The notes beneath the pieces are model-generated. The model had not been told where the DNA came from, did no database searches, and saw nothing but the letters and a program-made list of their open reading frames with translations. From positions 1 to 46,797 of the forward strand of contig JABWCP010000025.1 in assembly GCA_013360215.1 (NCBI GenBank): DNA of 46,797 bases, given 5' to 3'. Shown here piece by piece: positions 1 through 46,797 of this stretch (position 1 is its first letter; each line of letters begins with the position of its first letter). Made by a program: the position numbers and the translations under genes. The DNA is from a bacterium. Lineage in GTDB: Bacteria; CLD3; SB21.

Positions 1-123
1 TCGCTACGCTCGCAAGACTTCCTGCAATGTTCTATCACCAATCTCAATCCTTCTTTCCCTTCTATCCAAAGGGGGGTACGATGTTGCTTCCGTTTCCCAC
101 AATCAATGAAAAGGCATTTTGCC

Positions 124-152
124 TTGCTTGTTTCCTCACGGTTTATTATAAT
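124..152 (+). promoter_or_regulatory. candidate sigma70 promoter of uppS
   Basis: A perfect TATAAT (147-152) lies 17 bases after TTGCTT (124-129), which keeps the TTG of a -35 box. Transcription would start near 159, giving a leader of about 44 bases to the favoured GTG start of uppS. It is only a motif match, with a weak -35. Confidence 0.45.
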
Positions 153-202
153 TTAAATCGTTATAAAATAATCTTTTATTGATCTACGGAGCGTTTCAAG
201 GC

Positions 203-1048
203 GTGGCCTTATTGAAGTCATCTTCAGCGAATTCCGAATTTGATATACTCAAAATCGTCGCAAAGAAAAAACTCTCAGAATCAGATCATGCATTGGTACG
301 TGCCGAATTGCAAAAACGGTCTATGCCTCGTCATATAGCCATCATTATGGATGGTAACGGTCGCTGGGCTAAACAACGTGGATTACCGCGAATTGCCGGG
401 CACAACGAAGGCGTTAATTCGGTCAAAGATATCACGGAGGGTTGTGGTGAACTGGGCATCGAAGCGCTGACACTGTATGCTTTCAGTCAAGAAAATTGGA
501 AACGCCCAAGCTGGGAGGTTTCGGCCTTGATGAAGCTGCTTATGCGTACGATCCTCAATCAGATTGATAGCCTTAATCGTCAAAATGTACGAGTTAAAAC
601 GATCGGCCATATAGATATGTTGCCTGCCGGTACGCTAAATCAGGTAGAAAAAGCGATTGAAATAACTAAAAATAATACAGGCTTGGTGCTCAATCTCGCT
701 TTGAGTTATAGCGGTCGTATTGAAATTCTCGACGCCGTAAAACGGCTTTATCAAGAGGCTGCGCGAAAAAAAACATTGATGGATTCGCTGGACGAATCGG
801 TATTTGCTAAGTATCTGGATACCTTTGATCTGCCGGACCCGGATCTTGTAATACGAACGAGCGGAGAATTTCGTGTAAGTAACTTTTTACTTTGGCAGAT
901 TGCGTATGCCGAATTGTATATAACGGATATCTATTGGCCGGATTTTCGCAAACCTCAGCTGTACAAGGCCATATTGGATTATCAAAAACGCGAACGGCGT
1001 TTCGGAAAAGTAAGCGAGCAGATCGCGGAAGAAAAAAAAGAAAAATAA
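203..1048 (+). CDS. uppS: isoprenyl transferase (undecaprenyl diphosphate synthase)
   Basis: Cis-prenyltransferase that condenses isopentenyl diphosphate with farnesyl diphosphate to make the C55 carrier lipid for peptidoglycan and O-antigen; cytosolic and membrane-associated. The family signature HIAIIMDGNGRWA is present, with the catalytic Asp near residue 50, followed by SQENWKRP and, near the C-terminus, RTSGE.R.SNFLLWQ and YWPDF, all in the usual order. About 281 residues is slightly long; the extra 40 or so precede the conserved core. The open frame could begin at TTG 179, but GTG 203 is preferred because GGAG (188-191) lies in front of it; TTG 212 is another option. It leads the bamA-ompH cluster, as often in Gram-negatives, though the usual cdsA/dxr neighbours are absent. 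The function is secure; only the start is uncertain. Confidence 0.95.
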   Translation: MALLKSSSANSEFDILKIVAKKKLSESDHALVRAELQKRSMPRHIAIIMDGNGRWAKQRGLPRIAGHNEGVNSVKDITEGCGELGIEALTLYAFSQENWKRPSWEVSALMKLLMRTILNQIDSLNRQNVRVKTIGHIDMLPAGTLNQVEKAIEITKNNTGLVLNLALSYSGRIEILDAVKRLYQEAARKKTLMDSLDESVFAKYLDTFDLPDPDLVIRTSGEFRVSNFLLWQIAYAELYITDIYWPDFRKPQLYKAILDYQKRERRFGKVSEQIAEEKKEK

Positions 1049-1113
1049 TAACATTTTATCGTATACCCACGTAACTCAGTATGTATCAATATCCGGAGAC
1101 AACGAATCACGTA

Positions 1114-3495
1114 ATGAAACTTGCAAAAATCATCGTCATCACCGCCTTTTTGCTCTGCTTAGGAAGTAACCGTGCATCTGCTTTGTTTGCGCAGTCCGGA
1201 GCCAAACCTAAAATCGCATCCATTAAAATCGAAGGCAATATCAAATCCGATCCGGAATTAATTGTCATTGCCACAGGCCTGTCGGTAGATCAAGAGTTTA
1301 ACCTGGATGATATTCAGAAAGCCATGGAAAATCTATGGCAAATGAATGTCTTCAAAGACATTCAGGTTTTTGGTGAACAAACAGAAAACGGCATTGCCGT
1401 CGTATTTGAAGTTAAAGAGTATCCGCGTCTGGAAAATCTTGAAATAAACGGAACGGATGAAATTGAAGAAAAAGATGTCCGATCCAAATTTGGTTTGTTC
1501 AATGGTCAGACGGTAAGCCCGCAACATATCAAAAAAGCTACCGAACGCGTGCGCCAGCTTTATGCTAGCGAAGGGTATCGCAATGTTGAAATTGATGTAA
1601 AGTCTTATAATTCGGAAACGGATACCGGCAAGGTTTTACTCAAAATCGAAATTGAAGAAAATGATAAGGTGAAGATTCGCGGCATAACATTTCACGGGAA
1701 TAAGGCCTTTAGCAATGGTAAATTGGAGGGGGCCTTTGATGATACTAAGGCCAAACGCGGGTTCTGGAAATGGTTTAAGAGCGGTGATTTTGATGAAAAG
1801 AAATATAACGAAGACCTTAAGAAGTTGTTGATGTTTTACAAGAAGAGAGGTTTTCGTGATATCCAAATTATGAAGGATTCAGTGTATTACGCACAGAACA
1901 ACAAGGATCTGCATATCGATATTTGGGTTGAAGAAGGGGTTAAGTATCACATCGGTAATATTTCGTTTACCGGCAATACACTTTTTTCTGGAGACGAACT
2001 TACGGCGGCATTGGGCTTTGAACGCGGTGATGTGTATGATCAAGAAAAATATGACCGCAACATGCAGGAGCGAGTAAATGCCTTGTATTATGATAGGGGT
2101 TATATTTACGCCCAACTTGTTCCGATTGAGCGACCATCTAATAAGGATACGCTCAATCTTGAATTTGTAGTCACTGAAGGCAATCAAGTTGATATCGAGC
2201 GTGTGGAGATACGTGATAATACTAAAACAAAAGAAAAAGTTATTCGCCGTGAAACGGTGGCCTATCCGGGTGAAAAATTTAGTCGTGATGCGTTGATTCG
2301 CACACAGCGTAACTTGATGGTGCTGAATTATTTTGAAACGGTTATACCTGACGTACAACCCGTGAGCCAGGACAAAGTAAACGTCATCATTACCGTAAAA
2401 GAGAAGCCGACAGATACAGCCAATCTTTCAATAGGCTATAGTGCTCAGGACGGGTTGATCGGTTCTGCCGGTGTGGCGTTTAATAATTTTTTAGGCAACG
2501 GCCAGGTCGTAAACCTCAACTTACAGTTAGGCGGTGCCGGATATAAAGTGTTTTCTATAGGGTTTCAGGAGCCCTATTTATTTGATACGCGCACTTCGTT
2601 CGGTGCCAGTATGTATTATTCGATTGATGGTAATCGCCGCGCACAGTATGTCGGCTATAAGAGCCAAAGTTATGGCGGCTCCGTTAACTTCGGTCGTCGC
2701 CTCAAGTGGCCCGACGATTTTTTTACGGCGAGCTGGTCTGTTGCTTATGGTAATTCAAAACTTAAGCCTTTGAGCACGAGTCAAGTGTCAGACTATATTG
2801 CGTACGGCCATACTCAATCTGTGACGTTATCGCAGGTAATAAATCGTGACAGCCGCGATGCCGCGGAGTTTCCAAAAACCGGTTCGGTTTTCACATTGAC
2901 ATCCGATATCGGTTTCTTTTCTATTGATACGGTCGGCTATTTGAATTCGCTGCGTGTATTACCGAAAAATTTCTTCAAAAACACGTTCCGCGCTCAAAAT
3001 TATATGCCGTTATTTTGGAATTTTGTCTTTTATACGGACTTTACGATGGGTTATGTGCGCACATTTAGATCTACCTCATCGGTGGAGGACATTCCGCAAT
3101 TTGATCGCTTCTACATGGGCGGCGGTGCGCTGGATATAGGTTCTATCCAAATGCGCGGATACGGCGGAAGAAAAGTCGGCGGTCAAGCGGTGACTGAAAG
3201 CGGCATTTCGTATCCGATCGGAGGAACGTCAATGGTTAAGTACTCTGCAGAAATCCGGTTGCCCGTGATTCCGAACCCAACAATGTTTATTTTGGGCTTC
3301 GCTGAAGCGGGTAATGTGTTTCAATCATTAAAAACTACTGATCCCTTCCAAGTCAAACGTTCTATTGGTTATGGTTTCCGCTTATTTATGCCGCTTGTAG
3401 GGGTGATCGGTTTGGATGTAGCCTATGGCCTTGATCGAAAGGATAAGAGCCGTAACTTCCCCAAACTTCACTTTCAGCTTGGGCAGCAGTTTTAG
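1114..3495 (+). CDS. bamA: outer membrane protein assembly factor BamA
   Basis: Central subunit of the BAM machine, which folds beta-barrel proteins into the outer membrane. Choosing the ATG at 1114 gives a clear signal peptide (MKLAKIIVITAFLLCLG, with a cut near FAQ). An upstream ATG at 1081 would only add 11 polar residues and has no ribosome site. After the signal come repeated POTRA modules with the typical I..I.I.GN pattern (for example IASIKIEGN, VKIRGITFHGNKAF, YHIGNISFTGN), over roughly residues 40-420. The C-terminal half is an Omp85 barrel rich in alternating aromatic and glycine residues, with the FDRFYMGGG segment and a terminal Phe (QLGQQF). The length of about 793 aa is normal. 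It lies 65 bases after uppS and 15 before the first ompH, so all are probably co-transcribed, and the chaperones would deliver its substrates. Confidence 0.95.
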   Translation: MKLAKIIVITAFLLCLGSNRASALFAQSGAKPKIASIKIEGNIKSDPELIVIATGLSVDQEFNLDDIQKAMENLWQMNVFKDIQVFGEQTENGIAVVFEVKEYPRLENLEINGTDEIEEKDVRSKFGLFNGQTVSPQHIKKATERVRQLYASEGYRNVEIDVKSYNSETDTGKVLLKIEIEENDKVKIRGITFHGNKAFSNGKLEGAFDDTKAKRGFWKWFKSGDFDEKKYNEDLKKLLMFYKKRGFRDIQIMKDSVYYAQNNKDLHIDIWVEEGVKYHIGNISFTGNTLFSGDELTAALGFERGDVYDQEKYDRNMQERVNALYYDRGYIYAQLVPIERPSNKDTLNLEFVVTEGNQVDIERVEIRDNTKTKEKVIRRETVAYPGEKFSRDALIRTQRNLMVLNYFETVIPDVQPVSQDKVNVIITVKEKPTDTANLSIGYSAQDGLIGSAGVAFNNFLGNGQVVNLNLQLGGAGYKVFSIGFQEPYLFDTRTSFGASMYYSIDGNRRAQYVGYKSQSYGGSVNFGRRLKWPDDFFTASWSVAYGNSKLKPLSTSQVSDYIAYGHTQSVTLSQVINRDSRDAAEFPKTGSVFTLTSDIGFFSIDTVGYLNSLRVLPKNFFKNTFRAQNYMPLFWNFVFYTDFTMGYVRTFRSTSSVEDIPQFDRFYMGGGALDIGSIQMRGYGGRKVGGQAVTESGISYPIGGTSMVKYSAEIRLPVIPNPTMFILGFAEAGNVFQSLKTTDPFQVKRSIGYGFRLFMPLVGVIGLDVAYGLDRKDKSRNFPKLHFQLGQQF

Positions 3496-3510
3496 TTAAA
3501 AGGGTCTTTT

Positions 3511-4203
3511 ATGAAATACTTAGTTTGGATGAGTTTACTTTTCTCCTTTAGTCCTGTATATATAGGCGATGTGTACGCACAGGGTAAAATGGGTTATGTA
3601 GACTTTCAATATCTTATAACACAAATCCAGTCGGTGCAAGACGTGCAGACGGAGCTGGAAAAATTATCACGTGATTGGACAGATCGGCTTTCGGCGATGG
3701 AAGACAGTGTGGCATTAATCGAAAAAGATTATGAAGCATTGAGTATCACCTTGACCAAAAGCGGCAAAAATGTGTTAGAGAAGAATATTGCCGATGCTAA
3801 ACAAAAGATTTTAGTTTACCGTGAGCAGAAATTTTCTCCTGTAACGGGTGAATTATACAAAAAACAACAGGAATTACTGCAGCCCATATTAGACAAAGTG
3901 AAACGCGCCATAGACAACGTACGATTGAAAGAAAAATATGATGTTGTTTTTGACATCTCAACAGGTAACCCGGTTTCTATTGATAAACGTTTCGATTTGA
4001 CATTGCTTGTTCTGGAAGAATTGCCGGCTGTCGGTTTAACGACTGTTCAAATCGAAGGACGGGGAACGGATTCAAACTTGAAAGCGCCAGGTACAAATCC
4101 AGCCAACCGCACGCCTTCGGGGCGAAGCTCTAAAGGTACAACCAATGAAACAAGTAAGCCTGTAAAAGAGAACGATTCAGACCCTGCAATCAAAGATAAC
4201 TAA
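3511..4203 (+). CDS. OmpH/Skp family periplasmic chaperone, first copy with long tail
   Basis: Skp-like holdase that protects unfolded outer-membrane proteins in the periplasm on the way to BamA. The first 24 residues form a signal peptide (cut after VYAQ). The mature part begins KMGYVDFQYL, the hallmark start of OmpH domains, followed by a long charged coiled coil (about residues 40-140) and the KKQQELLQPILDKVK segment that closes the hairpin tentacle. Unlike a usual Skp of about 170 aa it carries 50 or more extra residues after the domain: a Gly/Ser/Thr/Asn/Pro-rich tail that looks disordered. The ATG start follows AAAGGG. It is a paralogue of the next gene, and both lie directly after bamA. 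The family call is strong; which Skp substrates it serves is unknown. Confidence 0.88.
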   Translation: MKYLVWMSLLFSFSPVYIGDVYAQGKMGYVDFQYLITQIQSVQDVQTELEKLSRDWTDRLSAMEDSVALIEKDYEALSITLTKSGKNVLEKNIADAKQKILVYREQKFSPVTGELYKKQQELLQPILDKVKRAIDNVRLKEKYDVVFDISTGNPVSIDKRFDLTLLVLEELPAVGLTTVQIEGRGTDSNLKAPGTNPANRTPSGRSSKGTTNETSKPVKENDSDPAIKDN

Positions 4204-4233
4204 TCTACATTTCCATATTAAAGGAGAATATCC

Positions 4234-4785
4234 GTGAAAAAAACAATGATAGCGATTCTCATGTTGACTCTGGGAATAAATGCGGTGTTAAAGGCACAAG
4301 GTAAAATTGGCTATGCCGATTCTCAGAAAATTTTGCAATCCTTGAAAGAAACCGAGACTGTTCAAACTAAATTACAAGCCGAACAAGAACGCATTTATAA
4401 ACAATTTCAATACATGCAGGATTCCTTGCAAACGATGCAGGAAGACTATGTGAAAAATTATCGAGACAACCCGCTGATCAAAGATAACATCAAACAAACG
4501 TTCCAAAAAGGTATGGAAGAACTCGCCTACCTGATCCAGAATTCGCAGCAAAAATATCAGGAAGAAATGTATAAGAAACAGCAAGAACTGATGGCTCCGA
4601 TTTTGGATAAAGTGAAAAAAGCGATTGAAACAGTTCGCAAAGCTAAAGGTTATGATATGATTTTGGACAGCTCGCCAGGTATGATTTTGGCGTATGATCC
4701 TCAATTGGACATGACCCAAAAAACGATTGATGAATTAATTCGTATGGCCACGGCAGCCCCTACCACGGGAACAGGCGGAAAATAA
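4234..4785 (+). CDS. OmpH/Skp family periplasmic chaperone, second copy
   Basis: Second Skp-like chaperone gene. Translation from GTG at 4234 is supported by AAGGAG seven bases upstream and gives a normal signal peptide ending in KAQ. The mature protein starts GKIGYADSQKIL, then has a long coiled coil (about residues 35-130) and the segment YKKQQELMAPILDKVKKAIE, nearly the same as in the preceding gene, so the pair arose by tandem duplication. At 183 aa it has the standard length and lacks the long tail of its neighbour apart from a short Thr/Gly-rich end. It is the last gene before a strong terminator, so uppS-bamA-ompH-ompH probably forms one transcription unit. Confidence 0.9.
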   Translation: MKKTMIAILMLTLGINAVLKAQGKIGYADSQKILQSLKETETVQTKLQAEQERIYKQFQYMQDSLQTMQEDYVKNYRDNPLIKDNIKQTFQKGMEELAYLIQNSQQKYQEEMYKKQQELMAPILDKVKKAIETVRKAKGYDMILDSSPGMILAYDPQLDMTQKTIDELIRMATAAPTTGTGGK

Positions 4786-4803
4786 AAATTTGATTTAAAG
4801 ACA

Positions 4804-4840
4804 AAAAAATGGAAACTTCAATTGAGGTTTCCATTTTTTA
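4804..4840 (+). terminator. rho-independent terminator after the ompH pair
   Basis: Perfect 13-base inverted repeat AAAAAATGGAAAC / GTTTCCATTTTTT with a 10-base loop, its 3' arm ending in a T run. It closes the uppS-bamA-ompH unit 18 bases after the stop codon. Confidence 0.85.
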
Positions 4841-4854
4841 TTTATTGAGGGTGG

Positions 4855-5868
4855 ATGGCGTCGCGAAGTAATAAATTTTCCGACATTGCCAAATTATTAG
4901 AGCGGTCGTTTGTCGGGTCGGATTCTGAAATAACCGGATTCAACGTACCCATGTACGCTTTGGAATCGGAAGTGATTTTTTTGTTTCAAAAAAAATATGT
5001 CCCCCAAGCGATTTCCGGCAATTCAAAATTTTGGATTGTTTCGGAAAAAGTTTTTACAAAAGATTTAGCTGATCAATGTTTGAAAAAAAACACGACTTAT
5101 ATTTTATCCAAAGATCCTTATGAAGATATCATAAAGGTACTGACATGGTGGATTGCTCAAAGGGCTCATCGTAGAGGTAACGCGCGTAAAAGAAAAAGTA
5201 ATCTATCTACCGGTGTAAAAACTCATAGATCGTCCGTCATAGGTTATGATACGATTATAGGCAGGGGGACATTGGTATCTGCTCATGCTGTCATCGGAAA
5301 TCATGTGCGTATTGGAAAAGAATGTGTCATTTATCCCAATGTCACCATTTATGATAATACGATCATAGGCGACCGAGTGATCGCTCATGCCGGAAGTGTA
5401 ATCGGCAGCGATGGGTTTGGTTTTCATAAAACGAAAGAAGGATATTTGAAAATTCCGCATGTTGGACGCGTTGTGATCGGCGATGATGTTGAGATCGGGG
5501 CTAACTGTTGTATAGATCGCGGAACCGTCGGCGAAACAAAAATCGGGCATGGATGCAAATTGGATAATCTTATCCAGATCGGACATAATGTGGTTATCGG
5601 TCCGCATACTGTAATTGCCGCGCAAGCCGGCGTCGCAGGTAGTACGCGTATCGGCGACCATGTAACTATCGCCGGGCAGGCTGGACTTGTCGGCCACATT
5701 AATATCGGCGATCGCGCAGTAATTGCTGCACAGGCCGGTGTAATTGGTTCCGTGGATGAAAATACAACCGTGTCCGGATATCCCGCACGCGAACATCATG
5801 TGGCGTTGCGGCGCGAAGCTACTCTCAAAAAAATAATAGAACAATACGATCAAAAAGATAAAGTGTAA
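4855..5868 (+). CDS. lpxD: UDP-3-O-acylglucosamine N-acyltransferase LpxD
   Basis: Third step of lipid A synthesis: transfers a 3-hydroxyacyl chain from acyl carrier protein to the 2-amino group of UDP-3-O-acylglucosamine in the cytosol. The N-terminal about 100 residues fit the LpxD uridine-binding domain (SEITGFN, then [10 protein letters not shown]). From about residue 120 there is a left-handed beta-helix of hexapeptide repeats (IG.D..IG..), including GSDGFGFH and IGHNVVIG, whose His matches the catalytic base, and the AQAGVAGS turn. A C-terminal helix ([18 protein letters not shown]) closes it. The length of 337 aa is normal. Position after bamA-ompH is the classical order. The ATG follows GAGGGTGG closely. 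A stretch of basic residues (RRGNARKRK) between the domains is unusual. Confidence 0.93.
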
Positions 5869-5873
5869 AGCCT

Positions 5874-6917
5874 ATGCAAGAAGTTACCGATGACGGATTA
5901 GCGAGACCACGCAAAGTACCGGAAGACCTGGATTTGGATATTTCTCTCCGTCCGTCCCGTTTTGATGAATTTGTGGGACAGCAACGGATTATCAACAATC
6001 TTAAAGTGTTTATCGAGGCGGCGAGATTACGCGGCGAAGCTTTGGATCATGTTTTATTATCCGGGCCGCCAGGCCTTGGAAAAACGACGTTATCTCATAT
6101 CGTAGCGCACGAATTAGGTGTGCATATCAAAATAACCTCCGGCCCGGTCTTAGACAAAGCCGGTGATCTTGCGGGCATTCTGACCAATCTGGAAGAACGT
6201 GATGTGCTTTTTATTGATGAAATTCATCGTCTCAATCCGATCGTTGAAGAATATTTATATTCGGCCATGGAAGATTTTCAACTCGATATTGTCATTGATA
6301 AAGGCCCGAGTGCGCGTACCATTCAGTTGACGTTGCCGCATTTTACATTGATCGGAGCGACGACGCGGGCAGGACTTATCACCGCACCATTACGTTCACG
6401 TTTCGGTATTACTTCGCGGTTGGATTATTACAACGATAAAGATTTGGCGCACATCGTCACCCGTTCCGCTGAAATTTTACAAGTGGACATAGATGCCAGC
6501 GGTGCTAATGAAATAGCAAGCCGTTCGCGCGGTACGCCGCGAATTGCCAATCGGCTTTTAAAACGTGCGCGGGATTTTGCGCAGGTGCGCGGTAAAAAAA
6601 TCATTGATAAAGAAATCGCCGATTATGCCTTAAAAGCACTCGAAGTGGACGAGCATGGTTTGGACGAAATGGATAAACGCATTTTATCTAATATTATTGA
6701 ACGCTTTAATGGTGGACCGGTGGGTATTGATAATATCGCCATAGCCGTCGGCGAAGAAAGCGGAACCATCGAAGAAGTTTACGAACCGTTTCTGATTCAA
6801 AAAGGTTTCCTAAAGCGTACACCACGTGGTAGAGAAGTTACCAAATTGGCCTACGATCATCTGCGTATTCGACCTAGAAAAACTTCTCAGCAGGCCGGTT
6901 TAGATCTGGAAGAATGA
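5874..6917 (+). CDS. ruvB: Holliday junction branch migration helicase RuvB
   Basis: Hexameric AAA+ motor that, with RuvA, drives branch migration of Holliday junctions for RuvC cleavage. Seen: the N-terminal LRP..FDEFVGQ segment, Walker A GPPGLGKT (residues 64-71), Walker B LFIDEIH (112-118), sensor/arginine region GATTRAGL...PLRSRFG, and the C-terminal winged-helix end with RTPRGREVT. The 347 aa length is typical. It starts 5 bases after lpxD and is probably read from the same mRNA. ruvA and ruvC are not in the window, though another junction-related gene, ruvX, lies at 28.9 kb. It converges with thiE, with only 11 bases between the stops and no visible terminator. Confidence 0.97.
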
Positions 6918-6928
6918 TCGCCGAAAAT

Positions 6929-7561
6929 CTAATTGACTGTCAAGAGATCCTTGAGTGCGCGGGTTGTTTCACGGGGGTTTACGGATAGACCGATCGCGGA
7001 TATTACAGCAATCCCATCAACTCCGCATGCGAGAACTTCTTTAACATTATTTTGGTTTATACCGCCGATCGCTACTACAGGTAACTTTACCAAATCCCGA
7101 ATTTGTTTTAACCCCGTTGTACCGATAATGCCGGCTATATCTTTTTTGGATGCCGTCGGGAAAACAGTGCCGACGCCGATATAATCCGCGCCCGCGGATT
7201 CGGCCGTTTGCGCTTCCAGTTGCGTGTGGGTTGAAATTCCAATAATTGCCGAATCGCCTAATATCTTACGCGCTGCTTCGATGGTAATATCCTCTTGCCC
7301 GAGATGTATGCCTTCCGCACCGATAGCCGCGGCAACTTCTATACGATCATTGATGATCAGCGGAATATTTTTGCTATATGTTACGTGGTGAATTGTTCGC
7401 CCTAACGCAATCATCGCATTGACAGAAAGATTTTTTGCTCGCAGTTGTACGAACGTGACACCGCCTTGAATAGCTTCTTCGACTACAGAACATATTTTGC
7501 CTGCGGGTATCATGCCGACATCAGCAATAAAATATAAGCTTACGTTTAATCGTTTATTCAT
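6929..7561 (-). CDS. thiE: thiamine phosphate synthase
   Basis: Joins hydroxymethylpyrimidine diphosphate to the thiazole phosphate to give thiamine phosphate. It is a TIM barrel of 210 aa, the usual size. Motifs in order: VQLRAK (near 40), IINDR, GIHLGQED, the phosphate-binding GVGTVFPT and the C-terminal VVAIGGI. It stands alone: no other thi genes are visible and no TPP riboswitch could be recognised in the 65 bases upstream, most of which hold the terminator of the next gene. The start ATG has no strong ribosome site. TenI-type paralogues share the fold, but the intact NDR and GQED motifs favour true ThiE. Confidence 0.9.
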   Translation of the reverse strand: MNKRLNVSLYFIADVGMIPAGKICSVVEEAIQGGVTFVQLRAKNLSVNAMIALGRTIHHVTYSKNIPLIINDRIEVAAAIGAEGIHLGQEDITIEAARKILGDSAIIGISTHTQLEAQTAESAGADYIGVGTVFPTASKKDIAGIIGTTGLKQIRDLVKLPVVAIGGINQNNVKEVLACGVDGIAVISAIGLSVNPRETTRALKDLLTVN

Positions 7562-7574
7562 AACACATCACAAT

Positions 7575-7610
7575 AAAAAACTCCCGACAGGTAATGCCGG
7601 GAGTTTTTTT
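7575..7610 (-). terminator. terminator downstream of the E2 gene
   Basis: Stem CTCCCG/CGGGAG flanked by an A run on one side and a T run on the other, so it can work in both directions. On the minus strand it lies 16 bases past the stop of the E2 gene and insulates thiE from it. Confidence 0.8.
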
Positions 7611-7625
7611 GAAACATAACAAATA

Positions 7626-9335
7626 TTAAATAGTCTGGTTTTCGTCGAAATTTTCGAGATGGTATGCGACGCGTTGCAGATACTGTCCGCCGAGAGCGCC
7701 GTCCACGACACGGTGGTCGTAAGAGAGCGATGCATACATGATTGGGCGTATTACGATCATATCTTCGCCATCATCGGTAGTGATCACTACAGGACGTTTT
7801 TTGATCGTGCCAACGCCCATAATTGCAACCTGAGGTTGATTGATGATAGGGAAGCCTACCGTCGTACCGAAAACACCCATATTGGTCAACGTAATCGTTC
7901 CATCCTGAATATCTTCGGGGCGAAGCTTTTTAGAGCGTGCGCGTAGAGCGAGATCATTCGTTGCGCGGCAAATGCCTACTAAGTTCATCGCATCGGCATC
8001 TTTGATCACCGGTACGATCAGCGCCGTATTATTTTCGATAGATACCGCCATACCCACATTGGTGTAGTTTTTCTTCACGATGGTATTACCGTCAACGGAG
8101 ATATTGATCATCGGAAAATCTTTGATCGCGCGCACCATCGCATCAATGAGGAACGGGGTAAAAGTAAGTTTGAATCCTTCGCGCTTTTCAAAAGCCGATT
8201 TGTATTTATCGCGAAAACGTACGACGCGGCTCATATCAATTTCCGTCATCGAATACACGTGTGCGGAAGTGTCAATACTCCGGCGCATGTGCTCAGCAGT
8301 AATGCGGCGTATATTATTCATTTCGATGAGTTCCGAGCGTTCTTTATTGTATCCGTATTTAACATCGGAAACCTGTTTAGCCGGTGCGGCCGCTGTAGAT
8401 GCGGATGTTGTCGCCGTGGCAGCAGGACGAACACCGCCTTTGGGACGTTTAGCTAAATAGGCGAGTACGTCATTTTTACTTACACGATGATTAAGCCCGG
8501 TTCCGGCGATCGAATCCAGCTCCTGCATCGAAAGCCCTTCAGCTTTTGCGATGGAACGTACGAGCGGTGAATAAAAGCGATTGCTCTCGCCTTTAACCAT
8601 GCCGCCGCCGGCATTTACAGTAGCTGCGGGAGTCGCTGACGCCGTGATTTGGTTCTGTTTCTGGAAATCTTCAATAGAACTAGAAAAATGCATTTTTTCT
8701 TCGGTTTTGGGCGTCGGTGCGGCCGTTGTTGAAGCGGCGACCGTAGCGCCTTCGGCACCAATACGTGCGATCAAAGTTCCAACAGCCACGGTTGTACCTT
8801 CAGGAACGATAATTTCCGTAATAACGCCGGATGCCGGAGAAGGAATTTCAGAATCTACTTTATCAGTGCTGATTTCGAGGACAGTTTCATCTTTGGCCAC
8901 CTTGTCGCCGGCTTTTTTATGCCATTTCAAAATTTTACCTTCGGCAATACTTTCACCCATTTGAGGCATGACCATATCTACCGAGGCCCCACCGGAAGCA
9001 GGCTTTGAAGCAGGCGTGCTTTGTGCGACAGGAGCTGTTTTGGACTCAACCTTAGGAGAAGGTGTAGATGCCGACGATGCGACCGAGGCGTTAGCATCAG
9101 TTTCGATACGTGCGATCAATGCGCCAACAGCGACGGTAGTACCTTCAGGAACGATGAGCTCAGCAATAATGCCCGATGCGGGCGAAGGGATTTCCGAGTC
9201 CACTTTGTCGGTGCTGATTTCAAGGACTGTTTCGTCTTTGCTTATCTTATCGCCGACTTTTTTGTGCCATTTCAGAATTTTGCCTTCGGCAATACTCTCG
9301 CCCATCTGGGGCATGACCATATCCACTTTTGCCAT
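7626..9335 (-). CDS. 2-oxo acid dehydrogenase E2 (dihydrolipoyl acyltransferase), two lipoyl domains
   Basis: Core acyltransferase of a pyruvate, 2-oxoglutarate or branched-chain 2-oxo acid dehydrogenase complex; it moves the acyl group from lipoamide to CoA. Domains: lipoyl 1 (residues 4-77, lipoyl-Lys 44 in STDKVDS), Ala/Pro/Thr linker, lipoyl 2 (119-192, Lys 159), linker, E1/E3-binding domain (about 255-294, SPLVRSIAKAEGL), linker, catalytic domain (about 330-569) ending in SYDHRVVDGA with the active-site His and Asp. The two lipoyl domains differ at only 7 of 74 positions. AAGGAG lies ahead of the ATG. No E1 or E3 gene is adjacent, so the substrate cannot be decided; sucB, pdhC and bkdB are all possible. 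Confidence 0.9.
   Translation of the reverse strand: MAKVDMVMPQMGESIAEGKILKWHKKVGDKISKDETVLEISTDKVDSEIPSPASGIIAELIVPEGTTVAVGALIARIETDANASVASSASTPSPKVESKTAPVAQSTPASKPASGGASVDMVMPQMGESIAEGKILKWHKKAGDKVAKDETVLEISTDKVDSEIPSPASGVITEIIVPEGTTVAVGTLIARIGAEGATVAASTTAAPTPKTEEKMHFSSSIEDFQKQNQITASATPAATVNAGGGMVKGESNRFYSPLVRSIAKAEGLSMQELDSIAGTGLNHRVSKNDVLAYLAKRPKGGVRPAATATTSASTAAAPAKQVSDVKYGYNKERSELIEMNNIRRITAEHMRRSIDTSAHVYSMTEIDMSRVVRFRDKYKSAFEKREGFKLTFTPFLIDAMVRAIKDFPMINISVDGNTIVKKNYTNVGMAVSIENNTALIVPVIKDADAMNLVGICRATNDLALRARSKKLRPEDIQDGTITLTNMGVFGTTVGFPIINQPQVAIMGVGTIKKRPVVITTDDGEDMIVIRPIMYASLSYDHRVVDGALGGQYLQRVAYHLENFDENQTI
8760..8981 (-). repeat. lipoyl domain repeat, copy 2
   Basis: Encodes residues 119-192 of the E2 protein. 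It matches copy 1 (9105-9326) at 67 of 74 residues by direct comparison, which makes it an internal tandem duplication. Confidence 0.85.
9105..9326 (-). repeat. lipoyl domain repeat, copy 1
   Basis: Encodes residues 4-77 of the E2 protein, the partner of the repeat at 8760-8981. Both keep the lipoylation motif TDKVDSEIPSP. Confidence 0.85.
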
Positions 9336-9441
9336 GAGTAACGCTCCTTAATTGATCATGTATGTAATATTGTATATTCTTCGAATTAAGCGGGGCAAAG
9401 TATCAAAAAAGAGTTTCACTTTCAATACCAATTTACCCTTG

Positions 9442-10212
9442 TCAGCGATGCTTCCATTCCGGTTTTCGCTTTTGCATAAAAGCGGTAATACCTTCTTCGA
9501 TATCGTGCGTTTTGACCAGCTCTTGGAGGTATATGTTTTCAGCCGTATCAAGTGCGGTAGTGAAGGGTTTATCCGCGCCGGCCAGCAGTGCTCGTTTGGT
9601 TTGTTTTAGTACGGTACCGCTGAGGGCATTCAGATTTTGTAAAAGCGTATCGGTTGCGGATGGAAGTTCATCGGGCGGCACCACCTTGTTGATCAAACCG
9701 AGCGATAACGCCTCGTGCGCCGTGATATTTTCACCCAGCATGCAAATTTCCATCGCGCGACGAAACCCTATTTTTTGTGGTAGCCATGCCGCAGCAACCG
9801 GAGGGTAGCATCCTACTTTGATTTCAGGTTGGCCAAAAATAGTCGAATCGGATGCAATTACGAAATCACAGAAAGTAGCCAATTCCATACCGCCTCCGAG
9901 GCAATAGCCGTGGACAGAAGCAACGGTGATTTTATCGGAATTAGCCAAAGTGCGAAAAATATGATGAAACGATTTCAACATACTGTTGATCTTGTCCAAC
10001 GTGTGATCCTTGATGTCAACGCCGGTTGAAAACGCTTTATCACCTGCACCGCGAAACACAATCGTTGTTACATCCGGGTTGCTTGTGATTTTATCTAATG
10101 CGACGTTTAGTTCATCAATCATGGACAGATTGATGACATTGACCGGTGGGCGATTGAGCGTCACGTGCGCTTCGCGCGCATGATGGTCGACACGTATCGT
10201 TGTATAATCCAT
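9442..10212 (-). CDS. enoyl-CoA hydratase/isomerase (crotonase) family, dienoyl-CoA hydratase-like
   Basis: Crotonase-fold enzyme acting on acyl-CoA thioesters. Oxyanion-hole segments are present: KAFSTGVDI (about residues 60-68) and YCLGGGMELA (about 106-115). Both potential catalytic acids are kept: Glu in GGGMELA and Glu in FGQPEIKVG. The segment GVDIKDHTLDKINSMLKSFH and the QPEIKVGCYPP stretch recall cyclohexa-1,5-dienecarbonyl-CoA hydratases rather than FadB-type hydratases; that is recognition from memory, not a search. The 256 aa length is standard. GGAG precedes the ATG. It is the last gene of the rng-radical SAM-folE2-M28-crotonase run, 13 bases after the peptidase. No aromatic-degradation genes are nearby, so ordinary fatty or amino acid catabolism is also possible. 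Confidence 0.85.
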   Translation of the reverse strand: MDYTTIRVDHHAREAHVTLNRPPVNVINLSMIDELNVALDKITSNPDVTTIVFRGAGDKAFSTGVDIKDHTLDKINSMLKSFHHIFRTLANSDKITVASVHGYCLGGGMELATFCDFVIASDSTIFGQPEIKVGCYPPVAAAWLPQKIGFRRAMEICMLGENITAHEALSLGLINKVVPPDELPSATDTLLQNLNALSGTVLKQTKRALLAGADKPFTTALDTAENIYLQELVKTHDIEEGITAFMQKRKPEWKHR

Positions 10213-10225
10213 AGATGCTCCGTGA

Positions 10226-11170
10226 TTATTCGTTGTACAAAACTTCGACTAATACATCGCCGATTTGTTGCAGGCTCTCGGCACTGCATTTATCGGGCGT
10301 ATCATCCATCGTGTGGTGGTAACGGTTGCTGTCATCCGGATAATCAAAATCTATGATGTTAATGCATTTGATGCCGATCCGAAGCAGCGGTATATGGTCG
10401 TCATAAACATTGCTTTCAATCGTTTTACGAAAAGCCGGTTTTTCAAGACGTTTGGCGGCATCCCAGACTTTATTCACAATGTCCTTTGCGCCGGTGTACG
10501 AATTTTGTTCAATCGGTAAATCCAGATTTTTATCACCGATCATATCAAGCAGAATGGCAAAGTCCGGAAAATATGTTTTATTGTTCTTTGCAAAATATTC
10601 CGATCCGATACAATAAGCATTGAGACTATCCGGTTTGGATTCCCAATTGTGATCGCCGTAATCTTCCAAATCAAAAAGAATAATGTCCACACCGATGTCC
10701 AGCGGCTGTTGCTTTATGGTACGCGCCATTTCAAGTAATACCGCTACACCGGACGCCCCGTCATTGGCGCCGATGATAGGCTTCATGCGATTGGCCGGAT
10801 CGGGATCTTTATCGGCCCAGGGGCGTGTGTCCCAATGCGCACAAAGAAGAACGCGCTTTTTATTTTTAGGATTGAGATTGATGGACGCGATGATATTGGT
10901 GAGTTCAAATTTTTTGGTTGTATCGCGTTTGTCCGTGTAATGAAATTTCTGATGATCTACGCGATCGCAATATTTGCGCAGCTCTTCCGTCATATATTCG
11001 AGCGCTTTTTGGTGGCCTTCAGATCCCGGGTTTCGCGGGCCGATTTCGCATTGTTTTTTCAGGTAATTCATGGCCGATTGGCCGTCAAATTGCGGCTTTA
11101 CTACAAACCAATGGCAGCTGTTGACCGATATCATCAGACCGGTCAAAATCAGAAGGAATAGACTGCGCAT
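10226..11170 (-). CDS. M28 family zinc peptidase / glutaminyl-peptide cyclotransferase-like lipoprotein
   Basis: Secreted zinc enzyme of the M28 fold. The N-terminus is a short hydrophobic signal ending in VNSC, a plausible lipobox, so it is probably lipid-anchored. Metal and active-site motifs run in order: CAHWDTRPWAD, GANDGASGVAVLLEMAR, FDLEDYG, LLDMIGDK, VYDDHIPL and YHHTMDDTPDKC. The pattern AHWDTRPWAD with DLEDYG fits glutaminyl cyclase-like M28C members better than leucine aminopeptidases. It would either cyclise N-terminal Gln or cleave peptides. The length of 314 aa is typical. GGAG precedes the ATG, which lies 12 bases after folE2. Which of the two activities it has is not decided by the motifs alone. 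Confidence 0.87.
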   Translation of the reverse strand: MRSLFLLILTGLMISVNSCHWFVVKPQFDGQSAMNYLKKQCEIGPRNPGSEGHQKALEYMTEELRKYCDRVDHQKFHYTDKRDTTKKFELTNIIASINLNPKNKKRVLLCAHWDTRPWADKDPDPANRMKPIIGANDGASGVAVLLEMARTIKQQPLDIGVDIILFDLEDYGDHNWESKPDSLNAYCIGSEYFAKNNKTYFPDFAILLDMIGDKNLDLPIEQNSYTGAKDIVNKVWDAAKRLEKPAFRKTIESNVYDDHIPLLRIGIKCINIIDFDYPDDSNRYHHTMDDTPDKCSAESLQQIGDVLVEVLYNE

Positions 11171-11182
11171 GCAAACTCCGTG

Positions 11183-12028
11183 TTAGGAATGTTGTTCGGG
11201 CGATGCATGATGCTTGGCCCCGTTATCAGATAGTACCGATGAAACGCTTTGGGATTCGATCACGGCATAAGCGTCATGATTATGAATACTTTCTAAATTG
11301 GTCACATCTACACGGTAACGCACGATACGTGCATCTTGCGAGAGTTTGATGGCGATGTCGCGTACCAGGTCTTCGACAAATGCCGGATGATCGTATGCGC
11401 GTTCGGTTACGTATTTTTCGTCTTCGCGTTTGAGTACGACATAGAGCTCGCTGCTGGCACATGTTTCAACAGAATAAACCAATTCTTCGATACTGAGAAA
11501 ATTATCCGTTTCACACTCGGCTTTTACGGTTACAAGGCTGCGCTGATTGTGCGCACCGTATTCGGAAATAGACTTGGAACAAGGACACAACGTGGTGACC
11601 GGCACCTGTACTTCCAAGGACAACGTCATTTTATCGTGAACACAGGTCGCGTCGAGCGCAACGGTATAATCCATGAAACTTTTGGTGAGTGTGACCGGCG
11701 CTTCTTTTTCGATAAAATAAGCAAAAGTCACTCTTGCAAAAGCGCGATCCGCGTGCAACCGTTCACGCATCATATTCATGAAATAAGGCATGCTTTCGAT
11801 GGATAATCCGTCCTGCCAGGCATTGAGGATTTCACCGAAACGACTCATGTGCGTACCTTTTTTATCGTGGGGCAAATCAACAGCCAAATCCCACATGGCA
11901 ACGGTAGGAATGCGTCGACCTGCGGCATTGATAAAAGTCAGAGGATATTTGAGATTTTTTATGCCGACCCGTTGAATGGGCATTTTACGAAAATCGTCTC
12001 GACCTTGCGTATCTTCGATAGCGGACAT
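11183..12028 (-). CDS. folE2: GTP cyclohydrolase FolE2 (type IB)
   Basis: Opens the GTP ring to give 7,8-dihydroneopterin triphosphate, the first step toward folate and also the entry to queuosine. The COG1469-type FolE2 is recognised by VTTLCPCSKSIS followed by YGAHNQRS (about residues 145-165), in which Cys and nearby residues bind the metal, and by the N-terminal MPIQRVGIKNLKYPL. The 281 aa length is normal. This form is unrelated in sequence to FolE and is often used under zinc limitation because it tolerates other metals; no Zur site was seen. AAGGA precedes the ATG. It sits 20 bases after the radical SAM gene and before the M28 gene. The last 25 residues are Ser/His-rich and look disordered. 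Confidence 0.93.
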   Translation of the reverse strand: MSAIEDTQGRDDFRKMPIQRVGIKNLKYPLTFINAAGRRIPTVAMWDLAVDLPHDKKGTHMSRFGEILNAWQDGLSIESMPYFMNMMRERLHADRAFARVTFAYFIEKEAPVTLTKSFMDYTVALDATCVHDKMTLSLEVQVPVTTLCPCSKSISEYGAHNQRSLVTVKAECETDNFLSIEELVYSVETCASSELYVVLKREDEKYVTERAYDHPAFVEDLVRDIAIKLSQDARIVRYRVDVTNLESIHNHDAYAVIESQSVSSVLSDNGAKHHASPEQHS

Positions 12029-12048
12029 TGTTTTCCTTATGTTATAGA

Positions 12049-12816
12049 CTAACCAAATACCTCGGCGGTGATACCGAGCGTACGGATTTGAGCAGCTATT
12101 TTTTCTAATTCGGTTGCGCTTATTTTTTCGAGTGTTTTAACCGGGGTATCACGATCAATCGGATATATCATTACTTTTCGCGGTTTTATCATTTCGATGC
12201 GACGAAGCCATGCGTGAACTTCTTCCGGCGTAGTATTATCAATCACCGTGTTTTGGTGTTCGCCGCGTAAAAATAGGGTCTGAATGATTAGGTTGCCATT
12301 AAATTTTTTAAGAGTTTCCGTTATACCGTCCAGCGAAATTCCTTTATCCGGTATATCAATCCGCTGAAACATAGTTTCTGTTCCGGCATCCAATTTGAGA
12401 ATGGGGTCGTCGGTTTTTTTGAGGGTATCGAATATTTCAGTTTTGTGAACACGCGTTGCATTGGTTAAAACAGCAATACGGGCATTCGGAAAGTATTTCT
12501 CACGTTTTTTACGGGTGGTGTCAATAATGGCTGAAAAATTCGGGTGTAAAGTCGGTTCGCCGTTGCCGGCAAAAGTAATGTGGTCAATGTTCTGATTTTG
12601 TTGTCGTAATGCCGATAGTTTGGACTCGAGTGCCTCGGTAAACTCTTCCAACGTCGGGATCACATCTTTGACGGAGGTATCGGTCCATCCGCATTCGCAA
12701 TACACACATTCAAAATTACACACTTTACGTCCAACCGGAAGCAGATTGATCCCCAGCGATGTGCCCAATCGGCGCGTGGTAAGCGGTCCATATATTGTAG
12801 TGGCGTGTAAAAACAT
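12049..12816 (-). CDS. radical SAM protein, COG0731-like
   Basis: Radical S-adenosylmethionine enzyme of about 255 aa. The cluster-binding motif CNFECVYCECGW (CxxxCxxC, near residues 33-40) is intact and is preceded by RRLGTSLGINLLP, typical of the small family related to wyosine-synthesis enzymes (COG0731). FAGNGEPTLHP is the GGE-like SAM-binding motif. The C-terminal third has no recognised domain. The reaction is not known for this bacterial branch; a role in tRNA or cofactor modification would be a guess. It lies between rng and folE2 with short spacers (33 and 20 bases), so it is probably co-expressed with them. Confidence 0.85.
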   Translation of the reverse strand: MFLHATTIYGPLTTRRLGTSLGINLLPVGRKVCNFECVYCECGWTDTSVKDVIPTLEEFTEALESKLSALRQQNQNIDHITFAGNGEPTLHPNFSAIIDTTRKKREKYFPNARIAVLTNATRVHKTEIFDTLKKTDDPILKLDAGTETMFQRIDIPDKGISLDGITETLKKFNGNLIIQTLFLRGEHQNTVIDNTTPEEVHAWLRRIEMIKPRKVMIYPIDRDTPVKTLEKISATELEKIAAQIRTLGITAEVFG

Positions 12817-12849
12817 GCGTATCAGCTAAAAGTGGATAATTTGAAATTC

Positions 12850-14397
12850 TTAGGAACCGTACATTTCCGTAATATCCTCATTTTTTTGCAGCACACGAAA
12901 TTCGTCCATACGGATTTCCTGTTCGCCGGTGACACGGCTAAAAATCAGATAGCGCCAGCGCATATTTTTTATTTTGGGTTTGACCTGCTCCAAAATATCG
13001 GAATTGACGACGAATTCGAGTTTGGAGAAAAAGCTATTTTTTTCTTTGTAACGGCGCACCCAACGTTCGATTTTATCAAATAGCGTGGTACGATTGCCCA
13101 CGCGACCCGTACCGCTACAGGCCGGACAAGGTTCGCTGAGCGAAAACATAATACTCGGGCGGATGCGCTCGCGCGTCATCTCAATAAGACCGTATTCGTC
13201 CATAGGAAGAATGCTGAATTTGGCGCGGTCTTTTCGAAGTTCCTTTTTCATTTCTTCAAAAAGTTTTTTCTTGTTGCGCTCGTCGTGCAAATCTATAAAA
13301 TCAATAACAATAAGTCCGCCGATATCCCGTAAACGCAACTGCCTGCAGGTCTCACGCGCAGCGACCATATTGACGGCCATGGAGTTTTCTTCATAAGAAC
13401 CGCGTCCGATGTATTTCCCGCTGTTGACATCCACCGAAATAAGCGCTTCCGTATGTTCGATGATGATGTAACCGCCGTTTTTGAGCGGAACTTTTTTCTC
13501 GATACTTTGTTGCAGATCCTGTTCGATATTGTACAAATCAAATATCGGCTTGTTACTGCGATAGAGTTCGATACGATTGCCAAGTTGCGGTGATGTCGTC
13601 GAGATATAGTTAGAAATCGATTTGTATAATTTTTTATCATCAATAAGTACACGGGAGACATCATTGGAAAAAAGATCGCGGATGACACTGGAGACCATTT
13701 CCATATCTTTATACACGAGATTGGGTGCGGACATTTTTTGAGCTTTGGTATCAATATCGTGCCAGGTGTCCAAACAATTGCGAATATCGTTACGCAATAC
13801 TTCTTCATCGCGCTCTTCCGCATTGGTGCGTACGATCAGACCAAAATCCCGCGGTTTGACTTCTTTGGCCAATCGGCGGAGTCGTTTTCTTTCGGGAACA
13901 GTATTGATCTTTCGGCTGATGCCGATCATTTCATTGGGGTCGTTGGGGATGAGCACGGTAAATCGGCCGGGTATCGAAATTTCCGAAGTTACACGGGCGC
14001 CTTTGTTGTAAATCGGCTCTTTGATGACCTGGACGAGAATTTCCTGACCGACGCGTAAAAAGCGTCCGTGGTTATCATGATTGTGAATACGGGGGTGATT
14101 AAAAGGTTTGACCGGCGCTTCGTTATCGTCCGCGTCATCGGCATCATTGATGACAGCATATTCGTGCGTGTTATCGCCGATATCGGAAAAATGCAGAAAG
14201 GCATCCTGCTTCATGCCGATATTAACAAAGGCGGCTTTCATGCCGGGGAAAACTTTGGCGACGCGACCTTTGTAAATGTCGCCGACCATTCGGTTTTTTT
14301 CCGGCCGTTCGACAAAAATTTCGACGAGCCGTTCATCCTCCACGATGGCGATGCGCGTTTCGGCATCGGTCGCGTTGATGATAATTTCTTTTTTCAT
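12850..14397 (-). CDS. rng: ribonuclease G/E family endoribonuclease
   Basis: Endonuclease that cleaves single-stranded AU-rich RNA and matures or decays rRNA and mRNA. Seen: an N-terminal S1-like domain (DIYKGRVAKVFPGMKAAFVN, about residues 42-60, then DAFLHFSDI), the DNase I-like catalytic part with SVDVNSGKY and LIVIDFIDL holding the two magnesium-binding Asp residues, and the zinc-link CPACSGTG (near 430). At 515 aa it is RNase G length; the long RNase E scaffold is absent. An acidic insertion (NDADDADDNE) interrupts the S1 domain. Its ribosome site AGGA lies inside a 7-bp hairpin just upstream, which could allow self-control as known for E. coli rne. It appears to head a five-gene minus-strand unit. 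Confidence 0.93.
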   Translation of the reverse strand: MKKEIIINATDAETRIAIVEDERLVEIFVERPEKNRMVGDIYKGRVAKVFPGMKAAFVNIGMKQDAFLHFSDIGDNTHEYAVINDADDADDNEAPVKPFNHPRIHNHDNHGRFLRVGQEILVQVIKEPIYNKGARVTSEISIPGRFTVLIPNDPNEMIGISRKINTVPERKRLRRLAKEVKPRDFGLIVRTNAEERDEEVLRNDIRNCLDTWHDIDTKAQKMSAPNLVYKDMEMVSSVIRDLFSNDVSRVLIDDKKLYKSISNYISTTSPQLGNRIELYRSNKPIFDLYNIEQDLQQSIEKKVPLKNGGYIIIEHTEALISVDVNSGKYIGRGSYEENSMAVNMVAARETCRQLRLRDIGGLIVIDFIDLHDERNKKKLFEEMKKELRKDRAKFSILPMDEYGLIEMTRERIRPSIMFSLSEPCPACSGTGRVGNRTTLFDKIERWVRRYKEKNSFFSKLEFVVNSDILEQVKPKIKNMRWRYLIFSRVTGEQEIRMDEFRVLQKNEDITEMYGS

Positions 14398-14403
14398 ACG
14401 TGT

Positions 14404-14421
14404 CCTATTCTATCGAATAGG
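14404..14421 (-). promoter_or_regulatory. hairpin covering the rng ribosome binding site
   Basis: The DNA is a perfect inverted repeat, CCTATTC-TATC-GAATAGG. In the rng mRNA the 3' arm GAAUAGG runs into the Shine-Dalgarno AGGA, which is followed by CACGU and the AUG. Pairing would hide the ribosome site. Confidence 0.55.
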
Positions 14422-14651
14422 GCAGAGGTTCTTCCTTAACGTACAGGATCGGATTTCCAAAACTATTGGAAAAGAACAAATATATAAATCACGGATTTGC
14501 ACCGTGGTATTCGCGGGCAGACCGATATCAGATAACATCGCTGCGCCCCTAAACCTGGAAGAAAATTTCTGCCACATTCGTGGTTACAATTTTATATATA
14601 TCAAATGATAATACACTCATACGTTGCGGGCGATAATACGCCAAAGTCTCT

Positions 14652-14672
14652 AAAAAAGCAAGGTTTTGCTTT
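14652..14672 (-). terminator. rho-independent terminator of the DHH-pepA-DUF4301 unit
   Basis: On the minus strand: AAAGCAA, loop AACC, TTGCTTT, followed by further T. It begins in the stop codon of the DUF4301 gene and separates this unit from rng. Confidence 0.7.
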
Positions 14673-16212
14673 ACGGTTGATGCTCCGGTCTTAATAGGTC
14701 ATTGATCGTTTTGACGGGGTTGAATGTAATGAGCGGCACCTCGACAAAAATAGTGATCCACTTAGCCATGGCCCCATTCCATAACCCGGGTAACTCCATA
14801 GCCTTTATTTCACGCCCATCTTTGGACTTTTTGGAAATAAAGCCGGTATGTGGATCAATAAAGCGATGCAGGTCAAACGGCTTTCCTTCAAAATCACGGA
14901 CGCCGCAAACGATATCTACCGGGTTAAAATGTGTAGAGTCATCTAAAATGAGTTTTTGTTTGGGCCATTGAAGATCAATCTGGGCTGTTTCCACGATCTG
15001 AAGCGAGCGGTTTCCGTTAGGTTCTCTCACCCAAAACGGACCACCTCCGGGTTCGCCTTGATTGCGGACCATTCCGCAAACACGGATCGGACGGTTTAAA
15101 AATTGCATCAAATTATCACGCCGTTCGCGGATATCCTTCGTCGAACTTGCTTGCATGCCAAGTCGTGAAATGGCAAACGATTCGGCTTCGGTGACCGTTT
15201 CGGGATTCGGAGGATTATTTTTTAGTTTTTTAAGATAACCAAAAATTTCTTGCTGCATTTCAACCAGATGACCGCATAAAACTTTTTTGTATCGGAATGT
15301 CGGTTCTTTGAGACGATCAGGTACGACGTTATCAATGTTTTTGATAAAAACGATATCGCCGGACAGATCGTTAAGATTCTCGATCAAAGCTCCATGGCCG
15401 GCCGGTCGCAGATGTAAACGACCATCCCGATCGCGGACAGGCCGATTGTGCAAATCAACGGCAAGTGTGTCGGTGGAAGATTTTTGCTCTGAGATTTCAA
15501 TTTGAATGCGACGACCGCTCGTTTCGTAACGAGAACGCACCGTTTGAATGTGCGAATCAATAAGTTGGCGGTATTCGCTTGAAATGGTAAAATGCACGTA
15601 CGCATTCTGATCCGTATCTGTCGCATAAGCCAAAGCTTCGGCCAAATGTTCTTCCAAAGCCGTACGTGAACCCTCGGGATAACGATGAAAAGGAATGAGC
15701 GCCTTGGGTCTGTGGGCATAGTCCAAGCCGACATCATGCATCAGATATGATAATACGTCTGAATAGGAACGTGTTTGGCGCAAGGTTTCCAAAGACAAAC
15801 CGTCTTTTGCCAAAACACCGTCTAACTCATCATAGAAAGCAAACTGGGTAAGCCGATCAAAAAAAGTTTTTAAAAAACGCGTGTCGGGGTGAGAGGTATT
15901 TTGCTGAAGCATCCGATCATAATGAACGGCCATCAAACTTTTGAACATGCGCGTAGCCGCGCCGGAAGCGGGTACAAACTTTTTAACACGTCCTGCTGCC
16001 GCGGCATCGTCGGCTTTTTTTATTAAGGCATCGTACGTATCGTCGGGTAAAACTGTTATGCCGTCGCCTATGGTGCAGGGACGATCCAATTCGACAAATG
16101 GAAATCCGGTTTTGAAAAATTCGATTTCAGCCGACAGTTGTTCGGGGGATTTGCCGATTTGGGCAAGTAAAGTGCGGTCATTATCCGTAAGTACGATATC
16201 CGACATGATCAC
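14671..16212 (-). CDS. DUF4301 family protein
   Basis: A protein of about 513 aa matching the DUF4301 family through the signature KKFVPASGAATRMFKSLM (about residues 77-95). Other conserved-looking stretches are KALIPFHRYPEG, PAGHGALIENLNDL and GEPGGGPFWV. The FVPASGAATRM and GHGALIENL segments recall sugar-nucleotide or nucleotidyl transferases, but no activity is established and none is claimed. No signal or membrane segment is visible, so it is probably cytosolic. The GTG at 16212 overlaps the pepA stop (GTGA), which suggests coupled translation; an ATG two codons later (16206) is equally possible. The family is common in Bacteroidota and relatives, which supports the taxonomic reading. 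Confidence 0.85.
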   Translation of the reverse strand: MIMSDIVLTDNDRTLLAQIGKSPEQLSAEIEFFKTGFPFVELDRPCTIGDGITVLPDDTYDALIKKADDAAAAGRVKKFVPASGAATRMFKSLMAVHYDRMLQQNTSHPDTRFLKTFFDRLTQFAFYDELDGVLAKDGLSLETLRQTRSYSDVLSYLMHDVGLDYAHRPKALIPFHRYPEGSRTALEEHLAEALAYATDTDQNAYVHFTISSEYRQLIDSHIQTVRSRYETSGRRIQIEISEQKSSTDTLAVDLHNRPVRDRDGRLHLRPAGHGALIENLNDLSGDIVFIKNIDNVVPDRLKEPTFRYKKVLCGHLVEMQQEIFGYLKKLKNNPPNPETVTEAESFAISRLGMQASSTKDIRERRDNLMQFLNRPIRVCGMVRNQGEPGGGPFWVREPNGNRSLQIVETAQIDLQWPKQKLILDDSTHFNPVDIVCGVRDFEGKPFDLHRFIDPHTGFISKKSKDGREIKAMELPGLWNGAMAKWITIFVEVPLITFNPVKTINDLLRPEHQP

Positions 16213-17711
16213 CAGTGGCGTAACATTTCGACGGTAAGCCTTACGCCAAATCCTGTCGCAGAAATGCGATCCGTGTAAGGAAGTTCTTCTTCACTATTGG
16301 CGGTGCCGGCGATATCTAAATGGGCCCACGGCGTATTACCCACAAAATGTTTGAGAAATGCCGCCGCGGTGGAGGCGCCGCCCGGGCGACCGCCGGTATT
16401 TTTGATGTCGGCTATATGACTTTTGATTTGTTTGTCAAATTCTTTCCACAGCGGGAGTTCCCATATTTTTTCGCCGCTTGCATCGGACGCGTGCATCAAC
16501 TTTTGTTTGAGATTACTATTCGTGGCAAAAAGACCGGCGCCATGCGTACCCAATGCAATCACGCAATGTCCAGTAAGCGTAGCATAGTCAATGATCACTT
16601 CCGGTTTGTAGCGCTGAGCGTAAGCCAGCGCATCGGCGAGGATCAATCGTCCTTCGGCATCCGTATTGATGATTTCAACCGTTTTGCCGGAATACATCGT
16701 CAAAACATCGCCGGGTTTATAAGCGCGGCTGCCGGTAAGATTTTCAGAAGAGGGGACGATGCCTACGACATGCAACGGGAGTTTCAATTCGGCAATCGCT
16801 TGCATAATACCGATGACGGCTGCACCGCCGCACATATCAAACTTCATGCGATCCATTTGGTCCGCCGGTTTGATCGAAATGCCGCCCGAATCGAATGTTA
16901 ATCCTTTGCCGACGAGTACGATCGGTTTAGTGTTTTTTGGCTTAGCGGGTTTGTATTCCATGATGACCAGCCGCGGAGGTTCGGCGCTGCCGGCGGTGAC
17001 ACCAAGAAGGCCGCCCATTTTAAGCGATTTGATTTTGGTCTCATTGAATACGGTACATTTGATTTTGTGCGTACGGCACATCTCAGTTGCACGGTCGGCT
17101 AATACACGCGGAGGCAATTCGTTGCCCGGCGCATTGCCTAGATCACGGGTAAAATTGACCGCATTGCTTATAATTTCTCCGGCCCGAACACCTTGCTGCA
17201 TGGCGGCCGTCGGTTCATGATCGGCAATAAGCGTTAGCTCTGTAATGCGATGCCGGTCTTGCGGCTTTTTGTCCGTATGGTACTTATCATACTTATAATG
17301 CGCAAGGCAAGCGCCTTCGGTAAGTGCCTGAGCTATGCGATCATCGGTCCAGTTTTTTTGCCGCAAATGCGCAGGAAAGGCGAGCGTGATTTTAGAATAT
17401 TCCATAGCGAGTGCCGTACGCACGGCTTTGGCCGCCGTTCGCCGCAGAGTTTCCGGCTCGAGATCTTTGTATTCGCCCAACCCGATAAGTGCAATGCGTT
17501 TACTTGAGGTTTTGTCATTACCCAAAAGGAGAAATGTTTTTTCTTCTTCCGCGCCAAATTCTTTGGACTTCAGTAGTTTGGGAATCGTGTCTTCGTAGAT
17601 ATCTTCAAGTTCATTTTTCCAAAAATTTACGGGCTCGTTTTTGGCAATAAATACGCACGTTAATTCGCTCTTCCAGTGCTTGAGCTTGGAATATTTGGCC
17701 GATACGTGCAT
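16209..17711 (-). CDS. pepA: leucyl aminopeptidase (M17 family)
   Basis: Hexameric cytosolic aminopeptidase with two metal ions that releases N-terminal residues from peptides. The C-terminal catalytic domain is complete: GKGLTFDSGGISIKP, MKFDMCGGAAV (about residues 270-300), and the signature NTDAEGRLILADAL (about 352-365). The N-terminal domain (1-170) is more divergent, as usual. Length 500 aa is normal. It starts 2 bases after the DHH phosphoesterase stop and ends overlapping the DUF4301 start, forming a compact three-gene unit. No obvious ribosome site precedes the ATG, which fits translation by coupling to the upstream gene. Confidence 0.94.
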   Translation of the reverse strand: MHVSAKYSKLKHWKSELTCVFIAKNEPVNFWKNELEDIYEDTIPKLLKSKEFGAEEEKTFLLLGNDKTSSKRIALIGLGEYKDLEPETLRRTAAKAVRTALAMEYSKITLAFPAHLRQKNWTDDRIAQALTEGACLAHYKYDKYHTDKKPQDRHRITELTLIADHEPTAAMQQGVRAGEIISNAVNFTRDLGNAPGNELPPRVLADRATEMCRTHKIKCTVFNETKIKSLKMGGLLGVTAGSAEPPRLVIMEYKPAKPKNTKPIVLVGKGLTFDSGGISIKPADQMDRMKFDMCGGAAVIGIMQAIAELKLPLHVVGIVPSSENLTGSRAYKPGDVLTMYSGKTVEIINTDAEGRLILADALAYAQRYKPEVIIDYATLTGHCVIALGTHGAGLFATNSNLKQKLMHASDASGEKIWELPLWKEFDKQIKSHIADIKNTGGRPGGASTAAAFLKHFVGNTPWAHLDIAGTANSEEELPYTDRISATGFGVRLTVEMLRHW

Positions 17712-17713
17712 AA

Positions 17714-18736
17714 TTATTTTTTACCGTAGGTTTCGTTGTAATATTTAACCATTTCGGGAATTATTTTTTTTAGCGTAGCATCAAATGGTTCTTTGAGCGA
17801 AATGCCCGACGCATTTTTGTGACCGCCGCCGCCGTAACGTTTGGAAAAAGCTTGGGTGTCAACATGACCTTTGGAACGTAGGCTGAACTTGATATATCCT
17901 TCATCGGTTTCGTATGCAAATACACCGAACATCGAGTTCTCAAGACTCAGAGCGTAGTTGACAAATCCTTCGGTATCATTTTTCGATGTACCGGTTTCCT
18001 GAAAGTCTTTCTTTGTAAGATAAGTCCAATGCATGCCTTCGTGGCACTCACTTTTCATACGATCAAGCGCCCGCCCGAGCAGTTTCAATGAACTCATGTG
18101 GCCTTGTTCGAAAATCTGCGAATAAATGTCGTTAGGTTTTACGCCGAGTGCGAGCAACTCGGCGGCCATATGGTGCGTTTCAGGGCGCGTAGAATTAAAA
18201 CGAAATCCGCCGGTGTCCGTGAGCAGAGAAGTGTACAGCGCCTGGGCCATTTTAAAGTTGGGCTTACCTTTGAAGTAACGAATGAAATTATATACCAGTT
18301 CTGCTGTTGCCGGCGCTTTTTCATCAATGCACAGGTGGTCGGCAAAACCATCGTTATCCAAATGGTGATCAATACATATCGTCGTACCCGGTGCCTGGAC
18401 GACTACCTCTTGCATCCGATCAAGTCGTTTGGATACACTGATATCAAGCACCATGATGACGTCGGCTTTTTGTATGACTTTGTCATGTTTGACAGGTTCA
18501 TATGTTTCAATGATGTTTCCGTAATTGAGGTGTTGATAGGATTTGGAGATCGGGCTTGTATTGATGATACGCGGTGATTTTTTTAGTGATTTCAGGAAAA
18601 GATACATTGCCGCTTCGCTGCCGAGGCCGTCTCCATCGGGGTTGACATGAGTCGTCAAAACAAAAGTTTTCGCTTTGGCTATCACCGGTTTTATCGCGTC
18701 AAACATATTTTTCTTTTTGGCCTTTTTCGTTGCCAT
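17714..18736 (-). CDS. DHH family phosphoesterase (NrnA-like)
   Basis: Likely a 3'-to-5' nano-RNA exonuclease and/or 3'-phosphoadenosine 5'-phosphate phosphatase, or a cyclic dinucleotide phosphodiesterase, in the cytosol. DHH motifs: THVNPDGDGLGSE (near residue 30), MVLDIS (near 95), CIDHHLDNDG (the DHH, near 120) and LLTDTGGFRF; the DHHA1 domain ends with KRYGGGGHKNASGI, which binds substrate. No N-terminal PAS or GGDEF part is present, so it is the short NrnA form (340 aa) rather than GdpP. A Lys-rich N-terminus precedes the domain. The ATG follows GAGGAT. It leads the pepA-DUF4301 unit. Confidence 0.9.
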   Translation of the reverse strand: MATKKAKKKNMFDAIKPVIAKAKTFVLTTHVNPDGDGLGSEAAMYLFLKSLKKSPRIINTSPISKSYQHLNYGNIIETYEPVKHDKVIQKADVIMVLDISVSKRLDRMQEVVVQAPGTTICIDHHLDNDGFADHLCIDEKAPATAELVYNFIRYFKGKPNFKMAQALYTSLLTDTGGFRFNSTRPETHHMAAELLALGVKPNDIYSQIFEQGHMSSLKLLGRALDRMKSECHEGMHWTYLTKKDFQETGTSKNDTEGFVNYALSLENSMFGVFAYETDEGYIKFSLRSKGHVDTQAFSKRYGGGGHKNASGISLKEPFDATLKKIIPEMVKYYNETYGKK

Positions 18737-18795
18737 AACGCCATCCTCAGATTGGTGTCGATATAGTGGATTATTATAAGAGAACCGTTTTTCTT

Positions 18796-19953
18796 TTAAA
18801 TGACATTTCGTTCTTTGGTCAGGTCGCCTTCGGCAAAACGCGTGAAACGCAGCGGCTTCAGATCAAACGTGTCGCATGTACCTTTGGTAACAAGTTCTGC
18901 GATGGCACGCCCGGCGGCCGGTGCATGCATGAGGCCGTGACCGCTAAAGCCGCCCGCCACGATAAAATTACTAAACTGCGGAACATAACTGAGAATGCTA
19001 TGATGATCCGGCGTCTCTTCATACAAGCCGCCCCACGTTCCGGGATATTGTGTTTTGATTTCTGCATTTTCGAGATAAGGCATGACTTCCAGAGCCGTTG
19101 TCAGCATCTCGTCTAAAAATTCCGTATCAATGTTTTCGTCGTATCCCGGTTTTTCGTTTTTATTAGCGAGACCGATCAAAAGCCCATTACCTTCTTTGTG
19201 CATATACATACCGGTCGTGACGTCCACAACCATCGGAAATTTATTGGTCACAAAAGGTAATTCACCGGTGGTGGTGATCATGCGGCGTACGGGTTCGATG
19301 GGAATTTCAAAACCGAGCATTTTTCCGAGTTCTTTGGAAAAAGGCCCCGCTGCATTGACCACCATGTCGCATGCCACTTCACCTTTGGGAGTGATGACGT
19401 GCGTGATCCGATTACCGGCGGTTTTAAATCCGGTGCAAGGTGTTTCGGTCTCAAAATCAATGTTATGTTTACGCGCGCGTTTGAAATAAGCATCGACCGT
19501 CATCGAAGGATCAATCAAGCCGTCTTTTGCGCCAAATGTACCACCGAGTACGTTGTCCAACCCATAATTAGGTGCAAGCGCTGCGATTTCATCTTTGGAA
19601 ATGAATCGTACATCTACGCCGTAACTTTGTTGAATTTCCATATTTTTCAAATAACGTTCTTTTTGCTCTTCATTTCGAACAACGAACAGATAACCGCATT
19701 GATTGAACTGAATACCGTATTCTTTTTCCAATGTTTCAAATTCGCGAATGCTGTAGTGGCTCATGTAAATATTGATCGGCGTTGAAAACTGAGCGCGAAC
19801 ACCACCTGCACATTTGGCTGTTGAGCCCGTACCGATAAGTTTTTCTTTTTCTAAAACCAAAACATTAGCACAACCGAGTTCTCCGAGGTGGCTCGCCACG
19901 CTGGCACCGATACATCCCGCTCCGATTACCACCACATCATATTTCTGCTTCAT
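18796..19953 (-). CDS. FAD-dependent oxidoreductase, DAO / sarcosine oxidase beta-like
   Basis: Flavoenzyme of the D-amino acid oxidase superfamily that oxidises an amino acid or secondary amine. The N-terminal Rossmann motif VVVIGAGCIGAS (GxGxxG, residues 11-16) binds FAD, followed by VLEKE and the GSTAKCAGGVR loop. The C-terminal FAD contact is FIVAGGFSGHGLMHAPAAG. A length of 385 aa matches SoxB or D-proline dehydrogenase-type enzymes. The substrate cannot be told. AGGGA precedes the ATG. It is followed by the DHH gene after 59 bases and diverges from sucC across a 355-base AT-rich region. No partner subunit gene (SoxA, D or G) is adjacent. Confidence 0.87.
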   Translation of the reverse strand: MKQKYDVVVIGAGCIGASVASHLGELGCANVLVLEKEKLIGTGSTAKCAGGVRAQFSTPINIYMSHYSIREFETLEKEYGIQFNQCGYLFVVRNEEQKERYLKNMEIQQSYGVDVRFISKDEIAALAPNYGLDNVLGGTFGAKDGLIDPSMTVDAYFKRARKHNIDFETETPCTGFKTAGNRITHVITPKGEVACDMVVNAAGPFSKELGKMLGFEIPIEPVRRMITTTGELPFVTNKFPMVVDVTTGMYMHKEGNGLLIGLANKNEKPGYDENIDTEFLDEMLTTALEVMPYLENAEIKTQYPGTWGGLYEETPDHHSILSYVPQFSNFIVAGGFSGHGLMHAPAAGRAIAELVTKGTCDTFDLKPLRFTRFAEGDLTKERNVI

Positions 19954-20308
19954 GGGAATCCCTGTAAAATATAAACGTAATAAGTTAGGATTAAAAATTC
20001 ATAAGCTTAATATAAATCAATATTTAGTGAAAGGCAAATTGAAAGTTTGGGTTGAGACTATGATGACAGTTGCCACCTGATGTTAACAAGCACAATTTAA
20101 ATCGAGTTTATTGCAAGTATAGGATTAATAATAAGATGTATTGTTTTAGTTAAGAACCAAAAGTGACAAGATGTGAAAATGAAATGGTTAGTATTTTGAA
20201 TATTTGGTACAAAGCAAAAATTCTTTTTGATTATACATGCCGATTTTATATATTGCGCGCAATTCAAAAGCAAAAAACTATTCCACGTTCATCGGAGGAT
20301 ATGATTAC
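19954..20308. other. AT-rich divergent intergenic region between the FAD oxidoreductase and sucC
   Basis: A stretch of 355 bases with no supported gene. It must hold promoters for both directions. The only motif pair I can point to is near sucC. No RNA gene, repeat or palindrome of note was found. Confidence 0.5.
20227..20254 (+). promoter_or_regulatory. candidate promoter of sucC
   Basis: TTGATT (20227-20232) and TATATT (20249-20254) are 16 bases apart. Transcription would begin near 20261 and give a leader of about 48 bases that contains the sucC ribosome site CGGAGG. Motif evidence only. Confidence 0.4.
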
Positions 20309-21526
20309 ATGAATATTCATGAGTACCAAGGTAAAGCCATATTAAAGAAATACGGAGTACCGATTCAAGAGGGAATCCCTGCCGCTACCGTAACGGAAGC
20401 AATAGATGCCGCCAAAGCGTTGAAAGCGCAAGGTATCGGAGCATGGGTTGTCAAAGCACAGATTCACGCCGGTGGTCGCGGTAAAGGTACTATTTATAAA
20501 GCCAAAGAGCGCAACGAAGTGGTGCAGCACGGCGGTGTAAAATTCACACCGGATATTAATAAAGTTGCAGAATATGCCGAAAAAATGTTGGGCAATGTGC
20601 TTGTCACGCATCAGACCGGCGATCAGGGAAAACTGATCAAAAAAGTTTTGGTTGCCGAAGGTCTTGATATTGCCAAAGAACTCTATGTCGGTTTGGTGTT
20701 AGATCGTGCACGCTCCCAATATGTGATGATGGCCTCTACTGAAGGCGGCGTCGAAATCGAAAAAGTGGCGGAAGAGCATCCCGAAAAAATCATCAAAGAA
20801 TACGTTGATCCGACGGTCGGCTTTCGTGCGTTTCAGGCGCAGCGCCTCGGGTTTGCCCTCGGGCTCGAAGGCGATATTCACAAAAATTTTGTGAAGTTTG
20901 CCATGGCGCTGTACGATGCGTTTATCGGAACGGATTCGTCACTGTTTGAAATCAACCCGCTGGTCATTACCAAAGATAACCGTGTCGTGGCGCTTGATGC
21001 CAAAATTAATTTTGATGATAACGCTCTGTATCGTCATCCCGATCTTGCCGCATTGCGTGACATTGACGAAGAAGATCCGCTCGAAGTGGAAGCGTCAAAA
21101 TATAATCTCAATTACGTTAAACTGGACGGCAATGTCGGTTGTATGGTCAACGGTGCCGGTTTGGCCATGGCGACAATGGACATCATCAAACTGGCCGGTG
21201 CCAATCCCGCTAACTTCTTGGATGTCGGCGGCGGTGCTAACCCACAAACCGTAGAAAATGGTTTTAAAATCATTTTGTCGGATCCGCATGTAAAAGCCAT
21301 TTTCATCAATATTTTTGGCGGTATTGTGCGTTGCGATCGTATTGCTAACGGTGTCGTGCAAGCTGCAAAGAACGTCAATATTCGCGTACCGTTGATCGTT
21401 CGCCTCAAAGGCACCAACGCGGAAGAAGCGAAAGAAATCCTGAGAAAATCGGGAATACCGATGCTCGTGGCCAATGAGCTCAACGACGCAGCCGATATGA
21501 TATTGCAGGCGGTAAAGAAAAATTAA
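20309..21526 (+). CDS. sucC: succinate-CoA ligase (ADP-forming) beta subunit
   Basis: Beta subunit of succinyl-CoA synthetase: ATP-grasp subunit that handles nucleotide and succinate in the TCA cycle. The start is the ATG at 20309, which has CGGAGG 10 bases upstream and gives the canonical [17 protein letters not shown]-terminus; the frame is open upstream but those residues do not fit the family. Motifs: [13 protein letters not shown] (near 45), [24 protein letters not shown] and [10 protein letters not shown] in the CoA-ligase domain. The length of 405 aa is normal. Unusually, sucD does not follow: a terminator and then an adenosine deaminase gene do, so the alpha subunit must be encoded elsewhere. 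Confidence 0.95.
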
Positions 21527-21532
21527 AAAACC

Positions 21533-21557
21533 AAATTCCCGCGCAAGCGGGAATTTT
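21533..21557 (+). terminator. rho-independent terminator of sucC
   Basis: Perfect 10-bp stem AAATTCCCGC / GCGGGAATTT around a GCAA tetraloop, ending in T. It begins six bases after the sucC stop and lies just before the adenosine deaminase start. Confidence 0.85.
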
Positions 21558-21571
21558 TATAGGCGGATACC

Positions 21572-22666
21572 ATGGCAAAAAAAGAACTCAATCGCATCGA
21601 AGTAACAGAAGAACTGATTCACCGTCTTCCTAAAACCGAACTTCATTGTCACCTTGACGGCAGTAATCGCGTCGAGACGCTGATCGAATTGGCTAAAGAA
21701 CAAAATGTTCAATTGCCGTTCGAAGATCCGGTCAAATTAAAATCTTATCTTGAAGTCGGTGATAAGTGTGAAAACCTGGTGGATTACCTCAAAGGTTTTG
21801 CGATCACGCTCAGCGTGATGCAGGAAGCGTATGCGATTGAGCGCACGGCGTTTGAGCTGGCGGAGGATGCGGCCAAAGAAAACGTACGTTATCTGGAAGT
21901 ACGTTTTTCGCCGATTCTGCACATCAATCGCGGACTGCGTCTCACCGAGATTGTGGACGCGGTGATCCGTGGACTCGAACGCGCCGAATCCAAATATAAA
22001 ATCAAAACGGGTATTATTATTTGCGGTATGCGCAATATCAGCCCTGAAACTTCTCTGCGACTGGCCGAATTGACCGTCGCCTACAAAGGGAAAAAAGTCA
22101 TGGCCTTTGATCTTGCCGGTCAAGAGGACAGTTATCCGGCAAAAGATCACCGTGCGGCATTTGAGCTCATACTCAAAAATAACGTCAATACGACCGCCCA
22201 CGCCGGCGAAGCCTATGGACCGGATTCGATCAAACAAGCGATCCATGACTGCGGTGCACACCGTATCGGCCACGGTACACGCCTTATCGAGGACGGCGAT
22301 CTGCTTAACTATGTCAATGATCACCGCATTCCGCTTGAGATTTGCCTTACGAGCAATGTCCAGACCAAAGCCGTAAAAGATTTTTCGTCGCATCCGTTGC
22401 GCACCTATTATGATTTCGGTTTGCGCGTCACGGTCAATACGGATAACCGATTGATTTCCGGTACAACCGTAACCAAAGAAATTTATCGTGCGGCGAAAAC
22501 TTTTGATCTGTCGTTTGATGATGTTTGCAACATCATTATCAATGGCTTCAAAAGTACATTTCTTCCATACCGTGAGCGCGTCGTTCTGCTCAATGATGCG
22601 TTGGCCGAGCTGCAAAGCTTTGAATTTGAATCCAGCTATATCAAAGATAAAGCGCAGGCCAATTAA
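21572..22666 (+). CDS. add: adenosine deaminase
   Basis: Zinc enzyme that converts adenosine (and deoxyadenosine) to inosine in purine salvage. Active-site motifs in order: ELHCHLDGS with the HxH zinc pair (near residue 25), TAHAGEA with the third zinc His and catalytic Glu (near 211), HRIGHGTRL with the catalytic His, SNVQT, HPLRTYY, and VNTDNRLISGT where the first Asp binds zinc. The second Asp of the common TDDP motif is replaced by Asn-Arg, a variant I recall from other bacterial adenosine deaminases. Length 364 aa is normal. It lies directly behind the sucC terminator, with AGGCGGA as ribosome site, so either some read-through or a very close promoter is needed. Confidence 0.9.
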   Translation: MAKKELNRIEVTEELIHRLPKTELHCHLDGSNRVETLIELAKEQNVQLPFEDPVKLKSYLEVGDKCENLVDYLKGFAITLSVMQEAYAIERTAFELAEDAAKENVRYLEVRFSPILHINRGLRLTEIVDAVIRGLERAESKYKIKTGIIICGMRNISPETSLRLAELTVAYKGKKVMAFDLAGQEDSYPAKDHRAAFELILKNNVNTTAHAGEAYGPDSIKQAIHDCGAHRIGHGTRLIEDGDLLNYVNDHRIPLEICLTSNVQTKAVKDFSSHPLRTYYDFGLRVTVNTDNRLISGTTVTKEIYRAAKTFDLSFDDVCNIIINGFKSTFLPYRERVVLLNDALAELQSFEFESSYIKDKAQAN

Positions 22667-22968
22667 GGAAGTATTAGTCTGCCGCCACATGGAAGTGCGT
22701 TCTAACTTAGGTTAAAAACCGTTGTACCATTCTGCTGTTTGTCGGCGTATCATCACGATGATCGTGTGATAACGCAGATTTGCAAATGAGTCGGTGCCGC
22801 GTTGCAAGGTTAGTTCGTCAAGCTGTAAAGCATTCCAAGAATTCTGTTTACATCTTCTTTTCCAAACGATTATCGTAGAATAGACTACCCATCCTTGTTT
22901 TTGTTTTGATCTCTTAAAAAACCTGATTACAATCGCATGGGATGCTTTTCACGTGTAAATAAGCGATT
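22667..22968. other. intergenic stretch between add and xerD
   Basis: About 300 bases without a supported gene. The one structured element is the long interrupted inverted repeat near 22746-22774. The xerD promoter should lie in the AT-rich part after about 22860, but no convincing motif pair was found. Confidence 0.5.
22746..22774 (+). repeat. long interrupted inverted repeat downstream of add
   Basis: CG-TATCA-T-CACGA, loop TGA, TCGTG-TGATA-A-CG: about 12 base pairs with one bulged base on each side. There is no T run, so it is either an mRNA 3'-end structure or a protein-binding dyad. Confidence 0.5.
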
Positions 22969-23856
22969 ATGAAACACCATCTTCAGGACTTCATAGATTA
23001 TCTTTCGGTTGAACAAAACGTTTCACCGAATACGCTCGCTTCCTATCGTAACGATTTGGAACGCTATCTGAAGTTTGTCATGGAATCACGCGAACGAAAA
23101 AAAATCGAAGATGTTACCATGCAAGACGTGCGTGAGCTTGTGCAAACGCTGGATGGCCTTGGGCTTACGGCAAAAAGCATCGCCCGTAATTTATCCGCCA
23201 TCCGTACGTTTCATAAATTTCTTTTACAGGAAGAAATTCTTGAAAACGATCCTGCCGAATTGATTGACCTTCCCAAAATCGAAAAAACCTTACCTTCGGT
23301 ACTGGAGGTGCCGGAAATCGAAACGTTGCTTGAGCAACCGGACACCTCGTCCCGGCTCGGTATCCGAGACCGCGCAATGATCGAATTGCTATACGCGTGC
23401 GGTATGCGCATCTCGGAACTACTGACGATCAAGCAGTTGGATATTTTTTCGGATTACGTTCGGGTATTTGGCAAGGGCTCCAAAGAACGTATTGTGCCTA
23501 TGGGCGATACCGCGGGATATTGGGTAACCTATTATCGGGAGAAAGTGCGTCCGCACCTTGCGGCGAGCGGATCGGCGGACGAAGTACTTTTTTTGAATGC
23601 GCAAGGTAAGCGGATGAGCCGGATGGGATTTTGGAAAATCTTAAAAAAATACGTCACGATGGCCGGCATTCAGAAAGAGGTTACACCGCATACATTTCGT
23701 CACTCCTTTGCCACACATCTTCTTGAGGGCGGTGCCGATTTGCGTGTCGTGCAAGAGTTGCTTGGTCATTCGGATATCTCGACCACACAGATCTATACGC
23801 ATATTGATCGCGAATACCTCAAAGAAGTGCACAAGACATTTCACCCGCGAGGATAG
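22969..23856 (+). CDS. xerD: site-specific tyrosine recombinase, XerD type
   Basis: Recombinase that, with a partner, resolves chromosome dimers at dif. The catalytic set is complete: Arg147 (CGMRISELL), Lys172 (GKGSKER), His241 and Arg244 ([10 protein letters not shown]), His267 (LLGHSDIS) and the nucleophile Tyr276 (QIYTH). The N-terminal SAM-like core-binding domain spans residues 1-90 ([16 protein letters not shown]). The length of 295 aa and the C-terminal [17 protein letters not shown] are those of housekeeping XerC/XerD, closer to XerD, not of phage integrases. No dif-like site was identified in the window. XerC versus XerD cannot be fully decided. Confidence 0.9.
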
Positions 23857-23934
23857 GTATTATTATTCTGATAATGCGTACTGCACTTTTAAATCGCTTG
23901 CCATTAGCGGAGAAATCGGATAGATTGCGCATCT

Positions 23935-25365
23935 ATGTTACGCCGAATACGCGCTAAAATTCAAAATAAACTCATCGTTACGTTTGCCGCGTTTTGCCTT
24001 ACCATATTCAGCGCCAGCGGAATTATTCATTATTGGTACACCGAGAGCAGTCTTGATGAAGAACTCGGGAAGAAACTGCTGGCCGTCGCGCAGGCCGCCA
24101 AACTTCAGATACATACCGAAATGGTTTCCAAGCTTGAGTCCGGCGATGAAAATTCGCGCACTTACCGTACGTTTAAACAGAAATTGACGGATCTGCGCGA
24201 TGCGACCGATGTTGAGCGAATTTATATCATTGATCCCAACGGGCGGAGTCTTATGGATACGGAGGAAGGCGTACGTATCGGGTATGCGTATCCTTTTCTC
24301 AAGTTTAATCAATACGAATTTGAACGCGCGGCCGCCGGATTGCCATCGCACTCCATATTGTTTGAGACATATGACGGAAAATTATATAAAACAGCCTTTG
24401 TGGCGCTCACGGTGAACGGGCAGACCCATGGCGTCATCGCTGTGGACGGCAGCGCGACGTTCTTATATTTGATGAAGCGCATCGAATGGCATTTAATCAC
24501 CGTCGGCATCATCGGTGTGGTTGTGTCCGTAGCAATCGGGTTTTATTTTTCACGTTCTATTTCTACGCCGATAAAACAGATTATGGTCGAAGCGGAACAT
24601 ATCGGCAGCGGAAAGCTTGATCGCAAAATTGCTATTCAAACCGGCGATGAGGTGGGTTTTTTGGGACGTACTATGGATCGCATGCGTGAAAATATCCTTA
24701 AACGCGATCAGTATATGAAAACTATGTTGGCCGGCGTAGCGCATGAATTGCGCAATCCGCTTGGCGGGATGGAATTGTATGCCCATTTACTGAATAAAGA
24801 AATTCCGGACGGCGATAACCGCAAGAAAGCTATTCTCAAAGTCTTGCGCGAGTTGGATGTAATGAAACAAATCGTGAATGATTTTTTAGACTACGCACGA
24901 CCTAAAGAGCCGCAACCGATGGTCTGTGATTTGTCCAAACTTATTGATGAAATTCGAATCAATCTTTCGGCGCTTACGACGGAAAAATCGGTACAGTGGG
25001 AAGTCGAGTTGAATGAGAAACAAGTTTATGCGGATCCGGGGCACTTGCGGCAAATTTTGATCAATCTGATCGAAAATGCCATGCAGTCGGGTAATGTGTT
25101 GCCCCGCGTGCGTATCGTGTCGCAGCGTGTCAATGCGATGATCGAAATTACCGTCGAGGATAACGGACATGGCATCGAGGATAATATAAAAGAGAAAATC
25201 TTTGATCCGTTCTTTACGACGAAAGAAAAGGGCTCCGGTTTAGGTTTAGCCATCGTAAAAAAATTTGTAGATGAAAACAACGGAGATATAACCATTACGT
25301 CGAGTGGAGCGACTGGTACGATTGTGCATTTGGTCTTTCCGACAAAAGAAGGGGTGTCTGCATGA
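23935..25365 (+). CDS. membrane sensor histidine kinase (HAMP, HisKA, HATPase)
   Basis: Inner-membrane two-component sensor. TM1 is at residues 12-33 and TM2 at about 185-206, enclosing a periplasmic sensor of about 150 residues that looks Cache-like (VERIYIIDPNGRSLMDTEEG; HGVIAVDGSA). A HAMP linker follows (about 207-258), then HisKA with the phospho-acceptor His270 in GVAHELRNPLGG, and the HATPase domain with N box LINLIENAMQSG, G1 DNGHGIED, F box FDPFFTTK and G2 GSGLGLAIV. The length of 476 aa is typical. No response regulator lies next to it; instead its stop overlaps the start of a DUF5683-like gene. The ligand is unknown. Confidence 0.92.
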   Translation: MLRRIRAKIQNKLIVTFAAFCLTIFSASGIIHYWYTESSLDEELGKKLLAVAQAAKLQIHTEMVSKLESGDENSRTYRTFKQKLTDLRDATDVERIYIIDPNGRSLMDTEEGVRIGYAYPFLKFNQYEFERAAAGLPSHSILFETYDGKLYKTAFVALTVNGQTHGVIAVDGSATFLYLMKRIEWHLITVGIIGVVVSVAIGFYFSRSISTPIKQIMVEAEHIGSGKLDRKIAIQTGDEVGFLGRTMDRMRENILKRDQYMKTMLAGVAHELRNPLGGMELYAHLLNKEIPDGDNRKKAILKVLRELDVMKQIVNDFLDYARPKEPQPMVCDLSKLIDEIRINLSALTTEKSVQWEVELNEKQVYADPGHLRQILINLIENAMQSGNVLPRVRIVSQRVNAMIEITVEDNGHGIEDNIKEKIFDPFFTTKEKGSGLGLAIVKKFVDENNGDITITSSGATGTIVHLVFPTKEGVSA

Positions 25366-26030
25366 GGTTACGGTATTTGTTGTGTGCAGTAGTGATGTTG
25401 TCGTATAGTTTTGGTATACAGGCGCAAGAGCAAACGCCATCCGGCCCATCAAAAAAGAAAGCGATTATACTATCCTTATTAGCGCCCGGTACGGGTGAAT
25501 TGTATTTATCGGATTGGAAATTTGAGCGATGGGGAAGCGGTAAGTATTTTGCTACGGCGGAAGTATTGTTTTGGGCTACTCATTTTTATACGCGTGCGTA
25601 CAGCGGATGGCTTAAAGAAGACGCTCGCGCTTTGGCGGCAAGAAAAGCCGGCGTAGATATCCGATCACCTAAACCGGCGAAATACTATGTGAATATCGGG
25701 AAGTATCGCGATATCTACACGTACAATGAAACGCAGCGCCGTGCAACAGGAACGGATTTTTTATATGATGAGACCGATGCCAACTATTGGCAGTGGCAAA
25801 AAGATTCTGATCGTCGGAAGTACGATAAGATGCGTGCCGATACGAAGCGATTTCGTCAGGTTTCTACATATATGTATTTTGGTTTGTTTGTCAATCATGT
25901 GATGAGTATCGTACATGTGACGCGTCAATATAAGCGCATGACCACGGCTCAAAGCACGACCGGATGGAGATTTTATATCGAACCGCCGAGCACAGGAACG
26001 GCTCGCATTCAATTAGTTAAAACTTTTTAA
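25362..26030 (+). CDS. DUF5683-like secreted or membrane protein
   Basis: A protein of 222 aa whose ATG overlaps the kinase stop (ATGA), implying coupled expression. A signal peptide (LLCAVVMLSYSFGIQAQ) is followed by a segment AIILSLLAPGTGELYLSDW that resembles the start of DUF5683 domains (a 'PG.G..Y' membrane-proximal motif). Further on are two hydrophobic stretches (ATAEVLFWATHFYTRAY and YMYFGLFVNHVMSIVHV). The middle part, rich in Tyr, Lys and Asp, has no recognised motif. It is probably an envelope protein. The neighbouring kinase suggests it may belong to the same signalling process, but that is inference from coupling alone. Confidence 0.6.
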   Translation: MRLRYLLCAVVMLSYSFGIQAQEQTPSGPSKKKAIILSLLAPGTGELYLSDWKFERWGSGKYFATAEVLFWATHFYTRAYSGWLKEDARALAARKAGVDIRSPKPAKYYVNIGKYRDIYTYNETQRRATGTDFLYDETDANYWQWQKDSDRRKYDKMRADTKRFRQVSTYMYFGLFVNHVMSIVHVTRQYKRMTTAQSTTGWRFYIEPPSTGTARIQLVKTF

Positions 26031-26047
26031 TTCACATAAAACATGTT

Positions 26048-27670
26048 ATGAAAAACAAAGAAAGTAAAACCAAAAACACACCTCCTTTGAAATCGTCCGA
26101 ATTGACGGATTGGAATCAAACGAAAACATGGTTGTTATTATCCATGTCAACCGTAGTATTGACACTTATCTATTATATGGTCAATTCACCGCGCCCGTAT
26201 GACGATGATAACATAGGGCGTTATTTTATGTCGCAGGCGGCGTTTGTGAAGCCCGGATATTTTTTGGATATCTGGGGGCGCCCGATGGCTATTTTGCTGT
26301 TTTCGATTCCGGCTCAGTTTGGGTATTGGTATGTCGCTTCCGGTGTAGCTCTTTTGACCGTGATGACATGTTTTTTTACCTATAAAGCCGCACAGGAAAG
26401 TGGACGGCCTTATGCTTGGATGGTTGTACTTTTTGTTTTTTTTCAACCGTTGGTCTTAACGACATCATTTAGTTTATGTGCCGAACCGCTGGCGGCTTTT
26501 TTCGTTGCCATCGCATTATATTTTTATTATCGCAATAAGTTATGGCAAGCCGCTTTACTTTTCTCGATGGTGCCCTTGGCGCGCTCCGAGACGGTGCTTA
26601 TACTTCCTTTGATAGCGATTCCCTGGCTGCGTGAACGCCGATGGGTACCGGTATTGCTGCTTGGTACGGGTTTAGCCGTGTATCAAATCGCCGGCATGAT
26701 TTCGACAGGAGACCCGCTGTATCTGTTGACCCAATCCAAAGCTTTTGGGCACGGGTTATATCAAAACGGACCTTTTGAACATTATTTTCAGCGATTTATT
26801 TTTATTACGGGTCCTGTGATTTTTGTTTTTCTATTGTTCCAGTTGGTCTCGGATATCAGATTACGCAAGCTGTCTCTACTTAATACTTCTGTGGTTTTGA
26901 TGTTTGCGGTGCATGTATATTTCTACTGGAAAGGGAATGTAGCCTCGGTCGGTTTTTTACGTCATTTTGTAGCCGTCGGTCCCATGATCGCTCTTTTAGC
27001 CTTGGATGGATTCAATCGTTGGATCGGGTTTGAGGATAAACAAAAAACAAATTCAGTCGTTTGGGATGCATTTATATTAGCGGCACTAAGCGTTTTGATT
27101 TTGGCATACTACTCGTTTGAATTGGTTGGCCAGTATTTTTTATCGGATAAAGCAGAACATCTTAAATTCGGAACAGCGCTTGTTTTATTTTTATTATTTA
27201 TTTTAAGAGCGGTACTTAAATTAGATGGAATTTTCTTTAAAAAAATGATGATCACCGGGACTGTCATACTAACGGTAGCCTATTGTTTTGTTAAAGAAAA
27301 ACCGCTTACGTTTGCTCCCGAGCATCAGACCGTAAAAAATTGTTATGACTATTATAAAGAGAACATCCGTGGTAAAACGCCCAAAGTCATGATCGCACAC
27401 ACATGGTGGTTTTTCTTTGATAATTTTAATAACTATACCAAAACAATGGAAGAGGGTGGCTATGAAAGTATGCGAAAAGAGAAGCTTGCGGATTTACCTG
27501 TCGGAAGCTTCGTAATTTGGGATTCGCACTATAGCCATCGTTTGAGTTCCAATGTTCAACTTCGCGAAGATCTGGCGGGTGATAAGAATTTTCAACTCAA
27601 GCAGCAATTCCTATCGTCCGATCAAAAATTTGTCATCTACATTTTTGAAAAGGTAAAACAACCGTCATGA
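26048..27670 (+). CDS. multi-pass membrane protein, GT-C glycosyltransferase-like
   Basis: Integral membrane protein of 540 aa with roughly ten or more hydrophobic helices. After the first helix (residues about 27-47) comes the acidic loop NSPRPYDDDNIGRYF, matching the Asp-containing first loop motif of GT-C enzymes (ArnT, PMT and related lipid-linked sugar transferases). Two further points fit: FGYWYVASGVALL and PLARSETVLILP, the latter resembling the helix-loop near the fourth helix of this class. The C-terminal about 110 residues are soluble. It would move a sugar from a polyprenyl phosphate donor to lipid or protein in the periplasm; donor and acceptor are unknown. It overlaps the following methyltransferase by four bases, suggesting a common pathway. 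Confidence 0.6.
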   Translation: MKNKESKTKNTPPLKSSELTDWNQTKTWLLLSMSTVVLTLIYYMVNSPRPYDDDNIGRYFMSQAAFVKPGYFLDIWGRPMAILLFSIPAQFGYWYVASGVALLTVMTCFFTYKAAQESGRPYAWMVVLFVFFQPLVLTTSFSLCAEPLAAFFVAIALYFYYRNKLWQAALLFSMVPLARSETVLILPLIAIPWLRERRWVPVLLLGTGLAVYQIAGMISTGDPLYLLTQSKAFGHGLYQNGPFEHYFQRFIFITGPVIFVFLLFQLVSDIRLRKLSLLNTSVVLMFAVHVYFYWKGNVASVGFLRHFVAVGPMIALLALDGFNRWIGFEDKQKTNSVVWDAFILAALSVLILAYYSFELVGQYFLSDKAEHLKFGTALVLFLLFILRAVLKLDGIFFKKMMITGTVILTVAYCFVKEKPLTFAPEHQTVKNCYDYYKENIRGKTPKVMIAHTWWFFFDNFNNYTKTMEEGGYESMRKEKLADLPVGSFVIWDSHYSHRLSSNVQLREDLAGDKNFQLKQQFLSSDQKFVIYIFEKVKQPS

Positions 27671-28446
27671 TTCGTCCATCCGATTTCGCCAATTGGCAGG
27701 AATATTATTTTACGTATCAGAACATACTGGCCAAACAATATCTCATTCCCATGCTGGAGCAATGGGGCGTTTCCATTGACGGAAAAAAAATTTTAGAGAT
27801 CGGCTGTGGAAGCGGTGGGGTGATAGAGGCGTTTGCCGAACGCGCATCGAAAGCGGTCGGCGTGGAGCTAAATCCTTTTGATTATACCAAACTTAATACT
27901 CCCAAAGTGCAATACGTTACCGCCGATATCTATGATCCTTCACATCGTGAGCGGTATGCCGATAAATATGATATTATACTATTTCGTGACGTGATCGAAC
28001 ATTTGCCTAAAAAGAAAGAAGCATTTGAGATATGCGATACGCTGTTAAGTGAAAACGGTGTTATTTTTATTACGTTTCCGCCGTATTACGGGCCTTATGG
28101 CGCACATCAGCAGGTTTTCTCGAAAACTTTTTTGGGAAAATTACCCTATACGCATTTACTACCTAACTCATTGTATATCAAGTACGTGAAAACAGTGGAA
28201 AAGGGGAACGATGCCGCACTGCAAGTAGCACATGAACTGATCGCCAGTCAAACTACAATTGGCTCCCTAAAAAAATCCATTCGCGCATCGGCTTTCAAAA
28301 TTGATCGTTATGATTATTATTTGGTGCGGCCATCCTATGAAATTCGCTATGGGAAAAAACCACGTAAAATAAATTTAATGAAGTACTTACCATTCATCCG
28401 TGAGTTTTTTGTTTTAGGTATGTACATGACCATGCGAAGAAAATGA
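27667..28446 (+). CDS. class I SAM-dependent methyltransferase
   Basis: Soluble methyltransferase of 259 aa with a Rossmann SAM site: motif I ILEIGCGSGGVIEAF (about residues 41-55), motif II acidic end VGVELNPFD, motif III region VTADIYD and motif IV/post IV IILFRDVIEHLPKK, close to the Methyltransf_11/UbiE-like pattern. The C-terminal half contains FPPYYGPYGAHQQ, seen in sugar or polysaccharide-linked methyltransferases. Its ATG overlaps the stop of the GT-C-like gene (ATGA), so the pair may modify one glycan or glycolipid. The substrate is not known. Confidence 0.8.
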   Translation: MIRPSDFANWQEYYFTYQNILAKQYLIPMLEQWGVSIDGKKILEIGCGSGGVIEAFAERASKAVGVELNPFDYTKLNTPKVQYVTADIYDPSHRERYADKYDIILFRDVIEHLPKKKEAFEICDTLLSENGVIFITFPPYYGPYGAHQQVFSKTFLGKLPYTHLLPNSLYIKYVKTVEKGNDAALQVAHELIASQTTIGSLKKSIRASAFKIDRYDYYLVRPSYEIRYGKKPRKINLMKYLPFIREFFVLGMYMTMRRK

Positions 28447-28457
28447 CCTGATTTTAC

Positions 28458-28486
28458 TTGACTTAATTAGTTATTTATTTTATAAT
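28458..28486 (+). promoter_or_regulatory. strong sigma70-type promoter of the HU gene
   Basis: TTGACT (28458-28463) and a perfect TATAAT (28481-28486) are separated by exactly 17 bases. Transcription would start near 28493, leaving a leader of about 54 bases before the HU start. This is the best promoter match in the window. Confidence 0.75.
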
Positions 28487-28546
28487 TGGGCGAATTTAGT
28501 TGATTTTATTTGTTTTAGCTTTGCGCGTGCATTAGGAGATTCTCCA

Positions 28547-28864
28547 ATGAAAACTATGACCAAAAAAGATGTTTCCAAACGTGTAGCTGATAAGCTTGGT
28601 CAAAAAATTCACGAAGTGGAACACGTTGTAGATATTGTATTTGATTCGATCCGGGAGATACTCTCCGAGGCCGATCCGGATGTCAGGATCGAAGTGCGCG
28701 ATTTTGGAGTGTTTGAAGTCAAAACAACCAAAGCCAAACCCAAAGCACGCAATCCGAAAACCGGCGAGATTATATTTGTTCCCCCGCGTCGTAAAACACA
28801 TTTTAAACCCGGTAAGTTGCTCAAAGAGGTTTTGAAACAACCCCTGAAGGGCGAGCAGGAATAA
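28547..28864 (+). CDS. HU/IHF family DNA-binding protein
   Basis: Small histone-like protein (105 aa) that bends DNA and compacts the nucleoid. It has the KKDVSKRVADKLGQ helix pair, the dimer core with VRDFGVFEV and the DNA-gripping arm ARNPKTGEIIFVPPRRKTHFKPGK, the family signature (consensus GF..F....R..R.G.NP.TG). The C-terminus has a short extension (LKQPLKGEQE). It has its own strong promoter and a strong terminator, so it is monocistronic. The ribosome site GGAG lies within GGAGATTCTCC, a small dyad just before the ATG. HU and IHF subunits cannot be separated here. Confidence 0.93.
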   Translation: MKTMTKKDVSKRVADKLGQKIHEVEHVVDIVFDSIREILSEADPDVRIEVRDFGVFEVKTTKAKPKARNPKTGEIIFVPPRRKTHFKPGKLLKEVLKQPLKGEQE

Positions 28865-28888
28865 AAGAAATAATTTTATATGAATAAT

Positions 28889-28917
28889 AAGCCATGGAAA
28901 AAACCATGGCTTTTTTT
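28889..28917 (+). terminator. terminator of the HU gene, overlapping possible ruvX starts
   Basis: Perfect 9-bp stem AAGCCATGG / CCATGGCTT around six A, followed by five more T. The two upstream in-frame ATGs of ruvX (28894 and 28906) lie inside the stem arms. Confidence 0.88.
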
Positions 28918-29355
28918 ATGGAAAAAGGACGCATTTTAGCTATTGATTACGGTGAGCGGCGTGTCGGTCTTGCGATCACGGATCCGATGCAGATCATTGC
29001 ATCCGGCCTAACGACGCTGGCAGTCGAAAATGACCGTCATGCTGCCAATCAGATTGCTCAAATAATTTCGAAAGAAGATGTGACGGAAATAATAATTGGT
29101 CTGCCCATAGCACCAAGCGGTGAGGCTACGGAAAAGACACGTACCGTCAATCAATTCATATCCATCCTCAAAGAAAAAACGGCGCTTCCGATTATTCCCT
29201 GGGAAGAACGTTTTTCCACCGTGTCGGCGCAACGACTTTTGATCGAGGCGGAAGAAAAGAAAAAACGCCGCACTAAAGAAAAAATAGATACGTTAGCGGC
29301 GCTGGTGATTCTTCAGCATTATCTCGATTACCTGCGCCTTCATCCAAAAAAATAA
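28918..29355 (+). CDS. ruvX: Holliday junction resolvase-like protein RuvX/YqgF
   Basis: RNase H-fold protein of the YqgF family, linked to pre-16S rRNA end processing and named as a putative Holliday junction resolvase. Core motifs are present: GRILAIDYGERRVGLAITDP at the N-terminus with the first catalytic Asp, IIIGLPI in the middle, WEERFSTVSA with the second acidic residue, and the final KIDTLAALVILQHYLD. At about 145 aa it has the usual size. The start is placed at ATG 28918, directly after the T run of the HU terminator, because the ATGs at 28894 and 28906 fall inside the terminator stem; none has a good ribosome site. How it is expressed is therefore unclear. Confidence 0.9.
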   Translation: MEKGRILAIDYGERRVGLAITDPMQIIASGLTTLAVENDRHAANQIAQIISKEDVTEIIIGLPIAPSGEATEKTRTVNQFISILKEKTALPIIPWEERFSTVSAQRLLIEAEEKKKRRTKEKIDTLAALVILQHYLDYLRLHPKK

Positions 29356-29379
29356 GACCACTTGCGACACGTGGAGGAT

Positions 29380-29523
29380 ATGTTCGCCTTCTATATCTCG
29401 TTCAAAGAACGTAGAATGAATGCAAAACGCGCACCATTCGCTTGTGACGCATTCTTAGAAGCCGTTATGCCACAAAACCCAACCAATCGTTTACGCGCAG
29501 TTCAAAAACTGAAACCGACTTAA
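29380..29523 (+). CDS. possible small protein, 47 aa, unknown
   Basis: An ATG preceded very closely by GTGGAGG opens a 47-codon frame encoding a basic peptide (beginning MFAFYISFKERRMNAK) with no signal, membrane segment or known motif. It fills half of an otherwise empty 300-base gap between ruvX and the NTF2-fold gene. It could be a genuine small protein, a decayed fragment of a larger gene, or chance. The spacing from GGAGG to ATG is only two bases, which counts against it. Confidence 0.25.
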   Translation: MFAFYISFKERRMNAKRAPFACDAFLEAVMPQNPTNRLRAVQKLKPT

Positions 29524-29656
29524 CTTATCGAAATGGCCTCTACTTATAAGTTTATGTTTTTTGGTTGTTGCTAAAAAAAAATTGCATTATTAGTAACTAC
29601 TTACGTATATTGTATCCAATAAACAGAGTTAATTAACCCCAAAAGTGATCGATGTT

Positions 29657-30178
29657 ATGAAAAACTTCTCCTTTTTTTTCGCTTGTTTGATGGTAATAAC
29701 TATGGATTCATTTGCCCAAACGAAAACAGATTCCATTGAAACCGTGGCCAGAGAATATATGAAGGCATACAGCAATTGGGACTTTGAGAAAATGAAATCA
29801 TTTTACTCCGACGGTGTTCATTTTGAAGACCCAACCGCGACCGAAGCATTTGGTCAGCCTTATGTTTTCGACGGAAAAGAAAAAGTACATGGTTTTTTTA
29901 ATAACGTTTTTAAAGATCGTTTCAAGAACGATAGACCACCCTACGTAAAATTTAATATGGAGAGAGTTTTCAGTACGGGATCCTTGGTTATTATTTCTTC
30001 CACATTTGAGTGTATCGTACCGACATCGTGGTACAAGGAAAAAAGCGATGAAGCGCTTCTAATTTCGATCCCGTTTGTCACCATTTTGGAGGTCAAAAAT
30101 GGCCAAATTACAAAGCATTTTGATTATGGGGACTACAAAAAATATAATGCACAAATTAGAGCTCAATTGAACAAATAA
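29657..30178 (+). CDS. secreted NTF2/SnoaL-like domain protein
   Basis: A protein of 173 aa with a signal peptide (MKNFSFFFACLMVITMDSFAQ). The mature part has the NTF2-like pattern: EYMKAYSNWDFEKMKSFYSDGVHFEDPT, then a beta-rich core ending in TILEVKNGQITKHFDYGDY, as in SnoaL-like polyketide cyclase or ketosteroid isomerase-like proteins. No catalytic residues can be assigned. The ATG at 29657 is preferred to a GTG four codons earlier because it starts the signal peptide; there is no clear ribosome site. It sits in a loosely packed accessory patch. The function is unknown, possibly binding of a small hydrophobic molecule in the periplasm. Confidence 0.65.
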   Translation: MKNFSFFFACLMVITMDSFAQTKTDSIETVAREYMKAYSNWDFEKMKSFYSDGVHFEDPTATEAFGQPYVFDGKEKVHGFFNNVFKDRFKNDRPPYVKFNMERVFSTGSLVIISSTFECIVPTSWYKEKSDEALLISIPFVTILEVKNGQITKHFDYGDYKKYNAQIRAQLNK

Positions 30179-30277
30179 TTCATTTCATCAATGTTGTACA
30201 ATCCGCAATCTCGGGCATAAGTTTATGCTTTGTAATCATTTATTGGAGTCTTATCCGTTCGGATGGGCAGTCGATGA

Positions 30278-30697
30278 ATGTCGAAAATACTACCATACAA
30301 ACATAGTATCATCGGCTTCCGATTCCTTACATGGCGGGGTTCGCACGAACCTATGAAGGAGATATTAACTCAACCTGCGTGGATTCCTGCGGTGCAGTGG
30401 AGCCGAAAAGATTCGTATTATTTTTCTACACGTACCAATGAAGTCGGTCGGGCCTCCTTAGGAGGTCAAGCCGATAAAATAAAATTAAAAGGCGCTGAAA
30501 ATATCCATGTTTTTGTCAAAGCAAGGGATCGCATCTTCGCCGGAGATACCGACGGTAATGTGTGGCGTATGAACGGGCTTGAACGAGAAATCGTTTATAC
30601 AGGATCAACGGCGGTGACGGCCTTGAGTGCATCACCGGATGACCGTGTAGTTTATGCCGGTTTTATGGATGGTTTAATATTCAAATTGCAAAAATAG
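30278..30697 (+). CDS. hypothetical protein, beta-propeller-like fragment
   Basis: A protein of 139 aa, or 114 aa if the ATG at 30353 is used. From about residue 35 on it looks like WD40- or quinoprotein-type blades: VQWSRKDSYYFSTRTNEVG, RIFAGDTDGNVWRMNG, and TALSASPDDRVVYAGFMDGLIFKL. Two to three blades cannot close a propeller alone, so this may be the end of a decayed longer gene, or a small protein needing a partner. The N-terminal about 30 residues (IIGFRFLTWRGSHEP) do not look like the rest and may not be translated. A terminator follows directly. No function is proposed. Confidence 0.45.
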   Translation: MSKILPYKHSIIGFRFLTWRGSHEPMKEILTQPAWIPAVQWSRKDSYYFSTRTNEVGRASLGGQADKIKLKGAENIHVFVKARDRIFAGDTDGNVWRMNGLEREIVYTGSTAVTALSASPDDRVVYAGFMDGLIFKLQK

Positions 30698-30726
30698 TTT
30701 TCGTCAAGTGATGTGATGGATGTAAT

Positions 30727-30758
30727 AAAAAAACGCCTCCATGTTGAGGCGTTTTTTT
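30727..30758. terminator. bidirectional terminator between converging genes
   Basis: Perfect 13-base inverted repeat AAAAAAACGCCTC / GAGGCGTTTTTTT with a 6-base loop. It ends the plus-strand fragment gene and, in the other direction, the yqeY transcript. Confidence 0.9.
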
Positions 30759-30786
30759 ATTGAACTATGATTTTATGAGGAATGCC

Positions 30787-31248
30787 TCAACCGGCTAATC
30801 GGGATTTGACCATATCCTGAACTTTTTTTCCGTCGGCTTTACCTTTGACTTTAGGCATGAGTGCGCCCATGAGTTTACCCATGTCTTTGGCGGAGGTAAT
30901 ACCTGTTGTACGAATCGCCTCGTCAATAATAGCGGCCAATTCATCATCGTTCAACTGTTTCGGAAGGAACTCGCTAATGAGGGCCAGTTCGGTTTTTTCT
31001 TTGTCGGCCAGATCCTGACGTCCACCTTTTTCATATAATTCGATAGCTTCTTTACGGCGTTTGCTTTCCGCGAGAAGAAAATTCATCTCGTCTTCCGCTT
31101 TAAAATTTTGACCTTTATCGATTAAAACTTTCTGCAATCCGGCTTTGAGCGTGCGAATAATATCTAGTTTTTCCTTTTCGCCGGATTTCATGGCGGCTTT
31201 CATATCTTCGCCGAGTTTTTTAAATAATTCGGAATCAACAACGTTCAT
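30787..31248 (-). CDS. YqeY/GatB C-terminal-like domain protein
   Basis: A small (153 aa) cytosolic helical protein of the YqeY family, related to the C-terminal tRNA-binding domain of GatB, a subunit of the Asp/Glu-tRNA amidotransferase. Typical stretches are DMKAAMKSGEKEKLDIIRTLKAGLQ (residues 15-39), ELALISEFLPKQL (near 90), and the end GKLMGALMPKVKGKADGKKVQDMVK. Many genomes have this gene near rpsU or dnaG, but here it sits between a terminator and the propeller kinase. AAGGAG precedes the ATG. Its exact role is not established. Confidence 0.93.
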   Translation of the reverse strand: MNVVDSELFKKLGEDMKAAMKSGEKEKLDIIRTLKAGLQKVLIDKGQNFKAEDEMNFLLAESKRRKEAIELYEKGGRQDLADKEKTELALISEFLPKQLNDDELAAIIDEAIRTTGITSAKDMGKLMGALMPKVKGKADGKKVQDMVKSRLAG

Positions 31249-31271
31249 AACACTCCTTGTATGTTTATAAA

Positions 31272-34200
31272 TTATGATGGTAGAGTTTTAGGTTGTAAAG
31301 GAAGACTAAATGTCATCTCGGTAAATTCACCTTCGCGGCTGTCCACAGAGATTGAGCCGTTATGTTTTTCGATGATGGAGTAGGATATGGACAAACCGAG
31401 ACCTGTACCTTGTCCTACGGGTTTGGTTGTAAAAAAAGGATCGAAAATCTTACTGCGAATTGACGGAGGAATGCCTGCGCCATTATCTCTGATTTTAACC
31501 TGGATACCGTTTTCCGTATTGGCTGTATGAATTCGTATGACACCTTCGATGGTTTTTTTGCCGCGGAATCGTTGTTCGATAGCTTGTGCCGCATTGATAA
31601 AAAGATTGAGCAAAACTTGGTTGATTTGATTGGCATAACAATAAACCGCCTTGGTTGCTTCGTATTGTCCTTCAATGCGGAGGATGTGACGGTATTGGTT
31701 GTAAAAAAGTTTCAGCGTGGTTTCGATGCATTCGTGGATATCCACCTGATTCAGATCGGCTTCGTCAAGGCGTGAAAAATTACGAAGATCTTTGACGATA
31801 AGGCGAATTCGGTCGGAGGCGTGTTGTATGGCGGATAACAGATTATCCAAATCGCTGATAACAAATTCGTAATCCAGTGCTTCTTTATACGATGCTATTT
31901 CTCGGGACGCCGGTAGCAAGGATTCGTATTTGGCTATGAGCTGGCGAAGCACTTTGATATAATCTCCGACATAAGCCACGTTGCCCGTCAGAACGGACGT
32001 GGGGTTGTTGATTTCATGTGCGACACCGGCGACGAGTTGGCCGAGCGCCGACATTTTTTCTGATTGCACAAGTTGCGATTGGGTTCGTTTGAGCTGATCC
32101 AATAGACCTTCGAGTTCGTTTTTTTGCCGTTCGATCTCCGAGGTGCGTTGATTGACCATGGATTCGAGGCGCTGGGTACGGTCACGCATCGAACGCAGTT
32201 TGAATGCGACACGTATACGGTATGTCCCGTAAGCGCCATACAGGGCGATGCCTGCAAAAATAAGCATGATGACGGGATTCATCCAAAATGGTCGCGGAAT
32301 GTGGAGTGTAGCGCGCGCTTCGTCCGATGACAACACGTACTCGGCATTACGTGCACGAACATGGAGCGTGTACGTGCCGGGCCCCAAATTGGTATAACGC
32401 ACTTCGCTTTTGCGCGTCCATTCCGACCACGTTTGATCAAATCCCTCGAGGCGGTATTGATACCAGTTGTCCTTTTCATCAAGAAATGACGGTGCGACAA
32501 ACTCAAACGTAACGGTATTGGTTTCTATCGTCCAAGATTTATCGGTTAGATGCGGCGTAAAATCCGGCAAAACAAAAACGGAATCATCCGATCGAATCCG
32601 CTGAATCAGAACGTGCGGTGCGGGCATATTCATGGGCGCGGACTTTTCATCATAACAGGTGACACCGCCGAATGTACCGATCCATATCTGATGCTTTTCA
32701 TCAATAAAAAAAGCATTGTTCGTCGTGCTCTCGTCTATCGGTAAACCGCGATTGCGGTTGAGCATTTTGGTAACCTGCATCCCGGCATCAACACGCATGC
32801 GGCCAAAACCTTTGCAGCCGACCCACAATTCGTTATGCATAAAATCCCATGCGAGTACCGGTACGACGTTATCCCCAAAGCCGAGAGACTTGGGTTTGTA
32901 ATTAATAAAATGACTACCGTCAAAACGCGAAATTCCGGCATCCGTACCTATCCATACAATGCCTGAAGGGTCACGGCGAACCACATTGACTGTATTATCA
33001 ATCAGTCCGTCGCGATTTGTCCAGTTTGTGATATGCATCGTATGGTTGGGCAATTGTTCAATACGCGAAAGCCCTCCATCAATTCCTGCCCAAATGGTAT
33101 TTTGTGAATCGGCAAAAACGGACCACACCGCATTACCGGCGAGTCCGGAGTCTTTATTGATCACGGTTGCGGATAGGCCGTCCCATCGGATCAAACCCGA
33201 AAGCGTGCCAAACCAAAGTTGACCGGTGAGGTCTTCTTCGATGTCTACGATAGGGCCGCCGGTTTTAGTAAATATATCGGTGCGATCGGTGAGTTGTCCC
33301 TGTTCATAGGTGTAAATGTGCTGTTCGGAGCCAATCCACAAAACACCTTTGCGATCAACATGCAGAGACCAAATCGTATTAGCCAATGGATTGTTTGGTG
33401 TGATCAGGTGCATTTTTTTTCCATCCCAGCGATTGACGCCCCGATCGCTGCCGATGAAGATAGTTCCTTTCCCATCGCCGGTGATCGCATTGACCACATT
33501 AAAGGCTAACCCGTCTTTGACGGTGAAATTGCGAATATTGTGAAAAGGTAATTTGATCACGCCGCCGCCGTCTGTGCCCACCCAAATAATGCCCTCGCGA
33601 TCGGAAAAAATTGAAACACAACTATTAGATGATACATTCTCATCGGCGAGTATATTTTCAAAATTACCGTTTGTAAACTTGGCGAAACCTAACTCTGTAC
33701 CGATCCACACCGATGCATCATTGGCCGCGCATACGGATTTTATTTTGCTGCTTCGAAGTCCGTTTCGGCTATCATACAATCGCGTAAAAGCGCGTACATC
33801 AAGGCTCTTCTGATCAAGCATCGCGTTGATATCCGTCACGCCGAGCCCGTTGTCGGTGGCGAAAAGCAAGCGTCCGCGGCCGTCCTGAGCCATTTCAGAA
33901 ACATAAGACGGAAATGCGGATGGTGATCGCGGTATAACAAAAAAAGAATCGGTATAGGTTGTACCGTTAAAATATTTCCAAGCGATACCCCGACTGCCGG
34001 CAAACCAGATATGACCATAACTGTCTACAAAAGCCGTGCGAAAAGACACGGACTCTGGAAGATGACTGATTTTGATGTGATGGTATTGAGCGGTGTCTTG
34101 CAAATAAATGCCGCGGTCGGTAGTTATCCACGTGCGGCCCGTGCGGTCTTTGATGAGTTGCCAAACCGCTAAAGATTCGCCATTGTCGGTGATGGTGATT

Positions 34201-34532
34201 GTAGTAAAATTTTTACCGTCAAAACGAACTAAACCCTCATCCGTTCCAAGCCAGATGATACCGGACGAATCCAAACTCAGATTTCGAATCGTATTGCCGG
34301 GTAATCCTTCATCTTTGGTATACACCGTGTACTCGATACCGTCGTAGCGTACTAATCCGCCGGTCGTCGCGAACCACAGGATACCATTGGCATCTTGCAC
34401 AATATCCCAAACTTGCGCATGTGGAAAACCGGAACTCAGATTATAATAACGGAGAAAGGGCTGCTGCGCATGCATCGGCATAGCCGTCATAATCCAACAG
34501 AATAAAATCAAGTACAGCGATTTCCGATTCAT
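31272..34532 (-). CDS. two-component regulator propeller histidine kinase
   Basis: Giant sensor kinase of about 1086 aa. The ATG at 34532 gives a signal peptide ending in MHAQ and lies just after a candidate promoter; the frame is open further upstream but through that promoter. The periplasmic part holds about 14 repeats of the GxxWxGTxxGL.R.DG type (for instance [31 protein letters not shown]), enough for two seven-bladed propellers, followed by a Y_Y_Y domain (near residues 735-800), one membrane helix ([18 protein letters not shown]), a coiled coil, HisKA with VAHEINNP, and HATPase motifs [26 protein letters not shown] and GTGLGLS. There is no receiver or AraC domain and no adjacent response regulator. 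Its arrangement recalls glycan sensors, but the ligand is unknown. Confidence 0.93.
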
Positions 34533-34564
34533 GCCGCGTAGGATATTGTGAATAAATGTCGGAA

Positions 34565-34593
34565 AATATAGGCGTCCAACGTGCGAAATGCAA
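34565..34593 (-). promoter_or_regulatory. candidate promoter of the propeller kinase
   Basis: On the minus strand, TTGCAT (34593-34588) and TATATT (34570-34565) are 17 bases apart, giving a start near 34558 and a leader of about 26 bases. Confidence 0.5.
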
Positions 34594-34614
34594 AAACAAA
34601 ACATGTATAAAAAG

Positions 34615-34643
34615 TTGAATCTCACGGGTAAAAATGGTAACAT
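34615..34643 (+). promoter_or_regulatory. candidate promoter of the isoaspartyl peptidase gene
   Basis: TTGAAT (34615-34620) and TAACAT (34638-34643) are 17 bases apart; the start would be near 34651. It diverges from the kinase promoter with only about 20 bases between the two -35 boxes, so joint control is possible. Confidence 0.45.
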
Positions 34644-34679
34644 CCCACGTAAAATCGGACGATATTTTTCGTAAGTTTT

Positions 34680-35654
34680 ATGCACTTATTTCTTCTAATT
34701 TTTTTAGCCGTTACCATGCAAACCTTTGCGCAAGAGGCCAAACTACGATATGCCATAGCCATTCACGGCGGTGCGGGGGTGATTTCCAAAGATATGCCCG
34801 ACTCTGTTAAAAACAAATACACAGCCGGTTTGACGGAGGCGTTGCAAAAAGGCGTGGCAATGTTGGAAACCGGACAGAACGGGCTGGATGTCGTCGAAAC
34901 GGTTGTTCGCGTTCTGGAAGACAACCCGTTGTTTAATGCCGGCCGAGGTTCGGTTTTTACTGCGGACGGTACGCATGAGATGGACGCTTCGATCATGAAC
35001 GGAAAATCGTTATCCTGTGGGGCGGTAGCCGGTGTTAAAACAATAAAAAATCCGATTTCGCTGGCACGCCTTGTCATGGAAAAAACATCGCATGTGTTTT
35101 TATCCGGTGAGGGTGCTGAAGTTTTTGCCCGTGAAATGGGTGTGGATACGGCCGGTGCAGATTATTTCTACGATGCCTATCGCTACGAGCAGTGGAAAAA
35201 AGCGAAACAGAAACATCAGATACAACTTGATCATTCGGCCGATGAAAAAAAAGGTACAGTGGGTTGTGTCGTGTTGGACAGCGAGGGAAATTTGTATGCC
35301 GCCACTTCGACCGGCGGTATGACCAATAAACGAAAAGGTCGGATCGGGGATTCGCCCATCATCGGCGCCGGTACTTACGCCAGTAATGCCTCTTGCGCCG
35401 TGTCGTGTACCGGTACGGGTGAACAGTATATTCGCCACACGGTCGCCCGCGATCTGGCTGCGCGTATTGAGTATAAAAATGAAACGTTGTCTCAGAGTGC
35501 GCGTTACCTGATCCATGAAGTTTTGGAAAAAGGCGATGGCGGATTGATCGCTGTGGATAAAAAAGGCCATATCGTACTTGAGTTTAATACGCCGGGCATG
35601 TTTCGCGGTGCAGCCGATGCATCGGGAAGATTTGAAGTTAAAATCTGGGAATAA
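34680..35654 (+). CDS. iaaA: secreted isoaspartyl peptidase / L-asparaginase (Ntn hydrolase)
   Basis: Type III (plant-type) asparaginase that hydrolyses isoaspartyl dipeptides and asparagine. An N-terminal signal peptide (MHLFLLIFLAVTMQTFAQ) sends it to the periplasm. The precursor motif KKGTVGCVVLDSEGNLYAATSTGG holds the nucleophile Thr freed by self-cleavage before GTVG, splitting the chain into alpha and beta subunits near residue 195. Substrate-binding RKGRIGDSPIIGAGTYA and GTGEQYIR follow. IHGGAG near the N-terminus is also typical. Length 324 aa. It diverges from the propeller kinase and starts a plus-strand run with M20 peptidase, SGNH, EI24 and hutH genes, pointing to use of peptides and amino acids. 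Confidence 0.93.
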   Translation: MHLFLLIFLAVTMQTFAQEAKLRYAIAIHGGAGVISKDMPDSVKNKYTAGLTEALQKGVAMLETGQNGLDVVETVVRVLEDNPLFNAGRGSVFTADGTHEMDASIMNGKSLSCGAVAGVKTIKNPISLARLVMEKTSHVFLSGEGAEVFAREMGVDTAGADYFYDAYRYEQWKKAKQKHQIQLDHSADEKKGTVGCVVLDSEGNLYAATSTGGMTNKRKGRIGDSPIIGAGTYASNASCAVSCTGTGEQYIRHTVARDLAARIEYKNETLSQSARYLIHEVLEKGDGGLIAVDKKGHIVLEFNTPGMFRGAADASGRFEVKIWE

Positions 35655-35728
35655 ACCGAAACGAAAAAAAAGTTCTGTTCAGTATAAATTAACCTTAATT
35701 ACCTATATCATTTCGAACCGGAGACAAC

Positions 35729-37099
35729 ATGGAAAAGGTCATCAGCCACATCGAATCCAACAAGGACCGTTATGTCGAAGAACTCAAAGATTTTTTGAAA
35801 ATTCCCAGCGTCAGTACCAATCCCGAAAACAAAAAAGATGTACAGCATTGTGCGGAATGGGTAGCGCAGCACATGACCCATATCGGATTGAATAACGTAA
35901 AAGTTTGCCCTACGGCGGGGCATCCTGTCGTGTATGGCGAATGGCTTGGCGCACCGGGCAAACCGACCGTACTTTTGTACGGGCACTACGATGTGCAGCC
36001 GGTTGATCCGCTCAATCTTTGGACCAGCGGTCCTTTTGAACCGACCATTCGTGACGGCTATATCTATGCCCGCGGATCGGCGGATGACAAAGGCCAGGTG
36101 TTCCTCAATCTGAAAAGCATCGAAGCGCATTTGAAAATCAACGGTAGTCTGCCGGTGAATGTCAAACTGATGATCGAAGGCGAAGAAGAGATCGGCAGCG
36201 AACATCTTGAGCCGTTTATGAAAGAAAACAAGGAAATGCTCAAGGCTGATGTCGTATTGATCTCCGATACGTCCATGTTTGATGACGGTATTCCCTCGAT
36301 TGCTTACGGATTGCGCGGGCTCTGCTACATGCAAGTCGAACTAACCGGTCCGAACCGTGATCTGCACAGTGGTACTTATGGCGGCGCCGTCGGTAATCCG
36401 ATCAATGAATTGGCTAACATGATCGCCAAACTCAAAGACAAAAACGGAAAAATCACGATTCCGGGATTTTACGATAAAGTCAAACCGCTCACCAAAGCAC
36501 AACGCGATGCTTATAAAAAACTGCCCTTTAATAAAAAAGGCTATTTGAAAGACCTTGGCATCAAAGAAACATTCGGTGAAAAAGGGTATTCGATTTTAGA
36601 GCAGGTGAGCGGGCGTCCGACACTGGATTGCAACGGTATCTGGGGCGGTTTCCAAGGTGAAGGTGCCAAAACCGTATTGCCATCCAAAGCCGGTGCGAAG
36701 ATCAGCATGCGGTTAGTTCCCGGTCAGAAACCGGCGGAGATCGCCAAACTTTTCGAAAAATATATCAAAAAGATAGCGCCGAAAACGATGCAGGTCAAAG
36801 TGATCGCGTTGCACGGCGGAGATCCGGCTATGACCGATATTACGACCAAAGAAATGACCGCCGCTTCGACGGCGATGCAAAAAGTATTCAAAAAGAAACC
36901 ACTTTTTACACGCGAAGGCGGTTCGATCCCTGTCGTGGCGGCTTTTGAACGCTTGCTGGGACTCAAAACGATTATGTTAGGATTTGGTTTGGATACCGAC
37001 GCGATCCATTCGCCCAATGAACGCTTTAAGCTGGATAATTTTCATAAAGGCATTCTGACCACGGCGTATTTTTATGATGAAATGGCCAAAATGAAATAA
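35729..37099 (+). CDS. M20 family dipeptidase
   Basis: Cytosolic two-zinc metallopeptidase of 456 aa that probably splits dipeptides. Motifs in order: LLYGHYDVQPVDP with the first zinc His and catalytic Asp (near residue 80), YARGSADDKGQ with the bridging Asp, MIEGEEEIGSEH with the catalytic Glu pair, ISDTSMF, the dimerisation domain (about 205-350; LHSGTYGGAVGNP), and the last zinc His in IHSPNERF. This is the pattern of M20A/CNDP-type dipeptidases rather than ArgE or DapE. CCGGAGAC is a good ribosome site. Its stop overlaps the start of the SGNH gene by one base (TAATG). Confidence 0.93.
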   Translation: MEKVISHIESNKDRYVEELKDFLKIPSVSTNPENKKDVQHCAEWVAQHMTHIGLNNVKVCPTAGHPVVYGEWLGAPGKPTVLLYGHYDVQPVDPLNLWTSGPFEPTIRDGYIYARGSADDKGQVFLNLKSIEAHLKINGSLPVNVKLMIEGEEEIGSEHLEPFMKENKEMLKADVVLISDTSMFDDGIPSIAYGLRGLCYMQVELTGPNRDLHSGTYGGAVGNPINELANMIAKLKDKNGKITIPGFYDKVKPLTKAQRDAYKKLPFNKKGYLKDLGIKETFGEKGYSILEQVSGRPTLDCNGIWGGFQGEGAKTVLPSKAGAKISMRLVPGQKPAEIAKLFEKYIKKIAPKTMQVKVIALHGGDPAMTDITTKEMTAASTAMQKVFKKKPLFTREGGSIPVVAAFERLLGLKTIMLGFGLDTDAIHSPNERFKLDNFHKGILTTAYFYDEMAKMK

Positions 37100-38319
37100 T
37101 GGCAATTCACAAGTCATTTTCCATTTTTGCCGGCATTGGGGTTTTCCTCAGTGCAGTGGTCGTGTCCTTATGGATTTGTGAAGGCATTCTTTGGCTGATG
37201 GGTTATAATCCGTTGTTGTATTATGCCGGAATGCCCAATCATCAGTATCGTCACAAAACGTTTGAGTTTAATGTCGCGTACGAACAGAATGAATTCGGTT
37301 TTCGCACGCCGAATGTGTCCTTTGAGAAACCGCGCAATACGTACCGTATAGTTATTTTGGGTGATTCTTATACCTACGGGCTTGGCGTAGAGGATGCCGA
37401 AGTTTATGCACGGCAGCTTGAAATCAGGTTCAATACTTTCTTTAAAAGCACGAGTTCGTCGCGCCGCGTACAAGTCATCAATCTTGGCATTTCCAATCGG
37501 GCGATCGGTGATTATTTAGCCTTTTATCAGTCCGTCGGCATCCGCTATCAACCGGATTTGACGATCGTATCGTTCTTCGAAGGTAATGATGTTTCGGATG
37601 AAGTTTCTGAGGTATTGCCGACAGGAGATGTATTAGACGAAACGGGTGCTTATGCGTTTATCCGGAATTCATTACAAGGGATATCGCCGCGATTATTCAA
37701 ACTGATCAAAATTACCAAGAAGCAATGGAAACACAAAGCGCTCACTGAATTCCGAGCGGTGTTACCTTGGTCGGAAGATAAACTCGTACAACATCTGATG
37801 GTATCCGGTATAGACAGTGCGTACGCTGTAAAACGGATAAAAGAAATTCCGGATGCAATGCGGGAAGATGTATTGACCAATCGTATCTACCGACCGGCCT
37901 TTGCACGATGGTGTGCAGGGCAACAAGCCAATATTGCTTTGCCCGATACGCTGACCATGCGTCGTAACGAAAAGTTTACGGCGGAAACGTTTGGGCGTTT
38001 GGTTGACTTGGCGCGTCACAATCATTCGGATATCATGCTGGCGGCCATACCGTCGCCTTTTGCGGTTGTTCAGAAAGAGAAGTTAGTTTGGGCTGTTTCA
38101 TCACCTCCTGAGAAGGTACAGGAGCAAATCAGGAATCTGGTCATTCGGATGTGTAAAGAAAACCAAACGGCTTACATAGACTTGAAACCTGCTTTGAAGG
38201 CTGCCGATCAAGCCGGTGAAACGACACATTTTGCCTATGATCTGCACTGGACGGCAAGGGGACATCGTTTGGTCGCCGATACGTTATTTGAACGCATTAA
38301 AGATCGCGTCACCAACTAA
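37099..38319 (+). CDS. SGNH/GDSL-like hydrolase with N-terminal membrane anchor
   Basis: A 406-aa protein with one N-terminal hydrophobic segment (residues 8-34), so it is anchored with its catalytic part outside the cytoplasm. The SGNH blocks are visible: IVILGDSYTYGLGV with the Ser nucleophile (near residue 92), LGISNRAIGDY with Gly/Asn, FFEGNDVSDE with Asn, and YDLHWTARGHRLVAD with the catalytic Asp-x-x-His (near 385). The FEGND and DLHW blocks resemble AlgJ/AlgX-like and DHHW-type acetylhydrolases or transferases, so a role in O-acetyl groups of an envelope glycan is plausible but not shown. Coupled by TAATG to the M20 gene. Confidence 0.8.
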   Translation: MAIHKSFSIFAGIGVFLSAVVVSLWICEGILWLMGYNPLLYYAGMPNHQYRHKTFEFNVAYEQNEFGFRTPNVSFEKPRNTYRIVILGDSYTYGLGVEDAEVYARQLEIRFNTFFKSTSSSRRVQVINLGISNRAIGDYLAFYQSVGIRYQPDLTIVSFFEGNDVSDEVSEVLPTGDVLDETGAYAFIRNSLQGISPRLFKLIKITKKQWKHKALTEFRAVLPWSEDKLVQHLMVSGIDSAYAVKRIKEIPDAMREDVLTNRIYRPAFARWCAGQQANIALPDTLTMRRNEKFTAETFGRLVDLARHNHSDIMLAAIPSPFAVVQKEKLVWAVSSPPEKVQEQIRNLVIRMCKENQTAYIDLKPALKAADQAGETTHFAYDLHWTARGHRLVADTLFERIKDRVTN

Positions 38320-38329
38320 TAGAGAACCC

Positions 38330-39079
38330 ATGTTAACTCAATTATTACGCGGCACAAGTTATCCTTTTACGGCGTTCGGTTTTATCGTTCATCACCGTCT
38401 CCTGCGGTGGGTGTTAGCACCGTTTCTGATCAATGTGTTGCTTTTCGGTGCTTTTTTCGTATGGACGATCATACATATCAGCGATGTCATACATTGGATG
38501 GAAACCGGGTTTCTCGGTGAAATGAATATTGTACTTTTTTGGATTGTCGCAGCGATCATACTGACGATCTATATACTGATCATGGCCTACATTTGGAGTT
38601 TGATCGGCGGATTAGTCGCTGCACCTTTTAATCAGTACCTCAGTGTACAATCGGAACATATTGAAGGTCTCGTATCCGATCATACCACTTCGTGGTGGCA
38701 TGACCTCTACCGCGCGTTGATCGCCGAACTGAAAAAAATTACATTTCTTTTGTTTCTGATAACGCCTTTGGTTTTATTGCCGCTCATGTTGCTCCATCTG
38801 ATACCCGGCTTCGGAAGTGTGCTCTATGCGATACTGATGTTCGGGTATGTCAGTTTCGCGACAGCATTCAGTTTTTTGGATTATGTATTGGAAAATCGCC
38901 GATTTGGTTTTCGCGAAAAGCTGCGTTTTGTAATGGCCAATCGCGCCTTCTGTTTTGGTTTCGGCGGCGTTTCCGCTCTGCTTTTGATGATTCCTTTTAT
39001 CAATGTACTTTTTATACCTGTGTTGGCCGTTAGCGCCACGCTCATGTATATACGTGAACCTATGCAACAAAAACGGTGA
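38330..39079 (+). CDS. EI24 domain (CysZ-like) membrane protein
   Basis: A polytopic membrane protein of 249 aa. The ATG at 38330 is chosen: it begins MLTQLLRGTSYPFTAFGF, the normal EI24/CysZ start, whereas the longer frame would run 100 bases into the preceding gene. Hydrophobic segments lie at about residues 28-50, 68-98, 145-175, 178-200 and 218-240, with the conserved loop LIGGLVAAPFNQYLSVQSEHIEG after the second. CysZ members import sulfate; other EI24 proteins have no known cargo and no cysteine genes are nearby, so the substrate is open. Its TGA overlaps a GTG at the head of hutH. Confidence 0.85.
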   Translation: MLTQLLRGTSYPFTAFGFIVHHRLLRWVLAPFLINVLLFGAFFVWTIIHISDVIHWMETGFLGEMNIVLFWIVAAIILTIYILIMAYIWSLIGGLVAAPFNQYLSVQSEHIEGLVSDHTTSWWHDLYRALIAELKKITFLLFLITPLVLLPLMLLHLIPGFGSVLYAILMFGYVSFATAFSFLDYVLENRRFGFREKLRFVMANRAFCFGFGGVSALLLMIPFINVLFIPVLAVSATLMYIREPMQQKR

Positions 39080-39087
39080 ATGGAGCT

Positions 39088-40602
39088 ATGACAGAATTTG
39101 CCATCCATGGAGACAATCTGAGTATTGCGGTGATTTCAGAAATTCTGAAAAATAAACCCCGCGTGGTATTGACCGAATCCGCTAAACAAACTATTAACCG
39201 GGGACGCCGGACCATCGAAGACATTGTCAGCTCGGGGCGTGTGGTGTACGGTGTGAATACGGGATTCGGAAAATTCAGCGACGTACGCATTTCCGACGAT
39301 CAGCTTGAAATTTTACAGGAAAACTTAGTGCGCAGCCATGCCTGCGGCGTCGGTGAACCTTTTCCGGCAGACATCGCAAAAGTGATGTTACTTCTTAAAG
39401 CCAACGGATTAGCCAAAGGGTATTCCGGTGTACGATTGGAAATCGTCGAAACATTATTAGCCATGTTTAATGCGGACGTCCTACCGGTGATACCACAACA
39501 AGGTTCCGTCGGTTCGAGCGGAGATCTGGCGCCACTGGCGCATTTGACTTTGGTGTTGATGGGCGAAGGCGAAGCTTGGTTTCAGGGGCAACGTCTGCCC
39601 GGTGGCGAAGCTATGAAGCGCGCAGGAATAAAGCCGGTACGGCTTCGCTCCAAAGAAGGCCTGGCTGTGCTCAATGGTACGCAAACGATGACGGCTACGG
39701 CGGTCGTCAATCTCATACGTGCAAAAAATTGTATGGAAGCGGCTGAAATCTGCGGCGCCATGTCCATGGAGGTTTTGCTGTGTACGCCGACAGCGTTTGA
39801 TCCGCGTATCCAGGATGTGCGAAATCAAACCGGTCAGATCGAGTCCGCGCGACGTCTGCGTGATCTGGTCGCGGGCAGTCCTTTGATCGCGTCCCATGCC
39901 GATTGCAAAAAAGTGCAAGATGCGTACAGCGTGAGGTGCATGCCGCAGGTTCATGGCGCGACGCGGGATGCGATCGCGTATGTACAACAGATCGTCGAGC
40001 GGGAGATCAATGCGGCGACAGATAATCCGCTGATTTTTTCGGAAGACGGCGATGTGTTATCGGGTGGTAATTTTCATGGCCAGCCGGTCGCGCTCGTAAT
40101 GGATTTTCTGGCGATAGCCGTGAGTGAAATCGGTAATATTTCCGAACGTCGCACGGCATGGATGATGGACGGGCATTTGAGCGACGGTTTGCCGCCGTTT
40201 TTGGCAAAAGATGGCGGGCTCAACTCCGGGTATATGATCGCACAATACGCGGCCGCGGCGCTGGTATCGGAGAATAAATCGCTGAGCCATCCGGCCAGTG
40301 TAGATTCCGTACCGACTTCGGCCAATAAAGAAGATCACGTCAGCATGGGTACTATCGGCGCGCGCAAAGCCTACCGGATTATCGAAAACGTCGAAAATAT
40401 TTTAGCCATCGAATGGCTGTGCGCGGCCCAGGCGGGCGATTTTCGCAAGCCGATCGCATTTGCCGGCAAAACGCAAAAAGCATACGACTTACTTAGGAAA
40501 TATGTGCCGACTTTGGATAAAGACCGCAATACCAGTGTGGATATTCAAACGGCCAATGCGCAGTTACAGACGGGCGCTATGGTAAATGCGGTGTGGGGAT
40601 AA
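39088..40602 (+). CDS. hutH: histidine ammonia-lyase
   Basis: Removes ammonia from histidine to give urocanate, the first step of histidine degradation. About 504 aa, the usual length. Motifs: VVYGVNTGFGKF with the catalytic Tyr (near residue 52), VRSHACGVGEP, the cofactor loop GSVGSSGDLAPLAHL, GGNFHGQPVA, and PTSANKEDHVSMG with the late active-site Glu. The MIO cofactor normally forms from Ala-Ser-Gly; here the triad reads Ser-Ser-Gly. The ATG at 39088 has GGAG close upstream; a GTG at 39076 that overlaps the EI24 stop would add four residues. No hutU, hutI or hutG lies nearby. The RHS fragment starts two bases after its stop. Confidence 0.92.
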   Translation: MTEFAIHGDNLSIAVISEILKNKPRVVLTESAKQTINRGRRTIEDIVSSGRVVYGVNTGFGKFSDVRISDDQLEILQENLVRSHACGVGEPFPADIAKVMLLLKANGLAKGYSGVRLEIVETLLAMFNADVLPVIPQQGSVGSSGDLAPLAHLTLVLMGEGEAWFQGQRLPGGEAMKRAGIKPVRLRSKEGLAVLNGTQTMTATAVVNLIRAKNCMEAAEICGAMSMEVLLCTPTAFDPRIQDVRNQTGQIESARRLRDLVAGSPLIASHADCKKVQDAYSVRCMPQVHGATRDAIAYVQQIVEREINAATDNPLIFSEDGDVLSGGNFHGQPVALVMDFLAIAVSEIGNISERRTAWMMDGHLSDGLPPFLAKDGGLNSGYMIAQYAAAALVSENKSLSHPASVDSVPTSANKEDHVSMGTIGARKAYRIIENVENILAIEWLCAAQAGDFRKPIAFAGKTQKAYDLLRKYVPTLDKDRNTSVDIQTANAQLQTGAMVNAVWG

Positions 40603-40604
40603 AA

Positions 40605-41633
40605 ATGGATAGACTTGATGCCGCGTGGCGTTTGGAGCATTACAATATCTATGGCAACGACCTCCTCGGCAAACTCGACTCCCTCCAGAAACGCTACTAC
40701 TACCTCACCGATCACCTCGGAAGCGTGCGCGTCACCGTCAAAGATACAGCAGGAGTTCCCGTAGATTCGTGGAGCGATTACTATCCCTTCGGTAAAGAAT
40801 CACGCGGGTCGAGTACGGTCAATGAACCGAAAGAAGGCTACACGAGTCAACTCTACGATTCAGAATCTGATTTAATTTATTACAAACGAAGATATTACAA
40901 CCAAAATATAGCTCGATTTATTTCTGTCGATCCGTTGACTGATAAATATCCACAGTGGACTCCGTATCAATATGCCGGCAATATGCCGGTTAGATACATC
41001 GATTTGGATGGATTAGAGCCTGCACATCCCGTTAATTTGTTTTGTAATAATAACCCAACAACTGCAACTTTTTTAGGTATAGTTCAAGGGGTTTACAATT
41101 TTGGCAGCAGTATAGTTGATGGATTATCTCAAGAATCGAATGGGGCCTCATTTTCAATGAATCTACTTAAAGCGGGCCTTGAAATAGCATCAGATCCAGG
41201 CCAAGCTTTAGCTAATGTGATTAATGCCGTGGACACACGCGTAGATAATATGTCTAGTTCTAATAACTATACAAAAGCAGCAGCAATTACTGAAACTGTA
41301 CTTGATGTTGCTGCGACAGCTACGGTTGCAGCAGATGCGGTAAATTTAGTTAAAACCGCTGACGCTGTAAGTACAACCGCTAAGATGTCCGATGCCGCAA
41401 AGGTTCTTGGAAAGGCCGATGCAACAGTAAGCGCTACTTCGGGTCAAACCTATCCATGGGGCGGTGCGAGCAGAGAAGTAAGTAAAAACTTTAAAAAAGT
41501 ATCTGACACAGAGGCTGGGGCTTTATTCCAATATTCGCGAACTGACAAAAATGGAAATAAGATAGCACGCATTATTAGCGAGGAGCATAAAAGAGGAGGA
41601 ACTATAGGTGAACATTTAAGGAACGAAAAATGA
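40605..41633 (+). CDS. orphan, 5'-truncated RHS protein tip with unknown C-terminal toxin-like domain
   Basis: A 342-aa remnant of an RHS (YD-repeat) protein, a class that carries variable toxins at its C-terminus. It has no signal peptide and no YD-repeat shell. Residues 30-136 are the RHS core: YYYLTDHLGSVRV, YYPFGKESRG, YDSESDLIYYKRRYYN, SVDPLTDKYPQWTPYQYAGN and YIDLDGLEP, the last matching the DPxGL site where such proteins are cut. Residues 137-280 are Ala-rich and partly hydrophobic, like a pre-toxin linker. The final 62 residues (from QTYPWGGASREVSKNF to GEHLRNEK) form a small charged domain that I do not recognise. Its TGA overlaps the next ATG. Codon use is C-ending before about 40857 and AT-rich after it. 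Confidence 0.8.
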   Translation: MDRLDAAWRLEHYNIYGNDLLGKLDSLQKRYYYLTDHLGSVRVTVKDTAGVPVDSWSDYYPFGKESRGSSTVNEPKEGYTSQLYDSESDLIYYKRRYYNQNIARFISVDPLTDKYPQWTPYQYAGNMPVRYIDLDGLEPAHPVNLFCNNNPTTATFLGIVQGVYNFGSSIVDGLSQESNGASFSMNLLKAGLEIASDPGQALANVINAVDTRVDNMSSSNNYTKAAAITETVLDVAATATVAADAVNLVKTADAVSTTAKMSDAAKVLGKADATVSATSGQTYPWGGASREVSKNFKKVSDTEAGALFQYSRTDKNGNKIARIISEEHKRGGTIGEHLRNEK

Positions 41634-41905
41634 AAACATTTAATTTGGATGCTAGATTGTTTGCTATTATTAACAGTTCTGAGTTTGAAGGAAAAGAAAC
41701 AACAGGCCCAATTATGAGAAAGGGAGAAGGTAATTGTGTAGAGCTGTTAGTTTTTGAATCTCCAGATCAAGCCAAGAGATTCATGAGAGATCAAAACATT
41801 ACATGGGAGAAACACCAAATTGTTAACTTAAGCCACTCTGTTATTGTTGATTCAGTTAATGAATTAAGTGATGAGTTTGATGTAAAAATCATTTTAGTGA
41901 ATTAG
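41630..41905 (+). CDS. candidate immunity protein for the RHS tip
   Basis: A small soluble protein of 91 aa whose ATG overlaps the RHS stop (ATGA). That position is where polymorphic toxin systems encode the cognate immunity protein. It has no signal or membrane segment; alternating strands and helices are likely (LDARLFAIINSSEF; NCVELLVFESPDQAKRFMRD; SHSVIVDSVNEL; EFDVKIILVN). It is AT-rich like the toxin end and unlike the genes around. No family is recognised. If the toxin guess is right, it would bind and neutralise the 62-residue tip in the cytosol; this is inference from position and size. Confidence 0.6.
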   Translation: MKTFNLDARLFAIINSSEFEGKETTGPIMRKGEGNCVELLVFESPDQAKRFMRDQNITWEKHQIVNLSHSVIVDSVNELSDEFDVKIILVN

Positions 41906-41951
41906 AAGAATTCGATTTATTTTTTAATATTAATCTAAAGTATTTCCCCGT

Positions 41952-41978
41952 AATCCTCCCTTACCGGAGGGTTTTTCT
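41952..41978 (+). terminator. terminator of the RHS tip-immunity pair
   Basis: CCTCC-CTTACC-GGAGG, extended by three weaker pairs (AAT with GTT), followed by T5-C-T4. It lies 46 bases after the immunity stop. Confidence 0.75.
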
Positions 41979-41992
41979 TTTCCGCGCTATCA

Positions 41993-42014
41993 CGTCACGC
42001 CTTCGGCGTGATGA
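41993..42014. repeat. REP-like palindrome, copy 1
   Basis: CGTCACGCC-TTC-GGCGTGATGA: a 7-bp perfect stem TCACGCC/GGCGTGA with a 3-base loop. It nearly repeats at 42056-42074 and in part at 42103-42110. No gene covers this region. Confidence 0.6.
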
Positions 42015-42055
42015 TTCATCCCCGTGGCTAAGTAGTTTTTGAAGTTCGCCCGTGC

Positions 42056-42074
42056 GTCACGCCTTTGGCGTGAC
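42056..42074. repeat. REP-like palindrome, copy 2
   Basis: GTCACGCC-TTT-GGCGTGAC, a perfect 8-bp stem with a 3-base loop. It is the same element as at 41993-42014; a third, half copy (CGTCACGC) lies at 42103-42110. Confidence 0.65.
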
Positions 42075-42145
42075 AGGTCTAACCCCCGCTATGCGTTCGT
42101 GTCGTCACGCGTGCCGCGAGATGATACTGCAGCGTGTGCGTGAAT

Positions 42146-43063
42146 TTATATATACCTATTGTTATTCTGTTCAATATTTATCCGATTCGGTAGCCGATAC
42201 TTTTCGCATAGTCTATTCAATTTTTCTTCCAACGCAGTCAGATAATAATCGGGCATCGTAGCAGAACGGTCGAAATACCCACGGTATTTATCTATTAAGT
42301 GCGGATAATGCTGTTGAATCGTCCGGAGTGTACGGATTTTGCTGTCGGAGGGCTGATCACCGTACAAAGTCAAAGAAGCCGGAAAAATATACCGTGCCCC
42401 GATTTGTGCAAACGTCGAAAACGATAGTTCGAGTTGATCTGCCGTATCGGATATCCACGGTAGCAGCGGCATCAGACTGACGCCCGCGTAAAATCCTTCA
42501 TCCAAAATTTGTTTCAGTCCTTGCAGGCGGCGCGACGGCGGTGTCGCACCGGGTTCGAAGATGTGCGCCGTGCGATCATCTATCGACGAAAAAGAAAATG
42601 TGATGAGTGCGCCCGACGGTACTTTGCCTAACAAGTCTTCGGGCAAAATAGCAGTCTTACCGATGTGCATCAAAATATCGGTATCGCGTAATATCAGATC
42701 GGAACGCGTGATGATGTGAACCGGAAATCGGTGGTGCAAGATGATCTCTAATAATCGGCGCGTGAGCCCGAGTTCCTTTTCCGCATGTCCATACGGGTCG
42801 GTGGAGGAAGCGAGTACGATAAATCCATATTGTCCGCGTTTGGCGCGAAGGCTTAACTGTTTATCCAGCAGTTCAGGCGCATTGGTTTTATAGGATAGTT
42901 TTTTTTCGGTGTGTGTACCGTATCGGCTTCCATGCACATAACAAAATACGCATCCCGTCGAACAGCCGCTGTACGGATTGAGGGTATAGTCATCCAAAAA
43001 CCATGGATCGCGGCGTTTGGTTTTGTTGAGGATGGTTCGAACAGTGACAGGCGTACAGGGCAT
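42146..43063 (-). CDS. radical SAM protein, SPL (spore photoproduct lyase)-like family
   Basis: Radical SAM enzyme of 305 aa resembling COG1533 (SplB-related) proteins. The cluster motif GCSTGCVFCYVHGS (CxxxCxxC, near residues 34-41) follows LNPYSGC, the family hallmark, and comes after a short N-terminal VRTILNKTKRRDPWFLDDYT. Then VLASSTDPYGHAEKELGLTR and VHIITRSDLILRD match the SAM barrel of this family. The C-terminal region DKYRGYFDRSATMPDYY is also typical. Members are widespread in bacteria that form no spores and their substrate is unknown, so DNA photoproduct repair should not be assumed. It is separated from the nucleotidyltransferase by 149 bases and faces the RHS cassette. Confidence 0.88.
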   Translation of the reverse strand: MPCTPVTVRTILNKTKRRDPWFLDDYTLNPYSGCSTGCVFCYVHGSRYGTHTEKKLSYKTNAPELLDKQLSLRAKRGQYGFIVLASSTDPYGHAEKELGLTRRLLEIILHHRFPVHIITRSDLILRDTDILMHIGKTAILPEDLLGKVPSGALITFSFSSIDDRTAHIFEPGATPPSRRLQGLKQILDEGFYAGVSLMPLLPWISDTADQLELSFSTFAQIGARYIFPASLTLYGDQPSDSKIRTLRTIQQHYPHLIDKYRGYFDRSATMPDYYLTALEEKLNRLCEKYRLPNRINIEQNNNRYI

Positions 43064-43212
43064 AAAAATAAAATTCTGTCAACGTATGGTAATTGAAAAA
43101 ACACGCGCGTATTGGTTGAGCATCCGTTACGAGGATATTTTTGGTCAGGCGCAAAAACAGCCTGCTGTCCTATAATCGAACAAAAACAAAATCAGTTTTC
43201 GTCTGTACCTGT

Positions 43213-43659
43213 TTAGTTTTTCAAAAGATGCTTCAAAGCCGCAACATCCATTTGATCTCTTTCACGGAGTGATTGTTCTTTGAACCAAACCAACATGGAA
43301 GCATCCAAAAAAGGAATTTTGTGCCCGTCCAAAGCGTGAAAACGAATATGAGAGGTGAGATCGGAATAACGTTTGCCGTTTATCCGAGTAAAAATATCTA
43401 TTGGAAAAACTTCAATGAGGCGAACGGCACCTTCTTCATCAGGAAAATCTTCAACTGAAAGTTCGCGGGCATACCCGTCATGATAGCCGGATAAAACGGA
43501 AATGAGTTTTTTGAGATTGGAAATATGATCATCAACGATGATATCAACGTCTTCGGTCGGTCGTACATGTCCGTTAAAAACGCAGGCAAATCCTCCGACT
43601 ACAATAAAACGGATTTCATTTTTTGTCAGCAGGACCAACAATTTTTCGTATTCGTTCAT
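43213..43659 (-). CDS. nucleotidyltransferase-fold protein (NTP_transf/AbiEii-like)
   Basis: A protein of 148 aa with the pol-beta-like nucleotidyltransferase core: VVGGFACVFNGHVRPTEDVDIIV (residues 20-42) holds the GG/GS turn and the two acidic metal ligands in DVDI. Later come IEVFPIDIFTRI with a third Asp and the C-terminal QSLRERDQMDVAALKHLL, where the RERDQxDxxAL pattern is common to this family (for example with 'DIEDL' ends). The family includes toxins and antitoxins that modify tRNA or partner proteins as well as antibiotic transferases; the exact role is unknown. Its ATG lies inside the end of the preceding 54-codon gene (44-base overlap), and AGGA precedes it. Confidence 0.8.
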   Translation of the reverse strand: MNEYEKLLVLLTKNEIRFIVVGGFACVFNGHVRPTEDVDIIVDDHISNLKKLISVLSGYHDGYARELSVEDFPDEEGAVRLIEVFPIDIFTRINGKRYSDLTSHIRFHALDGHKIPFLDASMLVWFKEQSLRERDQMDVAALKHLLKN

Positions 43660-43780
43660 TGTTTTCCTGTTTAGGTTTTTTGCCGATTTTTTTTAGAAAT
43701 TCATTCAGCTCTGCGACGAGTTCCGTAGGGCGTTTTTTGGATTGGCCGATTTGCTTACGGATATGTTCACCCACACCCAT
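43616..43780 (-). CDS. small basic protein (54 aa) between parB and the nucleotidyltransferase gene
   Basis: A short frame starting at an ATG two bases after the parB stop (TAATCATG), with GGGG ahead, and overlapping the start of the nucleotidyltransferase gene by 44 bases in another frame. It encodes a Lys/Glu-rich, mostly helical peptide (for example HIRKQIGQSKKRPTELVAEL near the start and KKIGKKPKQENN later). No known domain is recognised. The arrangement of a short charged protein overlapping a nucleotidyltransferase is like toxin-antitoxin or two-part modules, so it is worth keeping. It could also be a translational coupling leader. Confidence 0.5.
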   Translation of the reverse strand: MGVGEHIRKQIGQSKKRPTELVAELNEFLKKIGKKPKQENNERIRKIVGPADKK

Positions 43781-43782
43781 GA

Positions 43783-44712
43783 TTATCCCCGGATGGTTTC
43801 GATCATTTCGATGACGCGTTGCAAGTCGTCATTCGAATAATATTCGATCTCTACGGAGCCGCTGCCGTCTTTGTGATGATGCAGGCGCACTTTGGTGCCT
43901 AACTTCATACGCAGGCGTCCTTCCACATCCGCGATATGCGGGTTGGCCGGTTGCGCGGATTCGATTTCATATTTATTCGGCGAAACTTTGTGGCTTTTTC
44001 CTTCGAGTTCCTCAAGCGTCGTTTTGACCAACTGTTCGGTTTTGCGAACGGACATGCCGCCGTCCACGATCTGCTTCCATGCTTTGAGCTGAAGCTGTTC
44101 GGAGGGGAGTGCGATCAGAGCGCGTCCGTGGCCGATGGTGATTTCTTCTTTTTTGAGGCTTTCCTGGATATCGGCCGGCAGTTTTAGCAAACGAATAATA
44201 TTGGTAATGGTCGTACGATCTTTGCCGATTTTTTGAGCGACCTGATCTTGTGTCAAATTGCAGGTTTCGATCAGTAGCTGGTACCCTTCGGCCAATTCGA
44301 TCGGATTGAGTTTTTCGCGCTGGACATTTTCGATGATGGCCAGTTCGAGCATTTCCTGATCGGTGACATTTTCACGGATGTAAGCGGGTAACTCAGTCAG
44401 CCCGGCCAATTTGCTGGCGCGAAAACGGCGCTCTCCGGCGATCAATTCATAACCGGTCGCTGTTTTACGAACGGTGATCGGCTGAATGATACCGTTTTGC
44501 AGAATCGATTGTTTTAGTTCTTCCAGCGCCTGCGGTTCGAATTCCTTACGCGGCTGAAAGGGGTTTGCACGAATCTGGTCAATCGGTATTTTAGCGATGG
44601 GCGTATCGCTCCGCACTTCATCTTTGAGCGTACCGTCGGCATTAAGTTCTTCGCGAATAAGCGCACTAAGGCCTTTTCCAAGACCCGTATTTTTTTTGGG
44701 CGTAAAATTCAT
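43783..44712 (-). CDS. parB: chromosome partitioning protein ParB
   Basis: CTP-dependent DNA clamp that loads at parS sites and, with ParA, separates replicated origins. Domains: N-terminal GLGKGLSALI (residues 10-19), the ParB/Srx CTPase part with NPFQPRKEF, GIIQPITVRK and the C-motif GERRFRASKLAG (near 93-104), then ENVQREKLNPIE and the helix-turn-helix (LTQDQVAQKIGKDRTTITN, about 155-173), and a C-terminal dimer domain with HHHKDGSGSVEIEYYS. Length 309 aa is normal. It follows parA after 12 bases with no ribosome site of its own, fitting coupled expression. A degenerate half parS-like sequence is seen near 45539. Confidence 0.96.
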   Translation of the reverse strand: MNFTPKKNTGLGKGLSALIREELNADGTLKDEVRSDTPIAKIPIDQIRANPFQPRKEFEPQALEELKQSILQNGIIQPITVRKTATGYELIAGERRFRASKLAGLTELPAYIRENVTDQEMLELAIIENVQREKLNPIELAEGYQLLIETCNLTQDQVAQKIGKDRTTITNIIRLLKLPADIQESLKKEEITIGHGRALIALPSEQLQLKAWKQIVDGGMSVRKTEQLVKTTLEELEGKSHKVSPNKYEIESAQPANPHIADVEGRLRMKLGTKVRLHHHKDGSGSVEIEYYSNDDLQRVIEMIETIRG

Positions 44713-44724
44713 ATAAAATTTGTG

Positions 44725-45504
44725 TTATGCCGGTTGCGGCGTGATGACGTTGGCGATGACTTCTTTGGCCACGCCCATATAGTCTTGAGAACCGACGGAC
44801 GCAGGATCATAGAGGATGATCGGTTTACCAAAGCTGGGCGCTTCACCGAGTTTGATATTGCGGTGAATGACATTTTTGAAAACTTTGTCTTTGAAATATT
44901 CTTTGACTTCGCCCACGACCTGATTGGACAAATTGAGGCGGCTGTCGTACATCGTCATCAGCACGCCTTCGATGGTCAGATCGGTATTGAGGTGACGCTG
45001 GACGAGGCGAATGGTATTGAGCAACTGGCGTAATCCTTCGAGCGCATAATATTCGCACTGAATGGGAATCAGTACCGTATCCGCGGCCGATAGCGCATTA
45101 AGCGTGAGAAGACCGAGCGACGGCGGGCAATCAATGAGAATGTATTCGTACTGATCGCGAATCGGAGCAATGGCTTTTTTGAACATGTGTTCGCGTTCTT
45201 CGAGATTGACCAATTCGATTTCGGCGCCGACAAGGCGGATGTGCGCCGGAAGGAGATCCATACTGGGCATCATCGTTTTCAAAATCGTATCGGTCGCCGG
45301 AACGGTTTGAATCAGAACTTCATACGAACCGCGTTCGATTTTTTCGAGATCAAAACCGAGGCCGGTCGTGGAATTGGCCTGCGGATCCATATCAATAATA
45401 AGCGTGCGTTTGCCGGCATGGGCGAGGCTCGCAGAAAGATTGATCGAAGTCGTCGTTTTACCGACGCCACCTTTTTGGTTGGCTATGGCAATAATTCTGC
45501 CCAT
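44725..45504 (-). CDS. parA: chromosome partitioning ATPase ParA (Soj)
   Basis: Walker-type ATPase that forms a gradient on the nucleoid and moves ParB-bound origins. The deviant Walker A NQKGGVGKTTTSINL (Lys11 and Lys16) and the following LIIDMDPQANSTTGLG, YEYILIDCPPSLGLLT (Walker B) and VLIPIQCEYYALEGL are all present. At 259 aa, without an N-terminal helix-turn-helix, it is the chromosomal type rather than the large plasmid type. AGGAG precedes the ATG. It leads parB, a 54-codon gene and the nucleotidyltransferase gene. Its upstream region carries several inverted repeats. Confidence 0.97.
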   Translation of the reverse strand: MGRIIAIANQKGGVGKTTTSINLSASLAHAGKRTLIIDMDPQANSTTGLGFDLEKIERGSYEVLIQTVPATDTILKTMMPSMDLLPAHIRLVGAEIELVNLEEREHMFKKAIAPIRDQYEYILIDCPPSLGLLTLNALSAADTVLIPIQCEYYALEGLRQLLNTIRLVQRHLNTDLTIEGVLMTMYDSRLNLSNQVVGEVKEYFKDKVFKNVIHRNIKLGEAPSFGKPIILYDPASVGSQDYMGVAKEVIANVITPQPA

Positions 45505-45552
45505 TCATTCTCCTGAAACGATGTGGAACACTGTATGATGTTTCACGAATAG

Positions 45553-45574
45553 CCCGCAAAGATAGGGAAGCGGG
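45553..45574. repeat. inverted repeat upstream of parA
   Basis: CCCGC (45553-45557) and GCGGG (45570-45574) with a 12-base loop, extended on the outside by a G-T and an A-T pair. It is part of a row of three dyads between parA and the WYL gene. Confidence 0.4.
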
Positions 45575-45587
45575 TTCTATTTAGCAA

Positions 45588-45608
45588 CGCATTTTTTATA
45601 AAAATGCG
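45588..45608. repeat. 9-bp perfect hairpin upstream of parA
   Basis: CGCATTTTT, loop TAT, AAAAATGCG. It could act as a weak terminator of the WYL transcript or as a structured element of the parA leader. Confidence 0.5.
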
Positions 45609-45618
45609 AGCTATTTTT

Positions 45619-45649
45619 AATCATTATAAGATCATTTTTTATAATGATT
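45619..45649. repeat. 11-bp AT-rich inverted repeat overlapping the WYL gene end
   Basis: AATCATTATAA and TTATAATGATT with a 9-base loop, covering the stop codon of the WYL gene. It lacks a proper T run on either side and has almost no GC, so it is a poor classical terminator. Confidence 0.5.
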
Positions 45650-46483
45650 TACGATGCTTTTTGCCTTTTCGAGGACGCTTTGGCGCAATTCGTCCGGGGC
45701 CAAAACGGTCACTGCATCACCCCATCCCAAAATCCACGCTATAAATTCATTGGACAGTTTGACTTTGAGCCGAATTTCAAACCCGTTATCGCTTTGTTTC
45801 ATCGCCTGCTCTTCAATCCAAAATTTTTCGGCCATGTATTGGCCTAGATCATCTTTGAAACGCAGATGCACGTCGGTCAGTTTACCGCCGGTAAAAGATC
45901 CCCAGGAATGGCGAAACAGTTCGTTGAGCGTTGGGACATTTTTGATGGAGGATGCCTGCCGCGAAAAACGAAAGTTCTGAATGCGCTCGATGGTAAACAT
46001 TTTAGCCGTGTCTTGGTGTATCGCGATCAGGTAATGCGTTTTTCCGGCATTGTAAAACGTAACCGGAGTGACGGTACGCCACTGATAACGGTTGGTTTTA
46101 GCTGAACGGTATTCGATCTCGATGACATGCTTTTGGCGTATCGCGCGGATCGTTTCAACGAAGAAACTCAACGTTTTGTTTTGAAATCGCTCCAAAACGA
46201 GCGGAAGATTTTTGATCGTTTCATTATTCCCGAAGGCGAAATATGTCGTGATGAGCGTATTGATCTGCAAAAGAGATAGTTCGATGCGAAACGCGCGTTT
46301 GCGGGAATTGACGGTGATGCCCATCGCCCGAAGTGCACGCATATCGCGGTGAATGGAAGATTCGCTGGTATGAAATTTTTCGGCTAAGTCTATTTCGGAA
46401 TATTTGTCGGGGAATTCATAAATCAGCGCGGCGATTTCGATCTGACGCTGAAGATCATCAATACTATTAATCATGCTACGCAT
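45632..46483 (-). CDS. WYL-domain transcriptional regulator with N-terminal HTH
   Basis: Cytosolic DNA-binding regulator of about 283 aa. The N-terminal part is a DeoR/HTH_11-like winged helix (RQIEIAALIYEFPDKYSEIDLAEKFHTSESSIHRDMRALRAMG). A WYL domain follows (about residues 120-190: VIEIEYRSAKTNRYQWRTVTPVTFYNAGKTHYLIAI), with Tyr-Leu in the WYL position, then a WCX-like C-terminal part (LRFKDDLGQYMAEK, WILGWGDAVTVLAP). Such regulators often sense nucleic acids or nucleotides and control DNA repair or defence genes. The ATG at 46483 is preferred over longer starts because 46534 lies upstream of the predicted -10 box; 46474 is also possible. It diverges from ssb, a single-strand DNA-binding gene. 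Confidence 0.88.
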   Translation of the reverse strand: MRSMINSIDDLQRQIEIAALIYEFPDKYSEIDLAEKFHTSESSIHRDMRALRAMGITVNSRKRAFRIELSLLQINTLITTYFAFGNNETIKNLPLVLERFQNKTLSFFVETIRAIRQKHVIEIEYRSAKTNRYQWRTVTPVTFYNAGKTHYLIAIHQDTAKMFTIERIQNFRFSRQASSIKNVPTLNELFRHSWGSFTGGKLTDVHLRFKDDLGQYMAEKFWIEEQAMKQSDNGFEIRLKVKLSNEFIAWILGWGDAVTVLAPDELRQSVLEKAKSIVNHYKK

Positions 46484-46515
46484 CCCAATAAAAATTAATC
46501 GTTGAAATGTCATTA

Positions 46516-46544
46516 AAAATAATATTGAAATCAAATATTGTCAA
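46516..46544 (-). promoter_or_regulatory. candidate promoter of the WYL regulator
   Basis: On the minus strand, a perfect TTGACA (46544-46539) and TATTTT (46521-46516) are 17 bases apart. The start would be near 46509. Confidence 0.55.
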
Positions 46545-46573
46545 AAATTGACAGAAAAGAGCTGTCAGCTGAC
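46539..46573. promoter_or_regulatory. nested palindromes between the WYL gene and ssb (candidate operator)
   Basis: TGTCAA-AAA-TTGACA (46539-46553) is a perfect dyad giving a -35 box on each strand. It is followed by AGCTG-T-CAGCT (46560-46570) and the overlapping perfect GTCAGCTGAC (46564-46573). The block sits between the plus-strand TTGACA and a TATAAA at 46574-46579. Confidence 0.55.
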
Positions 46574-46579
46574 TATAAA
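46548..46579 (+). promoter_or_regulatory. candidate ssb promoter with long spacer
   Basis: TTGACA (46548-46553) and TATAAA (46574-46579) are 20 bases apart, longer than the usual 16-18. The spacer holds two overlapping palindromes. Such long spacers occur in promoters that need an activator to remodel the DNA. Confidence 0.4.
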
Positions 46580-46671
46580 TTAATAACGTTACGATGATGG
46601 AAATGATACAAAAAATGAAACGAAAAAGAATTTACTAATAACACATAAAAACAAAACAAGGAGAACAAGTC

Positions 46672-46797
46672 ATGAACAAAGGAAGTTTGAATCGCGCTGT
46701 ATTGATCGGTCGTCTGGGCCGTGATCCGCAGGTACGCTATACGCCTACGGGAACGCCGATCACGTCGTTTAGCGTAGCGACGACGCAGGTATTTAAA
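46672..46797 (+). CDS. ssb: single-stranded DNA-binding protein, N-terminal part (cut by the window end)
   Basis: The first 42 codons are seen: MNKGSLNRAVLIGRLGRDP, then VRYTPTGTPITSFSVATT, which is the OB-fold start of bacterial SSB (consensus MN.VNLIGRLG.DPE.RYTPNG). SSB coats single-stranded DNA in replication, repair and recombination and recruits partners through its acidic tail, which lies beyond the window. A strong AAGGAG stands ahead of the ATG. It diverges from the WYL regulator across palindromic sequence. The frame is open to the end of the window. Confidence 0.93.
   Translation, partial: MNKGSLNRAVLIGRLGRDPQVRYTPTGTPITSFSVATTQVFK

Follow-up and report, generated by a model that had tools for sequence, protein, structure and literature searches.

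A 342-aa fragment of an RHS gene and the 91-aa gene overlapping its end were found in the window (the whole stretch of 46,797 nucleotides of contig JABWCP010000025.1 that was analysed), and together they probably constitute an orphan rhs-CT/rhsI (toxin-immunity) module with candidate activities. Comparison with related genomes has shown a foreign, AT-rich and Bacteroidota-like tip joined to an RHS fragment of the type found in the family, the composite being now located between hutH and parB. The initial annotation had described the locus as a displaced orphan RHS tip with a candidate immunity gene, and this description is borne out by an anatomy like that of the modules of same-family genomes, by an empty site in six relatives and by the distance from any full-length RHS gene. 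The two-origin chimera of the RHS core had been overlooked and is added here. The history of the cassette, that is, the chimera and the empty site, is better evidenced than its activity.

Organization of the cassette

The start codon of the 342-aa ORF lies two bases past the TAA of hutH (40600-40602), and the protein aligns with the full-length RHS genes of relatives from about residue 3 onward. The RHS-associated core model TIGR03696 (NCBIfam), by which a core domain of about 76 positions is assigned when the score exceeds the curated cut-off, matched residues 59-137 with an E value of 5.9e-17 and 61.9 bits against a cut-off of 32.5, covering model positions 1-76, the full model length. The core ends at the cleavage-like site DLDGL (residues 133-137), which is followed by a linker and a variable C-terminal domain. 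These are the elements of an orphan module detached from its full-length gene, with a small immunity-like gene directly downstream. By comparison with a full-length RHS toxin, the ORF starts inside the core and has neither the export/PAAR N-terminus nor the RHS/YD repeat shell. Since signal peptide, shell and repeats are all missing, the RHS piece would not be exportable as it stands. A Pfam search gave no match in the 342-aa or the 91-aa ORF, and RHS_repeat (PF05593) had no match anywhere in the host genome. Both ORFs are intact, with no internal stop or frameshift.

The stop codon of the 342-aa ORF shares bases with the start of the 91-aa ORF in an ATGA at 41630-41633, which is preceded by the ribosome-binding-like sequence AAGGAA. 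The remnant behind hutH, with its core end, DLDGL and C-terminal domain, and the ATGA overlap had both been pointed out in the initial annotation, and the coordinates agree. The codon positions of the 91-aa ORF were coding-like (GC 0.42/0.29/0.26 and purine 0.71/0.51/0.49 for the three positions), and the chance of an open run of this length was about 0.00035 under a first-order Markov model of the same sequence. Inspection of the 91-aa protein revealed neither a signal peptide or other export signal nor a membrane segment, and the putative immunity protein looks soluble and cytosolic.

The cassette is followed by a terminator-like hairpin, a kind of site about as frequent in shuffled sequence (7 in the window versus 5.8 expected by chance), and by a pair of REP-like palindromes, which is far above chance (0.08 expected in the window). 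The coordinates of all these features are given in Table 1.

Table 1. Features of the orphan RHS cassette and its surroundings (window coordinates).
Feature	Position	Strand	Evidence or remarks
hutH (histidine ammonia-lyase), intact left neighbour	39076..40602	+	Pfam Lyase_aromatic, E 4e-203
hutH-parB intervening stretch, 3.18 kb	40603..43782	.	Absent from relatives
Orphan RHS tip, 342 aa	40605..41633	+	TIGR03696 match; no signal peptide, no RHS repeats
5' core part, residues 1-79, family-native type, GC 0.52	40605..40841	+	71-78% protein identity to RHS of G007/G008
3' core end, residues 80-138, foreign type, GC 0.37	40842..41018	+	Pairwise comparison
DLDGL cleavage-like site	41001-41015	+	Within the 3' core segment
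Ala-rich, partly hydrophobic linker from core to C-terminal domain	41019..41438	+	Sequence; no family match
Unrecognised C-terminal domain, 64 aa, candidate toxin	41439..41630	+	No match in Pfam, NCBIfam, PHROGs, PDB, plasmids, phages or searched genomes
Candidate immunity protein, 91 aa	41630..41905	+	ATGA overlap, AAGGAA upstream, coding signal; no database match
Intrinsic-terminator-like hairpin with T run, after the cassette	41952..41973	+	Weak on its own
Two copies of REP-like palindrome CGTCACGCCTTYGGCGTGA	41993..42073	.	Near-identical, directly behind the cassette
parB, right neighbour	43783..44712	-	Adjoins hutH in relatives

Insertion between hutH and parB

In all six same-family genomes examined (L058-L063), the hutH stop and the end of the convergent parB gene are no more than about 20 nt apart, so the RHS piece belongs to one insertion or to several successive ones. 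The 3,180 bases that separate the two genes in the host hold the RHS piece, the 91-aa gene, the two REP-like palindromes, a radical-SAM gene and a nucleotidyltransferase gene. The closest homologues of the radical-SAM gene are 47-48% identical (G003 and G004) and adjoin neither hutH nor parB. Target-site repeats were sought at the insertion ends and only matches of 7-8 bases were found, which were not convincing. Damage to hutH was rejected, as HutH is whole: it aligns to solved HutH structures up to residue 503 of 508, and to the orthologues of the six same-family genomes, which are 70-71% identical, up to residue 507.

The nucleotidyltransferase (148 aa; DUF6036/AbiEii-like, E 1.3e-4, just below the cut-off) is encoded on the minus strand at 43213-43780 and overlapped by a 54-aa ORF; the two could be a toxin-antitoxin pair. 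The presence of this second possible pair suggests that the hutH-parB junction may be an insertion hot spot in the host genome.

Two origins of the RHS core

Pairwise comparison revealed two segments of different affinity in the core. Residues 1-79 are 82% identical to the RHS protein of G008 and 75% to that of G007, and at DNA level positions 40622-40834 are 74% identical to relatives, the similarity to them ending thereafter. Residues 80-138 are only 48% identical to G008 and 39% to G007, and 57% identical to both a Flammeovirga RHS protein and an Ignavibacteriae record. As a control, G008 and G007 were compared with each other and remained 77% (residues 1-79) and 75% (residues 80-138) alike, so the drop at residue 80 is not a general trait of the core. 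Beyond 40834 the sole DNA match was a run of 63 bases, 75% identical, in the RHS tip of a Flammeovirga plasmid. The GC content is 0.52 before the joint and 0.37 after it, and third-position GC drops there from about 0.7 to 0.3. The identity drop, the loss of DNA similarity and the GC shift, all at one place, indicate that the core end and, judged by composition, the tip behind it are foreign, with the joint about 55 codons before DLDGL. By sequence identity, the second core segment is nearest to RHS cores of Bacteroidota/Ignavibacteria type.

RHS genes in the host and in related genomes

A search of the host genome for a full-length RHS gene with another C-terminus, a check suggested in the initial annotation, has been carried out and returned only fragments of another core type; hence no carrier for the tip was found. 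Three other RHS core matches, 31-39% identical, are present in the host, including two neighbouring RHS fragments on contig C26, each with a small gene behind it. No full-length RHS gene with the core type seen in the 5' part of the tip was detected in the host assembly, and no DNA copy of the tip region was present in its 56 contigs, in which a repeat could be collapsed. An origin by duplication of an RHS tip of the host itself was rejected on these grounds, namely the low identity of the other three cores and the lack of a DNA copy. On host contig C4 (L044, 4487-8425), an 827-aa RHS fragment of the other core type adjoins an IS30-like transposase gene, and a 134-aa gene overlaps the end of this fragment.

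RHS genes with a matching core (58-65% identity overall) were found in the same-family genomes G008, G007 and G003, those of G008 and G003 being long and starting with Sec-like signal sequences. The same-family genomes also carry displaced RHS tips with their own downstream genes, two of which overlap by 4 nt; tips of G007 and G008 have a small gene directly downstream, in the same layout as the 342-aa/91-aa cassette. Decayed RHS pieces with frameshifted 5' parts are present in relatives as well. In G008, two orphan RHS tips (L035, contig C443, 3696-9063; L038, contig C35, 86-8102) adjoin copies of a repeated cassette that consists of a helix-turn-helix regulator, an AAA ATPase of about 540 aa and two tandem tyrosine recombinases. 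As two copies adjoin RHS tips in one genome, this cassette suggests a mobile element with a possible role in the transfer or reshuffling of tips.

An isolated short RHS tip followed by a small gene, again in the layout of the 342-aa/91-aa cassette, is located in Flammeovirga kamogawensis plasmid p1 (L007, 2926-4438). By inspection, the C-terminus of this tip resembles a cell-wall enzyme with an SH3-like end, and the small protein that follows has an N-terminal membrane segment, in contrast to the soluble-looking 91-aa protein.

Search for relatives of the candidate toxin domain and immunity protein

The C-terminal domain had no relative in nine genomes of the phylum, and neither it nor the 91-aa protein had one in up to about 1,570-1,580 whole genomes, which were taken from Bacteroidota and Ignavibacteria groups in draws that partly overlapped. 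Both were also absent from the results of an exact 8-residue seed search of 84,980 genomes; since most relatives below roughly 50-60% identity would escape this method, the result demonstrates rarity of the two proteins rather than absence. Viral contigs, plasmids, phages and solved structures yielded no relatives either, nor did a single widening of the seeds by a pseudo-profile that allowed conservative substitutions. When the whole 342-aa protein and the domain were compared with Pfam and NCBIfam at E values up to 1-10, just the core and a chance bacteriocin match were obtained, and no known toxin family.

Several matches were discarded as chance: a glycosyltransferase of G009, ClpC-like and repeat proteins, a protease-like protein and others, a splicing factor and viral nucleoproteins in the PDB, plasmid TraR and glycosyltransferase proteins, and an unannotated 4-kb phage record (E 0.3). 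The few matches at E < 0.01 were to housekeeping proteins or to others of no relation, none of them encoded next to an RHS gene. The C-terminus RGGTIGEHL shows what we took to be a weak likeness to the end of colicin E3-type RNases, which was dropped because no search supported it. Single-sequence models of the C-terminal domain (mostly helical, pLDDT 68, pTM 0.34) and of the 91-aa protein (alpha/beta, pLDDT 47) were too weak to name a fold, and a PDB fold search with them gave no match at E < 8. The HMM and structure-based searches proposed for the two proteins thus recognised nothing, in line with the earlier statement that both are unrecognised: no family, solved structure or searched genome matched.

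Interpretation and alternative explanations

The reading as an orphan toxin-immunity module is favored by the core match, by the ATGA overlap with the ribosome-binding-like site and coding signal, by the empty site, by the chimera with its control, and by the same-family genomes, in which long RHS genes coexist with displaced tips and their downstream genes, as well as by the Flammeovirga plasmid tip with its small gene. Against it stand the poor single-sequence models, the empty fold search and the lack of a same-core full-length RHS gene in the host assembly. Known orphan CdiA-CT genes, moreover, are mostly devoid of translation starts, and the 342-aa ORF has an ATG. Toxin and immunity activities are assigned to the C-terminal domain and the 91-aa protein putatively, from position, as the searches returned no homologue of either.

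That start codon after hutH would fit a functional intracellular toxin-antitoxin pair whose selected role is now addiction or growth control, delivery being no longer relevant; the toxin-antitoxin-like nucleotidyltransferase gene in the same insertion and the Salmonella precedent point in the same direction. This is, however, a special case of the orphan module, in which expression and toxicity of the pair are only putative, and it is considered unlikely as the main role. Slightly less credence is given to the view that the cassette is a dead remnant, left by chance from a lost RHS locus and either unexpressed or non-functional. The junction directly at the hutH stop, the missing signal peptide, the host genome devoid of a carrier gene with the core type of the tip and the decayed pieces in relatives would agree with such decay, but the tip and the 91-aa ORF are both free of stops and frameshifts, and the latter has a ribosome-binding-like site and a coding signal. 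It is quite improbable that the 91-aa gene is a small gene with no relation to this tip, or encodes what was once the C-terminal end of a longer toxin, cut off when the frame was lost at the ATGA. With 64 aa after the linker, the C-terminal domain is unusually small, and neither protein has relatives that could reveal a pairing, yet the ATGA overlap and the upstream AAGGAA fit a separate, coupled gene, and tips in related genomes likewise have small genes behind them.

For the orphan toxin-immunity module, the following history can be proposed. A full-length RHS gene would first have swapped its tip by recombination in the core, and its 3' end would later have been displaced, together with the immunity gene, to the hutH-parB junction; the carrier gene may have been lost or may persist in another lineage. 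The cassette is probably co-transcribed with hutH by read-through, ending at the hairpin behind the immunity gene, and the 91-aa protein would be made by translational coupling and neutralise the C-terminal domain. As the putative immunity protein looks soluble and cytosolic, the toxin would most likely act there, with nucleic acid or translation as possible targets. The module could protect from kin that deliver the same tip; provided that the tip is translated, it may also work inside the cell as a toxin-antitoxin pair; and it could serve as a tip store, the approximately 210 bp of shared core offering a full-length RHS gene of the same type a way to recover the tip. Protective, internal toxin-antitoxin and tip-store roles are supported elsewhere for orphan modules (PMC3150448, PMC7043789, PMC3482391).

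Comparison with known systems

The cassette resembles the orphan rhs-CT/rhsI modules described by Poole et al. 2011 (PMC3150448), in which an RHS fragment with core end, cleavage-like motif and variable tip is immediately followed by a small immunity-like gene, apart from the full-length RHS gene. Those modules form an array behind the main gene, whereas the cassette of the window lies alone at the hutH-parB junction, with DLDGL in place of DPxGL, a chimeric core, its own ATG and an activity that is a candidate one. The toxin-immunity order and the tip exchange by 3'-end recombination are shared with the standalone cassettes of polymorphic toxins (Zhang et al. 2012, PMC3482391); in contrast to these, neither the C-terminal domain nor the 91-aa protein is matched by a toxin or immunity model of Pfam or NCBIfam. 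The Salmonella rhs orphan toxin-antitoxin pair (PMC7043789) also consists of an orphan Rhs C-terminus and an adjacent immunity gene without the delivery part, but it adjoins its full-length rhs, which the cassette, known here from sequence alone, does not.

The kind of module is well known and understood, and it is found here in a poorly sampled phylum, with a candidate toxin part and a candidate antidote unlike anything in the collections searched. It is conceivable, as a tentative proposal based on the lack of matches, that a family of polymorphic toxins and a family of immunity proteins, both undescribed, are represented here for the first time by the domain and the 91-aa protein, with a cytosol-acting toxin domain possibly among the smallest RHS ones. 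The empty site in relatives and the mapped joint make this locus a clear case of an RHS tip moving between distant bacterial groups, with the recombination point inside the core, well ahead of the cleavage-like site. Should the pair prove active, the known repertoire would gain a small toxin, so far unrecognised, together with its antidote.
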